DNA of 64,000 bases from assembly GCF_001267885.1 (NCBI RefSeq), contig NZ_CP012382.1:7861001-7925000 (forward strand). The letters run 5' to 3'. The notes under the pieces were generated by a model that searched no databases, was not told where the DNA came from, and worked only from the letters and a program-made list of their open reading frames with translations. Both the position numbers and the translations under genes were made by a program. This document shows, piece by piece, positions 1-64,000 of the stretch (the stretch's first letter is position 1; every line of letters starts with the position of its first letter). This DNA is from Streptomyces ambofaciens ATCC 23877. GTDB taxonomy: Bacteria; Actinomycetota; Actinomycetes; Streptomycetales; Streptomycetaceae.

Positions 1-275
1 GTGCCGAACTCGGGCGTACCAGCCCCGAGAAGGGGGCCTCGGCGCGCGGCACGGTCACGGAGGCCGCCCTCACGGCCCTCGACACACGGGCCGGCACCGC
101 CAAGCTCATCGCGACCGTGCGCGTCGAGGTGACGCCCGCCGGAGCCGCGCGGACGACCACGGACCGCAAACGCCTGGAAGCGGTCCTGGCCCGCACGGGG
201 CCGGGCGAGTGGAAGGTCAAGGCACTGAGCGCGGTACCGCTCGCGCGGACGGCTGAGGAGGACGACGGCCGATGA
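1..275 (+). CDS. Mce-associated membrane protein, 3' part only
   Basis: The window opens inside this gene; reading frame 3 is open from base 3 to the TGA at 273-275. The visible 90 residues resemble the C-terminal part of the protein at 1174-1722: a variable beta-rich segment, then a W-K-V-K-A-L-S motif near the end that parallels its W-K-L-S-A-L motif. The ATG of the next gene (272) overlaps the stop codon as ATGA, so the two are translationally coupled. Proteins of this type sit downstream of mce genes in actinomycetes and are thought to support Mce lipid importers. The N-terminal membrane segment is outside the window, so the family call rests on the C-terminus and the operon context. Confidence 0.75.
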   Translation, partial: AELGRTSPEKGASARGTVTEAALTALDTRAGTAKLIATVRVEVTPAGAARTTTDRKRLEAVLARTGPGEWKVKALSAVPLARTAEEDDGR

Positions 276-1147
276 CACGGCTGCTGCACATCAGGCGGGC
301 CCGGGACGCCGCGGCCGGGGCCGGACGAACGCCACCGATCGGCGCCGACCGCGACGAGGCCGGCGAGGAGGGGGCGCGCGGCGCGCACTCGGGCGGTGGC
401 ACCGAGGCCGGGAACGAGGGCGACGCCGAGCGAGGCGAGCACGACAGGACCGCCGAGCAAGGAGCGCACGACAGGACCGCCGAGCAAGGAGCGCACGACA
501 GGACCGCCGAGCGGGACGCCGAGAAGGACCGCACCGCCGAGAAGGATGGGCCCGCCGAGCGGGACGCCGGGGACGGCGGGGACGACAGGGCGGCCGGACC
601 CGACGCGGACTCCGAGGCGCGACGCCCGGATCGCCGCCGTCCCTGGCGGAGCCGGCTGAGCCGGACCGTCCCGGCGGCGTGCGCCGCGGCGCTCGTCCTC
701 GGCGGCTGCGGCTTCTTCTGGGCAGCTCACCAGGCGCGGTCCACCCCGTCGGCCGAGAACCACGCGTTGACCGACACCGCGGCCAGCACCCGCGTGGCCG
801 GGGACGTCGGCAACGCCCTCGCCCGCGTCTTCTCGTACACGCCGGACGGAGTCGAGGCCACCGAGCGGTCCGCACGCGCCGTCCTCGGCGGACGGGCGGC
901 CCGTCAGTACGCCGAGCTGATGGACCGGGTCCGCGCGGACCTCGCCGAGCAGCGCGTCACCCTGAGCACCCAGGCCGTACGCACCGGAGTGATCGAACTC
1001 GACGGCGACCGGGCACGCCTCCTGGTCTTCCTCGACCAGATCTCCCACCGCGGCAAGGACGGCACCACTTCCGCGGCGGCTCAGCTCACGGTCACCGCGC
1101 GTTGGGAGGAGGACCAGTGGCGGATCGTCGACATCAGGACCCACTGA
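272..1147 (+). CDS. Mce-associated membrane protein with charged repeat N-terminus
   Basis: 291 residues. Residues 1-130 are hydrophilic and low in complexity, with a 9-residue E-Q-G-A-H-D-R-T-A repeat (about 55-80). A single membrane segment follows at about 132-152 and then an extracytoplasmic domain of about 140 residues. The C-terminal domain matches the neighbours at 1174 and 1750: an alanine/leucine-rich helix, a G-D-R-A-R-(L/V)-L-V beta strand and a final W-R-I-V-D motif. Together these form a paralogous set typical of Mce-associated (Mas) proteins after mce genes. Start chosen at the ATG overlapping the preceding stop. The function in lipid or sterol import is inferred from family and position only. 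Confidence 0.82.
   Translation: MTRLLHIRRARDAAAGAGRTPPIGADRDEAGEEGARGAHSGGGTEAGNEGDAERGEHDRTAEQGAHDRTAEQGAHDRTAERDAEKDRTAEKDGPAERDAGDGGDDRAAGPDADSEARRPDRRRPWRSRLSRTVPAACAAALVLGGCGFFWAAHQARSTPSAENHALTDTAASTRVAGDVGNALARVFSYTPDGVEATERSARAVLGGRAARQYAELMDRVRADLAEQRVTLSTQAVRTGVIELDGDRARLLVFLDQISHRGKDGTTSAAAQLTVTARWEEDQWRIVDIRTH
437..508 (+). repeat. 27-bp in-frame tandem repeat
   Basis: Two perfect 27-bp copies (455-481 and 482-508) preceded by a partial copy (437-454) and followed by degenerate copies to about 560. They encode repeated Asp-Arg-Thr-Ala-Glu units in the cytoplasmic N-terminus of the Mce-associated protein. Confidence 0.85.
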
Positions 1148-1173
1148 AGCCCGAGCGGCGGAGGGGAGCACTC

Positions 1174-1722
1174 ATGAAACGCGCGGCGGCCCTGCCGGCC
1201 GGGCTCCGGGCGTTGCCGGTCACGGGCCTCGCCCTCGCCCTCACCCTGGTGGCCGGGGGCTTCGCGGCGTGGACGGGCTGGGACTGGTACGAGGCGGCCC
1301 ACGACGACACGAGGGCGTACGCGGTGCAGCGCGACGAGGCGCTCGCGGCCGGGGAGCAGGCGGTCCAGAACCTCAACACCCTCGACCACCGGAGCCTCGA
1401 CCGGGGCCTCGACCTGTGGGAGTCCTCGACCACCGGTGACCTGCACGAACAACTGGTGTCCGGACGCTCGGAGTTCGCCACCCAGGTGAAGGGCGCCAAG
1501 ACGGTCACCACGGCACGCGTGCTGTCCGGCGCCCTCACCGAACTCGACGACCGGGCCGGCCGCGCCCGGGTGCTCGTCGCCCTGAGGGTGACGGTGAAGG
1601 CGCCCGGTGACGCGAGCACCGACAAGGACAGCCGCATGCTCGGTGAACTGACCCGCACCGGCGGCCACTGGAAGCTCAGCGCCCTGGGGCAGGCTCCCGT
1701 CGGCGGCACACCGGCCGGCTGA
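1174..1722 (+). CDS. Mce-associated membrane protein
   Basis: 182 residues from the ATG at 1174, which follows a GGAGGGGAG ribosome-binding site (1159-1167) and lies 26 bp after the previous stop. A longer open frame runs upstream, but it lies antisense or out of phase with the preceding gene and lacks family similarity. One membrane segment at about 13-35, then an extracytoplasmic domain with the D-R-A-G-R-A-R-V-L-V strand and the terminal W-K-L-S-A-L motif shared with both neighbours. It is probably a structural accessory of the Mce importer encoded upstream of the window. Confidence 0.82.
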   Translation: MKRAAALPAGLRALPVTGLALALTLVAGGFAAWTGWDWYEAAHDDTRAYAVQRDEALAAGEQAVQNLNTLDHRSLDRGLDLWESSTTGDLHEQLVSGRSEFATQVKGAKTVTTARVLSGALTELDDRAGRARVLVALRVTVKAPGDASTDKDSRMLGELTRTGGHWKLSALGQAPVGGTPAG

Positions 1723-1749
1723 CCCGGCCGGAGGAGAGGACGACACACC

Positions 1750-2565
1750 ATGCCGACGACCCGGCACCACCTGAACAACCTCCGCCGCCGCCAGGCCCGC
1801 GAGGCCCTGCGCTCCCCGGCGGGAACCGACGCTCCCCAGGGACGCGGCCCCCTGCGCACCCCCGTCGCCGTCGACGCCCCCGAGGGACGAGGGCGACTGC
1901 GCGATCAGCCCCGACCCGACCGGACCCGGCACACGCCCCCCGCCGCGACCGATCCCACCCGGGCGACCTCACCCGCACGCGGCACGGGCACGGGCACGGA
2001 CCAACTCGACCGGGCACCCCGGCGCCCGCCCGCGGCCCACCGCCACCGTCGGGCACTCGTGGCCCTCTGCCTCCTGACCCTGGTCCTCGGCGGCTTCGCC
2101 GGCTGGGCACACGCCCGCGCGGAGTCCCTCCGCGACACTCCGGCCGCACACAACACCGCCCTCTCCGACACCGCCCGCACGAGCGAGATCAAGGGACAGT
2201 CCACGAAGGCCGTCGCCGCCCTCTTCTCGTACGACCACGCCGACCCCGACGCCCTCGACAAGGCCGCGAAGGAATGGCTGACGGGGCGCGCCGTCGCCCA
2301 GCACCGGGACCTGTTCGGCGACGTCCGCGCCCAGGCCGACCAGCAGAAGGCGGTGATCACCACGACGGTCACCGACAGCGCGGTCGAACGCATCGACGGT
2401 GACCGGGCCCGCGTCCTGGTCTACGCCGACCAGAGCAGCGTCAGCACCGCGGGCGGCAAGAAGGCCGAGGACGACGGCACCTACGCCGGGGCGATGTTCG
2501 CCGTCGACGTCCAGCGACGCGACGGTCGTTGGCTCGTCTCGGGCATCGACACCTTCGGCCGCTGA
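1750..2565 (+). CDS. Mce-associated membrane protein
   Basis: 271 residues. A long basic, proline-rich cytoplasmic N-terminus (1-100) precedes a membrane segment at about 101-121. The extracytoplasmic domain is close to that of the 272-1147 product: both have A-H-N/E-N-(T/H)-A-L-(S/T)-D-T-A after the membrane segment and a D-G-D-R-A-R motif later. A GGAGGAGAGG ribosome-binding site (1730-1739) sits before the ATG. It lies in the same operon, 27 bp after the previous gene. Confidence 0.82.
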   Translation: MPTTRHHLNNLRRRQAREALRSPAGTDAPQGRGPLRTPVAVDAPEGRGRLRDQPRPDRTRHTPPAATDPTRATSPARGTGTGTDQLDRAPRRPPAAHRHRRALVALCLLTLVLGGFAGWAHARAESLRDTPAAHNTALSDTARTSEIKGQSTKAVAALFSYDHADPDALDKAAKEWLTGRAVAQHRDLFGDVRAQADQQKAVITTTVTDSAVERIDGDRARVLVYADQSSVSTAGGKKAEDDGTYAGAMFAVDVQRRDGRWLVSGIDTFGR

Positions 2566-2602
2566 CACCCGTACGCGCCTCACGACCAGGGAGTGACAGA
2601 CC

Positions 2603-3856
2603 ATGCCCGAACCCCGCGACCGACGCGTACCCGTCCGGACCCGGCAGGGTCTGCGGGCGACCGCCGTCGCCGTGACCGCGGTGGCGGCACTGACCGCCTC
2701 GCAAGCCCCCGGGCTCCCGCGGGAGGAAAGCGCCCGCCCGGGCTCCGAGGGCCGCTCCGCGCCGGCCGCGGACCTCCCGTACGCCGAGCTCGCCCCGCCC
2801 GACGACGGTTCATACCACACCGAACTCCCGCCGCTGGTCACCCCGAACGTCCCGCCGCGCGCGGGGCAGGCCGCCCGGGCGCGTGCAGAGTCCGGCATAC
2901 CGGCCACCGTGCTGCGCGCCTACCGTGCCGCGGAGAAGTCCGTCGGCCGGACGGACCCGGGCTGCGCGCTGCCCTGGGAACTGCTCGCGGCCATCGGCAA
3001 GGTGGAGTCCGGGCAGGCGCGCGGCGGAGCGCTCGACCGGCACGGCACCACGCTCGGCCGGATCACCGGCCCGGCCCTCGACGGCCGCGGCTTCGCCCTG
3101 ATCCTGGACAGCGACGGCGGCGTCCACGACGGCGACAGGACGTACGACCGGGCGGTGGGGCCGATGCAGTTCCTGCCGTCGACGTGGGCGCGCTGGGGCG
3201 CGGACGGCAACGGCGACGGCCGCGACGACCCCAACAACATCTTCGACGCGGCCCTGGCCGCCGGGCACTACCTGTGCGCCGGGGACCGCGATCTGAGCCG
3301 GGCCGCCGACCTCGACCGGGCGGTCCTCAGCTACAACCACTCCCGCTCCTACCTCGAACTCGTCCGCCACTGGCTGGACTTCTACCGCGGCGGCGTGCAC
3401 ACCGTGCCCGACGGCAAGGGCGTCATCCCGCAGTCGCCCGGAGCCGGCGGCGACACTCCGGCGACGGAGCCGGCCGACAAGGACGAGCGCGGGGGCGCCG
3501 GCGGCAAGGACGGACGCGGGGGCGGCGGCAAGGGCGAGGACGGCATCGTCATCGGCCCCGATCCCGGCACTCCCGTCCCCTCCCCCTCCCGCTCGGATCC
3601 GCCGTCGTCCTCACCGCGGCCGTCCCCGTCCGCGACGAGGCCCGTCCCCTCCCCGTCCCCCGACCCGTCCCCGACGGGCTCCCCGTCACCGGACCCCTCA
3701 CCGACTCCGACCCCCACCGACTCGCCCACGCCGACCCCCGACCCGTCCACCCCGCAGGACTGCCCCACCGACTCGGCGAGTCCCTCCCCGAGCACCGGCA
3801 CCTCTCCCGGCCCGGACCCGGAGGCTCCCGGGTCGGAGCCGACCTGCCCGGCCTGA
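2603..3856 (+). CDS. Secreted lytic murein transglycosylase with Pro/Ser-rich tail
   Basis: 417 residues. A signal-peptide-like hydrophobic segment lies at about 17-35. A soluble-lytic-transglycosylase domain (about 98-265) contains the K-V-E-S-G motif with the candidate catalytic Glu at residue 135, followed by V-G-P-M-Q-F-L-P-S-T-W and an A-V-L-S-Y-N-H-S motif, as in membrane-bound MltB-type enzymes of actinobacteria. From about 290 on, the chain is Gly/Lys-rich and then a repetitive Pro-Ser-Pro-Asp tail, a likely wall-spanning linker. It would cleave peptidoglycan glycan strands, perhaps to make room for the Mce assembly. It is the last gene of the mce-type operon; a hairpin follows at 3872. 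Confidence 0.87.
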   Translation: MPEPRDRRVPVRTRQGLRATAVAVTAVAALTASQAPGLPREESARPGSEGRSAPAADLPYAELAPPDDGSYHTELPPLVTPNVPPRAGQAARARAESGIPATVLRAYRAAEKSVGRTDPGCALPWELLAAIGKVESGQARGGALDRHGTTLGRITGPALDGRGFALILDSDGGVHDGDRTYDRAVGPMQFLPSTWARWGADGNGDGRDDPNNIFDAALAAGHYLCAGDRDLSRAADLDRAVLSYNHSRSYLELVRHWLDFYRGGVHTVPDGKGVIPQSPGAGGDTPATEPADKDERGGAGGKDGRGGGGKGEDGIVIGPDPGTPVPSPSRSDPPSSSPRPSPSATRPVPSPSPDPSPTGSPSPDPSPTPTPTDSPTPTPDPSTPQDCPTDSASPSPSTGTSPGPDPEAPGSEPTCPA

Positions 3857-3871
3857 GCGGGTCATCAACAC

Positions 3872-3909
3872 CCTCCGGGGACGTGACGCGGCGGCCACGT
3901 CCCCGGAGG
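3872..3909 (+). terminator. Strong hairpin terminator of mce-type operon
   Basis: Perfect 14-bp arms (CCTCCGGGGACGTG at 3872-3885 and its complement at 3896-3909) with a 10-nt loop, 16 nt after the transglycosylase stop. No U-tract, as is common in this group. Confidence 0.85.
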
Positions 3910-3948
3910 CTCACGCATCGCACGGCCCAACCGTGGAAGAAGGGCCGC

Positions 3949-5142
3949 ATGACGTCACACAAGGAACAGCAGAATGCCGCCGACTTCTACGACTTCGAGA
4001 GCGCTCTGCCCGAGGAGGAGCGCAAGATCCTGGCGAGGACGCGGGAGTTCATGCGCGACGAGGTCCGGCCGCTGGTGACCGACCACTGGGCCGACGGCAC
4101 CTTCCCCATGGAGCTGATCGCCCGCTTCCGGGAGAGCGGGCTGGTCGGACTGCCGTACGAGGGCTACGGCGAGCCGGGCCCGGCCGCCAGTCATCTGCTG
4201 ACCGGGATGATGGCGATGGAGATGAGCCGTGTCGACGCTTCGGTGGCCACCTTCTTCGGCGTGCACAACGGACTGGCGATGTACTCCGTCCAGGCGGGCG
4301 GCGACGAGGAGCAGCGCGAGCGCTGGCTGCCCGGCATGGCGAGGATGGAGACGGTGGGGGCGTTCGCACTGACGGAACCGCTCGACGGCTCCGACATCGC
4401 GGCCGGCATGCGCACCACCGCCCGGCGTGAGGGCGACACCTGGGTGATCGACGGGGCCAAGCGCTGGATAGGCAACGCGACGTTCGCCGACCATGTCGTC
4501 GTCTGGGCCCGGGACGTCGAGGACGACCAGGTCAAGGGATTCGTCGTCGGTCGCGGCACACCCGGTTTCACGGCCGAGCCCATCGCGCACAAGACGTCGC
4601 TGCGCATCGTGCAGAACGCGGACATCACCCTGACCGGCGTGCGGGTGCCGGAGACCGACCGGTTGCAGCGCGTCTCGTCCTTCCGCGACGTCGCGGAGAT
4701 CCTGCGCGCCACGCGCAGCGGGGTCGCCTGGCAGGCCCTGGGCGTCATGATCGGCGCCTACGAACTGGCCCTGCGCTACGCCACCGAGCGGCAGCAGTTC
4801 GGCAGGCCGCTCGCCGGGTTCCAACTGGTGCAGGACCTCCTGGTCAAGAGCCTGGGCAACATCACGTCCAGCTGGGGGATGCTGCTCCAGCTGGCCCGGA
4901 TGCAGGACGCCGGAGTCTTCCGGGACGAGCACTCGTCGCTGGCCAAGGCACACGTCACGGCCCGCATGCGGGAGGTCGTGGCCTGGGCACGGGAGATCTT
5001 CGGAGGCAACGGCATCGTGCTGGAGCACGACGTCGCCCGCTTCTTCGCCGACGCGGAGGCCATCTACTCCTTCGAGGGCACCCGGGAGATGAACACCCTG
5101 ATCGTCGGAAAGGCGATCACCGGGGAGAGCGCCTTCGTCTGA
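3949..5142 (+). CDS. Acyl-CoA dehydrogenase (glutaryl-CoA dehydrogenase-like)
   Basis: 397 residues, the usual length for the family. The ATG at 3949 was chosen because similarity begins there; the upstream open frame is a shadow of the transglycosylase gene. Visible landmarks are the A-L-T-E-P-x-x-G-S-D FAD/substrate motif (about 142-152), the W-I-G-N-A segment, R-Q-Q-F-G-R-P-L-A-x-F-Q (about 282-293) and the C-terminal Y-S-F-E-G-T-R-E-M-N, where Glu is the expected catalytic base. It oxidises an acyl-CoA thioester at C2-C3 using FAD. The substrate is not evident; the ending E-G-T..I-V-G-K-A-I-T-G is closest to glutaryl-CoA dehydrogenases. Apparently monocistronic. Confidence 0.88.
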   Translation: MTSHKEQQNAADFYDFESALPEEERKILARTREFMRDEVRPLVTDHWADGTFPMELIARFRESGLVGLPYEGYGEPGPAASHLLTGMMAMEMSRVDASVATFFGVHNGLAMYSVQAGGDEEQRERWLPGMARMETVGAFALTEPLDGSDIAAGMRTTARREGDTWVIDGAKRWIGNATFADHVVVWARDVEDDQVKGFVVGRGTPGFTAEPIAHKTSLRIVQNADITLTGVRVPETDRLQRVSSFRDVAEILRATRSGVAWQALGVMIGAYELALRYATERQQFGRPLAGFQLVQDLLVKSLGNITSSWGMLLQLARMQDAGVFRDEHSSLAKAHVTARMREVVAWAREIFGGNGIVLEHDVARFFADAEAIYSFEGTREMNTLIVGKAITGESAFV

Positions 5143-5243
5143 CCCTCCCGGCAGTCAGCGGAAACCGCCCCGGCATTCGGCAGGCCCCGCCGGGTACGCG
5201 CGTACGGGTAACCAGTAGCGTTCACGAACGAGCGGAAGAGATC

Positions 5244-5423
5244 ATGACGGAGAAGCCCGAGGACAAGACCCCCATCCGATCCTGTATCGCCTGCGGCACG
5301 CCCGCCGGGGACGGTGAGCTGTGCGAGCACTGCGGCAGGGTCCTGGAACTCCCGGCGGAGAACGGGCTGACGGAGGACCGGGCCGCGGCGGTGCGCCGGG
5401 ACTTCGAGGGCCGCGGCAGGTAG
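5244..5423 (+). CDS. 59-residue zinc-ribbon-like protein
   Basis: A small ORF from ATG 5244 to TAG 5421-5423. It encodes two C-x-x-C pairs (Cys14/17 and Cys27/30) in an R-S-C-I-A-C-G-T and L-C-E-H-C-G context, typical of a zinc ribbon, followed by an acidic and then basic helix. A purine-rich GCGGAAGAG stretch (5232-5240) is a plausible ribosome-binding site, and codon third positions are G/C-rich as in real genes here. It lies 29 bp before the small membrane protein at 5453 and may be cotranscribed with it. Function unknown. Confidence 0.7.
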   Translation: MTEKPEDKTPIRSCIACGTPAGDGELCEHCGRVLELPAENGLTEDRAAAVRRDFEGRGR

Positions 5424-5452
5424 CGAGCCGCGAGCGGGGGTACACGCCCGGC

Positions 5453-5755
5453 ATGGCAACGAGGAACGATCACCGGGCAGCGTCGCCCCGCACGCGTCAG
5501 ATCCGCCAGCTCCGCCATATCAGGGCCTTCTACGGGGCGGGGTTCGCCCTGTGGGCGGCATCGGCCGCGTGGACGGGCCTGGAGTCCCCCGGGAGCCGGC
5601 AGATGTGGGTGGCCCTGCTCCTCCTGGGGGTCTTCACCGGTCTGCTGCTCACGGCCTCGACCTGGGTCCGGCGCCTGGAGAGCGACGGCCCGCGACGGCC
5701 CGCGCGCCATGCCGCCGCGCGTGTGACGGCGACCTCGCCCCACGGGACCCCCTGA
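5453..5755 (+). CDS. Small two-TM membrane protein
   Basis: 100 residues from ATG 5453. A basic N-terminus (R-T-R-Q-I-R-Q-L-R-H) is followed by two predicted membrane helices (about 26-42 and 51-68) and a basic tail. A CGAGCGGGGG stretch (5431-5440) lies upstream. Not a family I recognise. The upstream extension of the frame is dismissed because it overlaps the zinc-ribbon ORF out of frame. Its only neighbour clue is the adjacent small zinc-ribbon gene. Confidence 0.6.
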   Translation: MATRNDHRAASPRTRQIRQLRHIRAFYGAGFALWAASAAWTGLESPGSRQMWVALLLLGVFTGLLLTASTWVRRLESDGPRRPARHAAARVTATSPHGTP

Positions 5756-5864
5756 CGCGGGCGGCGCGAAAGCGGGCGCGGGAACGTCGTCACGGTCGCC
5801 GGCATCCCTCGCGCACCGGGTCACTGACGCACGCGCGCCTGCGGGACGGCTTCGGGGCGGTCCC

Positions 5865-6737
5865 TCAGGCGCGGCGGGCGGCCCAGACGGTGCGCTCGGT
5901 GCGCACCGCCAGGTCGTCGCGGCGCAGGATGCTGTGGGGGCTGTCGGTGTCGAGGAGCTGGTCGAGCGCGGTCAGGTCCTCGGGGTGCAGCCCGGTGGCT
6001 GCGGCCTGGCGGATGCGTCGGAGACCCGCGAGGGCGTAGCGGCCGACGGTCTCGCTGCGGGAACCGTCGATGTCGACCGCGAGGGTGCGCCGACCCTCGA
6101 TGGTGAAGCCGGCGGCGGTCAGCAGCGGGCCCCAGTCGGCGCCGCGGTGGGGCATGTGCTCGGCCTGGTGACGGTCGGTCAGGGCGTGGCAGCGCTCCTC
6201 CAGGCCAGGTCGGCCCTCCGGGGCGTTCTCGGGCAGGAAGCGCGGGAAGCCGGCCAGTTCCACCACGGCGAACACGCCGCCGGGCGCGAGCGCGTCACGG
6301 ACGGTTCGCAGCGCCCGGTCGGGGCGGGACAGGTGGTGCAGGGAGGCCGACGCCCACACCAGGTCCGGTGAGCCGAGGTCGGGCCAACCGGGGCTGTCGA
6401 GGTCGGCCTGCACGGTGCGCACGCGTTCCGCCAGGCCGTGGGCGCCCGCCTTGGCCCGTAGGTGCTGGAGAAGCGCGGCGGAGGCGTCGACGGCGGTGAC
6501 GTGTGCCCCGGGGAAGCGGTCGAGGAGGGCGAAGGTGCCCGTGCCCGTGCCACAGCCCAGATCGACGATCCGACGCGGACGGGTCTCCAGCGGCAGCCAT
6601 GCGGTGATGGAGCTGAGGTGCTCGGCGAGAACCTCGGCGTCCAGGTCGAGGATCTCCGCCAGGTCGTCCGCGTCGTGCTCCTGGTGGCGCCCCTGCTGTG
6701 CGCTGTGGGGGAGGGGGTGCGGGTGTGTTCGGTCCAT
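5865..6737 (-). CDS. Class I SAM-dependent methyltransferase
   Basis: 290 residues. Motif I (V-D-L-G-C-G-T-G-T-G, about 58-67), an acidic ribose-binding residue in A-V-D-A-S (about 81), Q-A-D-L and the motif L-A-P-G-G-V-F-A-V-V-E are all visible, and D-L-V-W-A-S-A-S-L-H-H is the usual post-motif. The frame is open for 51 codons further upstream, but the ATG at 6737 has the best ribosome-binding site (GTGAAAGG) and matches family length. It lies downstream of the XRE-cupin regulator gene (stop 6859), which may control it. The methyl acceptor cannot be told from the sequence. Confidence 0.85.
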   Translation of the reverse strand: MDRTHPHPLPHSAQQGRHQEHDADDLAEILDLDAEVLAEHLSSITAWLPLETRPRRIVDLGCGTGTGTFALLDRFPGAHVTAVDASAALLQHLRAKAGAHGLAERVRTVQADLDSPGWPDLGSPDLVWASASLHHLSRPDRALRTVRDALAPGGVFAVVELAGFPRFLPENAPEGRPGLEERCHALTDRHQAEHMPHRGADWGPLLTAAGFTIEGRRTLAVDIDGSRSETVGRYALAGLRRIRQAAATGLHPEDLTALDQLLDTDSPHSILRRDDLAVRTERTVWAARRA

Positions 6738-6858
6738 GCCTTTCACCCTAGAAGGCTCATGCGCATGCAGCATGATGTCTCCCGGTTTGCGCAAGAAGAG
6801 GGGCGCGGGCGCTGCCGGGCGCGCAAGAGGGCGCCCGCCGTGGCGCGGGTCCGTACGG

Positions 6859-7452
6859 TTACCGGCCGGCCCTCCGAGGGCTGCTGTCACCGTCCTCGCT
6901 CTGATGGCCGCGGCGCGCGTCGCGATCGAAGATGCCCAGGATCTCGCAGGGTCCGCCTTCCGCGCCGATCGCGTGCGGCATCATCGTGGGGAACTCGGCG
7001 GCCTGGTTGGCTTCGACGCGATAGCGGCGGTGGCCGAGCATGAGGAGCGCGGTGCCGGACAGGACGACGAGCCATTCGCGCCCCGGGTGCGCCCGCATGC
7101 GGGCGGGATTCTCGGGAGGCGGTTCGGTCATGCGCCGGCGCACCACACTCATGCCGGGGTCTGCCTTCACGAGCCAGCGCATCGAACCGTGGGTGCTGTC
7201 GATCACCGGACTGGTGATCACGTCGTCGGCCGCGGTCTCCACGAGCTGGTCCAGCGTGGTGTCCAGGGCACGGGCGATCGTGACGAGCTGATCCAGCGCG
7301 AGGCGGCGTTGGCCGTTCTCGATGCGGCTCAGCGAGGACTGGCTGAGCCGCGCGCGTGTGGCGAGTTCCTCGAGTGACCAGCCCTGCGCCACTCGAAGGG
7401 CCCGGATCCGCTTGCGGACGAGGCCGTCCAGATCGTCATCCCCTTGCGTCAT
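6859..7452 (-). CDS. XRE-family regulator with C-terminal cupin domain
   Basis: 197 residues from the ATG at 7452; a start nine codons earlier is possible. An N-terminal helix-turn-helix (about 8-65) contains L-S-Q-S-S-L-S-R-I-E-N-G-Q-R. A small cupin domain (about 100-180) has H-P-G-R-E-W-L-V-V-L-S-G-T-A and the later P-H-A-I-G-A. This architecture is common in one-component regulators that sense a small ligand in the cupin. It is divergent from the membrane protein gene at 7604 across a 151-bp intergenic region and upstream of the methyltransferase gene, so it may control both. Confidence 0.88.
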   Translation of the reverse strand: MTQGDDDLDGLVRKRIRALRVAQGWSLEELATRARLSQSSLSRIENGQRRLALDQLVTIARALDTTLDQLVETAADDVITSPVIDSTHGSMRWLVKADPGMSVVRRRMTEPPPENPARMRAHPGREWLVVLSGTALLMLGHRRYRVEANQAAEFPTMMPHAIGAEGGPCEILGIFDRDARRGHQSEDGDSSPRRAGR

Positions 7453-7603
7453 GAGCAGCACTGTATGCGGCTCCCGCATGACGTTGTCGCACGCACCACT
7501 CCCACCAGCCGGTCCGACTCACCGTCAGTGCCCTGTGTCATCATGCGGACGCGTCCCAGGAGTGGGCCGCGAGCTGTTAGCCAGGGTGTCAGGGGGTTTG
7601 TGC

Positions 7604-8671
7604 ATGGGCGCGGGTACCGAGCCGGACGGCTCGTCCAGGTCCGACGAGGAGTGGGAGCGGTTCCTCCGCGAGTCGGTGGAAGGTGCCGCGGACTCGCCCA
7701 AGGAGCCGTCGGCGAGGGCCCGGGAGGTGGCGAAGCGACTGCGTGCGGAGCCCGGTCGCGACGTGGAGCGCTGGCGCAGCTACACACCCGCGCGACCCAA
7801 GCGGCGTACGGGCTGGTACGTGGTCGGGGTGCTGGCCTCGCTGGTGCTGCTCGTCGTGGCGCTCGCGCCGGGACGGACGGCGGACCTGTTGGCCGGCGGC
7901 GAGGAGGCCGGCTCCCCGACCCCGGCGGCCGAGCCCACCCGCCCCACCGGGGACGAGCCGTTCCGCGGCTCTCCGGCGGCGAGTTGGGCGAGCGGGGCGG
8001 AGGGCATCAGCATGCCGAAGGCCAGGGCCGTCGGCTGGATGAGCGAGACCGAGGTCGAGCGGGCACTCGCCCGCAGCCGGGACTTCGTCGTCCGGACCAA
8101 CCTTGACCGTGCGGTGCTGCGGGGCGAGCGCCCCGAGAAGGCGATCGCACTGATCAACCCGCATCAGAAGGACGTTCAGGACCTTCTCGGGACCGCGTTC
8201 CGGAGCCCGAGCGAGGACGACGACCCCCTCCTGCTGTTCAGCCGCTTCCAGCCCTCCCGCACCCGCCTGGTCGGTGAGATCGTGAAGACCCGGGGCGAGC
8301 TCACCTACCGTGAGGGCGAGCGCGGCGCGCTCCAGGTGACCGCCGACGTCACCTTCGTCTATCCGGTCACCCGTGCCGACGGAGGCGGCGACGGCGAGAT
8401 CGTGCGCACGATCGTGCGACGGGAACTGGTCCTCAACTGGGACGATCCTCGCAAGGTGATCACCGAGCCGGGCACGTTCTCGATCGTCTCGTACAAGTAC
8501 GACATGACCAACGGCGGCTGCGGTACCCCCACGGGCTATTTCACCCCTCCCTTCGGCACGGACCGCCCGGCGGGCGAGACCGGCCCGGAGGTCGATCCGT
8601 ACGACCGCAGCATCCCGGTCGGGCGGGGCGCGTCGTCCGGGGACGAGTGCGCGAGGGCGACGCGGTCCTGA
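7604..8671 (+). CDS. Membrane-anchored hypothetical protein
   Basis: 355 residues from ATG 7604. A soluble charged N-terminus (1-68) with E-E-W-E-R-F-L-R-E-S precedes a single membrane helix (about 70-88) and a Pro-rich linker. An extracytoplasmic domain of about 230 residues follows, with the motif L-I-N-P-H-Q-K-D-V-Q and a strand-rich C-terminus carrying two Cys residues. It matches no named family I can recall, but the layout is typical of conserved streptomycete membrane proteins. Ends 46 bp from the convergent DUF1048 operon, with a hairpin between. Confidence 0.78.
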   Translation: MGAGTEPDGSSRSDEEWERFLRESVEGAADSPKEPSARAREVAKRLRAEPGRDVERWRSYTPARPKRRTGWYVVGVLASLVLLVVALAPGRTADLLAGGEEAGSPTPAAEPTRPTGDEPFRGSPAASWASGAEGISMPKARAVGWMSETEVERALARSRDFVVRTNLDRAVLRGERPEKAIALINPHQKDVQDLLGTAFRSPSEDDDPLLLFSRFQPSRTRLVGEIVKTRGELTYREGERGALQVTADVTFVYPVTRADGGGDGEIVRTIVRRELVLNWDDPRKVITEPGTFSIVSYKYDMTNGGCGTPTGYFTPPFGTDRPAGETGPEVDPYDRSIPVGRGASSGDECARATRS

Positions 8672-8692
8672 CGGTCCTCACTCACCGTTTCC

Positions 8693-8712
8693 GCCACACG
8701 GAGACGTGTGGC
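8693..8712. terminator. Bidirectional hairpin between convergent genes
   Basis: GCCACACG and its perfect complement separated by GAGA, lying midway between two convergent stops (8671 and 8718). Confidence 0.7.
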
Positions 8713-8717
8713 CCACG

Positions 8718-9044
8718 TCACTCCTCGGCTGCGCCGGGTGCCCTGGTGAGGGACTCCTGGTAGACGTCCGCGTAGGTGCGTGAGTCCTTGATGAGGTCGT
8801 CGCAGAACGCGGCGACGTCCGTGCCGATGAGTTCCACGACCCCCTTGCCGGCGGCGGCGCCCTCCTCGAAGAAGTCGACGATCCCGGGCAGCAGAGGCCC
8901 GTCGGGCAGGTCGACCGGTCCCACCTTGAACAGGTACTTCTGCATCTCCTTGTAGACGATCCGGTAGTCCGGCGGCAGTGCCTTGACCCGGGCCACGTGC
9001 GCACGCCACTGCTTCTTGCCCTCGATGATGTCCTGGATGCCCAT
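8718..9044 (-). CDS. DUF1048 family protein
   Basis: 108 residues from ATG 9044. It has K-A-L-P-P-D-Y-R-I-V-Y-K-E-M-Q-K-Y-L and G-T-D-V-A-A-F-C-D-D-L, the helical core characteristic of DUF1048 proteins, which nearly always accompany PadR regulators. Third gene of the PadR operon, starting 1 bp after its paralogue ends. Function unknown; small, helical and cytosolic. Confidence 0.85.
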   Translation of the reverse strand: MGIQDIIEGKKQWRAHVARVKALPPDYRIVYKEMQKYLFKVGPVDLPDGPLLPGIVDFFEEGAAAGKGVVELIGTDVAAFCDDLIKDSRTYADVYQESLTRAPGAAEE

Positions 9045-9045
9045 G

Positions 9046-9402
9046 TCAGCCTCCCAGCCGGCCCAGTTTCCTTGCGGCATTCCTGTTCAACTGCTCGCGC
9101 CAACGGTCGCGATAGGACTGAGCCCCTTCTCCGTCGGCCAGCGCCGCGCAGAAGCCCTGGACGTCGTCGCCGAGCACCTCGTGGACGCTCTGCCCGTCCG
9201 CCGCCGTCTCTTCGAGCAGTCCCAGGGCCGAGTCGAGGATCGGCATCAGGTTGCGGCCGGTGAGACTCCCGTGGGGGAGCAGGTGGGCCTTGATCTGTTC
9301 CCACGCCGCCCGGTAGTCGTCCGGCAGGGCCGCGGCCCGGACTTCGAACGCCGTCCATTCCCTGGTGAGATCGCTGCCTGTGACGGTCTCCCAGAAGTTC
9401 AT
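9046..9402 (-). CDS. DUF1048 family protein (paralogue)
   Basis: 118 residues from ATG 9402, which overlaps the PadR stop codon (ATGA, 9399-9402). It shares the A-A-L-P-D-D-Y-R-A-A-W-E-Q-I-K core and the L-G-D-D-V-Q-G-F-C-A-A-L motif with the next gene, so the two are tandem duplicates of one family and may form a heterodimer. An in-frame start 16 codons upstream would lie inside the PadR gene and is not favoured. Confidence 0.85.
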   Translation of the reverse strand: MNFWETVTGSDLTREWTAFEVRAAALPDDYRAAWEQIKAHLLPHGSLTGRNLMPILDSALGLLEETAADGQSVHEVLGDDVQGFCAALADGEGAQSYRDRWREQLNRNAARKLGRLGG

Positions 9403-9725
9403 CTCCCGCCCTCCCTGAGCCTGTCGATGCGCGATGAGACGTACTGCCATCTCGTCCAGAACCTCGCGCGTTCCTCACGTCCGGCGTCGTTGAGCGCGTA
9501 GAACTTGCGCGGCGGACCGACCCCGGACGGGCGTTTCGTCACCTGGACGAGCCCGTTCCTCTCCAGCCGCAGCAGGATGGTGTAGACCGTCCCCTCGACG
9601 ACGTCGCCGAAGCCGAGCTCGTTGAGCCGGCGGGTGATGGCGTACCCGTAGGTCTCCTCGCTGCCGATGATCTCGAGCACGCAGCCTTCGAGCGTGCCCT
9701 TGAGCATCTCCGTCAGGTCGTCCAT
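9399..9725 (-). CDS. PadR-family transcriptional regulator
   Basis: 108 residues. A winged helix with E-T-Y-G-Y-A-I-T-R-R-L-N-E and V-V-E-G-T-V-Y-T-I-L-L-R-L-E-R-N-G-L-V, then the wing G-P-P-R-K-F-Y-A-L-N-D-A-G and a C-terminal dimerisation helix: a complete small PadR protein. First gene of a three-gene overlapping operon with two DUF1048 genes. A 22-bp inverted repeat 20 bp upstream of its start is the obvious candidate operator, implying autoregulation. Confidence 0.92.
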   Translation of the reverse strand: MDDLTEMLKGTLEGCVLEIIGSEETYGYAITRRLNELGFGDVVEGTVYTILLRLERNGLVQVTKRPSGVGPPRKFYALNDAGREERARFWTRWQYVSSRIDRLREGGR

Positions 9726-9745
9726 CGTGGACCCTCCTCGGCACC

Positions 9746-9767
9746 CTCGGTACTGCGTAGTACCGAG
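9746..9767. promoter_or_regulatory. Candidate PadR operator
   Basis: Perfect inverted repeat with 9-bp arms CTCGGTACT/AGTACCGAG around a 4-bp spacer GCGT, 21-42 bp upstream of padR. A further GTACCG/CGGTAC pair continues to about 9785. The position fits autorepression. Confidence 0.75.
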
Positions 9768-9875
9768 TACCGCTACACGGTACCACTGAGTAGCTGAGGA
9801 GTGCGTCGTAGGCGTAGGGGAGAGTGGAGTTGGTGGAGGAGGCCTACCCGGCCGGGTACCTCGGAGGGGATGCGC

Positions 9876-10880
9876 TCACCGGTCGCCGTCGATCGCGGGG
9901 CGGGCGTCGGCGGCCGTCACCGTACCCAAGCGGGTCCGCGCGGCGGACAGCCGGCGCCGCAGCCGTTGCGGCGGAGTCGCCGGCAGCGCGCGCGAGTCGC
10001 CCCGTGCGTAGTACCGCTCGACGTAGTACTGGCCGGCGCTGAGCACGCTCGTGACCGCGATGTACCAGAGCGTCGCGACCATGAGCAGCGGGATCACCTG
10101 GTACGTCTGGTTGTAGATCAGCTGCACGGAGTACAGCAGGTCGTGCACGGCCAGCACGCTGACGATGCTGGTGCCCTTGAGGGTGCCGATCAGCATGTTC
10201 CCGGCGGTGGGCACGATGGAGCGCATCGCCTGGGGGATGACGACGCGGCGCAGGGTGCGCCGCCTGCTCAGCCCGAGCGCCTGGGCGGCCTCGGTCTGGC
10301 CGGGGTCGACGGAGAGGATGCCGCCCCGCACCACCTCGGCGGCGTAGGCGGTCTCGTGGAGGGTCAGGCCGATGACCGCGGTGAGGGTCGGACCGAGCAG
10401 GTTGACCGTCTTGACGGAGACGAACTCCGGTCCGAACGGGATGCCGAGGCCGAGCGTCGGGTAGAGGGCGCCGATGTTGAACCAGAACAGCAGCTGGACC
10501 AGCAGGGGAGTGGAGCGGAAGATCCACACGTAGCCCCAACTCAGCGTGCGCAGTACCGGGTTGCCCGACAGCCGCATCACCGCCAGCACGGTGCCCAGCA
10601 AGAAGCCGAGCACCATGACCGCTCCGGTCAGCCACAGGGTCAGCAGCAGCCCGTCGAGCACGGCGGGGGTCGTGAAATACCGCCTCACGAGGGCCCATTG
10701 GAACGCCTGGTTGCGGACGACGGAGTTGAGCACCATGGCGCACACCAGCAGCGCGGCGGCGGCGGTCGCCCACCGGCCCAGGTGCCGGCGCGGCACGATC
10801 CGCGGCAGGCCGGAGTCTGTTTCCACGTCCCGCGGGGGTGGCGAGGTGGGGGCGGAGGTGACATCGGACGGTGTGACCAT
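9876..10880 (-). CDS. Polar amino-acid-type ABC transporter permease (orphan)
   Basis: 334 residues. It has HisM-type permease features: several membrane helices from about 35, V-W-I-F-R-S-T-P-L-L-V-Q-L-L-F-W near the middle, and the ATPase-contact EAA loop G-Q-T-E-A-A-Q-A-L-G-L-S-R-R-R-T-L. It is a close paralogue of the permease at 14107 but lies alone on the opposite strand with no binding protein or ATPase beside it. It may pair with the ATPase at 15135 across the locus. A TTGACA/TACGAT-type promoter lies upstream at 11067-11097. Confidence 0.88.
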   Translation of the reverse strand: MVTPSDVTSAPTSPPPRDVETDSGLPRIVPRRHLGRWATAAAALLVCAMVLNSVVRNQAFQWALVRRYFTTPAVLDGLLLTLWLTGAVMVLGFLLGTVLAVMRLSGNPVLRTLSWGYVWIFRSTPLLVQLLFWFNIGALYPTLGLGIPFGPEFVSVKTVNLLGPTLTAVIGLTLHETAYAAEVVRGGILSVDPGQTEAAQALGLSRRRTLRRVVIPQAMRSIVPTAGNMLIGTLKGTSIVSVLAVHDLLYSVQLIYNQTYQVIPLLMVATLWYIAVTSVLSAGQYYVERYYARGDSRALPATPPQRLRRRLSAARTRLGTVTAADARPAIDGDR

Positions 10881-11066
10881 GAGGAGGCTCTCCGGGGGAG
10901 GGAATCACGGGCTGGGTGACCACCCGGTGGCGCGTGCGGTGCAGGGCAGCGGCACCACCGCTGCGCGCGGCTGAGGCGCGCGGGCGGGAATGCGCGTCGT
11001 CACGAGCGCCGCGTCCCTCAACGCGGCCGGAGAGGCTGCCGCACAGGGCGGAGCCGTCCGTCGCCC

Positions 11067-11097
11067 ATCGTAAGTGCGCACGCGCCGCAGGTGTCAA
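11067..11097 (-). promoter_or_regulatory. Candidate sigma-HrdB-type promoter for orphan permease
   Basis: On the minus strand, TTGACA (11092-11097) and TACGAT (11067-11072) are 19 bp apart, about 190 bp upstream of the permease ATG. The spacer is slightly long. Confidence 0.45.
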
Positions 11098-11144
11098 CTG
11101 CGCCTCGCCGGGCCGGATCCGGCGGTCCGGCATACGGGCGTTGC

Positions 11145-11174
11145 TTGACGAGAGGCCCGTGGTACTGCTCAATT
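11145..11174 (+). promoter_or_regulatory. Candidate promoter of the first sulfur leader ORF
   Basis: TTGACG (11145-11150), an 18-bp spacer, then TCAATT (11169-11174). The expected start of transcription is close to the leader ATG at 11181, so the leader mRNA may be leaderless. Confidence 0.5.
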
Positions 11175-11180
11175 AATCGC

Positions 11181-11258
11181 ATGAATGCCCAGCAGCGCTT
11201 GGTCTCGCGCGACCACATCGACTTCGGTCGGGTGTGGTCCGCGGCGTGTTGCGTCTGA
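11181..11258 (+). CDS. Sulfur-operon leader peptide 1 (25 aa, Cys-Cys)
   Basis: ATG AAT ... TGT TGC GTC TGA encodes 25 residues with the core V-S-R-D-H-I-D-F-G-R-V-W-S-A-A-C-C. This aligns with leader 2 (26243-26344: L-T-S-R-R-H-I-D-L-G-R-T-S-S-A-I-C) and leader 3 (29351-29500). Two adjacent Cys codons (11247-11252) lie just before the stop. No Shine-Dalgarno is visible, and the ATG is near the predicted transcription start. It precedes the monooxygenase/ABC operon by 216 nt, in which alternative hairpins can form (11268-11316). Ribosome stalling at Cys codons when cysteine is short is the inferred mechanism; cysteine-codon upstream ORFs acting this way are known from mycobacteria. Confidence 0.82.
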   Translation: MNAQQRLVSRDHIDFGRVWSAACCV

Positions 11259-11267
11259 CTCGGCAGC

Positions 11268-11316
11268 GGGCCGTCTGACCGGCCCTTCCCTCCCTCGGTG
11301 ACCCCGTCGCGGGCCG
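11268..11316 (+). promoter_or_regulatory. Candidate attenuator: mutually exclusive hairpins
   Basis: GGGCCG (11268-11273), CGGCCC (11280-11285) and GGGCCG (11311-11316) allow the middle segment to pair with either flank; ACTCGG (11258-11263) can also pair with CCGAGT (11314-11319). A ribosome paused on the Cys codons would cover the first segment. The assignment is inferred from base pairing by eye. Confidence 0.45.
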
Positions 11317-11474
11317 AGTTCGCTCTTCGCGCGCGCTGCCGCATCTCCGCTTCCCCCGACGCACGGCGTCGTCACACCGGCACCTTCCTCCCTTCTGACG
11401 CTTAGTCATCTCTGCCCCCACGCATGGCGACTCCGTCATGCCTGCGTGCGGTCGCTCCTGAAAGGGCCACTGTC

Positions 11475-12602
11475 ATGCCCGTGGAATTCCTCGGCATCGC
11501 CGCCACCCACGACGGCTCCGAGACCACCCCGCGCTCCGGCGCCGCCTTCGACAAGGAGTACACACTCCGGCTCGCCCGGGCTCATGAGGACCACGGCTGG
11601 GACCGGGTGCTCTTCGCCTACGGCTCCGGCTCCCCCGACCCCGCCCCGGCCGCCGCGTACCTCGCGAGCCGCCTGGAGCGCCTGCAGATCCTCCTCGCCC
11701 ACCGGCCCAACGTGTCGTACCCGACGTTCGCCGCGAAGACCTTCGCCACCCTCGACCAGATCAGCGACGGCCGCCTGACCGTCCACTTCATCACCGGTGG
11801 CGACGACCACGAGCAGGGCCGCGAGGGCGACACCCTCACCAAGGACCAGCGCTACGCCCGCACCCGCGAGTACATCCGGATCGTCAAGAAGATCTGGACC
11901 ACGCACGAGCCCTTCGACCACGAGGGCGAGCACTACCGCTTCCACGACTTCGTCAGCGACGTCTTTCCCGTCCAGCAGCCGCGCCCGAACGTGTCGTTCG
12001 GCGGTTCGTCGCCCGCCGCCCTCGCCGCCGGCGGTGCGGAGGCCGACGTCTTCTGCCTGTGGGGCGAGCCGCTGGAGCGGACCGCCGAGCAGATCGAGGC
12101 CGTGCGGGCCGCCGCGAAGGCCGCGGGCCGCACCGACGTGCCCCGCATCCAGGTGGCGTTCCGGCCGATCATCGCTCCGACCGAGGAACTGGCCTGGGAG
12201 AAGGCCCACCGCACGGTCGGCGCCATCCGGGAGCGGGGCGCGACCGGGCCGGGGCGGCGCCACCGCACCGGCGCCCCGCAGAACACCGGCTCGCAGCGGC
12301 TGATCGCCATCGCCGAGGCGGGCGAGCGCTACGACCGCGCCCTGTGGACCCCGACGGCCGCGGCGACCGGCGGCGCGGGCAACTCCAACGCCCTGGTCGG
12401 CACCCCGGAGACGGTCGCACAGGCCCTCCTCGACTACTACGACCTCGGCGTCGACATCCTCTCCGCCCGGGGCTACGACCTGCTGGACGACGCCATCGAC
12501 TTCGGCCGGTACGTCATCCCCCTCGTGCGCGAGGAGGTCGCCAAGCGCGACGCCGGACGCGCGGCCGGCGTTCCGCGGTCCCTGGCGGCGGTGGGCGAAT
12601 GA
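11475..12602 (+). CDS. SsuD-like FMNH2-dependent alkanesulfonate-type monooxygenase
   Basis: 375 residues from ATG 11475, chosen for the GAAAGGG ribosome-binding site (11459-11465); an in-frame ATG 17 codons upstream is less likely. Luciferase-like TIM-barrel features are H-R-P-N-V-S-Y-P-T-F-A-A-K (SsuD-type), D-Q-I-S-D-G-R-L-T-V-H-F-I-T-G and S-F-G-G-S-S-P-A-A-L. This group desulfonates alkanesulfonates with FMNH2 and O2, releasing sulfite. It is first in an operon of four or more genes (GNAT, ABC importer, more monooxygenases) and follows leader peptide 1. Reduced FMN probably comes from the reductase at 22204. Confidence 0.88.
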   Translation: MPVEFLGIAATHDGSETTPRSGAAFDKEYTLRLARAHEDHGWDRVLFAYGSGSPDPAPAAAYLASRLERLQILLAHRPNVSYPTFAAKTFATLDQISDGRLTVHFITGGDDHEQGREGDTLTKDQRYARTREYIRIVKKIWTTHEPFDHEGEHYRFHDFVSDVFPVQQPRPNVSFGGSSPAALAAGGAEADVFCLWGEPLERTAEQIEAVRAAAKAAGRTDVPRIQVAFRPIIAPTEELAWEKAHRTVGAIRERGATGPGRRHRTGAPQNTGSQRLIAIAEAGERYDRALWTPTAAATGGAGNSNALVGTPETVAQALLDYYDLGVDILSARGYDLLDDAIDFGRYVIPLVREEVAKRDAGRAAGVPRSLAAVGE

Positions 12603-13135
12603 CGTCCGTAGCCGAGACGCCGTCGCGGGCGGCGGCCCTGACCGTCGTCCACGTCCCGGTCTCCGACCCGCGCGTGGGGCCCCTGCTGACCGAACTCGGC
12701 CACGAGTACTCCACGCGCTACGGCAGGGACGCGCACGCCGAGATCGCCCGCTACCCGGACGAGGAGTTCACCCCGCCGCACGGCGGCCTGCTCCTGCTGC
12801 TGCTGGAGCGCGGAGAGCCCGTCGCGGGCGGCGCCTTTCGCCGCTACGACGCGGCCACGGCCGAGCTGAAGCGGATCTGGACGCACTCCGCGCACCGCCG
12901 GCGCGGGCTGGCGCGCCGCGTGATCGCCGAACTGGAACACGAGGCCGGCGCACGCGGCTACCGCCGGATCCACCTGACCACCGGGCCACGCCAGCCGGAA
13001 GCCCGCGGCCTGTACCTGTCCACCGGCTACACGCCGCTGTTCGACACCGAGGCCGACCCGGAAACCATCGGGCCGCTGCCCTTCGAGAAGCACCTGCCCG
13101 TCACCACGTCCCCCGGAAAGGCCACGGACCAGTGA
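12599..13135 (+). CDS. GNAT-family N-acetyltransferase
   Basis: 178 residues. The ATG overlaps the previous stop (ATGA), showing translational coupling to the SsuD-like gene. The acetyl-CoA loop is visible as H-S-A-H-R-R-R-G-L-A-R-R-V, preceded by A-E-L-K-R-I-W and followed by A-R-G-L-Y-L-S-T-G-Y-T-P-L-F. GNATs recur in organosulfur operons, where acetylation of S-alkylcysteine-type compounds is a known step. Here the substrate is only inferred from that context. Confidence 0.87.
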   Translation: MTSVAETPSRAAALTVVHVPVSDPRVGPLLTELGHEYSTRYGRDAHAEIARYPDEEFTPPHGGLLLLLLERGEPVAGGAFRRYDAATAELKRIWTHSAHRRRGLARRVIAELEHEAGARGYRRIHLTTGPRQPEARGLYLSTGYTPLFDTEADPETIGPLPFEKHLPVTTSPGKATDQ

Positions 13136-14085
13136 AACTCCCCGCTTTCGGAGGCCGCCTGCGCGGCACCGCCGTCCTCGCGCTGCTTCCGCTCCTCACG
13201 CTGACCGCGTGCGGCTCCGGCGACACCGGCGGCACCGCGGCCGTGGGCGCCCAGGCCTCCCCGGCACCCACCACCGACCCGGTCGCCTCCGTCCGCACGG
13301 TGGACTCCGTCGCCGCCCTGCTGCCGGCCGACGTCCGCCGCTCGGGCACGCTGCGGGTCGGCAGTTCGATCGGCTTCCCGCCGGGCGCGTACTACCCGAA
13401 CGGGTCGGACAAGGCGCCCGCGGGCCAGGACATCGACCTCGCCGACGCCGTCGCCAAGGTCCTCGGTGTGCGACTGCGCCGCCAGGACGCCTCCTTCGAG
13501 ACGATCCTGCCCGCCCTCGGCAGCGGCAAGTACGACGTCGGCACCGGCAACTTCGGCGTGACCACCGAGCGCCTGAAGACCATCGACTTCGTCACCTACG
13601 TCAACGACGGCCAGGGCTTCGCGGTGAAGAAGGGCAACACCGCGATCGAGAAGGTCACCGACCTCACCCAGCTGTGTGGACTGACCGTCGGCACCGGCGC
13701 CGGCACCACCTTCGAGACCACCCTCACCGCGCAGAAGGACGAGTGCGCAAAGGCCGGGAAGAAGCCCTACGACGTGAAGGTCTACTCGGAGAACGCGGCG
13801 ACCCTCACCGCACTCCAGCAGGGCCGCATCGACGTGATCATGTCGACCATCAACGGCTTGCGCTACCAGGCCTCCCAGCCCGCCTCGCAGACCACGTTCC
13901 TCGGCGAGTACCACCGCCTCGACGTCGGCTTCGCCTTCAAGAAGGGCTCCCCGCTCACCAAGGCCTTCCGGGCCGCCGTCGACGAACTGATCAAGGACGG
14001 CACGTACGCCCGGATCCTCCGGAAGTGGGGCACATCCGCCTCCGCGATCGAGACGTCGCGCATCAACCCGCCCGAGCACGCGTAA
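13132..14085 (+). CDS. ABC substrate-binding lipoprotein (SBP_bac_3 type)
   Basis: 317 residues from a GTG at 13132 overlapping the previous TGA. A lipoprotein signal with lipobox L-T-A-C (Cys27) is followed by a linker and a periplasmic-binding-protein fold with R-R-S-G-T-L-R-V-G-S, G-Q-D-I-D-L-A-D-A-V-A and D-V-G-T-G-N-F-G-V-T-T-E-R. These are features of polar-amino-acid binding proteins. With the permease (14107) and ATPase (15135) it makes a complete importer. Given the island, the ligand is probably a sulfur compound such as a cysteine derivative or cystine, but this is inference. Confidence 0.9.
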   Translation: MKLPAFGGRLRGTAVLALLPLLTLTACGSGDTGGTAAVGAQASPAPTTDPVASVRTVDSVAALLPADVRRSGTLRVGSSIGFPPGAYYPNGSDKAPAGQDIDLADAVAKVLGVRLRRQDASFETILPALGSGKYDVGTGNFGVTTERLKTIDFVTYVNDGQGFAVKKGNTAIEKVTDLTQLCGLTVGTGAGTTFETTLTAQKDECAKAGKKPYDVKVYSENAATLTALQQGRIDVIMSTINGLRYQASQPASQTTFLGEYHRLDVGFAFKKGSPLTKAFRAAVDELIKDGTYARILRKWGTSASAIETSRINPPEHA

Positions 14086-14106
14086 GAGCTGAGCAGGAAC
14101 CCCACC

Positions 14107-15138
14107 ATGGCATCCACCACCGACGCCGCACCCTCCGGGGCGGCCCCCGCGGGCACCCGCCCCCAAGCTCCGCCCGCCCCGGACGATCCGGCCTCCCTCA
14201 CGGTCGTCCCCGCCCGCCACTACGCCCGCTGGGTCGCGGCTGCCGCCGTGGTCGTGCTGGTCGCCCAGTTCGTGCACGGCCTCGCCACCAACCCCGTATG
14301 GGAATGGGGCGTCTTCCGCGACTACGTCCTGTCCGAGACCATCGTGCAGGCGGTGTGGGTGACCCTCCAGCTCACCGCCTACGCCACCGTTCTCGGCTTC
14401 CTCCTGGGCACCGTGCTCGCCTTCATGCGGCTGTCCCGCAGTCCCGTGCTGCAGACCGTCGCCTGGACGTACATCTGGATCTTCCGCTCGATCCCGATGA
14501 TCGTGCAGCTGGTGTTCTGGTTCAACCTGAGCGCCCTGTACCAGGAGCTGGGCATCGGCGTCCCCTTCGGTCCGGTGTTCTGGTCGGTCGACAGCAACAG
14601 CCTCATCGGCACCATCGGCGCCGCGATCATCGGTCTGACACTGCATCAGGCCGCGTACGCCGCCGAGATCGTCCGCGGCGGCGTCATCTCCGTCGACCAC
14701 GGGCAGCTGGAGGCCGCCGCCGCGCTGGGCATCCCGCGACTCCGGCAGATCCGGCGCATCGTGCTGCCCCAGGCCATGCGCGCCATCCTGCCCACGGCCG
14801 GCAACGAGATCATCGGCCTGCTCAAGGGCACCTCGGTGGTCTACGTGATGTCCATCGGCGAGCTGTTCTACCAGGTGCAGGTCATCTACGGCCGCAACGG
14901 CCGGGTGATCCCGCTGCTGCTCGTCGCCACCGCCTGGTACGTGGTGCTGACCTCCCTGCTGTCGGTCGCCCAGTACTACGTGGAACGCCGCTACGCCAGG
15001 GGAGCCGACCGCACCCCGCCACCGACCCCCATCCAGCGCGCCCGGCGCTTCGCGCGAGGCCTGCGCGCGGCGGCCGCCCGGCGCGACCGCCCCGTCGTGC
15101 CGCTGAAGACACTCGGACCCGTAGGAGAGAGCCGATGA
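14107..15138 (+). CDS. Polar amino-acid-type ABC transporter permease
   Basis: 343 residues. Membrane helices begin at about 38. T-Y-I-W-I-F-R-S-I-P-M-I-V-Q-L-V-F-W and the EAA loop (G-Q-L-E-A-A-A-A-L-G-I-P-R-L-R-Q-I) identify a HisM-type permease. It closely resembles the orphan permease at 9876-10880, including the C-terminal Q-Y-Y-V-E-R-x-Y-A-R-G. It overlaps the ATPase start by 4 bp. A single permease gene suggests a homodimeric channel, or a heterodimer with the orphan paralogue. Confidence 0.92.
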   Translation: MASTTDAAPSGAAPAGTRPQAPPAPDDPASLTVVPARHYARWVAAAAVVVLVAQFVHGLATNPVWEWGVFRDYVLSETIVQAVWVTLQLTAYATVLGFLLGTVLAFMRLSRSPVLQTVAWTYIWIFRSIPMIVQLVFWFNLSALYQELGIGVPFGPVFWSVDSNSLIGTIGAAIIGLTLHQAAYAAEIVRGGVISVDHGQLEAAAALGIPRLRQIRRIVLPQAMRAILPTAGNEIIGLLKGTSVVYVMSIGELFYQVQVIYGRNGRVIPLLLVATAWYVVLTSLLSVAQYYVERRYARGADRTPPPTPIQRARRFARGLRAAAARRDRPVVPLKTLGPVGESR

Positions 15139-15899
15139 GCGAGGTCATGGTGGACGTCCACGGCGTCCACAAGAGCTTCGGCCCGCTGGAGGTGCTGCGC
15201 GGCGTCGACCTGCGGGTCCGCGCCGGCGAGGTCACCGTGGTCCTCGGCCCGTCCGGCTCCGGCAAGTCCACGCTGCTGCGCACCATCAACCACCTGGAGA
15301 AGGTCGACCGCGGCCTGATCAGCATCGACGGCGAACTCATCGGCTACCGCCGCTCGGGAAACCGGCTGCACGAACTGAAGGAGAGGGAAGTCCTGAAGCA
15401 GCGCACCCACATCGGGTTCGTCTTCCAGAACTTCAACCTCTTCCCCCACCTCACCGTGCTGGACAACCTCGTCGAGGCACCGGTCTCCGCCCTGCGCCGC
15501 CCGCGCAAGGAGGCGGAGGAGACGGGCCGCCGGCTCCTGGAGCGGGTCGGCCTCGCCGACAAGGCCGGCGCCTACCCGCGCCAGCTCTCCGGAGGCCAGC
15601 AGCAGCGCGTGGCCATCGCCCGTGCGCTCGCCCTCGAACCGAAGGTGCTGCTCTTCGACGAGCCCACCTCGGCACTCGACCCCGAACTGGTCGGCGAGGT
15701 CCTCGACGTCATCAAGGACCTGGCCCGCACCGGCACCACCATGATCGTCGTCACCCACGAGATCGGCTTCGCCCGCGAGGTCGCCGACACCGTGGTCTTC
15801 ATGGACGACGGCCTCGTCGTGGAACAGGGCCCGCCCTCGGCCGTCCTCGACACCCCGCGGCACGAGCGCACCCGCGCCTTCCTCTCCAAGGTCCTCTGA
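15135..15899 (+). CDS. Amino-acid-type ABC transporter ATP-binding protein
   Basis: 254 residues. Walker A G-P-S-G-S-G-K-S-T (about 38-46), Q-loop F-V-F-Q-N-F-N-L-F, signature L-S-G-G-Q-Q-Q-R, Walker B V-L-L-F-D-E-P-T-S-A-L-D-P and the H-switch T-H-E are all intact; it is of the GlnQ/HisP type. It couples ATP hydrolysis to import through the permease at 14107, whose stop it overlaps (ATGA). Confidence 0.94.
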   Translation: MSEVMVDVHGVHKSFGPLEVLRGVDLRVRAGEVTVVLGPSGSGKSTLLRTINHLEKVDRGLISIDGELIGYRRSGNRLHELKEREVLKQRTHIGFVFQNFNLFPHLTVLDNLVEAPVSALRRPRKEAEETGRRLLERVGLADKAGAYPRQLSGGQQQRVAIARALALEPKVLLFDEPTSALDPELVGEVLDVIKDLARTGTTMIVVTHEIGFAREVADTVVFMDDGLVVEQGPPSAVLDTPRHERTRAFLSKVL

Positions 15900-15933
15900 C
15901 CCCCCGCCCCTCCCGCACGCAAGGAGCACTGCC

Positions 15934-16926
15934 ATGGCCACCACCCCCACCGTCCGCCGCACCACCGCGGCAGCCGCCGGACTCGCCACCGCCCTCGTCC
16001 TCGCCGGCTGCGCCAATCCCACCGACGGCGGCACGACCGAGGTCGCGGCCACACCTGGCGGCAAGACCACGACCCGGATCAACATCAGCCCGGACCAGAA
16101 CCGCGTCACGACCGCCAAGGTCGACTCGATCGCCGCCGAGGTCCCGGAGCGGATCCGCAAGAGAGGCACGCTCGAGCTCGTCGCCTCCTCCGGCTCCGCC
16201 GCCCCGCTCACCTTCCACGCCACCGACAACAAGACCGTCATCGGCGTGGAACCGGACCTCGCCCACCTCGTCGCCGACGTGCTCGGACTGAAGCCCCGCC
16301 TCCACACCGTCTCCTGGGAGAACATCTTCGTCGGTCTCGACAGCGGCAAGTACGACGCGGGCCTGAGCAACATCACCGTCACCGAGGAGCGCAAGGAGAA
16401 GTACGACTTCGCCACCTACCGCGAGGACAACCTGGGCTTCGAGGCGAAGAAGGGCAGCGGCCTGGAGGTCGCCGGACCCGAGGACCTGGCGGGCAGGACG
16501 GTCGCGGTCAGCAGCGGCACCAACCAGGAGAAGCTCCTCGTCGAATGGAGCAAGGAGAACGAGAAGGCCGGCCGCGAACCGGTGGACATCAAGTACTACC
16601 AGAACGACAGCGACACCTACCTCGCCCTCCAGTCCGGCCGCATCGACCTCTACCTGGGCCCCAACCCGACCGCCGCCTACCACGCGGCCACCACCGGGAA
16701 GACCGAGGTCGTCGGTACCTACTCCGGGGCCGGCGCCACCCTCCAGGGCCTCATCGCCGCCACCACGAAGAAGGACAGCGGCCTGGTCGAGCCGCTCGCC
16801 GCCGCGCTCAACCACGTCATCGACAACGGCACGTACGCGAAGGTGCTCCAGCGCTGGGGCCTGTCCGACGAGACCGTCACCGAGTCCCGGATCAACCCGC
16901 CGGGCCTGCCCAGGACCAACCAGTAG
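15934..16926 (+). CDS. Second ABC substrate-binding lipoprotein
   Basis: 330 residues with a lipobox L-A-G-C (Cys26) after a basic N-terminus. The SBP_bac_3 fold shows G-T-L-E-L-V-A-S-S, G-V-E-P-D-L-A-H-L-V, Y-D-A-G-L-S-N-I-T-V-T-E-E-R and the closing S-R-I-N-P-P motif shared with the first binding protein at 13132. AAGGAG precedes the ATG by 7 nt. Two different receptors for one permease/ATPase set would widen the substrate range; the sequences are diverged, so this is not a recent duplicate. Confidence 0.9.
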   Translation: MATTPTVRRTTAAAAGLATALVLAGCANPTDGGTTEVAATPGGKTTTRINISPDQNRVTTAKVDSIAAEVPERIRKRGTLELVASSGSAAPLTFHATDNKTVIGVEPDLAHLVADVLGLKPRLHTVSWENIFVGLDSGKYDAGLSNITVTEERKEKYDFATYREDNLGFEAKKGSGLEVAGPEDLAGRTVAVSSGTNQEKLLVEWSKENEKAGREPVDIKYYQNDSDTYLALQSGRIDLYLGPNPTAAYHAATTGKTEVVGTYSGAGATLQGLIAATTKKDSGLVEPLAAALNHVIDNGTYAKVLQRWGLSDETVTESRINPPGLPRTNQ

Positions 16927-16953
16927 GCACGCCCCTCGCAGGAAGGCCCCTTC

Positions 16954-18156
16954 ATGTCATCGGCAACACCGTCACCCCTGCACCTCGCCGTCGCCCTGGA
17001 CGGCACCGGCTGGCACCCCGCCTCCTGGCGCGAGCCGGACGCCCGGCCCCGGGACCTGTTCACCGCCGCCTACTGGGCGGGCCTCGTCACCGAGGCCGAG
17101 CGCGGACTGCTCGACTTCGTCACCTTCGAGGACGGCCTCGGCCCCCAGTCCTCCCACGCCTTCGACCCGGACGAGCGCACCGACCAGGTCCGCGGCCGCC
17201 TCGACGCCGTCCTCATCGCCTCCCGCGTCGCCCCGCTGACCCGCCACATCGGCCTCGTGCCGACGGTCGTCGCCACCCACACCGAGCCCTTCCACATCTC
17301 CAAGGCGATCGCCACCCTCGACCACGTCAGCAACGGCCGCGCGGGCCTCAGGGTGCAGATCACCGCACGCCCGAACGAGGCCGCCCACTTCGGCCGCCGC
17401 ACCGTCCGGCGTATCGAGGCCTACGACAGCCCCGACGCCCTGGCCACGGTGACCGACCTGTTCGACGAGGCCGCCGACCACGTCGAGGTCGTGCGCCGCC
17501 TCTGGGACAGCTGGGAGGACGACGCCGAGATCCGGGACGCCGCCACCGGCCGCTTCATCGACCGGGACAAGCTGCACCCCATCGATTTCGAAGGCAGGCG
17601 ATTCAGCGTCCGGGGACCCTCCATCACGCCCCGCCCGCCACAGGGCCAGCCGATCGTCAGCGCCCTCGCCCACGACACCGTCCCGTACCGGCTCGTGGCC
17701 CGGGCCGCCGACGTCGGCTACGTCACGCCCCACGACGCCGACGAGGCCAGCGCCGTCGTCGGCCGGATCCGCGCCGAGCAGGACACCGCCGGCCGGGCGT
17801 CCGAGCCCCTGCACGTCTTCGGCGACCTCGTCGTCTTCCTCGACGACGACCCGGCCACCGCCCGGGCACGCCGGGAACGGCTCGACGCGCTCGCCGGACA
17901 GCCGTACACCGGCGACGCGCCCCACTTCACCGGCACGCCCTCCCAACTCGCCGACCTGCTCCAGGAGTGGCGCGACGCGGGGCTGTCCGGGTTCCGGCTG
18001 CGACCGGCCGTCGCGGCCCACGACCTGCCGGCGATCACCCGCGGTCTGGTCCCCGAGCTGCAGCGCCGGGGTGCCTTCCGCCGCGCCTACGAGGCCGGCA
18101 CCCTGCGCGGCCTGCTGGGCCTGGCCCGCCCCGCCAACCGCTACGCCGCCGCCTGA
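16954..18156 (+). CDS. Luciferase-like flavin-dependent monooxygenase (NtaA-like)
   Basis: 400 residues. An LLM TIM barrel with L-D-F-V-T-F-E-D-G-L-G, I-G-L-V-P-T-V-V-A-T-H-T-E-P-F-H, S-K-A-I-A-T-L-D-H-V-S-N-G-R-A-G and P-R-P-P-Q-G-Q-P: the SnaA/NtaA/DszA branch that uses FMNH2 supplied by a separate reductase. GGAAGG lies 7 nt upstream of the ATG. It is followed 20 bp later by a second enzyme of the same branch. It may cleave C-S or C-N bonds in a scavenged substrate; specificity is unknown. Confidence 0.87.
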   Translation: MSSATPSPLHLAVALDGTGWHPASWREPDARPRDLFTAAYWAGLVTEAERGLLDFVTFEDGLGPQSSHAFDPDERTDQVRGRLDAVLIASRVAPLTRHIGLVPTVVATHTEPFHISKAIATLDHVSNGRAGLRVQITARPNEAAHFGRRTVRRIEAYDSPDALATVTDLFDEAADHVEVVRRLWDSWEDDAEIRDAATGRFIDRDKLHPIDFEGRRFSVRGPSITPRPPQGQPIVSALAHDTVPYRLVARAADVGYVTPHDADEASAVVGRIRAEQDTAGRASEPLHVFGDLVVFLDDDPATARARRERLDALAGQPYTGDAPHFTGTPSQLADLLQEWRDAGLSGFRLRPAVAAHDLPAITRGLVPELQRRGAFRRAYEAGTLRGLLGLARPANRYAAA

Positions 18157-18176
18157 GCCGGAAGGACCCCGGACCC

Positions 18177-19550
18177 ATGACCGAGCCCCTGAAGCAGATC
18201 CACCTGGCCGCCCACTTCCCCGGCGTCAACAACACCACCGTCTGGAGCGACCCGCGGGCAGGCAGCCACATAGAGTTCAGCTCCTTCACGCACTTCGCCC
18301 GAACCGCCGAACGCGCCAAGTTCGACTTCCTCTTCCTCGCCGAAGGCCTCCGGCTGCGCGAACAGCACGGAGAGATCTACGACCTGGACGTCGTCGGACG
18401 CCCGGACACCTTCACCGTCCTCGCCGCGCTCGCCGCCGTCACCGAACACCTGGGCCTGACCGGCACCATCAACTCCACCTTCAACGAGCCCTACGAGGTG
18501 GCCCGCCAGTTCGCGAGCCTCGACCACCTCTCCGGCGGCCGCGCGGCCTGGAACGTCGTCACCTCCTGGGACGCCTTCACCGGCGAGAACTTCCGCCGCG
18601 GCGGATTCCTGCCCCAGGAGGAGCGCTACTCCCGCGCCGAGGAGTTCCTGGCCACGGCCAACGAACTCTTCGACTCCTGGCACGGCGACGAGATCCTCGC
18701 CGACCAGGAGACCGGCCGGTTCCTGTCGGACGCCAAGGCCGGGGCCTTTGTACACACCGGCCGGCACTTCGACATCCACGGCCGGTTCAACGTCCCGCGG
18801 TCCCCGCAGGGCCGCCCCGTCGTCTTCCAGGCCGGCGACTCCGACGAGGGCCGTGAGTTCGCCGCGGCCGAAGCGGACGCCATCTTCAGCCGCCACGGCA
18901 CCCTCGAAGCGGGCCGGGCCTTCTACACCGACGTCAAGAGCCGCCTGGCCAAGTACGGCCGAGGCCGCGACCAGCTCCTCGTCCTGCCCGCGGCGACCTT
19001 CGCCCTCGCCGACACCGACGCCGAGGCCGAGGAACTCGCCCGCGAGGTGCGCCGGCAGCAGGTCAGCGGTGCCACGGCCCTCAGACACCTGGAGTTCGTC
19101 TGGAACCGGGACCTGTCCGCGTACGACCCGGACGGACCGCTTCCCGACGTCGACCCGGACATCGGCCAGGACCACGTCTCCCAGGGCCGCGCCCAGGTCC
19201 GGATGTACCGGGACCCGCTGGCCACCGCCCGTGAGTGGCGCGACCTGGCCGCGGCCAACAAGTGGTCCATCCGCGACCTGGTCATCCACACCGGCAACCG
19301 GCAGAACTTCGTCGGCTCCCCGGCCACCATCGCCCGGACCATCGACGCCTTCGTCCAGGCCGACGCGAGCGACGGCTTCATCCTCGTCCCGCACCTCACC
19401 CCGACCGGCCTCGACGAGTTCGCCGACAAGGTCGTCCCGCTGCTTCAGGAACGGGGCGTGTACCGCACGGAGTACGAGGGCACGACCCTGCGCGACCACC
19501 TCGGCCTGACCCACCCGGACCACGTCCGCGCCGAGCGGGTCGCGTCGTGA
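18177..19550 (+). CDS. NtaA/SnaA/DszA-type flavin-dependent monooxygenase
   Basis: 457 residues from ATG 18177 after GGAAGG; the longer upstream frame is a shadow of the previous genes. It has the branch hallmarks F-D-F-L-F-L-A-E-G, A-S-L-D-H-L-S-G-G-R-A-A-W-N-V-V-T-S, G-E-N-F-R-R-G and V-P-R-S-P-Q-G-R-P-V. The length fits DszA/NtaA (about 440-470 residues). Relatives oxidise sulfones, dimethyl sulfide or aminopolycarboxylates. It overlaps the next gene as GTGA. Confidence 0.9.
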   Translation: MTEPLKQIHLAAHFPGVNNTTVWSDPRAGSHIEFSSFTHFARTAERAKFDFLFLAEGLRLREQHGEIYDLDVVGRPDTFTVLAALAAVTEHLGLTGTINSTFNEPYEVARQFASLDHLSGGRAAWNVVTSWDAFTGENFRRGGFLPQEERYSRAEEFLATANELFDSWHGDEILADQETGRFLSDAKAGAFVHTGRHFDIHGRFNVPRSPQGRPVVFQAGDSDEGREFAAAEADAIFSRHGTLEAGRAFYTDVKSRLAKYGRGRDQLLVLPAATFALADTDAEAEELAREVRRQQVSGATALRHLEFVWNRDLSAYDPDGPLPDVDPDIGQDHVSQGRAQVRMYRDPLATAREWRDLAAANKWSIRDLVIHTGNRQNFVGSPATIARTIDAFVQADASDGFILVPHLTPTGLDEFADKVVPLLQERGVYRTEYEGTTLRDHLGLTHPDHVRAERVAS

Positions 19551-20647
19551 AGTTCCTCGCCATCACCCTCATCGCGCACCGCCCCGACCCCGTCACCGGA
19601 GTGCGCAAGCCCACCCACGACCGCTTCCGGGAGGTCCTCGACAACGCCCTGCTCGCCGAGGAGCTGGGCTTCGACGGCTTCGGTGTCGGGGAGCGGCACG
19701 AGCGGCCGTTCCTCTCCTCCTCCCCGACCGTCGTGCTCAGCCACGTCGCGGCGCTCACCCGGCGCATCCGGCTCTTCACCGCCGTGACCACTCTGAGCCT
19801 GCTCGACCCGGTGCGCGCCTACGAGGACTACGCCACCCTGGACCACCTCTCCGATGGCCGGCTGGACCTGATCATCGGCAAGGGGAACGGCACCGCCCAG
19901 CGCGAGCTCTTCCACGTCACGGGGGAGGACCAGTGGGACCGCAACGCCGAGAGCTACGAGGTCTTCCGGCGGCTCTGGCGCCAGGACAAGGTGACCGCGG
20001 CCACCCGCTTCCGCCCGCCGCTGACGGACGCCGAGGTCTGGCCGCGCCCGTACCAGCGGCCCGTGCGGGTCTGGCACGGCAGCGCGACCAGCAAGGAGTC
20101 GGTCGACCTCGCCGCCCGCTACGGCGACCCGCTGTTCTCGGCGAACGTCACCCATCCCATCGAGCCGTACGCCGAGCTGATCCGCCACTACCGTGAACGC
20201 TGGGAGCACTACGGTCACGACCCGGCCCGCATCGCGGTCGGCGCCGGCACGGCGGGCATCCACGTGGCGCCCACCTCCCAGCAGGCGCTCGCCGCCTACC
20301 GGCCGGTGTTCGAGGCCAATCTCGCCTTCGCCCGGCAGACCGGACTGCCCGTGGTCTTCGAGACCCTGGAGGACTTCGCCGAGCGCAGCTCCGCCCTCAT
20401 CGGCAGCCCCGAACAGGTCATCGACAAGGTGCACCGCTACCACGAGCGGTTCGGGCACACCGCGCTCCACGTCCCCGCGGACGCGGGCGGCCTCACCGAC
20501 GCGCAGCACCGCCACTCGCTGGAACTGTTCCAGTCGGCGGTGGCCCCCGTGCTGCGCCAGGACATTCCGGACCCGCCGTTCGCGTGGGCCCCGGTACTGC
20601 CGGCAACACCGACCGCTCGTACAGAAGAAGGGCTGGCCCATGCCTGA
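19547..20647 (+). CDS. Luciferase-like flavin-dependent oxidoreductase
   Basis: 366 residues from a GTG overlapping the previous stop. The LLM fold shows D-G-F-G-V-G-E-R-H-E-R, T-A-V-T-T-L-S-L-L-D-P-V-R and T-L-D-H-L-S-D-G-R-L-D-L-I-I-G-K-G. It belongs to the shorter bacterial-luciferase-alpha-like group rather than the DszA branch. The C-terminal extension past residue 340 is Pro-rich. Overlap with the next start (20640) makes it part of one coupled run of four monooxygenase genes. Substrate unknown. Confidence 0.87.
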   Translation: MKFLAITLIAHRPDPVTGVRKPTHDRFREVLDNALLAEELGFDGFGVGERHERPFLSSSPTVVLSHVAALTRRIRLFTAVTTLSLLDPVRAYEDYATLDHLSDGRLDLIIGKGNGTAQRELFHVTGEDQWDRNAESYEVFRRLWRQDKVTAATRFRPPLTDAEVWPRPYQRPVRVWHGSATSKESVDLAARYGDPLFSANVTHPIEPYAELIRHYRERWEHYGHDPARIAVGAGTAGIHVAPTSQQALAAYRPVFEANLAFARQTGLPVVFETLEDFAERSSALIGSPEQVIDKVHRYHERFGHTALHVPADAGGLTDAQHRHSLELFQSAVAPVLRQDIPDPPFAWAPVLPATPTARTEEGLAHA

Positions 20648-21845
20648 CATCCCCCTCGGCATCCTCGACCTGGTCCCCATCTCCTCCGGATCCACGGCGG
20701 CGGACGCCCTGCACCACTCCATCGACCTCGCCCGGCACGCCGAGCGACTGGGCTACGCGCGCTACTGGGTCGCCGAACACCACCTCAACCCGGGCGTGGC
20801 GGGCACGTCCCCAGCCGTCGTCCTGGCCCTGACCGCCGCGGCCACCACCACGATCCGGCTCGGCTCGGGCGCTGTCCAGCTCGGGCACCGCACCGCCCTG
20901 TCCACCGTCGAGGAGTTCGGCCTGATCGACGCCCTGCACCCCGGCCGCCTCGACCTGGGCCTGGGACGCTCCGGCGGGCGCCCGCCGGGGGAGAGCGCGA
21001 CCGTCCCCGGGGCCACCCCGGCCACCGCCGGCCGGGCCCCGAACGGCCTGCTCATCCCGCCCCGCTTCTCCTTCGCGCACCTGCTCGGCTCGCCGCGCGT
21101 CGCCCTGCAGCGCAAGCTGCTCCTGCTGCCGAACGCCGAGGCCCAGGACTACGCCGAGCAGATCGACGACATCCTCGCCCTGCTGGCCGGCACCTACCGC
21201 TCCGCGGACGGTGTCGAGGCGCACGCGGTGCCGGGCGAGGGCGCCGACGTCGACGTGTGGATCCTGGGCAGCAGCGGCGGCCAGAGCGCCGAGGTCGCGG
21301 GCGCCCGCGGGCTGCGGTTCGCCGCGAACTACCACGTCAGCCCGGCCACGGTCCTGGAGGCGGTGGACGGCTACCGCTCCCGCTTCAAGCCCTCCGCGTT
21401 CCTCGACCGGCCCTACGTCAGCGTCTCCGCGGACGTCGTCGTCGCCGAGGACGACGCGACCGCCCGGGAACTGGCCACCGGCTACGGCCTGTGGGTGCGC
21501 AGCATCCGCACCGCCGAGGGCGCCATCGAGTACCCGACCCCCCACCAGGCGCGCGCTCACGCGTGGAGCGACGAGGACCACGAGCTCGTGCGGGACCGCG
21601 TCGAGACCCGCTTCGTGGGCTCACCGGGCCGGGTCGCCGACCAGCTGGAGCAACTCCAGGGTGCCACCGGAGCCGACGAGTTGCTGATCACGACGATCAC
21701 ACACGGACACGCGGACCGGGTCCGCTCCTACGAGCTGCTCGCGGAGGAGTGGCGTCGCCGGGGCCACGCCCCCGGGGCGCCGGGCCGGGAATCCGCCGCG
21801 CCGGGACCGGCACGCTCCGCGGCGGCGGAGGCCCACGCCCGGTGA
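20640..21845 (+). CDS. Luciferase-like monooxygenase (MsnO8-like)
   Basis: 401 residues from ATG 20640, overlapping the previous stop by 8 bp. N-terminal L-G-I-L-D-L-V-P-I and A-R-Y-W-V-A-E-H-H, then A-V-Q-L-G-H-R-T-A-L-S-T-V-E-E-F, and L-D-L-G-L-G-R-S-G-G place it in the MsnO8-like LLM group. An insert of about 40 residues (110-150) is typical. The C-terminus is alanine/proline-rich and probably disordered. Fourth monooxygenase in the coupled run; a hairpin follows at 21887. Confidence 0.88.
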   Translation: MPDIPLGILDLVPISSGSTAADALHHSIDLARHAERLGYARYWVAEHHLNPGVAGTSPAVVLALTAAATTTIRLGSGAVQLGHRTALSTVEEFGLIDALHPGRLDLGLGRSGGRPPGESATVPGATPATAGRAPNGLLIPPRFSFAHLLGSPRVALQRKLLLLPNAEAQDYAEQIDDILALLAGTYRSADGVEAHAVPGEGADVDVWILGSSGGQSAEVAGARGLRFAANYHVSPATVLEAVDGYRSRFKPSAFLDRPYVSVSADVVVAEDDATARELATGYGLWVRSIRTAEGAIEYPTPHQARAHAWSDEDHELVRDRVETRFVGSPGRVADQLEQLQGATGADELLITTITHGHADRVRSYELLAEEWRRRGHAPGAPGRESAAPGPARSAAAEAHAR

Positions 21846-21886
21846 CCGCCGTGGGTCCGGCCACCAAGGCGCACGCCCGGTGACGG

Positions 21887-21905
21887 CCGCGGGCTCCGCC
21901 CGCGG
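21887..21905 (+). terminator. Hairpin after monooxygenase run
   Basis: CCGCGGGC and its perfect complement around TCC, 42 nt after the stop at 21845. No U-tract. Could be a weak or processed terminator inside the longer operon. Confidence 0.55.
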
Positions 21906-22047
21906 TCTCCCGCGCTCAGCGGCTCGAAGCCGCGCGGTGGGCACCGGCGTTGCGCACGAACACGTCCGCCGCTCCAGTGGGTCCCCGACGCCGTGGCCGC
22001 CGAGGGCCAGGAGCTGCACGGCGATCCCGACGCGGTCACCGAACCGC

Positions 22048-22191
22048 CCCACCGCCTCCGCAGAAGGCCTCGACCGCTTCTGGCGCGACGTCCGCACCCA
22101 CACGCTCCACGCGCCGGTCGCCCACAAGCGCCGCGAGGTCGGCCGCCCCGTCCTGACCGGCGAACTGCCGCAGCCCACCCGGTACTCCTGA
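22048..22191 (+). pseudogene. C-terminal remnant of a DszC/SfnB-like acyl-CoA-dehydrogenase-fold monooxygenase
   Basis: In this frame G-L-D-R-F-W-R-D-V-R-T-H-T-L-H, then A-P-V-A-H-K-R-R-E-V-G and a stop at 22191 match the last 45 residues of the intact homologue at 27176-28405 (G-F-D-R-F-W-R-N-T-R-A-H-T-L-Y). The remaining 350 or so residues are absent: the 140 bp upstream (21906-22047) show no related sequence. It sits directly before the FMN reductase gene, where a monooxygenase gene would be expected, so it looks like the scar of an internal deletion. Confidence 0.78.
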
Positions 22192-22203
22192 AAGGTCCCC
22201 GCC

Positions 22204-22761
22204 ATGGCCACGATCCTGTCCGTCTCCGGCAGCCCCTCCGCCACCTCCCGCACCGCACGCCTCCTGCGCCACCTGGACCAGCGGCTCATCGCTCAGGGGC
22301 ACGAGGTGATCCCCCTCGACGTCCGCGACCTGCCCGCCGACGCCCTGCTCGGCGCGGGCTTCCGGCACCCGGCGATCGTCCAGGCGGCGGCGCTGGTCGA
22401 GCGGGCGGACGGGGTCGTGGTGGGCACCCCCGTCTACAAGGCCGCCTACTCCGGGCTGCTGAAGTCGCTGCTCGACCTGCTCCCGCAGTACGCACTGGTC
22501 GGCAAGACGGTCCTCCCGCTGGCCACCGGAGGCTCCACCGCCCACGTGCTGGCCATCGACTACGCGTTGCGCCCCGTGCTCAGCTGCATGGGCGCCACGC
22601 ACATCGTCCCCGGCTGGTTCACTCTCGACAAGGACATCACGGCGGGCGACGACGGCACCCTGTCCGTCGCGCCCGGCTCGGCGGAGGCCCTGGAACAGGT
22701 CACGGACCGGTTCTCCGCCGCCCTGGGCGGCCGCACGACCGTACTGGCGGCCACGGGATGA
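22204..22761 (+). CDS. NADPH-dependent FMN reductase, SsuE/MsuE type
   Basis: 185 residues with a flavodoxin-like fold: S-V-S-G-S-P-S-A-T-S-R-T phosphate loop (about 6-17), G-T-P-V-Y-K-A-A-Y-S-G-L-L-K-S-L-L-D signature of the SsuE/MsuE group, and L-P-L-A-T-G-G-S. GAAAGG precedes the ATG. It reduces FMN with NADPH and hands FMNH2 to luciferase-type monooxygenases, so it is the natural partner of the enzymes at 11475, 16954, 18177, 19547 and 20640 and of the DszC-like enzyme at 27176. Confidence 0.92.
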   Translation: MATILSVSGSPSATSRTARLLRHLDQRLIAQGHEVIPLDVRDLPADALLGAGFRHPAIVQAAALVERADGVVVGTPVYKAAYSGLLKSLLDLLPQYALVGKTVLPLATGGSTAHVLAIDYALRPVLSCMGATHIVPGWFTLDKDITAGDDGTLSVAPGSAEALEQVTDRFSAALGGRTTVLAATG

Positions 22762-23164
22762 GCGCCGCCCACGTGATCGCCGGCGACGCCGAGGCGGAGC
22801 GGCTCCCGGCGTCCGGGCTGCTGGACTGGCGATCCGGGTCCGAGCAGCCGAGGCCCTGCTCCGGCTTCGACCCGCAGACCGTGGCCTCGGTCCGGGCCGG
22901 GCCGGCGCGCAGCGAGTCCAGGGGCAGCGGCGCATGCTCGCCCCGCACGGTGGCGGCAGCCACAGGGCTCCGGCAGCGCCCCTCCGGCCGACCGGGCGGC
23001 CCCTCCCGCGCAGGTGGCGTTCGCCGGCGCGGGACGTCCGTGAACGCGCCGTCGCCGAGACCGAAGGGGACCCGTGAGCCCTGACGGAACCGCTTCGCCG
23101 TCCTGGCCGTCGCGGACAAGCCGAGGCACGGGCAACGGGCAGTAGAGGTGCCTCCGCTGTTCGT
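22762..23164. other. 403-bp gap between convergent genes
   Basis: Lies between the FMN reductase stop and the SsuC stop. An open frame starts at the overlapping ATG 22758 and runs to 23084, but it is compositionally random (Arg/Pro/Ser-rich) with no recognisable motif. I see no gene, RNA or clear palindrome. Confidence 0.4.
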
Positions 23165-24100
23165 TCAGCGTGTGACCAGCAGCCCGCGCCCCCGCAGCAC
23201 CCGGCGCTCCAGCGGGCTGAAGATGAGCAGGTCGATGGCGATGCCGACGAGAAGGATCAGGAAGATGGCCAGGAACACCTGCGAGATGCTGGCGTTGTTC
23301 CGTCCGTTCTCCAGCAACTGCCCGAGTCCGACGCCGAGATCGGGCGAGGAGGCGATGATCTCGGCGGCCATCAGCGAGCGCCAGGAGAACGCCCAGCCCT
23401 GCTTCAGCCCCGCGAGATAGCCGGGGAGTGCGCCGGGCATCACGATGTGCCAGGCGCCCCGCAGGCCGGTCGCGCCCAGGGTCCGTCCGGCGCGCAGGAA
23501 CAGAGGGGGGATCTGGTCGATGCCCGCGACGAGTCCGTTGGCGATGGAGGGAACGGCGCCGAGCAGGATCACGGCGTACATCATCGAGTTGTTCAGACCC
23601 AGCCAGAGCACGGCGGGCGGCACCCAGGCCACCGATGGCAGCGACTGCAGACCGGACAGGATGGGGCCGACGGCCGCCCTGACGAATTTCACGCGGGCGA
23701 CCAGCAGGCCCAGCGGAGTGCCGATGGCGAGGGCCATCAGGAAGCCGAGCAGGCCGCGCGAGACGGACGTCCAGATGTAGTCGAGCAGCGTGCCCTGCCG
23801 CCAGGCGTCGGCCACCTCGTCCCACACCGCGGACGGCGAGGGCAGCTTGTAGTCGGGGGCGATCTCGGCCCAGACCAGCAGTTGCCAGATCACCAGGACC
23901 AGTGCGATGGCGCTGATGGGCGGCAGTACCTTGTGGACCAAGGTCGCGCGCAGCGGTGGACGGTCGACCTGTACGGAGTCCAGCGCGTCGAGGCCGGCCT
24001 CCAGCCCCGCCAGATCCTGCGCGTCTGGTACGTCCTGGGATTCCCCGGCGGCCGATGAGCCGTCCTTCCGGGCGTCGACGCCGGTGTCAGTGCTGGCCAT
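23165..24100 (-). CDS. ssuC: Sulfonate/taurine-type ABC transporter permease
   Basis: 311 residues. The cytoplasmic N-terminus is longer than usual (about 65 residues). Six or so membrane helices follow, with L-P-S-P-S-A-V-W-D-E-V, L-Q-S-L-P-S-V-A-W-V-P-P-A-V-L-W-L-G and the EAA loop R-T-L-G-A-T-G-L-R-G-A-W-H-I-V-M-P-G-A-L-P. These are classic SsuC/TauC/NrtB features. The start overlaps the ATPase stop by 14 bp. With 24087 and 24943 it forms a complete importer for sulfonates or related anions. Confidence 0.92.
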   Translation of the reverse strand: MASTDTGVDARKDGSSAAGESQDVPDAQDLAGLEAGLDALDSVQVDRPPLRATLVHKVLPPISAIALVLVIWQLLVWAEIAPDYKLPSPSAVWDEVADAWRQGTLLDYIWTSVSRGLLGFLMALAIGTPLGLLVARVKFVRAAVGPILSGLQSLPSVAWVPPAVLWLGLNNSMMYAVILLGAVPSIANGLVAGIDQIPPLFLRAGRTLGATGLRGAWHIVMPGALPGYLAGLKQGWAFSWRSLMAAEIIASSPDLGVGLGQLLENGRNNASISQVFLAIFLILLVGIAIDLLIFSPLERRVLRGRGLLVTR

Positions 24101-24890
24101 GGCGGCGGATCTCCTTGCGCAGTTCTTCGGTGATCTCGGCGGACAGTTCGGCGACCGCGCTGTCCTCGATGCGGCGCGGCTGCGGAATGCCGACGGTCCA
24201 TTCCCGGGCGATCCGCCCCGGCCGTGAGGACAGCAGCACCACCCGCTGCGCCAGCTTCACCGCCTCGCGCACGTTGTGTGTGACGAACAGCACCGACAGT
24301 CCCGTCTCGTGCCAGATACGGGTCAGTTCGTCGTGCAGCACGTCACGGGTGATGGCGTCCAGCGCCGCGAACGGTTCGTCCATCAGCAGCACGCGGCTGT
24401 CCTGGGCCAGCGCCCGGGCCAGTGCCACGCGCTGGCGCATACCGCCGGACAGTTCGTGCACCCGCTTGCCGTGCGCGCCCTGCAGCCGTACGAGTTCCAG
24501 CAGCCGTTCCGCCTCGGCGCGGCGCTCCGGCTTGGCGACGCCGCGCAGCTTCAGCGCGAGTTCGATGTTCTTGCCCGCGGTGAGCCAGGGGAACAGGGCG
24601 TGTTCCTGGAACATCAGGGCAGGCCGGCCGTCCGTGCCGATGGAGCCGGCGGACGGCAGGTCAAGTCCCGCGACCAGGTTGAGCAGGGTGGACTTGCCGC
24701 AGCCGGAGGCGCCCAGGAGGGTGACGAACTCGCCCGGGGCGACATCGAGCGTGATGTCGTCCAGCACGAGTTGCTGCCCGCCGGACGTGCCCGGAGCGGG
24801 GAAGGACTTCGAGACGTGCTCGATACGGGCGGCGTGCGTGACCGCCGCGGTGCCCTCGTCGGCCTTGGCGAGGGTCGTGGTCGTGGCCAT
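24087..24890 (-). CDS. ssuB: Sulfonate/taurine-type ABC transporter ATP-binding protein
   Basis: 267 residues from ATG 24890, which has AGGAGG at the right distance; a GTG three codons earlier is too close to it. Walker A L-G-A-S-G-C-G-K-S-T, Q-loop L-M-F-Q-E-H-A-L-F-P-W, signature L-S-G-G-M-R-Q-R and Walker B V-L-L-M-D-E-P-F-A-A-L-D are intact. The P-W-L-T sequence after the Q-loop is typical of SsuB/TauB/NrtD. Energises the SsuC permease. Confidence 0.93.
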   Translation of the reverse strand: MATTTTLAKADEGTAAVTHAARIEHVSKSFPAPGTSGGQQLVLDDITLDVAPGEFVTLLGASGCGKSTLLNLVAGLDLPSAGSIGTDGRPALMFQEHALFPWLTAGKNIELALKLRGVAKPERRAEAERLLELVRLQGAHGKRVHELSGGMRQRVALARALAQDSRVLLMDEPFAALDAITRDVLHDELTRIWHETGLSVLFVTHNVREAVKLAQRVVLLSSRPGRIAREWTVGIPQPRRIEDSAVAELSAEITEELRKEIRRHGQH

Positions 24891-24942
24891 GGTCGTCACC
24901 TCCTGGGTACTCAGCGGGGCGTTGTCGTCGTCTGCGGTTCGG

Positions 24943-26049
24943 CTACTCGGCGCCGAGACCGGCGTCGTCGACCTCGTCCCTGCCCTCGGCCTTGAGGACC
25001 TTGTTGAGCGGTGCGAGGTCGTAGATGCCCGTCAGATCGGGCTTCTCCAGCAGACCGGCCTTCACCGCGTGCTCCGCCTCGGTGTTGAGGGTGGAGGCCA
25101 GCGGGTCGTCGAGGAAGGTGATGGACTTCCACGCGGGGTCGATGACCTCGGCGGGCAGGGCCTTGCCCGACTCCGTCTTCAGTGCCGCGTTGGCGGAGGC
25201 CTTCGACTTCTCCGGGTTGGCGTTGATCCACTCGTTGGTCTTCACCGAGCCGCGCAGCACCGCCTCGACGACGTCCGGGTGGTCCTTGAGGAATTCCTGC
25301 CGCACGATGATGTTCGTGATCACGAACTTCTTGTCCGGCCACAGGTCGGCCTCGTCGAGGAGGACCTTCGCGCCCTCGGCGACCAGCTTGGAAGCGGTCG
25401 GCTCCGGAACCCAGGCGCCGTCGATGGAACCGGACTTGTAGGCGTCCGGGGTGATCTTGTTGTCCGTGCGGACGACGGAGACGTCGCCCTTGCCGCTCTC
25501 CGCGTCGACCTTCCAGCCCTTCTCGGCGATCCAGTTGAGGAACGCGACGTCCTGGGTGTTGCCGAGCTGAGGCGTGGCGATCTTCTTGCCCTTGACGTCG
25601 TCCAGGGACTTGATCTTGTCGGGATCGACCACGAGCTTCACGCCACCGGAGGCGGAACCGCTGATGATGCGCAGGTTCTTGCCGTCCGACTTGGTGTAGC
25701 CGTTGATGGCGGGAGAAGGGCCGATCCAGCCGATGTCGATGGAGCCGGCGTTGAGCGCCTCGATCTCGGAGGGGCCGGCGTTGAAGGTCGAGGCCTTGAT
25801 CCTGGTGCCGCCGAGCTCCTTCTGGAGAAGGCCCTCCTGGACGCCCACCAGAGCGGTGGCGTGCGTGAGGTTGGGGAAGTAGCCGATCTTCACCTCGTCG
25901 GCGGAGAGCTTCTTGGCATCCGCCGCCACCTCGGTGCGCTTGTCGTCGTCGGCGGCGTCGGAGCCGTAGCCGCAGGCGGTGAGCAGGAGGGGGAGCGCTG
26001 CCGCGACGGCGATGGTGCGCACTGCGGTGAGCGGTCTTGCAGCAGACAC
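24943..26049 (-). CDS. ssuA: Aliphatic sulfonate-binding lipoprotein
   Basis: 368 residues from a GTG at 26049 preceded by GAGAGGA; a longer frame upstream overlaps the attenuator region and lacks a signal. The lipobox is L-L-L-T-A-C (Cys26). The mature domain has K-I-G-Y-F-P-N-L-T-H-A-T-A-L-V-G, A-L-N-A-G-S-I-D-I-G-W-I-G-P-S-P-A and D-G-A-W-V-P-E-P, as in SsuA/TauA-type binding proteins. First structural gene of the operon, preceded by leader peptide 2 and a hairpin. Exact ligand (alkanesulfonate, taurine, sulfate ester) is not determinable. Confidence 0.92.
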   Translation of the reverse strand: MSAARPLTAVRTIAVAAALPLLLTACGYGSDAADDDKRTEVAADAKKLSADEVKIGYFPNLTHATALVGVQEGLLQKELGGTRIKASTFNAGPSEIEALNAGSIDIGWIGPSPAINGYTKSDGKNLRIISGSASGGVKLVVDPDKIKSLDDVKGKKIATPQLGNTQDVAFLNWIAEKGWKVDAESGKGDVSVVRTDNKITPDAYKSGSIDGAWVPEPTASKLVAEGAKVLLDEADLWPDKKFVITNIIVRQEFLKDHPDVVEAVLRGSVKTNEWINANPEKSKASANAALKTESGKALPAEVIDPAWKSITFLDDPLASTLNTEAEHAVKAGLLEKPDLTGIYDLAPLNKVLKAEGRDEVDDAGLGAE

Positions 26050-26100
26050 GGAGGTGTCCTCTCGGGGAATGGGTTGATCAGGCAGAAGCCGAAGCGGGAG

Positions 26101-26128
26101 GCGCAAGCACATGGGCGTGCTCTTGCGC
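26101..26128 (-). terminator. Candidate attenuator hairpin before ssuA
   Basis: On the minus strand GCGCAAG(A)GCAC pairs with GTGCTTGCGC around a 6-nt loop, one bulged base. It lies 115 nt after the leader stop and 52 nt before ssuA, as expected of an attenuation terminator. Confidence 0.5.
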
Positions 26129-26242
26129 TCCGCTCGCCGGCCCTCGACGGCTGGAACGCCGCGGCGGGGCCGGGAGCGGAGGTGTACGGGGAGGGCCACA
26201 GGCGCGTGACGCCGGAGACCGGCGAATGGTCCGCCGACGGCC

Positions 26243-26344
26243 TCAGGCGGGCCGACAGATGGCGCTGGACGTGCGGCCGAGGTCGATGTGGCGGCGGGAG
26301 GTCAGCAGGGGGAGCGGCAGGTCTGCGCAAGTGCGCGCGCTCAT
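26243..26344 (-). CDS. Sulfur-operon leader peptide 2 (33 aa)
   Basis: On the minus strand, ATG at 26344 to TGA at 26243-26245 encodes 33 residues with the core L-L-T-S-R-R-H-I-D-L-G-R-T-S-S-A-I-C-R-P-A, Cys at positions 6 and 30. GGAGGG lies 5 nt before the ATG. The core recurs in leaders 1 and 3; short ORFs with this sequence are frequently seen before sulfur genes in streptomycetes. It precedes ssuA by 193 nt, with a hairpin in between. A cysteine-responsive attenuation role is inferred. Confidence 0.87.
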   Translation of the reverse strand: MSARTCADLPLPLLTSRRHIDLGRTSSAICRPA

Positions 26345-26355
26345 GGCCACCCTCC

Positions 26356-26389
26356 GATCCCTATCTTTCCTACCTGGCTGATAGGGATC
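26356..26389. promoter_or_regulatory. Inverted repeat at ssu promoter; contains shared CCTA-N7-GGTAG motif
   Basis: GATCCCTATC (26356-26365) and GATAGGGATC (26380-26389) are perfect 10-bp arms around a 14-bp spacer, ending 12 bp upstream of leader 2. Read on the minus strand, 26370-26385 contains CCTA-N7-GGTAG, the same spaced motif found before leader 3. Probable transcription-factor site, with the Rrf2 protein encoded just upstream as the first candidate. Confidence 0.7.
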
Positions 26390-26484
26390 GTGGCAGAAGG
26401 AGGCGTCCACCCCAAGGGGGTGTTCATATGATGGACGTGACTATCTCGCTCTTTGGGACGTGCACCGTTCGGCGGTCACGTGCG

Positions 26485-26943
26485 TCAGGGATTCACCCAG
26501 GCGTTGGGGGCGTCGGTCAGTGCGGTGACGTTGGCCGGCAGTTGGGCCGATGCGACGTCGGCGAGCGACACGCCCTCGAGGATCTCGCGCACATTGGACC
26601 GCAACGCGATCCACAGCGGGAGCAGGGATTCGGCGGGTCCGGTGTAGGACAGCTCGGGCGGGCGGACCCCGCGCACCGAGACGAGGGGGCCCTCCACCGT
26701 GCGGATGACGTCGGCGATGCTGATCGACTCGGCGGGCTTGGCCAGCCGGTAGCCGCCGTTGCCGCCGCGTTGGCTGAGTACGAGACCGCCCCGGCGCATG
26801 TCGTTCAGGATGCCTTCGAGGAACTTGTGCGGAATGTCCTGGGCGTCGGCGATGGCCTCCGCCTTCAGCGGCCCGTCGTCCCGTGAAGCGGCGAGCTGCA
26901 GTGCAGCACGTACCGCGTAGTCCGCTCTGGCTGAGATCCGCAT
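26485..26943 (-). CDS. Rrf2-family transcriptional regulator without Fe-S cysteines
   Basis: 152 residues. N-terminal M-R-I-S-A-R-A-D-Y-A-V-R-A-A-L-Q-L-A, recognition region I-P-H-K-F-L-E-G-I-L-N-D-M-R-R-G-G-L-V and wing R-G-G-N-G-G-Y-R-L-A-K-P are all Rrf2 hallmarks. The protein has no cysteine at all, so it cannot bind the Fe-S cluster used by IscR/NsrR and fits the cluster-free CymR-like subgroup that controls sulfur metabolism. It lies immediately upstream of the ssu operon on the same strand. A GATAAT -10 element sits 6 nt before its ATG, so the mRNA may be leaderless. Confidence 0.9.
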   Translation of the reverse strand: MRISARADYAVRAALQLAASRDDGPLKAEAIADAQDIPHKFLEGILNDMRRGGLVLSQRGGNGGYRLAKPAESISIADVIRTVEGPLVSVRGVRPPELSYTGPAESLLPLWIALRSNVREILEGVSLADVASAQLPANVTALTDAPNAWVNP

Positions 26944-26949
26944 GTGTGC

Positions 26950-26955
26950 ATTATC
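26950..26955 (-). promoter_or_regulatory. Candidate -10 element of the Rrf2 gene
   Basis: GATAAT on the minus strand, 6 nt from the ATG at 26943; predicts transcription starting at or next to the start codon. Confidence 0.45.
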
Positions 26956-27029
26956 CCGTACGCATCGGTCGGCGACCGCCGCGGGGCGGGCCGCGGCGGG
27001 GGTGCGGGGGAGGCGTCGTCGCCCCGGTC

Positions 27030-27114
27030 GGCCGGTCCCGCCGTGGCCCCCGCTGCCGGCCCCGGGGTCGGCTGATCACCCCCGTGGCCGGGGACCCTGG
27101 CAGCGGGACCGGCC
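27030..27114 (-). terminator. Large nested inverted repeat after the DszC-like gene
   Basis: Outer perfect 12-bp arms GGCCGGTCCCGC (27030-27041) and its complement (27103-27114) enclose inner arms CCCGCTGCC/GGCAGCGGG and further GC-rich pairing. It lies 61-145 nt downstream of the stop at 27176 (minus strand). A terminator is the simplest reading. Confidence 0.65.
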
Positions 27115-27175
27115 GGCTCGGGCATGAGCGGGACGGCGCGATCCGGTCTCCCCGGCCCGCATGTCCGCCTCCGGA

Positions 27176-28405
27176 TCAGGCGGGCAGGACGAACGGAGGG
27201 TGAGCGCCGCTGAGGAAGTAGTGTCCGACATCGCGGAGCCGATGCGAGACGGGCTCGTACAGGGTGTGTGCGCGGGTATTGCGCCAGAACCGGTCGAAGC
27301 CCAGCCGCGTGGAGGTGGAGCGGGCGCCGATGACGTCGAGGGCGCGGATCGTGGACTCCTGCGCTGCCCGGGCCGCGGCGCTTTCGGCCATGGCCACGAG
27401 GGCGGAGATGTCCGCGCACTCGTCGTAGGTGAGGTTCTCGTCGCGCTCCAGCCCGTCGCGCACCGCTTCCAGCGCCTGAGCGGTGAGCGCCGACGCGGAG
27501 CGGGTGAGGACGGTGAGTTCTCCGTAGGCGGTCTGTACCTGCGGGTCGTGCGGGGTACCGACCGGCCAGGAGGGGTGCCCGGCCGCGTGGCCGGTCCTGC
27601 TGTACTCACGGGCTTCGGCGAGCACTCCCTCAGCCATGCCGAGAAGGAGCTGGGCGGAGAACAGACGCCCGACCGGAGAGGCCAGGGCGGCCCGAGGCGA
27701 CAGCAGGTCCTCGTCCGCGGACAGGGTGCCGAGCACGTCCTCGGCCCCCACCGGCACGTCGTCGAACTCCACGCTGCCGCCGGCCGCGAGCCGCTGGCCG
27801 AAGGGGTCGGCGTCGCCGTCGATCACCACACCGCGACGGCCGGGATCCACTACGACGGCGAGTGGCTCACCCGTGTCCTCCCGCACGCCGCGCACGGCGA
27901 GACGGTCGGCGACCTGGACCCCGGAGGTGTAGCTCTGCCGGCCGTTGAGCACCAGGCCCTTGGAGGTCCTGGCCAGTACCAGGGGCGGCTCCTGACGCGC
28001 GAAACCGCCGCCCCAGCACCACTCCTCGGCCGCGGACCGCTCCTCGATCCGCGCGGCGAGAGCGGGCCCCGCGAAGAACCGGACGCTCCATGAAAGGAAG
28101 TAGTGAGAGCCCAGCAGCTGACCGATCGCGCCGTCGGCCGCGGCGATCTCCCGGACGACGGCGTACGCCGTCAGCCGGTCCGGTCCGGCTTCCTGGGACC
28201 CGGTCGGCATCAGGAACGTCAGTAACCCCGCCTCGCGCAGCCGGGACACCTCGTCGAACGGGGCCTTGCCCGCCTGCTCCCTGGCCACCGCGTCCGTGGC
28301 CAGGTCGTCCGCCACCTCACGGGCCACGCGCAGCCAGTGAGCCCGGCCGGGTCCGCTGCGGTCGGACGGCGGGGTGGAGAGGGGTGGCGCGGACGCAAGG
28401 CCCAT
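27176..28405 (-). CDS. DszC/SfnB-like flavin monooxygenase (acyl-CoA-dehydrogenase fold)
   Basis: 409 residues from ATG 28405, preceded by GAGGAG. It lacks the E-G-T catalytic-base motif of true acyl-CoA dehydrogenases. Instead it has S-H-Y-F-L-S-W-S-V-R-F-F near 95, S-G-V-Q-V-A-D-R-L, E-F-D-D-V-P-V and the C-terminal G-A-R-S-T-S-T-R-L-G-F-D-R-F-W-R-N-T-R-A-H-T-L-Y, as in dibenzothiophene monooxygenase DszC and SfnB. Such enzymes oxidise organosulfur compounds with FMNH2. It lies 13 bp downstream of the regulator gene at 28419, probably in one operon. Confidence 0.88.
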   Translation of the reverse strand: MGLASAPPLSTPPSDRSGPGRAHWLRVAREVADDLATDAVAREQAGKAPFDEVSRLREAGLLTFLMPTGSQEAGPDRLTAYAVVREIAAADGAIGQLLGSHYFLSWSVRFFAGPALAARIEERSAAEEWCWGGGFARQEPPLVLARTSKGLVLNGRQSYTSGVQVADRLAVRGVREDTGEPLAVVVDPGRRGVVIDGDADPFGQRLAAGGSVEFDDVPVGAEDVLGTLSADEDLLSPRAALASPVGRLFSAQLLLGMAEGVLAEAREYSRTGHAAGHPSWPVGTPHDPQVQTAYGELTVLTRSASALTAQALEAVRDGLERDENLTYDECADISALVAMAESAAARAAQESTIRALDVIGARSTSTRLGFDRFWRNTRAHTLYEPVSHRLRDVGHYFLSGAHPPFVLPA

Positions 28406-28418
28406 GGAAGTCGACTCC

Positions 28419-28988
28419 TCAAGGTCGGCCGCACAGCGCGGCGTCGGGGCTCTCCTGCTGGTCGGGCACGTACTTGTAGCCCATGCGCCGAACGGTGACG
28501 ATCCGGTGCCGGTGAGCCTCGCCGAGCTTGCGGCGCAGGCGGGCGATGTGGACGTCGACCGTGCGGCCGTCACCGACGTGGTCGTAGCCCCAGACGGCGC
28601 CCACCAGCCCATCGCGTGAATGCACGTGGTGGGGGTGCTGGACGAGATGCGCCAGCAACTCGAACTCCAGGTAGGTGAGGTCGAGTTCGCGTCCGTCCAC
28701 CTCGGCGACGTGCCGCGCCGTGTCGATGCGGACGGCGTCGTCTCCCACCCACCGGTCAGGGGGCGAGACCTCGACGCTGACCGGCCGGATCTCGGGCCGT
28801 GGCCCGTCCTTGACGAAGAGCTCGGCGGGATCGGTGCCCTCCGGGACGAGTACGAGGTAGCCGACGAGCGGCGGGGGAGTAGGTCCCTGGGTGCCTCGCC
28901 GCGCGGTGTCGCCCACCAGGTGAAGACGGGGGGCGGGGGAGGGGGACGGGTCGTGCGGGGTGGTCCGGGCCGGAAGTGCCGTGGTCAT
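28419..28988 (-). CDS. Winged-helix (OmpR/PhoB-type) regulator lacking a receiver domain
   Basis: 189 residues from ATG 28988 with a GAGGG ribosome-binding site. An unusual N-terminus (1-80) contains G-Y-L-V-L-V-P-E-G-T-D-P and no phospho-acceptor receiver. The OmpR-type winged helix (about 85-175) shows L-T-Y-L-E-F-E-L-L-A-H-L-V, G-D-G-R-T-V-D-V-H-I-A-R-L-R-R-K-L-G and V-R-R-M-G-Y-K-Y. It is cotranscribed with the DszC-like gene and divergent from leader 3, so it may control both directions; no kinase is evident nearby. Confidence 0.88.
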   Translation of the reverse strand: MTTALPARTTPHDPSPSPAPRLHLVGDTARRGTQGPTPPPLVGYLVLVPEGTDPAELFVKDGPRPEIRPVSVEVSPPDRWVGDDAVRIDTARHVAEVDGRELDLTYLEFELLAHLVQHPHHVHSRDGLVGAVWGYDHVGDGRTVDVHIARLRRKLGEAHRHRIVTVRRMGYKYVPDQQESPDAALCGRP

Positions 28989-29350
28989 GGCGGTTGTCCC
29001 TCGGAAGTGTGTGCGGCCGTCAGGCGTTGTGGGTGACCTCGCCCGATCGCCTGGGAAGGCGTGAGCGGAGCGACATGGGTGAATGCGTGAGTCGCGTGCT
29101 TTACGCGTGACAGCAGGCGGCACTGACGACGTGACCAAAGTCGACATGCCGACGACGAACGAGTCGTTGCTGCTTACGGGACATGTTCATCATCCTGCGC
29201 ACCCCCGGTGAACGCCGTCAAGGTTTCCCTAGTAAGTCCATGGGAAAAGTAGGGAAGGTCTCACACTCTGAGAGGCCGGCGGGCTCTTGACGGGGCCCGG
29301 CCGCGGCCTGACACTCCTTTACGGGATTCCTAGTGGAACGGTAGACAAGC
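28989..29350. other. 362-bp divergent regulatory region
   Basis: Separates the winged-helix regulator (minus) from leader 3 (plus). It contains TTCCCTA (29225-29231) and its complement TAGGGAA (29250-29256), an overlapping TTTCCC-N12-GGGAAA pair, and the CCTA-N7-GGTAG motif at 29329-29344. No protein-coding ORF is convincing. Confidence 0.6.
29329..29344 (+). promoter_or_regulatory. CCTA-N7-GGTAG motif overlapping leader 3 promoter
   Basis: CCTAGTGGAACGGTAG, the same spacing as the motif before leader 2. TAGACA (29342-29347) resembles a -10 element, so the motif overlaps the core promoter; the leader ATG follows at 29351. Confidence 0.6.
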
Positions 29351-29500
29351 ATGGTCGGTGCTGTGCTGGACCTCGACAGCGACGCTGTCCGCGTCGCCGT
29401 CCGGCCGCTGCCCCTGCTGACATCCCGCCGCCACATCGACCTCGTACGTGTGTGCAGTGCGGCGAGTTCCTCGCAAGCCGGTGGTCCCGCCCCCGCCTGA
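29351..29500 (+). CDS. Sulfur-operon leader peptide 3 (49 aa)
   Basis: ATG 29351 to TGA 29498-29500. Residues 20-38 read L-P-L-L-T-S-R-R-H-I-D-L-V-R-V-C-S-A-A, closely matching leader 2; a single Cys codon at position 35. The N-terminal extension (1-18) and Ser/Gly/Pro tail are longer than in the others, so the start could be internal. It stands 89 nt before the thiol-transferase-like gene. GCTCGG (29519-29524) can pair with CCGAGC (29568-29573) in the gap. Confidence 0.78.
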   Translation: MVGAVLDLDSDAVRVAVRPLPLLTSRRHIDLVRVCSAASSSQAGGPAPA

Positions 29501-29589
29501 CCCTCCGGTGCACCTACCGCTCGGCCGCGCCGCAGCCGTCGCGCGCCGTATCCGTCCGTGCCTGTGACCGAGCACTTCGAGGGAGACGT

Positions 29590-30465
29590 ATGCCCGCCTC
29601 ATCCCTGACGTCCGTGCCGTCCTTCCGGAGCAGGATCGGCTGCGATCCGCGGAGCGGCTACTACGCTGCGCCGCACCGCTACCGGCTCCACCTCTCGCCG
29701 TCCTGTCCGCACTGTCTGCGGATCGCCGTCGCACACAGCCTGCTCGGCCTCGACGACATCCTCCCCGTGACGCTGCTGCCCGCCGTGCCCGACGCCCCGG
29801 ACGGCGGGTATCTCGCGTTGCGCCCGCTGTACGAGGCCAGCTCTCACCAGCATCCCGGCCCGGCGGTGGCGCCGGTCCTCAGCGACGACTGGACCGGCAG
29901 GATCGTCAGCACCCATACTCCCGACATTCTGCGGGACCTCGCCCGGCAGTTCGGTGGCCGTGGCCCTGATCTCCACCCGCGCGGCGCCGCGGAGGCGATC
30001 GAGGCCGTCGCCCGGCTCTGCGAGCGGGGCATCACCCGGGCCGCCCAGCGCGCCGGCGAGTCCGGAGGGGACTCGGCGGCACGCGACACCGCCCTGGCCA
30101 CCCTCCTGCGCACGCTGGACGTGCTGGAGTCGCGGCTCGCTTCCCGGGAGCGCCTGCTGGGTGACGAAGTCACGGTCGCCGACTTGCACTTGTGGGTGAC
30201 ACTGGTGCAGCTGGACCTGGTGCACCGCCACCACCTGGACGCCGCCGCCGTGCACCGCATCACCGTCCACCCCCGTCTGTGGGCGTACGCACAGCGCCTG
30301 ACCGCGCACCCCGCCTTCGGTACCCACCTCGACCTGGACGGCATCGCCCGCAGGCACCACGCCCACTGCCGGGGCGAGGAGGCCGCCGGCGCGGCGGTGC
30401 AGATCGTGGACTGGGCGGCGTACGCACGCCGTCAGGCCCCGCAGCGGGCGCGTCAGCCCGGCTGA
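29590..30465 (+). CDS. Glutathionyl-hydroquinone-reductase-like (omega/xi GST) enzyme
   Basis: 291 residues from ATG 29590. A thioredoxin-like N-terminus has S-P-S-C-P-H-C (Cys39 and Cys42), where the family normally has C-P-W-A. G-R-I-V-S-T-H-T-P-D-I-L-R-D-L follows, matching the I-V-S-N-x-S thiol-binding segment, then a helical C-terminal domain with L-L-G-D-E-V-T-V-A-D-L-H-L-W-V-T-L. Streptomycetes use mycothiol rather than glutathione, so it may reduce mycothiol conjugates. Its position behind leader 3 suggests control by sulfur status. Confidence 0.82.
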   Translation: MPASSLTSVPSFRSRIGCDPRSGYYAAPHRYRLHLSPSCPHCLRIAVAHSLLGLDDILPVTLLPAVPDAPDGGYLALRPLYEASSHQHPGPAVAPVLSDDWTGRIVSTHTPDILRDLARQFGGRGPDLHPRGAAEAIEAVARLCERGITRAAQRAGESGGDSAARDTALATLLRTLDVLESRLASRERLLGDEVTVADLHLWVTLVQLDLVHRHHLDAAAVHRITVHPRLWAYAQRLTAHPAFGTHLDLDGIARRHHAHCRGEEAAGAAVQIVDWAAYARRQAPQRARQPG

Positions 30466-30684
30466 ACGGGGGTCCACCGCCGGCGGTTTCGGCCGACGGC
30501 AACCCGGCCTCCGCCCTCCGCCCGGCAACACCGCATGACACGACCGGCACCGCACGACAGGCCGGGCGTCACTCACCAGGGTGAAAGCCGGGCTCCCTTC
30601 CCCGCCCTGGCGCATGCCCGGCGTGACTCACGGGGACGATGGCCCGTACGACCATTCCGGCGCCCGGACCTCAGGAGGCCGCCG

Positions 30685-31353
30685 ATGACGGATGTGGTGT
30701 TCACGGCAGACTTCTCCAGTGACCGGCAATGGGTGGCGGGCCGCTCGTGGGCCTATCCCGACGGTGGCCCCGTCAATCCGGACGACAACAAGCTGGATCA
30801 TCTGACCTCCGATCCCGCCTACAGCCGCACCGGCCGCTTCCGTGCCACGCGGCGCCCGGACGGGCTGTGGGACGCGGGCCTGCTGACCACGGAGGAGAGC
30901 GCCGACGGCTTCATGGTCCGCACCGGCGACCGCCTGGAGGCGACCGTCAGGCTCCCCACCGGCCTGGGGGCCTGGCCCGCGATCTGGACCTGGCGTGACG
31001 GTGGCAATGAGGTGGACGTCTTCGAGTACCACCCCGACAACCCCGACCTGCTGGAGCTCACCAACCACGTGCGCCGGGGCCAGGCCTACGTGCGCGACGA
31101 GGCCGTCCGCCCGGGGGGCCGTGTGGACATCGCCGTGCGGTTCGGCCGGGACAGTGTGGTCTGGTCGTTGAACGGACGGCGGGTGTACGCGGACGGCCGA
31201 GGAGTGGGGAGCCGCTGGCACGCCAGTCTCATCGTGAACCTCTCCGTCTGCGCGGGCCGCTACCACCCTGCACCTGAGGACGACGTCACCGAGTTGTCCT
31301 ACGAGGTGGAGCGGCTGGTGGTGCGGCGTCCCGCTGCGCGCGGCACGGGGTGA
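30685..31353 (+). CDS. GH16-like concanavalin-A-fold protein without signal peptide
   Basis: 222 residues from ATG 30685 after AGGAGG. A beta-jelly-roll composition, with W-P-A-I-W-T-W-R-D-G-G-N-E-V-D-V-F-E-Y-H in the middle: the E-V-D-V-F-E segment parallels the E-I-D-I-x-E catalytic motif of GH16 beta-glucanases. The usual secretion signal is missing, so it would act in the cytoplasm or leave by another route. Monocistronic; neighbours give no further clue. Confidence 0.72.
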   Translation: MTDVVFTADFSSDRQWVAGRSWAYPDGGPVNPDDNKLDHLTSDPAYSRTGRFRATRRPDGLWDAGLLTTEESADGFMVRTGDRLEATVRLPTGLGAWPAIWTWRDGGNEVDVFEYHPDNPDLLELTNHVRRGQAYVRDEAVRPGGRVDIAVRFGRDSVVWSLNGRRVYADGRGVGSRWHASLIVNLSVCAGRYHPAPEDDVTELSYEVERLVVRRPAARGTG

Positions 31354-31521
31354 ACCGGGGGAGCCGGCCGTCCACGGCTGCGATCGCGCTCCGGCCCGCA
31401 GGCACCGGAGACGGTCGCGGCGGGACCGGGGCCGTGTGGAGCGTCAGCGGTTCACCTGCCCGTGCCCCTTTCGATCGATGCGACGCCGCTGGTCGTCCTG
31501 CCCTCGCCGTAGGATGCGGCG

Positions 31522-32064
31522 GTGCGTACGGTCGAGCTTCTGTTGGACGAGACGGCGGAGCTGGCGGTCCGGGAGGCCTGGCGGCGGCTCGCGGACGCGG
31601 GGCTGCCCAGCCAGGCGCGCCATCGCTCCCCGACCAACAGCCCGCACCTCACCCTGGCAGCCTGTCCGGAGCTGACCGCCCCGATCCGCTGGGAGCTCGC
31701 CGAGGTGGCCGCCGCCCTGCCGCTGCCGGTGCGGTTCACCGGAGTGGTCCGCTTCGAGCGGCCGACCTCCGTGCTGGCCTGGGCGCTGGACCTCGACTCC
31801 GCGCTGGCCGGCCTGCACCGCCGGGTGTGGGAGGCGGTGGCCTCGGACAGCACGCCCGAGACGCTCAGCCCGTTCCACGCACCGGGGCGCTGGAGCCCGC
31901 ACGTCACCCTCGGCCGCACCAGGCGGGCAGGTGCCTTCGCAGGCCGGCGAATCCCCGAACTGCTGCCGGCGCCACCGCTGGCGGTCCGGCTCACCACCCT
32001 GCGCAGCTACGACACCGTGACCGGTGCCCTGGAGGTGTTGGAACCCCGTCAGCCCCGCCCCTGA
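31522..32064 (+). CDS. 2H phosphoesterase (2'-5' RNA ligase family)
   Basis: 180 residues from a GTG. Two H-x-T-L motifs define the fold: S-P-H-L-T-L-A (about 41-47) and S-P-H-V-T-L-G-R (about 128-135), spaced as in LigT/CPDase-like proteins that hydrolyse or form 2',3'-cyclic or 2'-5' phosphodiester bonds. The substrate in actinomycetes is generally unknown. Stands alone. Confidence 0.85.
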   Translation: MRTVELLLDETAELAVREAWRRLADAGLPSQARHRSPTNSPHLTLAACPELTAPIRWELAEVAAALPLPVRFTGVVRFERPTSVLAWALDLDSALAGLHRRVWEAVASDSTPETLSPFHAPGRWSPHVTLGRTRRAGAFAGRRIPELLPAPPLAVRLTTLRSYDTVTGALEVLEPRQPRP

Positions 32065-32215
32065 GGCGCCGGAAGCCGACGGGCGACGGCCCCGACGAGG
32101 CGGCGGTCCCGCGGTGGGAGCCACGGCCCGGCAGTCAGGAACTGCCGGGTACGGCGTGTCTCGGGGGGCGGTGCGAGAGTCGGCACTGGCTGGACACACA
32201 GGCCGACCGTCACGC

Positions 32216-32566
32216 TCAGGAAGTAGGGGTCTTCGGCTGTTGACGGGCGTGGTGGGTGGTGCGGAGTTCCTGGTTGATGCGCTGGGCTTCTTCGAGTTGG
32301 TCTTCGAGGATGATGATGCGACAGGCGGCTTCGATGGCCGTGCCGGAGTCGACGAGCTCGCGGGCGCGGGCGGCGATGCGCAGCTGGTAACGGGAGTAGC
32401 GGCGGTGGCCGCCTTCGGAGCGCAGGGGTGTGATCAGGCGGTGTTCACCCAGCGCGCGGAGGAAAGCGGGGGTGGTGCCGAGCATGTCGGCGGCCCGGCC
32501 CATGGTGTAGGCGGGGTAGTCGTCGTCATCGAGGGGGACGACGGGGTGGGGACTGCCAGGGGGCAT
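32216..32566 (-). CDS. MerR-family transcriptional regulator
   Basis: 116 residues. An N-terminal winged helix with [22 protein letters not shown] and [14 protein letters not shown], then a coiled-coil dimerisation helix ([13 protein letters not shown]). The effector domain is essentially absent, as in short HspR- or BldC-like proteins. A perfect 15-bp palindrome lies about 80 bp upstream. Confidence 0.88.
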
Positions 32567-33054
32567 AGGCCTCTTCTTTCAAGGGACGCGTCGAGGGGCC
32601 CGAGTGCCGTGCCGGCACCCGGGCCCCGAGCTTTCAACACCATCTGCCGGCAATTATTGCCGACCTTCTGTGTCCGCAGGTCCGCCTGGGAGGGCGGGGC
32701 TGCGGGGATCGCGGATGCGTGACCGGGGACCACCTTCCAATCCGGGGTCTGCGGTACCCGGGCGGACTACTTCCTCGCCCGGGCGATCCTGATGGCGTTC
32801 TGCTCCTTACCTCGTTGTACTGCCGATTTATCCGGTATTGCTCCGCGGCCCGGGGGCCGCTCCTGCTGTGTGCGTGGCAGTTCGTCTCTGCCGCGCCCTT
32901 GGACTTCTGGGTACGCAAGAAGACTAACTCCCCTCGACGGCAATGTCTACTCTCGGCGCTACAGATTTACTCCAAGGGTTGCGGGTGGGAGTCTGCTTGT
33001 CCTGCGTTCGGATGAGCGGCTTGTCCGGCGGGATCCGACCGGGGGAGAGGGCCG
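32567..33054. other. 488-bp gap of lower GC content
   Basis: Holds the upstream region of the merR-type gene, including the palindrome at 32648. Bases 32640-33000 are richer in A/T than the surroundings. Several short frames exist but none has streptomycete codon usage or a recognisable motif. No RNA gene identified. Confidence 0.5.
32648..32662. promoter_or_regulatory. Palindrome upstream of the MerR gene
   Basis: CGGCAAT-T-ATTGCCG, a perfect 15-bp palindrome 82-96 bp upstream of the MerR start. Possible autoregulatory operator. Confidence 0.5.
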
Positions 33055-33585
33055 GTGGGAGTAGGAGTGCGCTCCTCGATGCGGAATACTTGCTCGATGG
33101 GTTCACGTACTTTCCCGGTCAGTCAGCCGATCACGATCCGGAGGGCCGTTGCGCGGGATGCCAGACGGCTGACGCGGCTCGTGCGTGGCTCAGCCGCCTA
33201 CGAGGGCAGGTACGCGGCCGCGGTCGCGGGCTACCGGGTCGGTCCCGACTACATCGAGGCCCACCGCGTCTTCGTGGCCGTCGGCACCGACGACCCCGAA
33301 GGCAGGGTGCTGGGGTTCTACTCGCTCGTCCTCGCGCCACCCGAGCTCGACCTGTTGTTCGTCGCCGACGAGGCGCAAGGACGGGGTATCGGGCGGCTGC
33401 TTGTCGCGCACATGGAGTCCGAGGCCCGTGCTGCCGGAGTCGACCGTGTCAGGGTCGTGTCGCACCTTCCCGCCGAGGATTTCTACCACCGCGTCGGCGC
33501 GGTACGCACCGGCACCGCGCTCGCGCACCCGCCCGCCGTGCCGTGGGACCGTCCCGAGTTCGAGTTCCGCATTTCTTCCGAATGA
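33055..33585 (+). CDS. GNAT-family N-acetyltransferase
   Basis: 176 residues from the GTG at 33055, which has GGAGAGGG upstream; ATG 33097 is an alternative start and leaves the whole domain intact. The domain spans about 25-170, with L-D-L-L-F-V-A-D-E-A-Q-G-R-G-I-G-R-L-L-V-A acetyl-CoA-binding loop and V-V-S-H-L-P-A-E-D-F-Y-H-R-V-G-A at the C-terminal end. Acceptor unknown. Confidence 0.85.
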   Translation: MGVGVRSSMRNTCSMGSRTFPVSQPITIRRAVARDARRLTRLVRGSAAYEGRYAAAVAGYRVGPDYIEAHRVFVAVGTDDPEGRVLGFYSLVLAPPELDLLFVADEAQGRGIGRLLVAHMESEARAAGVDRVRVVSHLPAEDFYHRVGAVRTGTALAHPPAVPWDRPEFEFRISSE

Positions 33586-33651
33586 CGCGGGGCCGCGGCT
33601 CGGCGGGGCACCGGCCTCGCCGCCTGCGGGGCGGCAGGGCGGAGGGCCGCG

Positions 33652-34227
33652 TCACTGAGCATCGTCCCGACGGGCCGGATCGGAAGAACTTCCTCCACGG
33701 CGCCCCTCACGGACCTCGGCGGGGGCGACGGGAACGAGGGTGAAGACGCGGACGGCTCGCCCGCAGTCTCGGGCGTAGTCGTCGAAGCAGGGCATCCGGG
33801 CGAGGATGCGGTCCCGGGTGGCCTGTTGTTCCTGGTCGGTCAACAGGCGGGCGCGCACCGCGATCGTTCGGCCGTGCCAGTCCACCGACGCGAGCGGGTT
33901 GCGCAGCAGGTGGTGGGACCAGGCGGGGTGACGAGGGCGGCCGAAGTTGGTGGCCATGACCGTGAAGGTGCCCGATGCCGTTGCGTCGGTCAGCAGGGGT
34001 GTGCGGCACGGTGTGCCGTCGCGTCGCGTGGTGTGCAGGACGAGGGTGGGCACCAGCAGCCTGCTGGGCATCCAGCGGCCACGGGTCCAGCGGTGGAACC
34101 GGCGGTCCAGTCGGGGCAGCAGCCGCGGGCCCCATCGGCGCAGCAGCCGGCTGTTGCCCACCAGGCGCAGGAAGCGTTGTCGCCGGTGACCCGGGAGCCT
34201 GTCGGTGGCGGTCTCGGGTACGGTCAT
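33652..34227 (-). CDS. Deazaflavin (F420)-dependent nitroreductase-family protein
   Basis: 191 residues from ATG 34227, overlapping the upstream SDR stop (ATGA). After a basic N-terminal helix the split-barrel fold shows P-T-L-V-L-H-T-T-R-R-D-G-T-P-C-R-T-P-L, A-T-N-F-G-R-P-R-H-P-A-W-S-H-H-L-L, and V-R-A-R-L-L-T. The N-F-G-x-x-x-H-P-x-W segment is the signature of the Ddn/FDR deazaflavin oxidoreductases. Last gene of a four-gene overlapping operon. Confidence 0.87.
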   Translation of the reverse strand: MTVPETATDRLPGHRRQRFLRLVGNSRLLRRWGPRLLPRLDRRFHRWTRGRWMPSRLLVPTLVLHTTRRDGTPCRTPLLTDATASGTFTVMATNFGRPRHPAWSHHLLRNPLASVDWHGRTIAVRARLLTDQEQQATRDRILARMPCFDDYARDCGRAVRVFTLVPVAPAEVREGRRGGSSSDPARRDDAQ

Positions 34228-35228
34228 GGGCGCGTGGTGGGGCTCGGTGCCGTCGGCGCCGGTGGCCGAAAGGGATGGTCGGCCAACTCCTGGGAGAGGT
34301 CCCAGAGCCGCTGGACGGCCTGGGCGTCGCTCGCCCGCCGCGCGGCGCGCACCCGCACGGGGGGACCGGAGCATTCCCATCGGCCTCCCGGGCCCAGGAA
34401 CTCACCGGCGGAGATGTGGGGATCCGTTGCGGCGCGTACCAGGGTCCAAGCCGCTGCGGCCGGCGAGGCCCACCGCGTCTGCAGGCCGCGCAGCAGTCGG
34501 GCCTCGGCCTTCCGGCCGGTCGTGTGCAGGACGTGGGAGGCCAAGGTGGTGTCGACCAGGCCCGGATGGGCGGTCACGGCGCCCAGCGGAAGCCGGTGGG
34601 CCCGCGCCCACGTGACGAGTCCATGAGTGAACAGCAGTGCCGCCAGCTTGGAGTCGAAGTAGGCCTGCCAGCGGTGGTACCGCTGGGGTTCATGAGGCCG
34701 GGCGCCGTTGCGGCCGAGCCAGTGCAGCACGGAGGAGACGTTCACCACCCGGGGCCGGGGTGTGTTCAGCAGGGCGGGCAGGAGACGGCCGGTCAGCGCG
34801 AAGTGACCGATATGGTTCACCGCGAAGTGCATCTCGAAGCCGTCCGCGGAGCGAGTGGGCGGCAGCGCGGCCACCCCGGCATTGTTGATCAGGAGATGCA
34901 GGCGCCGTCCGGCGAGGGCCGTGATCCGCTCGGCCGCCTCGTGAACCTGGGCCAGGTCCCCCAGATCGCACACGACGCTCTCCGCGCGGGCGGAGGCCAC
35001 CTGGCGGCGCACCGCGTCCGCCGCTGAGCGGCCCTCCTCGGCCGACGGGCAGGCGATGATCACGTGTGCGCCGCAGCGGGCCAGGTGCTGGGCGGCCGCC
35101 GCTCCGATGCCGCGGGAGGAGCCCGTGATCACTGCCGTACGCCCGGACAGGTCGGGCACCTGCGCGGGCGTCCACGTGGGCTCGGGGGCATGCCACCTCT
35201 GCCACGGTCCTGGCAGGCCGGTACTCAC
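34224..35228 (-). CDS. Short-chain dehydrogenase/reductase (retinol-dehydrogenase-like)
   Basis: 334 residues from a GTG at 35228 that overlaps the permease stop. A Rossmann fold with T-G-S-S-R-G-I-G (about 39-46), the I-N-N-A-G motif, catalytic S-S-V and Y-F-D-S-K (Y-x-x-x-K). Long C-terminal arm with W-A-S-P-A-A-A-A. It reduces or oxidises a carbonyl/alcohol with NAD(P)H. Coupling to an ABC-2 exporter and a deazaflavin enzyme hints at a small lipid- or natural-product-modifying unit, but no scaffold gene is present. Confidence 0.88.
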   Translation of the reverse strand: MSTGLPGPWQRWHAPEPTWTPAQVPDLSGRTAVITGSSRGIGAAAAQHLARCGAHVIIACPSAEEGRSAADAVRRQVASARAESVVCDLGDLAQVHEAAERITALAGRRLHLLINNAGVAALPPTRSADGFEMHFAVNHIGHFALTGRLLPALLNTPRPRVVNVSSVLHWLGRNGARPHEPQRYHRWQAYFDSKLAALLFTHGLVTWARAHRLPLGAVTAHPGLVDTTLASHVLHTTGRKAEARLLRGLQTRWASPAAAAWTLVRAATDPHISAGEFLGPGGRWECSGPPVRVRAARRASDAQAVQRLWDLSQELADHPFRPPAPTAPSPTTRP

Positions 35229-36031
35229 ACCACGTCCATCGGGTCGGTCCGCGTCGACGCGAGGTGAGGTCTGCTGTAGTGCCGGGTGCGCAGGCAGAAG
35301 ACGAGCATCGCCAGCAGACCGGTCGCGACGAACCAGGGAAGTGCTCGCGCGGCGCACCAGAGGGCGGGGGTGCTGGTGAAGGAGGCGGCCAGGGCCGCCT
35401 GCGAAGGGCCGTACAGAGGCAGGAGGTTCAGCCCTCGCTGGTCGCCGGCCGGGTTGGAGACAGGGCTCTGCAGGCCGACATCGATGAGCGTGGCCATGAC
35501 GACGACGAAGAAGCCCTCGAGTTCCCCGCGCAGCAGGAATCCGGCCATGATGCCGAGCCCTCCGTAGGCCAGGCTCGCCCCCGCCACGGCGGCGGCGACC
35601 GTCCAGGGCTGGGTCAACTGCCAGGACAGACGCAGCAATACGGTGGTGTAGCAGGTCAGCACGGCAGTGACGACGAGGAGGCCGATGACCTGGCCGGCCA
35701 GAAGCTGCAGACGGGGGTACCCGGCCAGCACCAGGCGCTCGTCCATGTCCCGGGCGCTGAAGGTGGCCATGAACATCATGAAACCGGCGATCACCGTGAC
35801 GGCGTGCAAGGCGCTGGAGACCTGGATCGTACGGCTCATCGAGGCGGTCACCTCGATGCCGAGTGCGCTGTTGTCGAACGTGACGGCCTTCTGCAGGGCG
35901 GTGGCGCGGACCAGATAGATCCAGGTCGGGATGAAGAAGGCGGTCAGGAGCAGCGCGAAACGATTGCGGAAGTGACCGGTCAGGGTGAACCCCACGGCCA
36001 CGGTGAACGCGGTCCACCGATGTTTCATCAT
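35225..36031 (-). CDS. ABC-2-type transporter permease
   Basis: 268 residues with about six membrane helices (starting near 12, 75, 108, 145, 170 and 235) and no large extracellular loop, as in small ABC-2 exporters. The start overlaps the ATPase stop by 4 bp, and the next gene starts within its own stop. It would form a dimeric channel with the ATPase at 36028. Cargo unknown. Confidence 0.83.
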   Translation of the reverse strand: MMKHRWTAFTVAVGFTLTGHFRNRFALLLTAFFIPTWIYLVRATALQKAVTFDNSALGIEVTASMSRTIQVSSALHAVTVIAGFMMFMATFSARDMDERLVLAGYPRLQLLAGQVIGLLVVTAVLTCYTTVLLRLSWQLTQPWTVAAAVAGASLAYGGLGIMAGFLLRGELEGFFVVVMATLIDVGLQSPVSNPAGDQRGLNLLPLYGPSQAALAASFTSTPALWCAARALPWFVATGLLAMLVFCLRTRHYSRPHLASTRTDPMDVV

Positions 36032-36645
36032 GCGGCTCCCTGTGGGTGGAGGCGCCCGTCACGCAGTTGGTGGACCATGTCGAAATGCTGCAGGTCGTGG
36101 AGCAGGTGGGAGACGACCACCACCGAGCGGCCCTGGCTGCGCAGCCGGTCCGCCAGGTGCCAGAAGCGCTGGTGCGTGTCCCAGTCGAAACCCTGGTACG
36201 GCTCGTCGAGTACCAGCAGCGGCGGGTCGTGCATGAGGGCGAGGGTCAGGTTGAGTTTCTGCCGGGTGCCGCCACTGAGCCTGCCCACCTGGGTGCGCCG
36301 CTCGTCGGCGAAACCGAGCAGATCGACCAGCTCCCAGGCCCGCTCCAGGTCCGGGAGGCGGTAGGCCACCTGGAACAGCCGCAGGTGCTGGGCGACCGTG
36401 AGGGTGTCGTTGACGACCGCCTGTTGAGGGCAGTACCCCAGCGCGCTGAAACGCCGCACGGTGCCTCGGCTCGGCGTGAGCTGCCCGACCGCGATCTTCA
36501 GCAGCGTGCTCTTGCCCGACCCGTTCTCCCCCACCACTCCGGTCAGGCTGCCCGCCGACACCGTGAAGTCGACGCCCCGCAACACCGAGCGTCGACCGTA
36601 GGACTTGTGCACGTCGCTGATGTGCAACCGTCTTTCCGGCGCCAT
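36028..36645 (-). CDS. ABC-2-type transporter ATP-binding protein
   Basis: 205 residues from ATG 36645 after GAAGGAG; starts further upstream are possible but lack a ribosome-binding site. Walker A G-E-N-G-S-G-K-S-T, signature L-S-G-G-T-R-Q-K and Walker B L-L-V-L-D-E-P-Y-Q-G-F-D are present. Unusually, the residues after Walker B read P-Y-Q-G-F-D rather than P-x-x-G-L-D. First gene of a leftward operon whose four genes all overlap by 4 bp. Confidence 0.88.
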   Translation of the reverse strand: MAPERRLHISDVHKSYGRRSVLRGVDFTVSAGSLTGVVGENGSGKSTLLKIAVGQLTPSRGTVRRFSALGYCPQQAVVNDTLTVAQHLRLFQVAYRLPDLERAWELVDLLGFADERRTQVGRLSGGTRQKLNLTLALMHDPPLLVLDEPYQGFDWDTHQRFWHLADRLRSQGRSVVVVSHLLHDLQHFDMVHQLRDGRLHPQGAA

Positions 36646-36719
36646 GGGGCTCCTTCGCTGGCTCGCCGTCATACCCCTCACACAACGACGCAGGAGGCGC
36701 GCCGATACGCCCGAGAGCA

Positions 36720-36735
36720 CCAGGTACGAACCTGG
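36720..36735. promoter_or_regulatory. Inverted repeat in divergent promoter region
   Basis: CCAGGT-ACGA-ACCTGG between the leftward ABC operon (36645) and the rightward PAP2-like gene (36760). Candidate operator; no regulator gene is adjacent. Confidence 0.45.
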
Positions 36736-36759
36736 TGGCGGCTTGCTCGTTCACCTACC

Positions 36760-37362
36760 GTGACGATGATCATCGCGACGTGTGGGCGAACGAAGCTGGC
36801 CCGGTGGTTGAGTGCGTACCTCGCTCCTCCGTGCCTACCGGTCGCCGTCGGCGCCACGGTCAGCCTGCGCCTCACCTGGCCGCACCCCGGCGGGCTCCTG
36901 TGGGGGCTGTTCGGCAGCGGTACCTGGGCCCTGCTCTGTGCGGCGATGGCGCTCTTCGGTGCCCGTCTGGGTGGTTGGCCCTCGCTCACCCCCTCCCGGC
37001 GCGGTCCCCGGCTGCTGCTCCTGTCCGCGAGCGCCGTCGCCGGTGTCTGCGTGTGGCTGCTCTGCGTCCGCCTCGGAGCCCCCGCGCACCTGCTGTCGGT
37101 GGGAAGGACGGCGCCGCTGCTGGCCGCGCTGGTACTCGCCTGCACCCTGGCCACCAACGTGTCCCTGCACGCCGCTTCCGCGGCCGCCAGTGTGACCCTT
37201 CTCGTCCTCCATCTGGGAACGGGCTGGGCAGTCCTGTACCTTCTGGTCGCCGCTGTCGGCTGGTCGCGCCTGCACCTGCGCGTCCACACACCGCTCCAGG
37301 TCCTCGCGGGCGCGTCGCTGGGCACGTCGGTCTGCGCGGCCGTGGTGCTCCTGCACCGCTGA
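36760..37362 (+). CDS. PAP2-like phosphatase-family membrane protein
   Basis: 200 residues from the GTG at 36760 (ATG 36766 is an alternative). Five or six membrane helices. The second half carries N-V-S-L-H-A-A-S-A-A-A-S and W-S-R-L-H-L-R-V-H-T-P-L-Q-V-L-A-G-A-S-L-G, which parallel the S-x-x-H and S-R-x-x-x-x-x-H-x-x-x-D motifs of PAP2 phosphatases. The final Asp is replaced by Gln here, so catalysis is doubtful. May act on lipid pyrophosphates or be a non-catalytic relative. Confidence 0.75.
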   Translation: MTMIIATCGRTKLARWLSAYLAPPCLPVAVGATVSLRLTWPHPGGLLWGLFGSGTWALLCAAMALFGARLGGWPSLTPSRRGPRLLLLSASAVAGVCVWLLCVRLGAPAHLLSVGRTAPLLAALVLACTLATNVSLHAASAAASVTLLVLHLGTGWAVLYLLVAAVGWSRLHLRVHTPLQVLAGASLGTSVCAAVVLLHR

Positions 37363-37449
37363 GGGGACGCGCGCACCGGCAGCGGTGCCTGACGCCGGTC
37401 CCACCGCCGGCTCACCACGCGGCCCATCCGTCAGGGCCGGCGGCGGGGG

Positions 37450-37488
37450 CCGGCCCCGGTGCTCCTCCTTCGATGGCACCGGGGCCGG
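37450..37488. terminator. Hairpin between convergent genes
   Basis: CCGGCCCCGGTGC (37450-37462) and its perfect complement (37476-37488) with a 13-nt loop, between stops at 37362 and 37512. Confidence 0.75.
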
Positions 37489-37511
37489 AAGCTCCGCGGG
37501 GCGCGCGGACG

Positions 37512-39338
37512 TCAGTCGTCGTACGACAGGCCGTGCCCGGAGCGGAAGAGGACCTTGGTCGGGTCGTCGGCCCGCTGGACGGGCACGGGCAGCTTGCCGC
37601 GCGGCTCGACCCGGCCGGCGATCACCCGGGCGGCGGCGCGCAGTTCGACCTCGGTCCAGCAGTAGGAGACCAGCGATGCCGGGACCTCGCCGAGGTGGGC
37701 GATGTCGTAGGGGTTGCGCACCGCGAGGTGGACGACGGGGACGCCTGTCGCCAGCAGCCGGGCCACCAGGGTGCGCTGGGCGCTGGTGGCGCCGACGTTG
37801 TCGGTGGTGACCACCACCGCGTCCCGCCCCCCTGCGGCGGCGACGGCCTCGTCGATCGTCGCAGGGTCGGGCGCCCGGCCGGTGGCGAGGTGGGTGGTGC
37901 TGTAGCCCAGTTCGTCGAACGCCTTGGCCAGTTCGGGCACCGTGGTGCGGGTGTCGTCGGTCGGGAAGGCCGGGCTGGCGCCCACCACGAGCAGCTTCTT
38001 CTGCCCGCGGCGCAGCGGGAGCACTCCGTCCTCGTTGACCAGCAGGGTGGTGGTGCGCTCGGCGATCCGAGCGGCGGCGAGGCGGTGCTTGCGGGCGCCG
38101 ACGACCCGGTCGACCCCCTTGGCAGCCACGTACGGGCTGCCGTCGAGCAGGCCGACCTTGTCCTTCACCCGCAGGATCCGCAGGACGGACTCGTCGAGTC
38201 GGTCCTCGGTGATCTCTCCGCTGCGGACGGCGGCCAGGACGCCGTTGTAGGCGACGTCGATGTCCGGCGGGAACAGCAGTTGGTCGACGCCCGCCTTGAG
38301 GGCGAGGACGGGCACACGGTCGTCGCCGTACTTGGTGCGCACCCCCTGCATGTTGAGTGCGTCGGTGACGATCACGCCGTCGAAGCCGAGTTCCTCCCGC
38401 AGCACGCCTTGGAGGATCGTGGGCGACAGGGTGGCCGGTTCGTTGCTGGGGTCGAGCGCGGGGACCTGGAGGTGCGCGGTCATGATCGAGTCGACGCCGG
38501 CGGCGATCGCGGCCTTGAAGGGCGGGGCGTCGATGCGGTCCCACTCCTCGCGGGTGTGGGTGATCACGGGCAGTCCGGTGTGGCTGTCCTCCCCGGTGTC
38601 CCCGTGGCCCGGGAAGTGCTTGGCGCAGGCCACGACGCCGGCCCGCTGGTAACCCGTCACCTGGGCCGCCACCATGCGACCGACCGCGCGGGCGTCGGCG
38701 CCGAAGGAGCGGACGTTGATGATGGGGTTGGCCGGATTGACGTTGACGTCGGCGACCGGGGCGAAGTTCTGATGGATGCCCAGGGCGGCGAGTTCGGTGC
38801 CCGAGATCAGTCCGGCGGTGCGTGCGTCGGAGAGAGAGCGGCCCGCGCCGAGCGCCATCGCCCCCGGCAGCTGCGTGGCGCCGCTGCCGATACGGACGTT
38901 GGCCCCGTGCTCCTGGTCGATGGAGATCAGGGACGGTATGGGGGTGGGAAGGGCGAGCGAGGCCCGCTGCACGCCGTTGGTCAGATCCGCGAGCTGGCGT
39001 GGGTCCTTGATGTTGTTCGCCCAGCCGGAGAAGTAGATGACTCCGCCGATGTGGTACTTGGCGATGAGCTCGGCCACGGTGCGGACGCCGAGTTCCCTGA
39101 GGTTGCGGTCCTGGTCGAACCGGCTGGGAGAAGTCGCCGACGTGCCGTAGAAGTAGGGCACGAACAGCTGGCCGATCTTCGCCTCGACGCTCATCCTGGA
39201 GATGATCTTCTTGAGGCGGTGGTCGCGCCCGTGCGCGACCGCGGGGGTGGCCGCCACGCCCACGACACCCGTTGCGCTCGCGGCGACGACGGTCGCGGAG
39301 GCGAGAACGGTGCGTCTGGACAGACTTCGGTCCTGCAT
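37512..39338 (-). CDS. Tat-exported GH3 beta-N-acetylhexosaminidase (NagZ-type)
   Basis: 608 residues. A Tat signal (S-R-R-T-V-L-A, residues 7-13, then a hydrophobic stretch to about 36). The GH3 TIM barrel has I-S-I-D-Q-E-H-G, the NagZ-specific K-H-F-P-G-H-G-D-T loop (240-248) carrying the catalytic His, and nucleophile Asp326 in V-I-V-T-D-A-L-N-M. A C-terminal GH3 domain follows (about 400-600). The His-containing loop marks N-acetylglucosaminidases rather than beta-glucosidases. It probably releases GlcNAc from chitin or muropeptides outside the cell. Two DasR-type sites about 105-128 bp upstream support GlcNAc control. Confidence 0.92.
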   Translation of the reverse strand: MQDRSLSRRTVLASATVVAASATGVVGVAATPAVAHGRDHRLKKIISRMSVEAKIGQLFVPYFYGTSATSPSRFDQDRNLRELGVRTVAELIAKYHIGGVIYFSGWANNIKDPRQLADLTNGVQRASLALPTPIPSLISIDQEHGANVRIGSGATQLPGAMALGAGRSLSDARTAGLISGTELAALGIHQNFAPVADVNVNPANPIINVRSFGADARAVGRMVAAQVTGYQRAGVVACAKHFPGHGDTGEDSHTGLPVITHTREEWDRIDAPPFKAAIAAGVDSIMTAHLQVPALDPSNEPATLSPTILQGVLREELGFDGVIVTDALNMQGVRTKYGDDRVPVLALKAGVDQLLFPPDIDVAYNGVLAAVRSGEITEDRLDESVLRILRVKDKVGLLDGSPYVAAKGVDRVVGARKHRLAAARIAERTTTLLVNEDGVLPLRRGQKKLLVVGASPAFPTDDTRTTVPELAKAFDELGYSTTHLATGRAPDPATIDEAVAAAGGRDAVVVTTDNVGATSAQRTLVARLLATGVPVVHLAVRNPYDIAHLGEVPASLVSYCWTEVELRAAARVIAGRVEPRGKLPVPVQRADDPTKVLFRSGHGLSYDD

Positions 39339-39442
39339 GCGGGCATGCTCCTTCCGGCCTTGCTCGTCAAGGGAATCGAAGGAAACGCGAAGGACTTCCG
39401 AACAGCGGGAAACGTAGCCCGCAGGTCACGAGCGGGGCAAGA

Positions 39443-39466
39443 GGTCTAGACAAAATAGGTCTAGAC
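39443..39466. promoter_or_regulatory. Tandem DasR-type (dre) sites
   Basis: Two copies of AGGTCTAGACAAA with a 15-bp period; the palindromic cores GGTCTAGAC lie at 39443-39451 and 39458-39466. They match the core of the streptomycete DasR-responsive element (TGGTCTAGACCA). Upstream of the GH3 hexosaminidase. Confidence 0.85.
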
Positions 39467-39784
39467 AAAGCGGGGGAGTGGGCTCCGGCCGCAGGCGCGG
39501 GCACGTCGAGCGGTGAGACCGGCACGGGTACAACCTTTGACGGCGTGCGGATGTCTTCTCGGTGAACGCAGCAAGGTCCGTGCCCTCACCGCACTGTCCG
39601 ACGGCGGGGAGACGCACACGGTCGCACGCCCTCTCGTGCTGACGCCGCGGTGTGAACCGGTGCCCACCCGGCACCCCACCGGCCCCGCCCCGGCACCCAG
39701 CTCGAACAGTGGCTGCACAACCTCGTCCGCGACGCGGCCGATCGGCAGCCGTGGGCAGTCCCGGAGACCAAGGAGGGTTTCCTC
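39467..39784. other. 318-bp divergent intergenic region
   Basis: Between the DasR-type sites and the FG-GAP gene. Overlapping frames exist but none looks coding, and no strong palindrome was seen. Confidence 0.4.
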
Positions 39785-41284
39785 GTGCGTCACCTCAGAC
39801 AACTGGCCGTCACGGCCACGGCACTCCTCACCCTCGGCGGCGGCGCGGTCGGCACGGCCTCCGCGGCCCAGGCCGCCGTGCCCTTCCCATCCATCGGGTG
39901 GCAGCAGCGCAACTGCGACTACGACGGCGACGGGTTCGACGACGTACTGTCCGGTGCCCCCGGCGCCACGGTGAACGGTGGCCCCGGCGCCGGTTACGTC
40001 ACGGTGCAGTACAGCTCGTCGAGCGGTCTCAGTACGACGAAGAAGAGCGTGCTCCACCAGGACGTCTCCGGCGTTCCCGGCGGTGCCGAGGCCGGCGACG
40101 GCTTCGGCGGGGCCGTCGCCTCGGGTGACCTGGACAACGACGGATACGACGACGCCGTCGTCGGTGTCCCGGGTGAAGACCTCACCGGTCTGCCCGACGC
40201 GGGCGGGGCCGTCGTCTTCTGGGGATCGCCGACCGGACTGCACGGTTCCGACAGCACGTGGCTGGAGAACGACGACCCGCGGGCGGGCGCCCGCTTCGGG
40301 CGGGCCGTCGAAGCGGCCCGCTACTTCGCCCCCGATCCGGCGGACCCGGACGCCGACCCGCGCGATTCGATCGCCGTTCTGGAGAACGACGCCCTGCTCT
40401 TCTTCACCCGCACGCCCGGCCAGGTCGCGCAGCGGCTGACGATGTCGGACCGCGGGGTGCGGGCCGGGGACGTCGCACCGCCGGGCACCGGCTTCGAGTT
40501 CCGCAGCCTCAGCCACGGCAACTACAACGAGGACCCCTGGGCCGACCTGGCCGTCTCCGGCGTCACCACCGGGAAGCAGCCGGGCCTCGGCACCGTGCAC
40601 GTGCTGCACGGTGCACCGGACGCCGGGAGGCTCGGCGACGGTGGCACGTTCCCGGGCGGTCCGGCTGTCGTCTCCGGGGACTGGGACGGCACGGGACAGG
40701 ACGACCTCGTCATCGGTGACACGGGCGCCGGCGCACCGACGGGCGGCGGAATCACCCTCTACCTGGGGCGCGGTGACCTGTCGGGGCTCGAGCCCGAGCC
40801 GGCGCAGTACTGGACCCAGGACTCTCCCGGCGTGCCCGGCACCTCGGAGGCGGGTGACCAGTGGGGTGCCGAGCTGTCGGCCGGGGACACCGACGGCGAC
40901 GGCCACCCGGACCTCGCCGTCGGTGCGCCCGGCGAGGACATCGGCAGTGTGCCCGACGCCGGTGCCGTGTGGGTGCTGCGCGGCGACCGGACCGGCTTCA
41001 GCGGGGCCGGGGTGAAGAGCTTCGACCAGCAGCTGGCCGACATCCCCGGCACGGCGGAGAAGTCGGACCGCTGGGGCGGGCAGGTCCGGCTGGTCGACGC
41101 CAACAGGGACGGCCTCTTCGGGCTCCTGGCGGCGGCACCGGGCGAGAACACGGACGATGGCTTCGTATGGGTCCTGCCGGCGTCGTCGTCGGGTCTGGTC
41201 GCCCACGGCTCATGGACGTACGACGGGGCGCGTCTCGGGGCGCCGACGGCCGACGCGCGCTTCGGGGCGGCGATCGACGAGTAG
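39785..41284 (+). CDS. Secreted FG-GAP-repeat (integrin-alpha-like) protein
   Basis: 499 residues from a GTG at 39785. A signal peptide covers about 1-30 (ends A-S-A-A-Q-A). The rest is a beta-propeller built from FG-GAP repeats, with recurring D-x-D-G-D-G-(F/Y)-D-D calcium loops such as C-D-Y-D-G-D-G-F-D-D, L-D-N-D-G-Y-D-D and D-T-D-G-D-G-H-P-D. A function in the wall or medium is likely, but no catalytic domain is present. Followed by a very long palindromic hairpin. Confidence 0.88.
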   Translation: MRHLRQLAVTATALLTLGGGAVGTASAAQAAVPFPSIGWQQRNCDYDGDGFDDVLSGAPGATVNGGPGAGYVTVQYSSSSGLSTTKKSVLHQDVSGVPGGAEAGDGFGGAVASGDLDNDGYDDAVVGVPGEDLTGLPDAGGAVVFWGSPTGLHGSDSTWLENDDPRAGARFGRAVEAARYFAPDPADPDADPRDSIAVLENDALLFFTRTPGQVAQRLTMSDRGVRAGDVAPPGTGFEFRSLSHGNYNEDPWADLAVSGVTTGKQPGLGTVHVLHGAPDAGRLGDGGTFPGGPAVVSGDWDGTGQDDLVIGDTGAGAPTGGGITLYLGRGDLSGLEPEPAQYWTQDSPGVPGTSEAGDQWGAELSAGDTDGDGHPDLAVGAPGEDIGSVPDAGAVWVLRGDRTGFSGAGVKSFDQQLADIPGTAEKSDRWGGQVRLVDANRDGLFGLLAAAPGENTDDGFVWVLPASSSGLVAHGSWTYDGARLGAPTADARFGAAIDE

Positions 41285-41302
41285 GTGCCGGGTTCCTGCC
41301 CG

Positions 41303-41347
41303 CCGCCCGTCGAACTCCCCCGGCCGCCGGGGGAGTTCGACGGGCGG
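41303..41347. terminator. 45-bp near-perfect palindromic terminator
   Basis: 22-bp arms (41303-41324 and 41326-41347), fully complementary, with only one base between, so the real loop must open several pairs. It lies 19 nt after the FG-GAP stop. Confidence 0.85.
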
Positions 41348-41492
41348 GGACGATCGCACTCGGTCACTCGGCCTCGCGCCCGTCCGCCCTCCCTCAGGCT
41401 CTTCTTGTGAACGGCTTGTGAGGGCACCACCTGGCAGGTGTTCTTTCACCCTCCTGTGGGACTCGGGCGGTCCTTACGGCAGGAGGGTGTTG

Positions 41493-41933
41493 ATGATGGC
41501 TGAGACGAGCCGTCCCGCCTCCGGCGACCATTCCGGGCGTTCTTCCTCGGGTGGTGAGCCGGTGGGGGAGTTGGTGCAGCGTGCGTCGCAGCAGCTCACC
41601 GAGTTGGTGCGGGCGGAGATGCGGCTGGCGCAGGCGGAGATGAAGGAGAAGGGCAGGCGCTACGGCAAGGGCGGCGGCCTGTTCGGCGGGGCCGGTCTCG
41701 CCGGCTTCTTCACCCTGCAGGCGCTGATCGCCACGGCGATCGCCGCCCTCGCGGTGCCGCTGCCGGTGTGGGCGGCGGCCCTGATCGTGACCGCCGTTCT
41801 CGGCACGGTCACGGGTGTACTCGCGCTGACGGGCAAGAAGGAAGTGACGCGGGCCGCCCCACCGGCCCCCGAGCAGACCATCGACAGCGTGAAGGCCGAT
41901 GTGGCCGAGATCAAGGAGAGTGCCAAGCGATGA
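41493..41933 (+). CDS. Phage-holin-family membrane protein
   Basis: 146 residues from ATG 41493 (or the adjacent ATG 41496) with AGGAGG 6 nt upstream. An N-terminal amphipathic helix V-Q-R-A-S-Q-Q-L-T-E-L-V-R-A-E-M-R-L-A-Q-A-E-M precedes two membrane helices (about 68-85, 91-110) and an acidic tail. This is the YqjE/Phage_holin_3_6 type seen in chromosomal actinobacterial gene pairs with DUF3618, not a phage remnant. The next ATG overlaps its stop (ATGA). Confidence 0.83.
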   Translation: MMAETSRPASGDHSGRSSSGGEPVGELVQRASQQLTELVRAEMRLAQAEMKEKGRRYGKGGGLFGGAGLAGFFTLQALIATAIAALAVPLPVWAAALIVTAVLGTVTGVLALTGKKEVTRAAPPAPEQTIDSVKADVAEIKESAKR

Positions 41934-42358
41934 CCCAACCGCCCCACGACGAACCCACCGCGGAGAGTCCGGAAGAACTGCGCCGACAGGTGGAGCAGAC
42001 CCGCCACGAGCTGGGTGACACGGTCGAGGCCTTGGCCGACAAGACGGACGTCAAGGCCCGCGTCCAGGAGAAGGCGGCGGCGGCCAAGGAGCAGGCGTCG
42101 GCGAAGGCCACCGAGCTGACCGGGGAGGTCAGGGCCAAGGCGGCCCAGGCCGTACAGGTGGTGCAGGAGAAGCTGCCCGAGCCGGTCACGGCGAAGGCCG
42201 CAGCGGCCGCGGAGCAGGCGAAGGCCAAGGCAGGACAGGCCCGGCAGGTCTGGCACGACCAGGCCCCCGAACCCGTACGCAACAACCGCACGCCGCTCAT
42301 CGCGGCCGGAGCGGCGCTCGTCGTCGCCTGCGTGCTGCTGCGCCGCAAGAAGAAGTAG
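41930..42358 (+). CDS. DUF3618-family membrane protein
   Basis: 142 residues. It begins with S-P-E-E-L-R-R-Q-V-E-Q-T-R-H-E-L-G-D-T-V-E-A-L, the conserved DUF3618 segment, followed by a long Ala/Lys/Glu-rich helical stretch (about 40-105), one C-terminal membrane helix and a K-K-K tail. Coupled to the holin-like gene. Such pairs are found across actinobacteria; their role in the envelope is unknown. Confidence 0.85.
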   Translation: MTQPPHDEPTAESPEELRRQVEQTRHELGDTVEALADKTDVKARVQEKAAAAKEQASAKATELTGEVRAKAAQAVQVVQEKLPEPVTAKAAAAAEQAKAKAGQARQVWHDQAPEPVRNNRTPLIAAGAALVVACVLLRRKKK

Positions 42359-42549
42359 CGGGGAGGAAGCCGAGCACGGGAGGGTGAAGGACAGGCATGC
42401 CAGATCTGCTTCCGCCCTCCCGCAGGCCGTCGGTGACGCGGCGTCGGTCGGCCACCCACCGTCCGGGCGACTGCCGGCCCCTGCGGGGCATGGCCCGCTG
42501 TCTTCCGTCGCGCGGGCGAGACCCTGGCCGGCGTCGCCCTCACGGTTGC

Positions 42550-42591
42550 GGTCGAGAGCGACGCACAGCCGGTCGAGGGCGACGCACAGCC
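42550..42591. repeat. 21-bp tandem duplication
   Basis: GGTCGAGAGCGACGCACAGC plus C at 42550-42570 and again at 42571-42591 with one mismatch, in the gap just after the stop of the leftward oxidoreductase gene. Confidence 0.75.
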
Positions 42592-42595
42592 CGCT

Positions 42596-43489
42596 TCAGA
42601 CGACCAGAACCCGGCGCCCGCGCGTGTGACCGGCTTGGCTGTCGATGTGCGCCGCCGCGGCCTCGGCGAGGCCGTACGACTTCTCGACCGGGATGTGCAG
42701 CTTCCCCCGCGAGATGAGGCCGACGGCCTCGGCGAGCGCTTCCGGCACGCTCCCGGCCACGCCGGAGAAGCGGACACCGAACCGCGGCGCGTCGAGATCG
42801 GCGATGGAGATCACCTTCCGCGCGTCCCCGGTCAGCTCGACGAGCTCGCGGATCACGCCCGAGCCGGCCAGGTCGAGAGCCGCGTCGACCCGGCCGAGCT
42901 CCCGCACCCGCTCCACCCAGCCCTCGCCGTACGTCGTGGCGACGGCACCCATGCTCCGCAGGTAGTCCTGGTTCGCGGCCCCGGCCGTGCCGATCACCTT
43001 GATGCCGCGGTCGCGGGCGATCTGCAGCACCGCCGATCCGACTCCTCCGGACGCACCGCTGACCAGCAGCGTCTGCCCGGACCGCACACCGGCTTCGCGG
43101 ATGACGCGCAGCGCGGTCTCCACCACGGAGGGGTATCCGGCCGCCTCTTCGAACGTCAGCCCCTCGGGCATACGGGCCCAGGCCGACAGCACGGCGAACT
43201 CGGCATACGTGCTCGACCCTTCGCCGAACACACGGTCGCCGACCTCGATCCCTTCGACCCCCTCACCGACCTCGTCCACCACCCCGGAGGCGTCGAGCCC
43301 GACTCCGGAGGGCAGCTCGATCGGATGGGCCCCCAGGACCTGGCCTTCGCGGATCCTCCAGTCGACGGGGTTCACTCCCGCCGCCCGTACGGCGATGCGT
43401 ATCTCGCCGGGGGCCGGGTGGGGCTCCTCGGCATCTATGAGGTGCAGGACTTCCGGTCCGCCGAACTCGGCGAAGCTCACCTTTTTCAT
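42596..43489 (-). CDS. NADPH:quinone-reductase-type zinc-free MDR oxidoreductase
   Basis: 297 residues, the compact QOR size. A GroES-like N-terminus (V-R-A-A-G-V-N-P-V-D-W-R-I-R-E-G) is followed by a Rossmann half with L-V-S-G-A-S-G-G-V-G-S-A-V (A-x-x-G-x-x-G) and D-A-A-L-D-L-A-G. No zinc ligands are seen. It reduces quinones or enones with NADPH. It is divergent from the TetR gene at 43559, with a 15-bp palindrome between, so it is the likely target of that repressor. Confidence 0.9.
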   Translation of the reverse strand: MKKVSFAEFGGPEVLHLIDAEEPHPAPGEIRIAVRAAGVNPVDWRIREGQVLGAHPIELPSGVGLDASGVVDEVGEGVEGIEVGDRVFGEGSSTYAEFAVLSAWARMPEGLTFEEAAGYPSVVETALRVIREAGVRSGQTLLVSGASGGVGSAVLQIARDRGIKVIGTAGAANQDYLRSMGAVATTYGEGWVERVRELGRVDAALDLAGSGVIRELVELTGDARKVISIADLDAPRFGVRFSGVAGSVPEALAEAVGLISRGKLHIPVEKSYGLAEAAAAHIDSQAGHTRGRRVLVV

Positions 43490-43502
43490 GGAGCGACCGT
43501 AG

Positions 43503-43517
43503 CACTAACGGTTAGTG
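43503..43517. promoter_or_regulatory. Candidate TetR operator
   Basis: CACTAAC-G-GTTAGTG, a perfect 15-bp palindrome in the 69-bp region between the divergent quinone reductase and TetR genes. Confidence 0.8.
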
Positions 43518-43558
43518 TTTTGGACTCGTTATGTTTTTGCACCTGATAGCGTGGGCGC

Positions 43559-44164
43559 ATGACCGTGCCGACCGGACGCCGTGAGCGCAAGAAGGCCGCG
43601 ACCCGTCAGAAGATCGCTGACGCCGCCCTGCGTCTCTTCCTGGAACGCGGGTACGACGCGGTAGGCATCCGTGACGTGGCTGCCGAGGCCGACGTGGCCG
43701 TCACCACGCTCTTCTCTCACTTCGCCTCGAAAGAGGCCCTGGTCTTCGAGCAGGACGAGGACTTCGAACAACGCCTCACGCGGGCGGTCTCCGACCGGGC
43801 GCCGCACGAGCCGCTCATCCCCGCGCTGCGCCGTGAGATCCAGGCCCTGGTGCGCCATTGCACGGCGGGCAGCGCCGCCCCGATCTGGCAGATGATCGTC
43901 GCGTCACCCGCCCTGCGGAAGTACGACGAGGCGATGAGGCTGCGCCACGCGGAATCGCTGGCGAGGGCCATCGCCGCCGATCTCGACCTGGCGCGGCCCA
44001 CCACGGCCTGTCAGGCGATCGCGAGGTTCGTGATCGACGCCTTTGCGCTGGCCCGTGAGGCGGCCGATCCGGAGGCTGCGCTGGACGAGACCTTCCGGAT
44101 GATCGAGGCGGCCTGGGAGGTCACCCGCACCTCCGCAGACTCCACCGGCACGGCCGGACGGTAG
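43559..44164 (+). CDS. TetR-family transcriptional regulator
   Basis: 201 residues. The N-terminal helix-turn-helix shows T-R-Q-K-I-A-D-A-A-L-R-L-F-L-E-R-G-Y and V-A-V-T-T-L-F-S-H-F-A-S-K-E-A-L-V. A ligand-binding helical domain follows, ending in A-L-D-E-T-F-R-M-I-E-A-A-W. Divergent from the QOR gene and probably represses it in response to a toxic electrophile; the ligand is unknown. The 3' end abuts an SDR remnant. Confidence 0.92.
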   Translation: MTVPTGRRERKKAATRQKIADAALRLFLERGYDAVGIRDVAAEADVAVTTLFSHFASKEALVFEQDEDFEQRLTRAVSDRAPHEPLIPALRREIQALVRHCTAGSAAPIWQMIVASPALRKYDEAMRLRHAESLARAIAADLDLARPTTACQAIARFVIDAFALAREAADPEAALDETFRMIEAAWEVTRTSADSTGTAGR

Positions 44165-44461
44165 TCAGGACGCGCCCCGCCCGGCGCGAAGGTGCTCGCC
44201 GCCGAACTGCTTCCCCGGAAGATCCGTGTCAACGCGATCGCCCCGGGCTTCATCCTCACCCCCACCATGGGCGTTGCCGAACTGACCGAGGAGCAGCGCG
44301 CCGAGTTCATCGAACAGGGCAACGCCTCCACGCCGATGGGCCGAGGAGGCACCGTGGAGGAGGTCGCCGCCGCGGCGTTGTACCTGGCCGTCGAGGCCAC
44401 CTTCACCACCGGCCTGGAACTGCCCGTGGACGGCGGGTTCGGCCGGGGCCTCGGCGCATGA
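44165..44461 (+). pseudogene. Truncated SDR (C-terminal part only)
   Basis: The frame directly after the TetR stop encodes [21 protein letters not shown], then [17 protein letters not shown] and L-P-V-D-G-G-F-G: the last third of a classical SDR. The N-terminal T-G-x-x-x-G-x-G motif and the Y-x-x-x-K site are missing. A GTG at 44192 could start an 89-residue product, but it would be inactive. Best read as a deletion remnant fused near the TetR stop. Confidence 0.8.
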
Positions 44462-44531
44462 TCGCCCCCACTCGGCAAGCGGCCCCGCATCGACTCCGCT
44501 GCGCCGGCGCAAGCCTGTGCAGACCACAAGC

Positions 44532-44570
44532 TGTCCCCCCGCGGCCCGCTCAGCCGGTCGCGGGGGGACA
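44532..44570. terminator. Hairpin between convergent units
   Basis: TGTCCCCCCGCG (44532-44543) and its perfect complement (44559-44570) with a 15-nt loop, between the SDR remnant and the convergent membrane protein gene. Confidence 0.7.
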
Positions 44571-44638
44571 GGGATGGTGCACGGCCTCCGACGTCTCTCC
44601 ACCGCCCCGCCGTGCCCAGAGCCGATGACGGCACAACC

Positions 44639-45136
44639 TCAGTCGGGGACTCCCGGCATGCCCCAATGAGCAGATCGGTCGTTGACTTGGGCTCTCGGGC
44701 ATGCTTGCTGCCATGTCGTGAGGGCTGGGGGAAGGCCGGGGCGTCCGAAGAGGAGCGGCCTGCCGCGCAGGCTCAGGCGGAGACGTGCCAGGTTGTGGAC
44801 GTTGTCGTAGATGACGAGGACGCGGGCCACGCGGTGGGCGTCGTGTTCGGTGATCCGTCCGCCGACGCGGCGCAGGCGGAGTCTGGCAGGGCCGTCGGCT
44901 TCGCCCGGGACGATGTGTGCCTCGACCAGACGCCGTCGGTCCCACGCCCAGTGCGCGATCTCCCCGAGTAGGTAGAGGGCGCCTGCGTAGAGTGCCCATG
45001 TGGCGTGCGAGGCCGACCACATCAGCAGCCCGAGGAGGCAGAGGAGACCGGCCGTCACCCCCATGCGTTGCAGCCGTGGAACCATGCGCATGCTCTTGTC
45101 GTCCGCTTCCCAGAGCACTACTTCGCCGGCAGCCAT
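44639..45136 (-). CDS. Two-TM hypothetical membrane protein
   Basis: 165 residues. A short polar N-terminus, then two adjacent membrane helices (about 26-42 and 46-63) joined by a tight turn, and a basic cytoplasmic C-terminal domain with R-L-R-L-R-R-V-G-G-R-I and V-L-V-I-Y-D-N-V-H-N-L-A-R-L-R-L. Not a family I recognise. Lone gene on this strand. Confidence 0.65.
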   Translation of the reverse strand: MAAGEVVLWEADDKSMRMVPRLQRMGVTAGLLCLLGLLMWSASHATWALYAGALYLLGEIAHWAWDRRRLVEAHIVPGEADGPARLRLRRVGGRITEHDAHRVARVLVIYDNVHNLARLRLSLRGRPLLFGRPGLPPALTTWQQACPRAQVNDRSAHWGMPGVPD

Positions 45137-45411
45137 GCCGTCATCATGGGCCTTGACCGTCCTCGTGGAAAGAGCCGGAGTGCGCCGGCGAGGACGGTGC
45201 CGGTCGCGGGAGCGCGTTTCAGGCCGTGCCCCGGGCGTCGACCCGGTTCGTGGCCGAGGTCACGGAAGGCGGCCGAGTACGGGCGCGGCATCGGCCGCCG
45301 GTCGGCGACCCACACGCGAGGCACACCGCGAGAGACGGCGCTCTCTACGGGACGGTACCGGCAGAGCGCGGCGAACAGCGGGGTCCGTCTTCGCCGAAGC
45401 CGCCTTCCGGT

Positions 45412-46107
45412 TCAGGCCGGGCCGAGAACGCCGGGGGTGTCGTGCAGGACGACGCTGTGCTGGAGTGGGACGCGTCCCACGTCGATGCCGTACATCGGTG
45501 AGGTCTGGTCGCCGGTGCCGAAGGCGATGCCGAACAGCAGCTTGAGGTCCTCGGAAATGCCCAGGGTCTGGCGGACGGTGTCGGCGTAGACGCCGAGGAC
45601 GGCCTGCGGTATGCCCCGGTAGCCGCGGGCGGTGAGGGACAGCAGGAAGTTCTGGGCGTACATGCCGATGTCACCGGCCGCCCGAACCCCGTCGCCGAGG
45701 ACGGGCATGAAGAGCAGGGCCACGTGCGGCGCTCCGTAGAAGCGCAGGTTCTCGCGGATGACTTCCCGCCTGCCCTCCTGGTCCGAGCGGGCGACACCCC
45801 GAGTCCCGTAGACGATGGCCGCGTGCTCGTGCGACCGGTCCCGGTGGATGCCCTGGCCGTAGTCGGCGGTGAAGTCGAGAGAGGTCCGGTCCTCCTCGAA
45901 CGCCTTGAGCAGCTCACGGCTCAGGCTGTCGCGTGCCGCGCCGGAGACGACGTGGACGTTCCAGGGCTGGGTGTTGCTGTTCGACGGGGCGGTCTGGGCG
46001 TCTTCCAGTACTCCGCGAATGTCCGAGGGGGGCAAGGGAGTGGACAGGAACTGGCGGGGGGAGTGCCTGGTGCGCGCAAGGTCGGTGAAGAAAGTGGCGG
46101 TAGACAA
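45412..46107 (-). CDS. Nitroreductase-family flavoenzyme
   Basis: 231 residues. The FMN-binding N-terminus has R-H-S-P-R-Q-F and T-A-P-S-N-S-N-T-Q-P-W-N-V-H-V-V-S-G. Further on are L-R-F-Y-G-A-P-H-V-A-L-L-F, D-I-G-M-Y-A-Q-N-F-L-L-S-L-T-A-R-G, and L-L-F-G-I-A-F-G. Reduces nitroaromatics or quinones with NAD(P)H. An 8-bp tandem repeat lies just upstream of its ribosome-binding site (AAGGAGAGG on the other strand reads CCTCTCCTT). Confidence 0.9.
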   Translation of the reverse strand: MSTATFFTDLARTRHSPRQFLSTPLPPSDIRGVLEDAQTAPSNSNTQPWNVHVVSGAARDSLSRELLKAFEEDRTSLDFTADYGQGIHRDRSHEHAAIVYGTRGVARSDQEGRREVIRENLRFYGAPHVALLFMPVLGDGVRAAGDIGMYAQNFLLSLTARGYRGIPQAVLGVYADTVRQTLGISEDLKLLFGIAFGTGDQTSPMYGIDVGRVPLQHSVVLHDTPGVLGPA

Positions 46108-46140
46108 CTAGCGGTCCTTAAGGAGAGGTTTCCCGGCACG

Positions 46141-46172
46141 GCTGCACGGCTGCACGGCTGCACGGCTGCACG
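46141..46172. repeat. 8-bp microsatellite (GCTGCACG)x4
   Basis: Four perfect copies of GCTGCACG in the 96-bp gap between the NAD(P)-binding and nitroreductase genes, about 34-65 bp upstream of the nitroreductase start. Confidence 0.9.
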
Positions 46173-46203
46173 GCCGGGCCGCGGCGGTTCGGTGCAGGTC
46201 GGC

Positions 46204-46938
46204 TCAGCGGTGCAGGGAGCGGTTGAGTTCCACCGTCTCGTCCAAGGTGGGCGCGGAGGTGAGCGTGGCGAAGCGGCTCATCTGGCGGTCGCGGTTGCGC
46301 GGGGCTTCGTCGCGGTCGGCGGCGGCCAGCGCCTGCTCCAGCTCGGGCAGGGTCAGTTCCGTGCAGTAGGCGGGCGTCATCGGCTGCTGACGCCAGGAGT
46401 CGGCGAGTACGCCGGCGTCACAGGGGTCGAAGCCGCTCTCGTCCACCAGGCCCATGCCCACGCGGCGCGCTGCGTCGGAGTCCGCGGCGACCGGGAGCGC
46501 GATACGCCCCGGGGTGCCCGCCGGAACGCCCCGGGTCTGCAGGGTTCCTGCCAGGACCGCGTTCCATGCCTTCACCACGGGCCGGCCCAGCTGCTCGGCG
46601 ACCCACAGGCTTTCCACCTGCCCCTGGTCGACGGCCTCGACGCGGCCGCTCAGCTCGGGGAAGTAGTTGGAGGTGTCGATGACCACGGTTTCGGTGGGCA
46701 CGGAGGCGAGGAGCGGGGCGAGGTCCGGGATGCGGCCGAAGGGGACGGACAGGATGATCACGTCCTTGTCCCGGACGGCTTCCCGGGATGTCACCGCGCG
46801 CGCCCCGAACTCCAGGACCGCGGCGTCGACGGTCTCCGGACCCCGGGAGTTCGCCACCTCGACGTCATGCCCGCCGGCACTGAACGTGCGGGCCAGCGTG
46901 GTTCCGATGGGTCCTGTTCCGATAACGGCAAGTTTCAT
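46204..46938 (-). CDS. NAD(P)-binding oxidoreductase (F420-dependent NADP-reductase-like)
   Basis: 244 residues. N-terminal Rossmann motif A-V-I-G-T-G-P-I-G-T-T-L-A, then N-S-R-G-P-E-T (2'-phosphate site typical of NADPH binding), V-I-I-L-S-V-P-F and V-V-I-D-T-S-N-Y-F-P. Resembles the F420H2:NADP+ oxidoreductase/NAD(P)-binding_9 group. Probably an operon with the nitroreductase downstream and possibly the TetR gene upstream. Confidence 0.85.
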   Translation of the reverse strand: MKLAVIGTGPIGTTLARTFSAGGHDVEVANSRGPETVDAAVLEFGARAVTSREAVRDKDVIILSVPFGRIPDLAPLLASVPTETVVIDTSNYFPELSGRVEAVDQGQVESLWVAEQLGRPVVKAWNAVLAGTLQTRGVPAGTPGRIALPVAADSDAARRVGMGLVDESGFDPCDAGVLADSWRQQPMTPAYCTELTLPELEQALAAADRDEAPRNRDRQMSRFATLTSAPTLDETVELNRSLHR

Positions 46939-47040
46939 GATTTGTCCTTTGGGGGTTGCGTCACTCCCCTGGGAAGGGGGTGAGGGGCGACGGCGTCTCC
47001 GCGCGGGAGGACGCCGTCGGAGTTTTCCCGGCGTGGCGGT

Positions 47041-47637
47041 CTATCCGGCGTCGCCGGGCCGGCGGTAGCCGCTCTCGATGAGATCGCGAAGACGGCCGAG
47101 CGCCTCGTCGTCGGCTGCGCCGGTGCCCATCAGCCAGGCGACGGAACAGGCCGCGAGGAACAGGTCGAAGCCCGTCACCGCGGGCCGCGCGCGCCCGGCC
47201 CGTTGGGCGGCCCGCACGTACTCATCGGTGGTGCTGATGAGGGCGTCGCAGGGCAGGGTCAGCGGGTTGTCCGGCTCCTGCGCCTTGGCCGCGGCCATGA
47301 GCGGCTCGGGCAGCCCGCTGAACGCGCTGAAGTACTCCTCCATCGCCCGCAGCCACTGCCGCAGCCGCTCGGAGGGGTCATCGAGGCGGGCGATCTCCGC
47401 CCGGCGCGCCACCAGCTCGTCCGCACGGGTCTGCAGCACCGCCGCCAGGAGCGCCTCCCGGGTCGGGAAGTGCCGGTACAGCGTCGCCGGCCCCACCCCC
47501 GCCTCCTTGGCGACCGCCTCCAGCGACGTACCCACTCCGAACCGCAGGAAGTGCCGCTGAGCCGCCTCCAGGAGTGCGGCCCGGTTGCGCAGAACGTCCG
47601 CCCGCGGCTTGCGTCCCTGCCGGTCGTCCGCCCTCAT
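47041..47637 (-). CDS. TetR-family transcriptional regulator
   Basis: 198 residues from ATG 47637, which has GGAGGCGGAGAGC upstream; in-frame ATGs at 47652 and 47655 are alternatives. The HTH (R-A-A-L-L-E-A-A-Q-R-H-F-L-R-F-G and V-G-P-A-T-L-Y-R-H-F-P-T-R-E-A-L) is followed by a C-terminal domain of the SACE_7040/TetR_C_33-like kind. It lies 102 bp upstream of the oxidoreductase pair and probably regulates it. Confidence 0.9.
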   Translation of the reverse strand: MRADDRQGRKPRADVLRNRAALLEAAQRHFLRFGVGTSLEAVAKEAGVGPATLYRHFPTREALLAAVLQTRADELVARRAEIARLDDPSERLRQWLRAMEEYFSAFSGLPEPLMAAAKAQEPDNPLTLPCDALISTTDEYVRAAQRAGRARPAVTGFDLFLAACSVAWLMGTGAADDEALGRLRDLIESGYRRPGDAG

Positions 47638-47881
47638 GCTCTCCGCCTCCATCATTCCAACGAAACGGATGCCGACTCCGTATTGATGCGAGCGTAAAAC
47701 GGAGGCGGCCTCCGGTCAACTCGGCCGCCCCTGAGGCACGTGCCCGGGGGCGGCGCGTGCCCGAAGGCGACGCGTGCCCGAGGGCGACGCGTGCTTGTCT
47801 CGACCGCGGGCCTACAGGCCCTGGTGCTCTCACCGGGAAGGTTCGCCGGGGCGGTGGCGTCACCTCGATAGGCTGAATGTC

Positions 47882-48682
47882 ATGACCAACTCATACGCGA
47901 GCGCCGACGATGCCGCCGTCGCGACAGCCGGAGCGCGGGCCGGCGCGGACGTGGTCCGCGGCATGTACGGCCGGCGGCTCGACCGCATCGACAAGGGCGC
48001 CGGGGATTTCGCCACCACCGCCGATGTGGAGGCCGAGAAGGCGATTCTCGGCGTCATCCGTGCCGCACGGCCCGACGACGCGGTCCTCGGTGAGGAATGC
48101 GGGCGGCAGGGTGCCGCCGACGCCGCGCGCCAGTGGTTGGTGGATCCCCTGTGCGGCACGCTGAACTACGCCGTCGGCACCATGCTGGTGGCCGTCAACG
48201 TGGCGCTGCGCGGGGGGCCGGCGGCCGTGGCCGATCCGTTCAGCGGCGAGGTCTTCTTCACCGACGGGGAGACTGCCTGGGTGCGGCATGACGGCGCCGA
48301 CGACGCCCTGCTGACGCCCACGCCCACCACCCGATTGGTGGACATCAACCTGGATCCGCCGTTCCCGAGTGCGCCCGGACTGCGGGCCGTCAACCTGCTG
48401 GCTCACCCCGAGTTCGTCGACCGTTTCCGGCCTCGGGTGGTGTCCACCACGCTGGCGCTGGCCTGGGTCGCTGCCGGCAGGCGCGCCGCGTACGTCACCG
48501 ATGGCAGCGACCTCTCCACGAGCGTGCACTTCGCGGCCGGCATCGCCTTGTGCCGGGCTGCCGGCTGCGTCGTCACCGGGATCGACGGTGCCCCGATCGG
48601 TGCGTCAGGTCGTGGGCTCGTGGCCGCCGCCGACGAAGAGACCCACGGGCTGCTGACGTCGATGATGCGGAGCCGAAGCTAG
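47882..48682 (+). CDS. Inositol-monophosphatase-family protein with degenerate metal site
   Basis: 266 residues. The fold and order of motifs match the IMPase superfamily: G-E-E-C-G (Glu71-Glu72), W-L-V-D-P-L-C-G-T-L-N-Y (86-97) and a late F-A-A-G. In catalytically active members the second motif is D-P-x-D-G-T; here the second Asp is Cys91. In the last motif (W-D-x-A-A-G) the metal-binding Asp is replaced by His216. The enzyme may therefore be inactive or have altered metal use. Monocistronic. Confidence 0.82.
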   Translation: MTNSYASADDAAVATAGARAGADVVRGMYGRRLDRIDKGAGDFATTADVEAEKAILGVIRAARPDDAVLGEECGRQGAADAARQWLVDPLCGTLNYAVGTMLVAVNVALRGGPAAVADPFSGEVFFTDGETAWVRHDGADDALLTPTPTTRLVDINLDPPFPSAPGLRAVNLLAHPEFVDRFRPRVVSTTLALAWVAAGRRAAYVTDGSDLSTSVHFAAGIALCRAAGCVVTGIDGAPIGASGRGLVAAADEETHGLLTSMMRSRS

Positions 48683-48860
48683 TGCCCGGACCGCACGAAC
48701 TGCGCGGGCCGGAACGAGCTGCCCACGGTGAGAGGGCTGCGCCGCCGAAGGAGTCGGACGTGCCGGAGCCTCGCGTTGCGTATCCGCTCACTCCCGCTCC
48801 GTGCTCAACACCTCGGCCCCGTACCGATGATGTGCGGTTCGCGGTCTTCTGTGGCATCCG

Positions 48861-49259
48861 CTAAGCGGTGAGCGCGCCGTCCAGATAGCCCCGAACCGGT
48901 CCGTAGACGCCACCGGGGATCAGTCCTCGCAGCCCCGCCGCCCCGACCCAGGCCACTTCGGCGACCTCCCGCGGCGACGCCACTCCGGCCGTGCCACTCA
49001 GCACCCTGCACGCCACGTAGAGCACGCGCCAGCCCGTCACCGGATGTACACGACCGCCCAGCACCACGGTCGGTGCCACCACGACACCCGCCTCCTCCAT
49101 GGCCTCCCGCGCTGCCGCCGAGCGCACCGACTCGGCCTGCTCCACCTTGCCGGAGGGGAAGGTCCACAAGAGCTCGCCGACGGCCACCCTGCGGCGGATC
49201 AGCAGCACCCGACCGCCCTCGACGACCACCGCGCCCGCAACCGTGCCACCCGAACCCAC
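48861..49259 (-). CDS. Nudix hydrolase
   Basis: 132 residues. Complete Nudix box G-K-V-E-Q-A-E-S-V-R-S-A-A-A-R-E-A-M-E-E-A-G-V (G-x5-E-x7-R-E-U-x-E-E-x-G-U) at about 37-59. Hydrolyses a nucleoside diphosphate linked to another moiety; substrate not determinable. Lone gene. Confidence 0.92.
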   Translation of the reverse strand: MGSGGTVAGAVVVEGGRVLLIRRRVAVGELLWTFPSGKVEQAESVRSAAAREAMEEAGVVVAPTVVLGGRVHPVTGWRVLYVACRVLSGTAGVASPREVAEVAWVGAAGLRGLIPGGVYGPVRGYLDGALTA

Positions 49260-49486
49260 TCGACGACCTTAACGCCGGTGCCTTCGTGGTGGCGTCGGAG
49301 ACGGCGCGACTGAGCCGGTCGCGCGTCGCCAGGCGGCTCGCCGTGCCGCCGTCTGCGCGGTGGTGATGTCAGGAGGGAGCGTCGGTCAGGGAAGGGGGGT
49401 GGGCCAGGGACGACGTCAGCGCCTGCTGTGCCAGTCGGCGCCGGGGCGGGTCCCGCCCAGCGGCTGCCCGTCGGCGGTGACGCTGA

Positions 49487-50047
49487 TCAGCTGCCTGCCG
49501 CCAATGCCGCACGCGCGGTGCTGAGGATCTCGTCGGAGAGCGGGGAACCGCTGGTGGCCCGGGCCAGGACGAGTGCGCCGAACATGGTGCACAGCCGGGT
49601 GATGCCGTCCTGGTCCTCCGTGGTGAGCCACTGGGCGAAGTCGCCCACGCCCTCGGTGTAGATCCGGCGGGCCTCCTGGTCTCCGCCTTCGCGTGCCATG
49701 TCGGTGGCGAGCGCGGCGACGGGACACCCGTCCGCCGGGCTGTCGCGGTGCTCGGGGGAGAGGTAGGTGTCGATCAGCGCCCGCTGGGCGGTGTCGCGCC
49801 GTTCGCCGTGCTGCTCGAGTCCGTTCCGGTGGCGGCGGGTGAGTTCTGCGAAGGCATGGGCGGTGGCCTCGTCGATGAGCGCCTCCTTGGAGGCGAACTG
49901 CTTGTAGAAGCCGCCGTGGGTCAGACCGGCTGCCTTCATGAGGTCGGCCACGCTGACGTGCGTCCCCCGCTCGCGGAACAGGTGCGACGCGGTTTCCACG
50001 ACCCGTCGGCGGTTCTCCTCCGCCTGCGCCTGCGATACGCGGCCCAT
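49487..50047 (-). CDS. TetR-family transcriptional regulator
   Basis: 186 residues. HTH with R-R-R-V-V-E-T-A-S-H-L-F-R-E-R-G and L-T-H-G-G-F-Y-K-Q-F-A-S-K-E-A-L-I: the G-G-F-Y-K-x-F form is typical of the AcrR/TetR_C_13-like set. A Cys in the D-G-C-P-V-A-A-L-A motif is characteristic of this group. Divergent from an SDR gene at 50164; the inverted repeat at 50097 is the likely operator. Confidence 0.92.
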   Translation of the reverse strand: MGRVSQAQAEENRRRVVETASHLFRERGTHVSVADLMKAAGLTHGGFYKQFASKEALIDEATAHAFAELTRRHRNGLEQHGERRDTAQRALIDTYLSPEHRDSPADGCPVAALATDMAREGGDQEARRIYTEGVGDFAQWLTTEDQDGITRLCTMFGALVLARATSGSPLSDEILSTARAALAAGS

Positions 50048-50096
50048 CGGCCACCTCCAGATTGGATGTCGACTGGCATCTATCGTAGACCAGTGT

Positions 50097-50118
50097 TTAG
50101 ATTGTGGCCGTAATCTAA
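50097..50118. promoter_or_regulatory. Candidate TetR operator
   Basis: TTAGATT (50097-50103) and its complement AATCTAA (50112-50118) around an 8-bp spacer, in the region between the divergent TetR and SDR genes. Confidence 0.72.
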
Positions 50119-50163
50119 TTTGGCCGGGTCGGTCACGGGCCGGCCGTAACGCTGGGAGTGGGC

Positions 50164-50850
50164 ATGGAACTGAAGAACGCGGTCGCGGTGGTCACCGGCG
50201 CCAACCGGGGGCTCGGCCGGCATCTGGCCGCCCAGCTCGTGGTACGCGGAGCGCGTGTGTACGCGGCGGCCCGGCGCCCCGAAACGGTGGACCTGCCGGG
50301 GGTCGTCCCGCTATGGCTCGACGTGACGGACGAGGAGTCGATCCGGGCCGCGGCCCGCCTCGCGTCCGACGCGACGCTGCTGGTGAACAACGCCGGCATA
50401 TCCACCGGTACCCCGTTGATCGCGGGCAGCCCGGACGCGGTCCGCCTGGAGATGGACGTGAACTTCTTCGGTCCGCTCGCGGTGACGCGGGCGTTCGCCC
50501 CCGTCATCGAGGGCAACGGCGGCGGAGGCGTGCTCAATGTCCTGTCGGTCCTGTCCTGGCTGCACCCGGCCGGCCTCGGAGCGTATGCGGCGGCCAAGGC
50601 CGCGGCGTGGGCGCTGACGGGCGCGGCCCGGGAGGAACTGGCGCCCCGCGGTATCACCGTCTCGGCCCTGCACGTGGGGTACATGGACACCGACATGGCC
50701 GCGAGCGTCCCCGCCGACCAGCGGGCCGACCCCGCCGAGGTCGCCGCCCAGGCCCTGGACGGTGTCCAGGCGGGCCTGCCCGAGATCCTCGCCGACGAGA
50801 TCACCCGGTACGTGAAGCAGAACCTGGCCGCATCGCCGAACGCGGCATGA
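50164..50850 (+). CDS. Short-chain dehydrogenase/reductase
   Basis: 228 residues from ATG 50164; a GTG two codons earlier overlaps the ribosome-binding site GGGAG. T-G-A-N-R-G-L-G (12-19), V-N-N-A-G, catalytic S-V-L-S and Y-A-A-A-K are present. Short C-terminus. Probable target of the divergent TetR repressor; it may form an operon with the quinone reductase at 51033. Confidence 0.9.
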   Translation: MELKNAVAVVTGANRGLGRHLAAQLVVRGARVYAAARRPETVDLPGVVPLWLDVTDEESIRAAARLASDATLLVNNAGISTGTPLIAGSPDAVRLEMDVNFFGPLAVTRAFAPVIEGNGGGGVLNVLSVLSWLHPAGLGAYAAAKAAAWALTGAAREELAPRGITVSALHVGYMDTDMAASVPADQRADPAEVAAQALDGVQAGLPEILADEITRYVKQNLAASPNAA

Positions 50851-51032
50851 GCACACGCGCATCCTGATGGGCCCCGATGCCCGGCGGTGGATACCGCGTC
50901 GGGGATCACCGCCGGCCCATCGGCGAGCGGCCCCGGCGATCCGCCGCGGACCGCAACGAGCTGTCCCTTGTCGGCGGAAGCCGGGGACGTACTGCAGTCG
51001 CGTCCCCCTGCGGACGGGAAACGGAGACGACG

Positions 51033-52037
51033 ATGAAGGCTTTCATGATCGAGCGGTACGGCGACCGGGACGGCGGCCGCGTCACCGAGGCGCCGGACCC
51101 GCAGGTGGGCGCCGACGACGTGCTGGTCCGGGTCCGCGCGGCGAGCGTCAACCCGCTGGACCTCAGGATCCGCGACGGCGGCTTCAAGGCGATCCTGCCG
51201 TACCGTCTCCCTCTGGTCCTGGGCAACGACCTCGCCGGGGTGGTGGTCGAGGTGGGGTCGGACGTCACCCGGTTCGCAGTGGGCGACGAGGTCTACGCCC
51301 GGCCGGACAAGGACCGCATCGGCACCTTCGCCGAACTCATCGCCGTCCACGAGAACGACCTGGCGTCCAAGCCGGCCGGCCTCACCATGGTGGAGGCCGC
51401 GTCCCTGCCCCTGGTCGCCCTGACCTCGTGGCAGGCGCTGGTCGAAAGGGCTCAGGTCCAGCCGGGTCAGAAGGTCCTGATCCACGGGGGCTCCGGCGGC
51501 GTCGGGACCGTAGCCCTCCAACTGGCCAGGCGGCTGGGCGCGCACGTGGCCACCACCGCGAGCGCGGCCAAGGCCGACCTGGTCCGGGAGCTCGGCGCGG
51601 ACCTCGTCGTCGACTACCGGACACAGGACTTCGAGGAGGTCCTGGACGGTTACGACGTCGTCCTGGACACCCTCGGCGGCGCAACCCTGCAGAAGTCGCT
51701 GCGGATCCTCAAGCCCGGCGGGAAGGTCGTCAGCATCGCCGGACCCCCTGACGCGGACTTCGCCCGCGAGCTCGGTGCGAACCCGGTCCTGCGGCAGGCG
51801 ATGAACGCGCTGAGCTGGAGAACCCGGCGCCGCGCCAAGCGTCAGGGCGTCACCTACTCCTTCCTGTTCATGAAGGCCGACGGCGGCCGGCTGGGCGAAC
51901 TCACCCGGCTCGTCGACGCCGGGGACATCCGTCCCGTCGTCGACCGCGTCTTCCCGTTCGAGCGGACCCGCGAGGCGATGGAGTACGCCGAGAAGGGCAG
52001 CGCCAGGGCCGGCAAGGTCGTGGTCGCGATGGGGTGA
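51033..52037 (+). CDS. NADP-dependent MDR (zinc-free alcohol dehydrogenase/quinone reductase)
   Basis: 334 residues. N-terminal GroES-like fold with V-R-A-A-S-V-N-P-L-D-L-R-I-R, G-N-D-L-A-G-V-V-V-E-V-G, then I-H-G-G-S-G-G-V-G-T-V-A-L-Q-L-A and D-V-V-L-D-T-L-G-G. The R-R-R-A-K-R-Q-G-V-T-Y-S-F-L-F-M insert is typical of a bacterial RTN4IP1/QOR subgroup. Starts 182 bp after the SDR gene on the same strand. Confidence 0.9.
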   Translation: MKAFMIERYGDRDGGRVTEAPDPQVGADDVLVRVRAASVNPLDLRIRDGGFKAILPYRLPLVLGNDLAGVVVEVGSDVTRFAVGDEVYARPDKDRIGTFAELIAVHENDLASKPAGLTMVEAASLPLVALTSWQALVERAQVQPGQKVLIHGGSGGVGTVALQLARRLGAHVATTASAAKADLVRELGADLVVDYRTQDFEEVLDGYDVVLDTLGGATLQKSLRILKPGGKVVSIAGPPDADFARELGANPVLRQAMNALSWRTRRRAKRQGVTYSFLFMKADGGRLGELTRLVDAGDIRPVVDRVFPFERTREAMEYAEKGSARAGKVVVAMG

Positions 52038-52217
52038 GGGCCGGCCCCCTCACCCGCAACTCCAACCGGTACGTCCCTGACGACCAGAGGGCCCTGCCCT
52101 CCGCCGCCCCCGCTCAGGGGTGCCTCGGGCGCCCCGCCCCCGACGCGATGGGCGGACGGCACCCGGCTCTCCCGCTCGCGCACCTGACGCGGGCGATCCG
52201 GCGTGTCGTGGCGGGCC

Positions 52218-52321
52218 GACGATGCGGCGTCAGTCCCGTCTCGGCGCGGCGGCGATGCGGCGTCGTCAGTCCGTCCTGGCGCGGCGGCGATCTGGCGTCG
52301 TCAGTCCGTCCTGGTGCGGCG
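52218..52321. repeat. 35-bp tandem repeats at the 3' end of the CGNR gene
   Basis: Three copies (about 52218-52251, 52252-52286, 52287-52321), the last two 33/35 identical. The third copy contains the stop codon and last residues of the CGNR gene; the other two repeat that segment downstream. Confidence 0.85.
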
Positions 52322-52903
52322 GGCGTAGGCGCGGGCGGCGCGGGCGCGGTCGCCGCAGCGGGTGCAACACCACTGGCGGCGGCCCTGCTTGAGCAGGAAG
52401 CGGTTGCAGGGCGGGGAGGCGCAGGCGGTCAGGCGGGCGGCGTCGGGGGAGGTGAGCAGGTCGGCGGCGTCGGCGGCGATGGCCGCGAGGGCGTGCTCGA
52501 CGATCGCGGTGGTGGGGTGGGGCGCGGCGCGGTAGGGGCCGGTCTTCTCGTCCCACATCAGCAGGGACGCGGTGGGGACACGGGTCATCGCGTCGTTGAC
52601 CGCCGTGACGGCGGCGGGGAGGGCGGGGACGCCGGCGACACGGGAGGCCAGTAGGGACCTGACCTGTTCACGCAGGGAGCGCAGCTGTGTGGCGCACACC
52701 TCCGCCAGGCCGGCGCCGTCCGGGGCGAGGCCGCGCCGTGCCAGCCACCGCTCGGCCCGGGCCGGGGTGCCCAGGAGGTCGGCCGTGTGCCCGCCGGGCA
52801 GCGCGACGGCGCTGTTGGCCAGGGCCAGGGCGGGGTGCTCCGCCTCGCCCTGCGCCGCCGGCAGGGCGGCTTCTTCGGTCGCGAACTCTTCCATGCTCCT
52901 CAT
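52301..52903 (-). CDS. CGNR zinc-finger regulator (ABATE domain)
   Basis: About 200 residues; the start is uncertain (ATG 52903, 52894 or 52921) because none has a clear ribosome-binding site. An N-terminal ABATE domain (L-A-L-A-N-S-A-V-A-L-P-G-G, L-R-S-L-R-E-Q-V-R-S-L-L) precedes the C-terminal zinc finger C-A-S-P-P-C-N-R-F-L-L-K ... W-C-C-T-R-C-G-D-R-A-R-A-A-R-A-Y, with Asp in place of Asn in the namesake CGNR. Divergent from an MBL-fold hydrolase gene, a frequent pairing. Confidence 0.88.
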   Translation of the reverse strand: MRSMEEFATEEAALPAAQGEAEHPALALANSAVALPGGHTADLLGTPARAERWLARRGLAPDGAGLAEVCATQLRSLREQVRSLLASRVAGVPALPAAVTAVNDAMTRVPTASLLMWDEKTGPYRAAPHPTTAIVEHALAAIAADAADLLTSPDAARLTACASPPCNRFLLKQGRRQWCCTRCGDRARAARAYARRTRTD

Positions 52904-52921
52904 GGTACGGGTTGCGTCCAT

Positions 52922-52975
52922 CCGTGAGGCGTGCGTACAGTCCGTCTCACGGCTAACGCACCCTCTATCCGTGAG
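52922..52975. promoter_or_regulatory. Triple CCGTGAG motif between divergent genes
   Basis: CCGTGAG at 52922-52928, its complement CTCACGG at 52946-52952, and a third CCGTGAG at 52969-52975. The spacings are 24 and 23 bp centre to centre. Candidate operator for the CGNR regulator. Confidence 0.7.
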
Positions 52976-52985
52976 GATTCTCCAC

Positions 52986-53780
52986 GTGTCTTCCCCGACC
53001 CAGCAGACCGATCCGTTCCCCGTCCGTGTCTTCGGCGGCCCGACTGCCCTTTTCGAGTACGGCGGCCTGCGCTTTCTCACCGACCCGACCTTCGACGGTC
53101 CCGGTGACCATCAGGCACCGGCCGTCGTGCTGACCAAGACGGCGGCGGCCGACGGCAGCCCGGACGACCTCGGCCGCGTCGACGTGGTCCTGCTCTCGCA
53201 CGACGAGCACGCCGACAACCTCGACACCTCCGGCCGGGCCCTGCTCGCCGACTTCCCGCTGACGCTGACCACCCCCGGCGGCGGGGAGCGTCTCGGACAG
53301 GCGGCCACCGGCCTCGCCGACTGGCAGTCGGTCGAGCTCGACCGCCGGGACGGCGGGCCCGGTACGGTCACCGTGACCGGCGTACCCGCCATCCACGGCC
53401 CCGGCCCGCGCGAGAAGGTCGAGCCGATCACCGGCCAGGTCGTCGGCTTCGTCCTGACCGGCGAAGGCTTGCCCACCGTCTACGTCAGCGGCGACAACGC
53501 CTCCCTCGACGCGGTCAGGGACATCGCCGAACGCTTCGCCCCGGTCGACACGGCCCTCCTCTTCGCCGGAGCGCCCCGCTTCACCGAGGTCTTCGACGGC
53601 GAGGTCATCGTCCTGGACAGCGCCCAGGCCGCCCAGGCGACGGAGATCCTCGACGCCGGCCGCGTGGTCCCCGTCCACTACGACAGCTGGGCCCACTTCA
53701 CCGAGGGCCGCGACGAGCTCGTCGCCGCCTTCGCCGCCGCCGGACTCGCCGACCGCGTCGACTTCGGCGTCCGCGGCTGA
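52986..53780 (+). CDS. MBL-fold metallo-hydrolase (UlaG-like)
   Basis: 264 residues from a GTG preceded by GAGGA. Similar to UlaG/YtnP-type lactonases: F-L-T-D-P-T-F-D-G-P, V-V-L-L-S-H-D-E-H-A-D-N-L-D (the H-x-[DE]-H-x-D metal motif, with H-D-E-H-A-D), P-A-I-H-G-P and Y-V-S-G-D-N-A. Two-metal hydrolase of unknown substrate. The gene pair with a CGNR regulator suggests it handles an inducing compound. Confidence 0.9.
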   Translation: MSSPTQQTDPFPVRVFGGPTALFEYGGLRFLTDPTFDGPGDHQAPAVVLTKTAAADGSPDDLGRVDVVLLSHDEHADNLDTSGRALLADFPLTLTTPGGGERLGQAATGLADWQSVELDRRDGGPGTVTVTGVPAIHGPGPREKVEPITGQVVGFVLTGEGLPTVYVSGDNASLDAVRDIAERFAPVDTALLFAGAPRFTEVFDGEVIVLDSAQAAQATEILDAGRVVPVHYDSWAHFTEGRDELVAAFAAAGLADRVDFGVRG

Positions 53781-54111
53781 CCCCACGTACGTCGGGCGCA
53801 TGGGCCGGACACGGCCGGGCACCGGTCGACGGGCTCGCCGCACCTGTCGACCGGCGCCCCCGCGCATCGAACCGAAGGCCCCCAGGGCCTTGACCGACCC
53901 GATCCGCGGCACCCGTCATGCCTCCGCCCTGCTGCCCGCACACCGCCCTGTCCGTACCGGACTCCGCCGTGACCTGTACCAGGCGGAGTGTCGCGGAGAC
54001 CAGAGAGCTGCGGCTCGGCGCGGAGACACTCATGCCTCCACCTCGCGCGTCGTCAGGGCCTCCCTCGCGAACATGACCCGCCATCTCGCCATCTGAGTGC
54101 GGCGTGGCGGC
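53781..54111. other. 331-bp convergent gap with hairpin
   Basis: CCGGTCGAC (53822-53830) and its perfect complement (53846-53854) form a terminator-like hairpin 42 nt after the MBL-fold stop. No convincing gene in the remainder. Confidence 0.55.
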
Positions 54112-54705
54112 TCAGCGACGCTTTGTGTGGGCCGGAATCGGTACGACCGGCGGCCGCCACTCTCGCCTGAGCAATCCGAACACCCACGAGTCGGACACGT
54201 CCCCGTTCACGACGCAGTTTTCCCGCAACGTCCCTTCCCGCGCGAATCCGATCTTCTCCAGGACCCGGGCGGACGCCATGTTGCGGGTGTCGGTCTCGGC
54301 CTGGATCCGATGCAGGTCCAGTGTGTCGAACGCCCACTGCAGCAGGGCGTGTGCCGCTTCCGTCGCGTAGCCGTGGCCCCACATCGCCTCGGTGAGGCAG
54401 TAGCCCAACGACGCGCTGCGGTAGTCCGGGTTCCATTCGGTCAGAACGCACCACCCGACGAAGGCCCCGTCTGAAGCACGGTCGATGGCCACCCGCACCC
54501 CGGTGCCTTCGTCCGCCATCGTCCGGCACATCGTGACGAAACGCTCGGCGCGGGCCCGGTCGGTCCACGGCGGGGAGTCCCAGTAGCGCATCACGTGGGT
54601 GCTGCTGTGCAGGGCGTAAAGGGGGTCCGCGTCGGCGTCGGTGAAGGGGCGCAGCCGCAGGCGCGCGGTGTGCAGTGTCGGGGTGGTCAACGTCATGCGC
54701 ACCAT
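54112..54705 (-). CDS. GNAT acetyltransferase, RimJ/RimL type
   Basis: 197 residues from ATG 54705 after GAGGACACAAG. L-H-T-A-R-L-R-L-R-P-F-T-D-A-D-A at the N-terminus, acetyl-CoA loop E-A-M-W-G-H-G-Y-A-T-E-A-A-H-A-L-L, and N-M-A-S-A-R-V-L-E-K-I-G-F-A-R-E-G: all hallmarks of the RimJ/L branch. Acetylates an amine, possibly a protein N-terminus or an antibiotic. Confidence 0.92.
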   Translation of the reverse strand: MVRMTLTTPTLHTARLRLRPFTDADADPLYALHSSTHVMRYWDSPPWTDRARAERFVTMCRTMADEGTGVRVAIDRASDGAFVGWCVLTEWNPDYRSASLGYCLTEAMWGHGYATEAAHALLQWAFDTLDLHRIQAETDTRNMASARVLEKIGFAREGTLRENCVVNGDVSDSWVFGLLRREWRPPVVPIPAHTKRR

Positions 54706-55160
54706 CTTGTGTCCTCAGGGGGCGGACACCACACCGCATTTCCGATCACGGTCCAGCCCTCCCGACCAAGGCACCGCCTACCAGCGACTGTTCCCGCTGC
54801 TCGTGACGTCGTCGCGGGGGAGGCGGGCCACGGAGCGCAGCGTGCACGGTTGGGCTGGACTCGCGTACGCCGGCCGCGGTGCCCCTCGGAGTGTGTGGTG
54901 AGGTGCCCGCGGGCGGATGTGACGTCCGAAGAGGTACAGCCCCGCGATGTCGCCCGCGCCACCGCGAACGGCCGACCTCCCAGCTGCTTCTGACGGCCCG
55001 TCCGCTCACGAGCCCGCTCGCTCCCTCCAGCCCTCCTCTAGCGAACGCTGCTTAATGCAAGCCTAAAGAAAAGTCGTGTCAGACTCCTTGACCGAATCTG
55101 GCGCGGCGGGCAAGGTTCCGGAGAGCGCTCTCCCACAATGCCCATTTCGAGGAGCCCTTC
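54706..55160. other. 455-bp upstream region of the glycan cluster
   Basis: Contains the promoter and palindrome at 55088-55133 described separately. The preceding 380 bp hold no gene I can support. Confidence 0.5.
55088..55133 (+). promoter_or_regulatory. Promoter with LacI-type operator, copy 1
   Basis: TTGACC (55088-55093), 18 bp, AAGGTT (55112-55117), 2 nt, then the perfect palindrome GGAGAGCGCTCTCC (55120-55133), overlapping the expected transcription start. Identical geometry is found before 61021. Confidence 0.78.
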
Positions 55161-57392
55161 ATGCCCGCAGTCGGCATACCCCCAGCGGCGCCGGTGCCCC
55201 GCAGACCCGGCGGTCGCGCCGCGACCCTGATGTCCCGCAGACCCGGCCGCCGTGGTCTCGTCGGTGTGGTGGTCACCGCACTGGCGGCCACCCTTCTGGC
55301 CTTCGTCCCCGCCACGCAGGCCCAGGCCGCGCCCGTGCTGCTGTCCCAGGGCAAGCCGGTCACCGCCTCCAGCCAGGAGCACTACGGCACCCCGGCGACC
55401 GCCGCCGTCGACGGGGACAACGGCACCCGCTGGTCCAGCGCCGCGGCCGACCCGCAGTGGATCCGCGTCGACCTCGGCGCCCCCGCCTCCCTCAGCCAGG
55501 TCGAGCTGCGTTGGGAGGCCGCCTACGCCAAGTCGTACCGCATCGAGACGTCCCAGAACGGCACCGACTGGTCGACCGCCTACTCCACCACCACCGGCGC
55601 GGGTGGCGTGGAGACCGTGAACGTCTCCGGCACGGCCCGCTACGTCCGGATGCTCGGCACCGCCCGAGCCACCGGATACGGCTACTCCCTCTGGGAGTTC
55701 AAGGTCTTCGGTACGACCGGCGACGACCCGGGTCCGGTCATCCCGGGCGGCGGCGACCTCGGCCCGAACGTGCACGTCTTCGACCCCTCCACGCCCGGCA
55801 TCCAGGCCAAGCTGGACCAGGTCTTCCGGGAGCAGGAGTCGGCGCAGTTCGGCTCCGGCCGGCACGCCTTCCTGTTCAAGCCCGGCACGTACAACAACCT
55901 CAACGCCCAGATCGGTTTCTACACCCAGATCGCCGGCCTCGGACTGCGCCCCGACGACACGACGATCAACGGTGACATCACCGTCGACGCCGGCTGGTTC
56001 AACGGCAACGCCACCCAGAACTTCTGGCGCGGCGCGGAGAACCTCGCCGTGAAGCCGGTCAACGGCACCAACCGGTGGGCGGTCTCCCAGGCCGCGTCGT
56101 TCCGCCGGATGCACGTCAAGGGCGGCCTCAACCTCGCACCCAACGGCTACGGCTGGGCCAGCGGCGGCTACATCGCCGACAGCAAGATCGACGGCCAGAT
56201 CGGCAACTACTCGCAGCAGCAGTGGTACACCCGCGACAGCTCGATCGGAGGCTGGTCCAACAGCGTCTGGAACCAGGTCTTCTCCGGCGTCCAGGGCGCG
56301 CCCGCCACCGGCTTCCCCGAGCCCCGCTACACCACGCTCGACACGACGCCGATCTCCCGCGAGAAGCCCTTCCTCTACCTCGACGGCAACGAGTACAAGG
56401 TCTTCGCCCCCGCCAAGCGCACCAACGCCCGCGGCACCACCTGGGAGAACGGCACCCCGCAGGGCGAGTCGATCCCGCTGAGCCGGTTCTACGTCGTCAA
56501 GCCCGGCGCCACCGCCGCCACCATCAACGCCGCCCTCGCCCAGGGCCTGCACCTCCTCTTCACCCCGGGCGTCTACCACGTCGACCAGACGATCAACGTC
56601 AACCGCGCGAACACCGTCGTGCTGGGCCTCGGCCTCGCCACGATCATCCCGGACAACGGGGTGACCGCGATGAAGGTCGCCGACGTGGACGGCGTGAAGC
56701 TCGCCGGCTTCCTCATCGACGCCGGACCGGTCAACTCCCCGACGCTCCTGGAGATCGGCCACCAGGGCGCCACCACCGACCACGCCGCAAACCCGACCAC
56801 CGTGCAGGACGTCTACATCCGCATCGGTGGCGCGGGCGCAGGCAAGGCCACCACCAGCATGGTGGTCAACAGCCACGACACGATCATCGACCACACCTGG
56901 GTCTGGCGGGCCGACCACGGCGAGGGCGTCGGCTGGGAGACCAACCGGGCCGACTACGGCGTCCGGGTCAACGGCGACGACGTCCTGGCCACCGGCCTCT
57001 TCGTCGAGCACTTCAACAAGTACGACGTCGAGTGGTACGGCGAACGCGGCCGGACGATCTTCTACCAGAACGAGAAGGCGTACGACGCCCCGAACCAGGC
57101 CGCCATCCAGAACGGATCGACGAAGGGGTACGCCGCCTACCGCGTCGACGACTCCGTGGACACGCACGAGGCCTGGGGCCTGGGCAGCTACTGCAACTAC
57201 AACGTCGACCCGAACATCCGCCAGGACCACGGCTTCAAGACCCCCGTCAAATCGGGAGTGAAGTTCCACAGCCTCCTCGTGGTCTCCCTCGGCGGCATGG
57301 GTCACTACAACCACGTCATCAACGACACCGGAGCCTCCACGGTCCCGGCCGGCACGTCGACCGTGCCGTCCACTCTCGTGTCCTTCCCCTGA
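55161..57392 (+). CDS. Secreted CBM32 (F5/8 type C) plus beta-helix protein
   Basis: 743 residues from ATG 55161 after GAGGAG. The N-terminal signal region to about 57 contains R-R-P-G-R-R-G and a hydrophobic core ending Q-A-Q-A-A. F5/8C/CBM32 domain at about 58-190 (L-S-Q-G-K-P-V-T-A-S-S, W-S-S-A-A-A-D-P-Q-W-I-R-V-D-L-G). A parallel beta-helix follows (about 195-743), with K-P-G-T-Y-N-N-L-N-A-Q-I-G and L-F-T-P-G-V-Y-H-V-D-Q-T-I-N-V. Such proteins bind and probably cleave a polysaccharide; no catalytic residues can be assigned. First gene of the operator-controlled glycan cluster. Confidence 0.87.
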   Translation: MPAVGIPPAAPVPRRPGGRAATLMSRRPGRRGLVGVVVTALAATLLAFVPATQAQAAPVLLSQGKPVTASSQEHYGTPATAAVDGDNGTRWSSAAADPQWIRVDLGAPASLSQVELRWEAAYAKSYRIETSQNGTDWSTAYSTTTGAGGVETVNVSGTARYVRMLGTARATGYGYSLWEFKVFGTTGDDPGPVIPGGGDLGPNVHVFDPSTPGIQAKLDQVFREQESAQFGSGRHAFLFKPGTYNNLNAQIGFYTQIAGLGLRPDDTTINGDITVDAGWFNGNATQNFWRGAENLAVKPVNGTNRWAVSQAASFRRMHVKGGLNLAPNGYGWASGGYIADSKIDGQIGNYSQQQWYTRDSSIGGWSNSVWNQVFSGVQGAPATGFPEPRYTTLDTTPISREKPFLYLDGNEYKVFAPAKRTNARGTTWENGTPQGESIPLSRFYVVKPGATAATINAALAQGLHLLFTPGVYHVDQTINVNRANTVVLGLGLATIIPDNGVTAMKVADVDGVKLAGFLIDAGPVNSPTLLEIGHQGATTDHAANPTTVQDVYIRIGGAGAGKATTSMVVNSHDTIIDHTWVWRADHGEGVGWETNRADYGVRVNGDDVLATGLFVEHFNKYDVEWYGERGRTIFYQNEKAYDAPNQAAIQNGSTKGYAAYRVDDSVDTHEAWGLGSYCNYNVDPNIRQDHGFKTPVKSGVKFHSLLVVSLGGMGHYNHVINDTGASTVPAGTSTVPSTLVSFP

Positions 57393-57419
57393 CCGGCCGC
57401 CCGTCGGCCACGACTCCCC

Positions 57420-57455
57420 TCCGGGCCGGAAGACGTCCCCGCGCTCCGGCCCGGA
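57420..57455 (+). terminator. Hairpin after the beta-helix gene
   Basis: TCCGGGCCGG (57420-57429) and its perfect complement (57446-57455) with a 16-nt loop, 28 nt after the stop. Confidence 0.7.
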
Positions 57456-57521
57456 GGGGCCACCAGGCGGCACCCCCGCCGCCCCGCCCCGTCGGCTCTC
57501 CCCAACCCGCCAGGAGCAGAA

Positions 57522-59690
57522 GTGTCCACAGCCCTCTCGTACCGCAGACCAGCCGGTCGCGCCGGCGTACCCCTGCTCGCCCTCGGCGCTCTGGTGGCGT
57601 CGACGCTCGCCGTCGCAGCCCCGCCCGCCCAGGCCGCGGAAGCCCTGCTCTCCCAGGGCAAGCCGGCCACCGCGTCGTCGCAGGAAGGCGGTGCGTACGC
57701 CGCCTCGGCGGCGGTCGACGGCAATCTCACCGGCACCCGCTGGGCCAGCCAGTGGAGCGATCCGCAGTGGTTCCAGGTCGACCTCGGGCAGCGTGCCGAC
57801 CTCAGCCGGGTTGTGCTGACCTGGGAGGGCGCGTACGGCAAGAGCTACCAGATACAGGCCTCCGACAACGGCACGGACTGGCGGACCTTGAAGACCGTCA
57901 CCGGCGGCGACGGCGGCACGGACGAGATCGCGGTCTCCGGCGCCGGCCGCTACGTCCGCATGCTGGGCACCGAACGGTCCGGTGGCTACGGCTACTCCCT
58001 GTGGGAGTTCCAGGTGTACGGCAGCACGGACGGCACGCCTCCCGTCGGTGGAGGGGCGGTCGAGGTCACCGGCTCCCAGGGCGACTGGCGACTGACCGTC
58101 GGTGGCCAGCCGTACACGGTCAAGGGCCTCACCTGGGGCCCCGCCATCGCGGACGCCCCGAAGTACATGCCCGACGTGAAGTCCATGGGAGTCAACACGA
58201 TCCGCACCTGGGGCACCGACGGCGGCACCAAGCCGCTGCTCGACAGCGCCGCCGCGCACGGCATCCGCGTCGTCAACGGCTTCTGGCTCCAGCCGGGCGG
58301 CGGCCCCGGCTCCGGCGGCTGCGTCAACTACGTCACCGACACCACGTACAAGAACAACATGCTCACCGAGTTCGCCAAGTGGGTGGAGGCGTACAAGAGC
58401 CACCCGGCGACCCTCATGTGGAACGTCGGCAACGAGTCGGTCCTCGGTCTGCAGAACTGCTACAGCGGCACGGAGCTGGAGGCGCAGCGCAACGCCTACA
58501 CCGGCTTCGTCAACGACGTGGCCAAGAAGATCCACAGCATCGACCCCGACCACCCCGTCACCTCCACCGACGCCTGGACCGGAGCCTGGCCGTACTACAA
58601 GCGCAACGCCCCCGACCTCGACCTGTACTCGATGAACTCCTACGGAGACATCTGCGGTGTCCAGGAGGACTGGGAGGAGGGCGGCTACACCAAGCCCTAC
58701 ATCATCACCGAGGGCGGGCCCGCCGGTGAGTGGGAGGTGCCCGACGACGCCAACGGCATCCCCGACGAGCCGACCGACGTGCAGAAGGCCGAGGGGTACT
58801 CCAAGGCCTGGGACTGCGTCACCGGCCACCGGGGCGTCGCCCTGGGTGCCACCCTCTTCCACTACGGCGTCGAACACGACTTCGGGGGCGTCTGGTTCAA
58901 CCTCGTACCCGACGGGCTGAAGCGGCTGTCCTACTACGCGGTCAAGCGGGCCTACACGGGTTCGGCCACGGGCGACAACACCCCGCCGGTCATCTCGAAC
59001 ATGACCGTCAGCCCGGCCTCGTCAGCGCCGGCGGGCGGTGAGTTCACCGTCCGGGCCGACGTGCGGGACCCCGACGGCGACCCGGTCAAGTACAAGATCT
59101 TCCTCAGCGGCAACTACGCCAACGGCGACAAGCGCCTGGTCGAGGCGCAGTGGCGCTCCACCGGAAACGGCACCTTCGCCGTGACGGCCCCGGAGAAGCT
59201 CGGCGTGTGGAAGGTGTACATCCAGGCCGAGGACGGCCGTGGCAACGCGGGCATCGAGACGAAGTCCGTCAAGGTCGTCGCTCCGCCGGTCACCGGCACG
59301 AACGTGGCGCTGAACAAGCCCACCACGGCCTCCTCCTTCCAGCAGTCGTACGGCGACTGCCCGTGCGAGCCCACCAAGGCGACGGACGGCAGGACGGACA
59401 CGCGCTGGGCCAGTGACTGGAGCGACCCGCAGTGGCTCCAGGTGGACCTCGGCGCCGCCACCGCCCTCCGCAAGCTCCAGCTCGTCTGGGACCCCGCCTA
59501 CGCCAAGTCCTACGAGGTACAGGTCTCGGACAACGGCAGCACCTGGCGCACGGTCCACACCACCACCGCCGGCAACGGTGACATCGACACCATCGACGTC
59601 ACGGCGACCGCGCGGCACGTACGACTGCACCTGACGGCGCGTGGCACCGGCTGGGGCTACTCGCTGCACGAGTTCGGCATCTACAGCTGA
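57522..59690 (+). CDS. Secreted glycoside hydrolase with N- and C-terminal CBM32 modules
   Basis: 722 residues from a GTG with AGGAG upstream. Signal peptide to about 39; CBM32 at about 40-172 (L-L-S-Q-G-K-P-A-T-A-S-S). A TIM-barrel domain (about 185-480) has Y-T-V-K-G-L-T-W-G-P, N-T-I-R-T-W-G-T, M-W-N-V-G-N-E-S-V (likely acid/base Glu) and I-I-T-E-G-G-P-A-G-E-W (likely nucleophile Glu), as in clan GH-A enzymes. An Ig-like module (about 490-585) and a second CBM32 (about 595-722) follow. Polysaccharide target unknown; beta-1,3-glucan is one possibility. Confidence 0.85.
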   Translation: MSTALSYRRPAGRAGVPLLALGALVASTLAVAAPPAQAAEALLSQGKPATASSQEGGAYAASAAVDGNLTGTRWASQWSDPQWFQVDLGQRADLSRVVLTWEGAYGKSYQIQASDNGTDWRTLKTVTGGDGGTDEIAVSGAGRYVRMLGTERSGGYGYSLWEFQVYGSTDGTPPVGGGAVEVTGSQGDWRLTVGGQPYTVKGLTWGPAIADAPKYMPDVKSMGVNTIRTWGTDGGTKPLLDSAAAHGIRVVNGFWLQPGGGPGSGGCVNYVTDTTYKNNMLTEFAKWVEAYKSHPATLMWNVGNESVLGLQNCYSGTELEAQRNAYTGFVNDVAKKIHSIDPDHPVTSTDAWTGAWPYYKRNAPDLDLYSMNSYGDICGVQEDWEEGGYTKPYIITEGGPAGEWEVPDDANGIPDEPTDVQKAEGYSKAWDCVTGHRGVALGATLFHYGVEHDFGGVWFNLVPDGLKRLSYYAVKRAYTGSATGDNTPPVISNMTVSPASSAPAGGEFTVRADVRDPDGDPVKYKIFLSGNYANGDKRLVEAQWRSTGNGTFAVTAPEKLGVWKVYIQAEDGRGNAGIETKSVKVVAPPVTGTNVALNKPTTASSFQQSYGDCPCEPTKATDGRTDTRWASDWSDPQWLQVDLGAATALRKLQLVWDPAYAKSYEVQVSDNGSTWRTVHTTTAGNGDIDTIDVTATARHVRLHLTARGTGWGYSLHEFGIYS

Positions 59691-59698
59691 CCGACGGC

Positions 59699-59722
59699 GA
59701 AGGGCGCCCACGGGCGCCCTTC
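59699..59722 (+). terminator. Hairpin terminator
   Basis: GAAGGGCGCC and its perfect complement with a 4-nt loop, starting 9 nt after the stop at 59690. Confidence 0.82.
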
Positions 59723-59762
59723 ACACCACCCCCACTCGGTACCTCGGCGGGCAGGAGGCCCC

Positions 59763-60842
59763 ATGAGACCACGTTCGAAACTCCCCGCGCTGCTGCTCGG
59801 CTGCGCGCTTCTGGCAAGCGTGCTCGGCGTCGGCACCGTCGCCACGGCGGCCGGTCCCGGCAGCGCTCCGGCCGCCTCGGCCGGCGCCCACACCGGGCAC
59901 ACGATGGCGGTGTCGACCCAGGCGTCCGCCGACGATCCCGACGGCGACGGCTACATACCGGCCGTCCCCCAGGTCACCGGCGTGACCCCGTCCCAGGCCA
60001 CCCCGCCGCCGCGCTACCACAAGGAGTTCCAGGCCAACTGCGCGGTCACGCACACCGCGCCGGACGACCCGATCGTGTACCCGGGGCAGCCGGGCAAGTC
60101 CCACGACCACACCTTCATGGGCAACAGGACGACGAACGCCGGCAGCACGACGGGGAGCCTCTACGGCGGCAACACCACCTGTCTCGCGCCGGCCGACGCC
60201 TCCGCGTACTGGATGCCGTCCCTGTACAAGGGGGACAGGAAGATCCTCCCCGTCGGCCCGCAGGTCATCTACTACAAGGCCGGTGTCACCGACTACACCA
60301 GCGTGCGGCCCTTCCCCAAGGGCCTGCGGTACGTCGTCGGCAACCCCATGCAGAGCGCCCAGGAGTTCCGCGCCCACAAGGGGTTCGTCGAGGGCTGGGA
60401 GTGCGGTGACAGCTTCTTCAACGTCGACTTCCCGGCGAGCTGCCCGAGCCGGCCCGACGTCCAGCTGAACATCCGCTTCCAGGCCCCCAGTTGCTGGGAC
60501 GGAAAGTACCTCGACACTCCCGACCACCAGAGCCACATGGCCTACCCGGTCGTCAAACCCGGCACCAACGACAACATGTGTCCGGCGTCCCACCCGGTCG
60601 CGCTGCCGATGATCGAGTTCAAGATGGCCTTCCCGGTCAACGGCGACATGGGCGACGTGCGCCTGGCCAGTGGGCGCGGCTACTCCTTCCACTACGACTT
60701 CTTCAACGCGTGGGAGGAGAGGACCCTCAAGGCGCTGGTCGACCACTGCATCGTGGGCGGTCTCCAGTGCGACACCCGCGGCTACGACCAGAACCACCCG
60801 GAGCGCGGTGCGGTACTGAACGCGGACCACCGGCTGCCCTGA
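59763..60842 (+). CDS. Secreted DUF1996-domain protein
   Basis: 359 residues. Signal peptide about 1-29. The DUF1996 domain (about 80-355) shows C-A-V-T-H-T-A-P-D-D-P-I-V-Y-P-G, K-S-H-D-H-T-F-M-G-N, Y-W-M-P-S-L-Y, C-W-D-G-K-Y-L-D and H-Q-S-H-M-A-Y-P, with several conserved Cys and His residues. DUF1996 proteins occur in fungi and actinomycetes and often accompany wall- or glucan-degrading enzymes; the activity is unknown. Terminated by a very strong hairpin. Confidence 0.9.
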   Translation: MRPRSKLPALLLGCALLASVLGVGTVATAAGPGSAPAASAGAHTGHTMAVSTQASADDPDGDGYIPAVPQVTGVTPSQATPPPRYHKEFQANCAVTHTAPDDPIVYPGQPGKSHDHTFMGNRTTNAGSTTGSLYGGNTTCLAPADASAYWMPSLYKGDRKILPVGPQVIYYKAGVTDYTSVRPFPKGLRYVVGNPMQSAQEFRAHKGFVEGWECGDSFFNVDFPASCPSRPDVQLNIRFQAPSCWDGKYLDTPDHQSHMAYPVVKPGTNDNMCPASHPVALPMIEFKMAFPVNGDMGDVRLASGRGYSFHYDFFNAWEERTLKALVDHCIVGGLQCDTRGYDQNHPERGAVLNADHRLP

Positions 60843-60857
60843 CCCGGCCGGTCTCCA

Positions 60858-60898
60858 GGGCCCGGCGGCACCCGCTCGGTAGGGGTGCCGCCGGGCCC
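60858..60898 (+). terminator. 16-bp-stem terminator
   Basis: GGGCCCGGCGGCACCC (60858-60873) and its perfect complement (60883-60898) with a 9-nt loop, 16 nt after the DUF1996 stop. Confidence 0.88.
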
Positions 60899-60943
60899 CT
60901 TCGGCCTGCCCGCACGCCCGCGTCCGCCGTCGTCCGGGGGGAC

Positions 60944-60990
60944 TTGACGGGGGAGAGGCGCTCGTCAGACGGTTGGGAGAGCGCTCTCCC
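60944..60990 (+). promoter_or_regulatory. Promoter with LacI-type operator, copy 2
   Basis: TTGACG (60944-60949), 18 bp, GACGGT (60968-60973), then the palindrome GGGAGAGCGCTCTCCC (60975-60990). The shared 14-bp core starts 2 nt after the -10, exactly as in copy 1 at 55088. Confidence 0.8.
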
Positions 60991-61020
60991 GTCGCGGGAG
61001 GGGCAGAAGGCGAGGCGGAC

Positions 61021-63453
61021 ATGGACGACGAGGCACTGGATCGGCTCATCGACAGGCTGAGCCTGGAACAGAAGGTGCGCCTGCTCACCGGCGCGACGAC
61101 CTGGCGCACCGCCGGTGAAGCCGGCATCGGGCTGCGGGAGATGGTGACCTCGGACGGCCCCGCCGGAGTGCGCGGCGAGGCATGGGACGAGCGGCGCACC
61201 TCGGCCCTGCTGCCCTCCGCCTCCGCCCTGGGCGCGATGTGGGACGAGGACCTCGTCGAGCGGCTCGGCCGCCTGCTCGCCACCGAGGCCGTCCGCAAGG
61301 GCGTCGACGTCGTCCTGGCCCCCACGCTCAACCTGCACCGCAGCCCGCTGGGCGGACGGCATTTCGAGTGCTTCTCCGAGGACCCGGAACTGACCGGCCG
61401 CACCGGCGCCGCGCTCATCCGCGGCATCCAGGCCCTCGGGGTGGCGGCCACCGCCAAGCACTACGTCGGCAACGACTCCGAGACCGACCGGCTGACCGTC
61501 GACGTCCGGGCGTCCGAACGCGCCCTGCGCGAGGTGTACCTCGCGCCCTTCGAAGCGGCCGTCGCGGCCGGGGTGTGGCTCGTCATGGCGGGCTACAACG
61601 CCGTCGGCGGCACCACCATGACGGCCAGCCCGCTCCTGGCGGAGCCCCTCAAGGGGGAGTGGGGGTTCGACGGCGTCGCCGTCTCCGACTGGGCTGCCGT
61701 GCGCACCACCGAGGAGACCGGACGCGCCGCCCTCGACCTGGCGATGCCCGGCCCGGACAGCCCCTGGGGCGCGTCCCTGGTGCGGGCGGTGAAGGACGGT
61801 CAGGTCGCGGAGGAGGGGGTCGACGACAAGGTGCGGCGGCTGCTGCGGCTCGCCGCGCGCGTCGGGGCGCTCGAACCACGACACCCGCGCCGGGCTCCCG
61901 CCCAAGCGTCCCGCGGCACCCGGACGCTGCTGCGCCGCGCCGTCAGCGCCGGTTGCGTCCTGTTGCGCAACGACGCCGTCCTGCCCCTCGACCCCGCCGA
62001 GCTGACCACCGTGGCGGTCGTCGGCGTGCACGCGGCGTCGCCTCGGGTGCAGGGCGGTGGCAGTGCGGGCGTGTTCTGTTCCGACGTGGTCACGCCGCTG
62101 GCGGGCATCCGGGCCCGTCTGCGGGGCCGGGCCTCGGTGGTGTACGAACCCGGTCCGGCGCCGGGGTCGCCACCCGCTCCCCTCGGCACCGATCACTGCA
62201 GCGATCCGCGCTCGGGCGCCCCGGGCGTGCTCCTGCGGGTGCTGGACGCGGCGGGGCGGGAACTGCACGCGGAGCACCGGCTCTCGGGGCGGCAGCTGGA
62301 GCCGGACCTGCCCCCGGGCGCCCACACGGTGGAGATCGCCGCGGTGCTGCATCCCCGTCGGGCGGGGGAGTGGACGTTCGGCGTCGGGGGCTTCGGACGC
62401 ATGACGCTCACCGTCGGCGACCACGTGCTGGTGGACGGGGAGTTCCCCGGTGACACGGACGACCCGGCCGTCGTCCACGTCAACCCGCCCGTGCACACGG
62501 CACGGACGGCGTTGACCACCAGGCGTCCCGTGGACGTGGTGGCGCGGCGCGAGCTGGTGCCCGGCCGAGGGCGCGCCACCGTCGTCACCGCCGCGCCGCC
62601 GGAACCGGACCCGGCCACCGCGCTCGAGGACGCGGTACGGGCGGCCGGCGAGGCCGACGCCGTGGTCGTGGTCGTCGGCACCACCGAGCACAGCGAGACA
62701 GAGGGGTACGACCGGGCCGGGCTGGCGCTCGGCGAGCTCCAGGACGGGCTGGTCCGCGCGGTGGCCGCCGCGAACTCCCGCACGGTGGTGGTCGTCAACA
62801 GCGGCGGACCGGTCGAGCTGCCCTGGCGCGGGGAGGTGGGTGCCGTGCTGCTCACCTGGTTCCCCGGACAGGAGGCCGGCGGAGGGCTGGCCGACGTCCT
62901 GTTCGGCCTCGCCGAGCCCGGCGGCCGGCTGCCCACCACCTGGGCGGCCTCCCTGGCGGACGCCCCCGTCACGCGTACCCGGCCGGTCGACGGTCGGCTG
63001 GACTACGCCGAAGGCCTGCACATCGGCCACCGGGCGTGGCTGCGGTCCGGTCGCGAACCCGCCTACTGGTTCGGTCACGGCCTCGGCTACACCACGTGGG
63101 AGTACGCGGCCGTGGAGGTCCCCCCGCGCGTCCTGGCCCACGAGCCGTTCACCGTTCGGGTGACGGTGCACAACTCCGGTGAGCGCGCCGGGCGTGAGGT
63201 CGTACAGGTCTACCTGGCCCGGCCCGGATCGGCGGTCGAGCGTCCCGTGCGCTGGTTCGCCGGGCATGCGGCCGTACGGGCGGAAGCGGGCCGGACGGCC
63301 ACCGCCGAGGTGGTGGTGAGCCCGCGGGCGCTACGGCACTGGTCGGAGGCGGACCACGGCTGGGCCACGGAGCCCGGCCCCTACCGGCTCATGGTGGGCA
63401 GGTCGGTGGGGGACGTGCGGTGGGAGGGGACGGTCACGGTCGGCGGCCCGTGA
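61021..63453 (+). CDS. GH3 beta-glucosidase
   Basis: 810 residues from ATG 61021, no signal peptide, so probably cytoplasmic. GH3 N-terminal barrel with S-D-G-P-A-G-V-R-G, D-V-V-L-A-P-T-L-N-L-H-R, K-H-Y-V-G-N-D-S-E-T-D-R and nucleophile Asp223 in G-V-A-V-S-D-W-A-A-V. The second domain carries a PA14-like insert (about 390-520), and the chain ends with a fibronectin-III-like module (L-G-Y-T-T-W-E-Y, then V-H-N-S-G-E-R-A-G-R-E-V-V-Q-V-Y). Cleaves terminal beta-glucosyl residues from imported oligosaccharides; it shares an operator with the secreted enzymes at 55161. Confidence 0.92.
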   Translation: MDDEALDRLIDRLSLEQKVRLLTGATTWRTAGEAGIGLREMVTSDGPAGVRGEAWDERRTSALLPSASALGAMWDEDLVERLGRLLATEAVRKGVDVVLAPTLNLHRSPLGGRHFECFSEDPELTGRTGAALIRGIQALGVAATAKHYVGNDSETDRLTVDVRASERALREVYLAPFEAAVAAGVWLVMAGYNAVGGTTMTASPLLAEPLKGEWGFDGVAVSDWAAVRTTEETGRAALDLAMPGPDSPWGASLVRAVKDGQVAEEGVDDKVRRLLRLAARVGALEPRHPRRAPAQASRGTRTLLRRAVSAGCVLLRNDAVLPLDPAELTTVAVVGVHAASPRVQGGGSAGVFCSDVVTPLAGIRARLRGRASVVYEPGPAPGSPPAPLGTDHCSDPRSGAPGVLLRVLDAAGRELHAEHRLSGRQLEPDLPPGAHTVEIAAVLHPRRAGEWTFGVGGFGRMTLTVGDHVLVDGEFPGDTDDPAVVHVNPPVHTARTALTTRRPVDVVARRELVPGRGRATVVTAAPPEPDPATALEDAVRAAGEADAVVVVVGTTEHSETEGYDRAGLALGELQDGLVRAVAAANSRTVVVVNSGGPVELPWRGEVGAVLLTWFPGQEAGGGLADVLFGLAEPGGRLPTTWAASLADAPVTRTRPVDGRLDYAEGLHIGHRAWLRSGREPAYWFGHGLGYTTWEYAAVEVPPRVLAHEPFTVRVTVHNSGERAGREVVQVYLARPGSAVERPVRWFAGHAAVRAEAGRTATAEVVVSPRALRHWSEADHGWATEPGPYRLMVGRSVGDVRWEGTVTVGGP

Positions 63454-63605
63454 CGAGGGTCGAGGCCGTGGCTTCGCCTGGGGGACGTCGGGTGGGGGAG
63501 GGGGACCCAGGCCGTGGCGGACGACCACGGTCCCTGCTCACTGCTTGCCGCTCGCGCGCGGGTCGACCCGGTCGCCGGTAGACCGCGGGGTGCGGCCGGC
63601 GCCGC

Positions 63606-64000
63606 TCACTGCACCGACCGCTCCCGCAGGGCCGTCCGCCACGCCGGGTCCTGCTCCGCCGGTTCGGCTTCCTCCGGCCGGCCGCCACGGGCGAAGAAGT
63701 CGGCGAGCGGCAGGATCGCGGCCCCGACGGTGACGGCGTCCGGCCCCAGGGTGCCGAGGTCGATGCGGACACGGGCGGCGGGGTACGTCAGGGCGTAGGA
63801 GGTGGCGTGGGCCGTCACCGCGTCCAGGAAGCGCCGGCCGAGCTGCAGTCCGGCCCAGCCGCCGACCAGGATGCGCTCGGGCTGGAAGAGGTTGATCAGG
63901 TCGGAGAACCCCGCGCCGAGGTACTCGGCGGTCTCCTCCAGCACGGCCAGCGCCGTGGCGTCGGGTTCCGGGCCGGCCCCCGACGCGTCGGAGGCCGGGT
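63606..64000 (-). CDS. ROK-family protein, C-terminal part (cut by window end)
   Basis: The open frame runs off the right edge; its stop is at 63606-63608. Visible are L-N-L-F-Q-P-E-R-I-L-V-G-G-W-A and L-G-P-D-A-V-T-V-G-A-A-I-L-P-L-A-D-F-F, typical of the end of ROK regulators and sugar kinases. Converges on the GH3 beta-glucosidase. Whether it carries an N-terminal HTH, making it a repressor, cannot be seen here. Confidence 0.85.
   Translation of the reverse strand, partial: PASDASGAGPEPDATALAVLEETAEYLGAGFSDLINLFQPERILVGGWAGLQLGRRFLDAVTAHATSYALTYPAARVRIDLGTLGPDAVTVGAAILPLADFFARGGRPEEAEPAEQDPAWRTALRERSVQ

Follow-up and report, generated by a model that had tools for sequence, protein, structure and literature searches.

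A putative leaderless cysteine leader peptide with a fixed UGU codon upstream of a predicted organosulfur operon in Streptomyces

In attenuators of the E. coli trp type, a leader ORF containing codons for the end product is followed by alternative pairings, while in arrest peptides of the TnaC type the arrest codon lies at a set spacing from nascent residues that are conserved, and the output is Rho-dependent. For actinobacteria, Cys leader peptides were predicted in 2005 upstream of mycobacterial cys operons, without terminators and with Rho weakly suggested (PMC1262725, in the passages available), and according to the available passages of PMC4633059 (2015), mycobacteria have conserved leaderless ORFs rich in Cys, one of which showed ribosome occupancy. 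Citing Canestrari et al. 2020, excerpts of PMC13236596 and PMC9031893 refer to Cys leader ORFs of M. smegmatis that attenuate translation, and an excerpt of PMC9094748 names these ORFs regulatory and cysteine-responsive. A reannotation of S. lividans (PMC8079986) includes eight attenuator leaders, none of which is termed cysteine-dependent in the excerpts at hand. Three NCBIfam models of such leaders exist, namely NF042933, NF042934, and NF042936.

Here, we analysed a leader ORF in a stretch of 64,000 nucleotides of the Streptomyces ambofaciens genome, referred to as the window in the following. Judged from comparison with its relatives, we consider it with a probability of about 0.75 to be a leaderless peptide that would gauge charged tRNA-Cys and thereby control the putative organosulfur operon downstream.

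The leader ORF, its upstream signals and the downstream operon

The leader ORF comprises 25 codons, starts with the ATG at 11181, and ends with the TGA at 11256-11258. As claimed in the earlier note, it carries two adjacent Cys codons (TGT, 11247-11249, and TGC, 11250-11252), separated from the stop by a single GTC codon. Ordinary gene finders passed over it, and it precedes genes predicted to function in sulfur scavenging. The features assigned to this region are as follows:

11145..11150, plus strand: TTGACG, -35-like element, the position of TTGAC being kept in orthologous leaders
11166..11174, plus strand: TGCTCAATT, presumed -10 region ending 6 nt 5' of the ATG, consistent with a leaderless start
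11181..11258, plus strand: leader peptide ORF, MNAQQRLVSRDHIDFGRVWSAACCV, marked by ortholog conservation and amino-acid-level selection
11247..11249, plus strand: UGU at motif position 14 (Cys), the putative sensing codon, TGT in 76/76 orthologs
11250..11252, plus strand: UGC at position 15, the second Cys codon, kept in part of the orthologs (Cys in 58/76, Arg in 11)
11259..11474, plus strand: C-rich, G-poor leader-to-gene interval, possible Rho-loading region, judged from the composition of the 150 nt before the gene
11460..11466, plus strand: GAAAGGG, presumed Shine-Dalgarno of the first operon gene, GAAAGG in 72/76 orthologs
11475..12602, plus strand: luciferase-like (LLM) monooxygenase, first operon gene (PF00296)
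12599..13135, plus strand: GNAT acetyltransferase (PF00583)
13132..16926, plus strand: ABC importer with binding protein, permease, ATPase, and second binding protein (PF00497, PF00528, PF00005, PF00497)
16954..20647, plus strand: three further LLM monooxygenases (PF00296)

Both binding proteins of the importer belong to family 3. Based on these protein families, a role of the operon in organosulfur import and oxidation appears likely, which would place the leader upstream of sulfur or cysteine genes, as is the case for Cys-responsive leaderless leaders.

Upstream of the start, the first base of TTGAC was located at -36 in 71 of the 76 orthologous leaders, at -37 in three, and at -35 in one, and it was missing in one. 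None of the 76 revealed a Shine-Dalgarno-like motif, and the ortholog consensus 5' of the start reads CTGCTCAATT-n6-ATG. Based on the conserved TTGAC spacing, the absent Shine-Dalgarno, and this layout, transcription presumably starts at or adjoining the ATG, i.e., the leader would be leaderless. The placement of the ATG beside the transcription start and without a Shine-Dalgarno, as proposed in the earlier note, would fit the layout conserved in orthologs, though a sigma-70 consensus scan of 11080-11500 called no promoter, the -10 region of the leader being far from TATAAT. A search of the window against Rfam resulted in no family at its gathering score. Further 5' of the -35 element, a partly conserved ATcCGG stretch at about -49 to -44 of the orthologous leaders was identified, which may be an activator site. 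Altogether, sequence comparison indicates that the ORF at 11181-11258 is real, and it very probably encodes a translated leader peptide of putatively leaderless type.

Conservation of the peptide and of the UGU codon

Loci of relatives were fetched by means of the first operon gene and not of the leader, and 80 of 282 relatives were kept. Conservation of the ORF in relatives, on which the earlier note had made its proposal depend, was found in 76 of these 80 loci, well beyond chance, each harboring a leader with the motif no more than 700 nt 5' of the first operon gene. The four loci lacking one were L052, a contig with 112 nt upstream, and three loci of Lentzea (L109, L115, L116), where a looser motif search over 1.2 kb upstream revealed nothing. 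Nearly all named records sharing the first operon gene belonged to Streptomyces. The core nucleotide pattern with up to 2 mismatches was detected in 93/150 genomes of the genus (reversed control pattern, 0/150), a query of the leader type matched 7/296 genomes of the phylum, all in the genus of the window, and a leader of type HIDFGRVWS was also present in Wenjunlia (L111).

Codon changes were counted by parsimony on a tree of the 76 downstream genes (tree length 5.39). The conserved segment of the peptide reads LV[S/T]RxHIDFGRVWSA, and its codons revealed a clear excess of synonymous over nonsynonymous changes, namely 14/0 for L-2, 14/0 for R1, 18/0 for R8, 10/0 for S11, and 24/2 for A12, while the five codons after the start had undergone 21 synonymous and 70 nonsynonymous changes on the same tree. 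Replacements of G7 and W10 in the 76 orthologs were to Cys (6/76 and 4/76, respectively). Because of the synonymous excess at the conserved codons, the leader is very probably translated and its amino acids matter. R1, L-2, and A12, which together account for 52 synonymous and 2 nonsynonymous changes, lie outside the possible coding-sequence hairpin P0 described below, so that this hairpin does not account for their conservation. Selection thus acts on amino acids at fixed spacing 5' of a presumed arrest codon, as is typical for nascent-peptide arrest elements.

As in Cys-responsive leaderless leaders, Cys codons near the stop of the leader are kept in relatives. At position 14, TGT did not change on the tree, and it was found in 114 of the 115 distinct leader sequences of this type among all fetched loci. 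Position 15 was TGC in 57 orthologs and TGT in one. The same codon preference extended to other leaders, i.e., those retrieved with NF042934 or located in this window (4 of 72 loci gave no motif row): among 62 rows with Cys at position 14, 61 had TGT, compared to 18 TGT and 37 TGC for Cys codons elsewhere in the tails of all these rows, one of the 18 coming from a probable chance match (Fisher p ~1e-15, with rows that are not independent). Codon 14 was not part of the search pattern for these leaders; R1, D5, and R8 of the core were, and their invariance is for that reason no evidence. As a background, 20 regions of the genome were sampled with a crude gene caller, and TGT accounted for 8.4% of their 680 Cys codons. 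One subtype, RRRHVDFGHVV, breaks the rule with TGT at position 14 in 3/16 (TGC in 13), TGT being present at 14 or 15 in 14/16. Five other-leader rows had no Cys at position 14, namely L224 (Gly), L242 (Ser), and L227, L228, and L229 (stop), and two more, L155 on the plus strand and L162, look like chance matches. In L227, L228, and L229 (genomes G087, G067, and G095), the stop codon falls exactly on position 14 (SAY-stop or SAI-stop), as though it were the position that counted and less so its coding for Cys.

Two tRNA-Cys(GCA) genes were detected in the genome with a search pattern that required GCA. Since the pattern demanded this anticodon, reading of UGU by wobble only is an assumption, under which UGU would be decoded more slowly than UGC. 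In the literature consulted, which includes Canestrari et al. 2020 through citing papers, neither a fixed UGU nor selection on the peptide was encountered as a described feature of these leaders, and the fixed UGU at position 14 may thus be new.

Relatives of the leader also occur elsewhere in the window and in the genome. The earlier note had reported the S-R-x-H-I-D-x-G-R core in two other short ORFs of the window, which applies to the one at 26243-26344 (minus strand), whereas the one at 29345-29500 (plus strand) has V in place of G. The former, MSARTCADLPLPLLTSRRHIDLGRTSSAICRPA, is a second Cys leader over the NF042934 cut-off and lies 5' of an NMT1-like ABC binding protein. A third leader, MSRKQQRLVRRRHVDFGHVVSAACCHA, at 29101-29184 (minus strand), displays the core RRRHVDFGH and the order TGC-TGT; on the same strand, it is followed by an ORF (28419-29147) whose product has a winged-helix Trans_reg_C domain, and by an acyl-CoA-dehydrogenase-like gene (27176-28612). 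The open frame at 29345-29500 (plus strand) encodes the fourth relative, SRRHIDLVRVCSAASSS, which also exceeds the NF042934 cut-off and has Ser (AGT) at position 14 and Cys at position 10. A search of the 8.39-Mb genome with the NF042934 profile resulted in 11 places over the cut-off, two of them within the window. The neighbor scan covered 7 of 8 NF042934 loci, L006 being left out since the called ORF seemed out of frame, and showed that leaders at other places in the genome precede genes for a cysteine dioxygenase, a PLP enzyme, a nitrite/sulfite reductase, an FMN reductase, an SDF-family symporter, and two ABC binding proteins. A further subtype with the same core ends in WSSSC-stop or WSASC-stop and forms a subset of L022-L038 (e.g., L029, L030, L033); two of its loci were scanned, with L030 preceding a family-3 ABC binding protein and L022 an FAD-NAD(P)-binding protein.

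Hairpins and the route of the signal

One possible hairpin within the leader and two hairpins after its stop codon were considered:

11211..11239, plus strand: possible hairpin P0 in the coding sequence, GACCACAUC-GAC-UUCG-GUC-(G)-GGUGUGGUC, judged from its energy versus synonymous recodings
11268..11285, plus strand: hairpin A, GGGCCG-UCUGAC-CGGCCC, 96-97% cells paired, 1/6 pairs changed on both sides
11294..11318, plus strand: hairpin B, CUCGG-UGAC-CCCG-UCG-CGGG-CCGAG, 91-95% cells paired, 5/9 pairs changed on both sides

When run on the 76 downstream segments, RNAalifold returned no more than a 3-bp structure, and the named helices were therefore counted instead. The alignment used for A and B consisted of 64 of the 76 orthologs together with the window; 12 orthologs (L066, L076, L077, L078, L080, L088, L093, L095, L105, L106, L111, L113) were left out, mostly for insertions, and 8 of these 12 have a recognizable hairpin A in the form of a GGGCC-n-GGCC pair, so that the counts lean towards structure. 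In this alignment, 94.7% of the cells were paired for A and B, compared to at most 50.3% in versions slid by 1-3 columns, and the covariation score was 0.087, while shuffles scored 0.063 and slid versions no higher than 0.053. Six pairs had changed on both sides versus 1.2 in shuffles; slid versions likewise reached 4-7, a control that speaks against the two hairpins. Hairpins A and B are moderately supported by covariation. In the minimum-energy fold, hairpin B competes with ACTCGGC (11258-11264), which pairs with the 3' arm of B; covariation of this pairing did not exceed shuffles. An outer pairing CGGCAGC/GCTGCCG was seen in some orthologs.

Within the coding sequence, a stretch of 29 nt may form a hairpin of 12 bp (P0) that is capped by UUCG and contains one bulge. 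In 58 of the 76 orthologs, no more than 10 of 200 synonymous recodings were equally stable (mean -15.5 vs -8.6 kcal/mol), and the Gly codon GGT of P0 is nearly fixed with one synonymous change on the tree, whereas 24 near-invariant Gly codons of the downstream gene had on average undergone 12.5 such changes and in no case one or fewer. In the covariation test, the number of pairs with changes on both sides was 0, the same as in shuffles, and P0 is therefore suggested by recoding energies and codon choice. In other subtypes, the stem retains 3-8 of the 12 pairs, and the hairpin as such is absent there. Of 53 distinct cores, 41 were taken, and 12 of other subtypes were left out. Pausing of RNA polymerase at P0, considered from the spacing, was dropped, as the base 3' of UGU varies in the family.

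According to the reading that we prefer, a leaderless peptide gauging charged tRNA-Cys, ribosomes would begin at the 5'-terminal AUG, synthesize LV[S/T]RxHIDFGRVWSA, and, if Cys-tRNA is scarce, halt when UGU codon 14 occupies the A site. The state of the leader ribosome would then decide on expression of the organosulfur import and oxidation operon. The putative output is premature termination within the C-rich interval 5' of the first gene, which would probably depend on Rho and be influenced by hairpins A and B, and the main alternative output is a switch at the level of the Shine-Dalgarno. Conservation, leaderless layout, amino-acid selection, the fixed UGU, and, moderately, hairpins A and B are the parts supported by comparison; translation, stalling, cysteine as the signal, polarity, and output are what we infer from them. 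Against cysteine gauging stands the unconserved second Cys codon with Arg in 11/76. Over the 76 loci, the 150 nt 5' of the first gene had a C-G skew averaging 0.264 and were 62.5% pyrimidine, compared to 0.039 and 51% in control upstream regions of the genome (n=101, crude gene caller), 4/101 of which reach 0.264. This C-rich composition suits Rho loading and is the basis of the putative Rho output; against such an output, a ribosome stalled at UGU would not directly cover the C-rich stretch.

Translational attenuation as in mycobacteria, in which the leader ribosome would alter access to the Shine-Dalgarno of the first gene, is unlikely here but retains a real chance. Such control is described for the Cys leader ORFs of M. 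smegmatis in the excerpts of PMC13236596 and PMC9031893, and, folded in 73 of the 76 leaders, the Shine-Dalgarno was 61% paired on average. However, its partners are more frequently located nearby (0.34) than in the conserved module (0.095; >0.5 in 5/73), and the distance from the leader stop to the first gene varies from 152 to 453 nt across orthologs. Sequestration of the Shine-Dalgarno by the conserved module is, with the mean pairing of 0.095, unsupported. As an observation apart, the Shine-Dalgarno is unusually constant, GAAAGG occurring no more than 20 nt from the start in the 72 orthologs noted above. Based on the C-rich composition and on the Shine-Dalgarno being seldom paired with the conserved module, Rho-dependent control most likely ranks first among the outputs and translational control second.

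The earlier note had proposed a trp-like attenuator, in which a ribosome stalled at the Cys codons masks segment 1, segments 2 and 3 pair, and a terminator hairpin is prevented. The three segments are indeed present and conserved, with GGGCCG at 11268-11273, CGGCCC at 11280-11285, and GGGCCG at 11311-11316 permitting mutually exclusive pairings. Covariation across relatives, a check that the note had named, spoke moderately for hairpins A and B, while pairing of segment 2 with segment 3 revealed 0 compensatory pairs, the same as shuffles, leaving the alternative pairing without evolutionary support. No intrinsic terminator, i.e., a hairpin followed by a U-run, was found in 11080-11500 by consensus scan.

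The geometry of the ribosome points in the same direction. The 3' edge of a ribosome footprint lies about 12-13 nt beyond the first A-site base. With TGT or TGC in the A site, a footprint of this general size would end at about 11259-11263, i.e., 4-8 nt short of 11268, which makes it doubtful that segment 1 is within reach, as had been claimed, and masked by a stalled ribosome. Folding without a ribosome gave a probability >0.5 for A in 57 of 65 rows, for B in 14, and, in 38, for the outer pairing that joins an ACTCGGC-like stretch to the 3' arm of B. With stalling at TGT or TGC, A exceeded 0.5 in 52 or 47 of 65 and B in 41 or 38, whereas the alternative pairing did so in 5 or 9. The alternative reached >0.5 in 33/65 rows with the ribosome at the stop codon, where it would be when cysteine is replete, and in 53/65, as well as in the window, once segment 1 was fully masked. 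Thus, a stalled ribosome would favor A and B over the alternative, the reverse of classical polarity, and we regard the trp-like switch as improbable. From the cysteine attenuator suggested for the importer and monooxygenase operon, comparison retains the Cys-type leader ORF, while the three-segment read-out is left with neither covariation nor a terminator; the signal of the leader probably takes a different route.

A functional microprotein that acts in trans and lacks any regulatory role in cis would fit with amino-acid selection reaching well past the Cys residues, yet it is very improbable, given that relatives with divergent ends precede different genes within one genome, several of them of sulfur metabolism, and that a mature protein would not require a fixed rare Cys codon. 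That a DNA operator or promoter element is conserved and the ORF incidental is hardly credible, although the upstream promoter region is conserved too and the core is a palindrome-like 29-mer, since synonymous sites change while amino acids stay fixed, also outside the palindrome (R1, L-2, and A12).

Comparison with known leaders

By comparison, the leader is of a known kind, the actinobacterial Cys leader peptides, and represents a subfamily unaccepted by NF042933, NF042934, and NF042936. Against NF042936 (Ms4527A Cys-rich leader peptide) it scored 22.9 bits at a curated cut-off of 45, and NF042934 (cis_reg_atten, cut-off 27 bits) did not report it at E up to 10, a search in which speed filters may drop a weak match. 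With the mycobacterial leaderless Cys ORFs (Canestrari et al. 2020; NF042936 Ms4527A, NF042933 Ms5788A) it shares a short ORF of putatively leaderless type, Cys codons near the stop, and sulfur genes downstream. It differs from them in carrying one or two Cys codons at its end instead of runs, in hairpins A and B after the stop, and in the possible hairpin P0 within the coding sequence. The 'putative leader peptide' sequences of NF042934 have the core and the spacing to the Cys codon in common with it, though most display H[IV]DLxRxxS in place of HIDFGRVWS. Leaders from another family of the class of the window organism likewise share an R-x-H/A-x-D-x-x-R core and UGU14, and the four of them that were scored pass the cut-offs of NF042933 (L149, L150) or NF042936 (L160, L175). 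The fixed UGU therefore spans Streptomyces leaders and leaders passing the mycobacterial models.

Our analysis would extend cysteine-type leaders to a Streptomyces subfamily on a putative organosulfur operon that existing models do not accept. A plain codon-counting attenuator predicts neither conservation of the leader at the amino-acid level nor a rare UGU at one position, and both rules bear on the choice between codon counting and peptide arrest as the way in which such leaders work. Tentatively, the whole actinobacterial Cys-leader family might employ nascent-peptide-assisted arrest, with RxHxDxxR in the tunnel priming the ribosome and UGU, read by wobble and placed at a constant spacing, serving as a hypersensitive single-codon detector of Cys-tRNA (or cysteine), a proposal we regard as possible rather than probable. 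If it holds, L227, L228, and L229 with their stop at position 14 would be termination-arrest versions of the same device.

Compared to the E. coli trp attenuator, the leader of the window also has codons for the end product and alternative pairings that can be drawn, while no terminator was found for it and its alternative pairing lacks covariation. Compared to the TnaC type, most members of the Cys-leader group have a Cys codon and not a stop at the fixed position, and arrest is presumed; the leader of the window likewise displays conserved residues at a fixed distance from its presumed arrest codon, and a Rho-dependent output is plausible for it, too.
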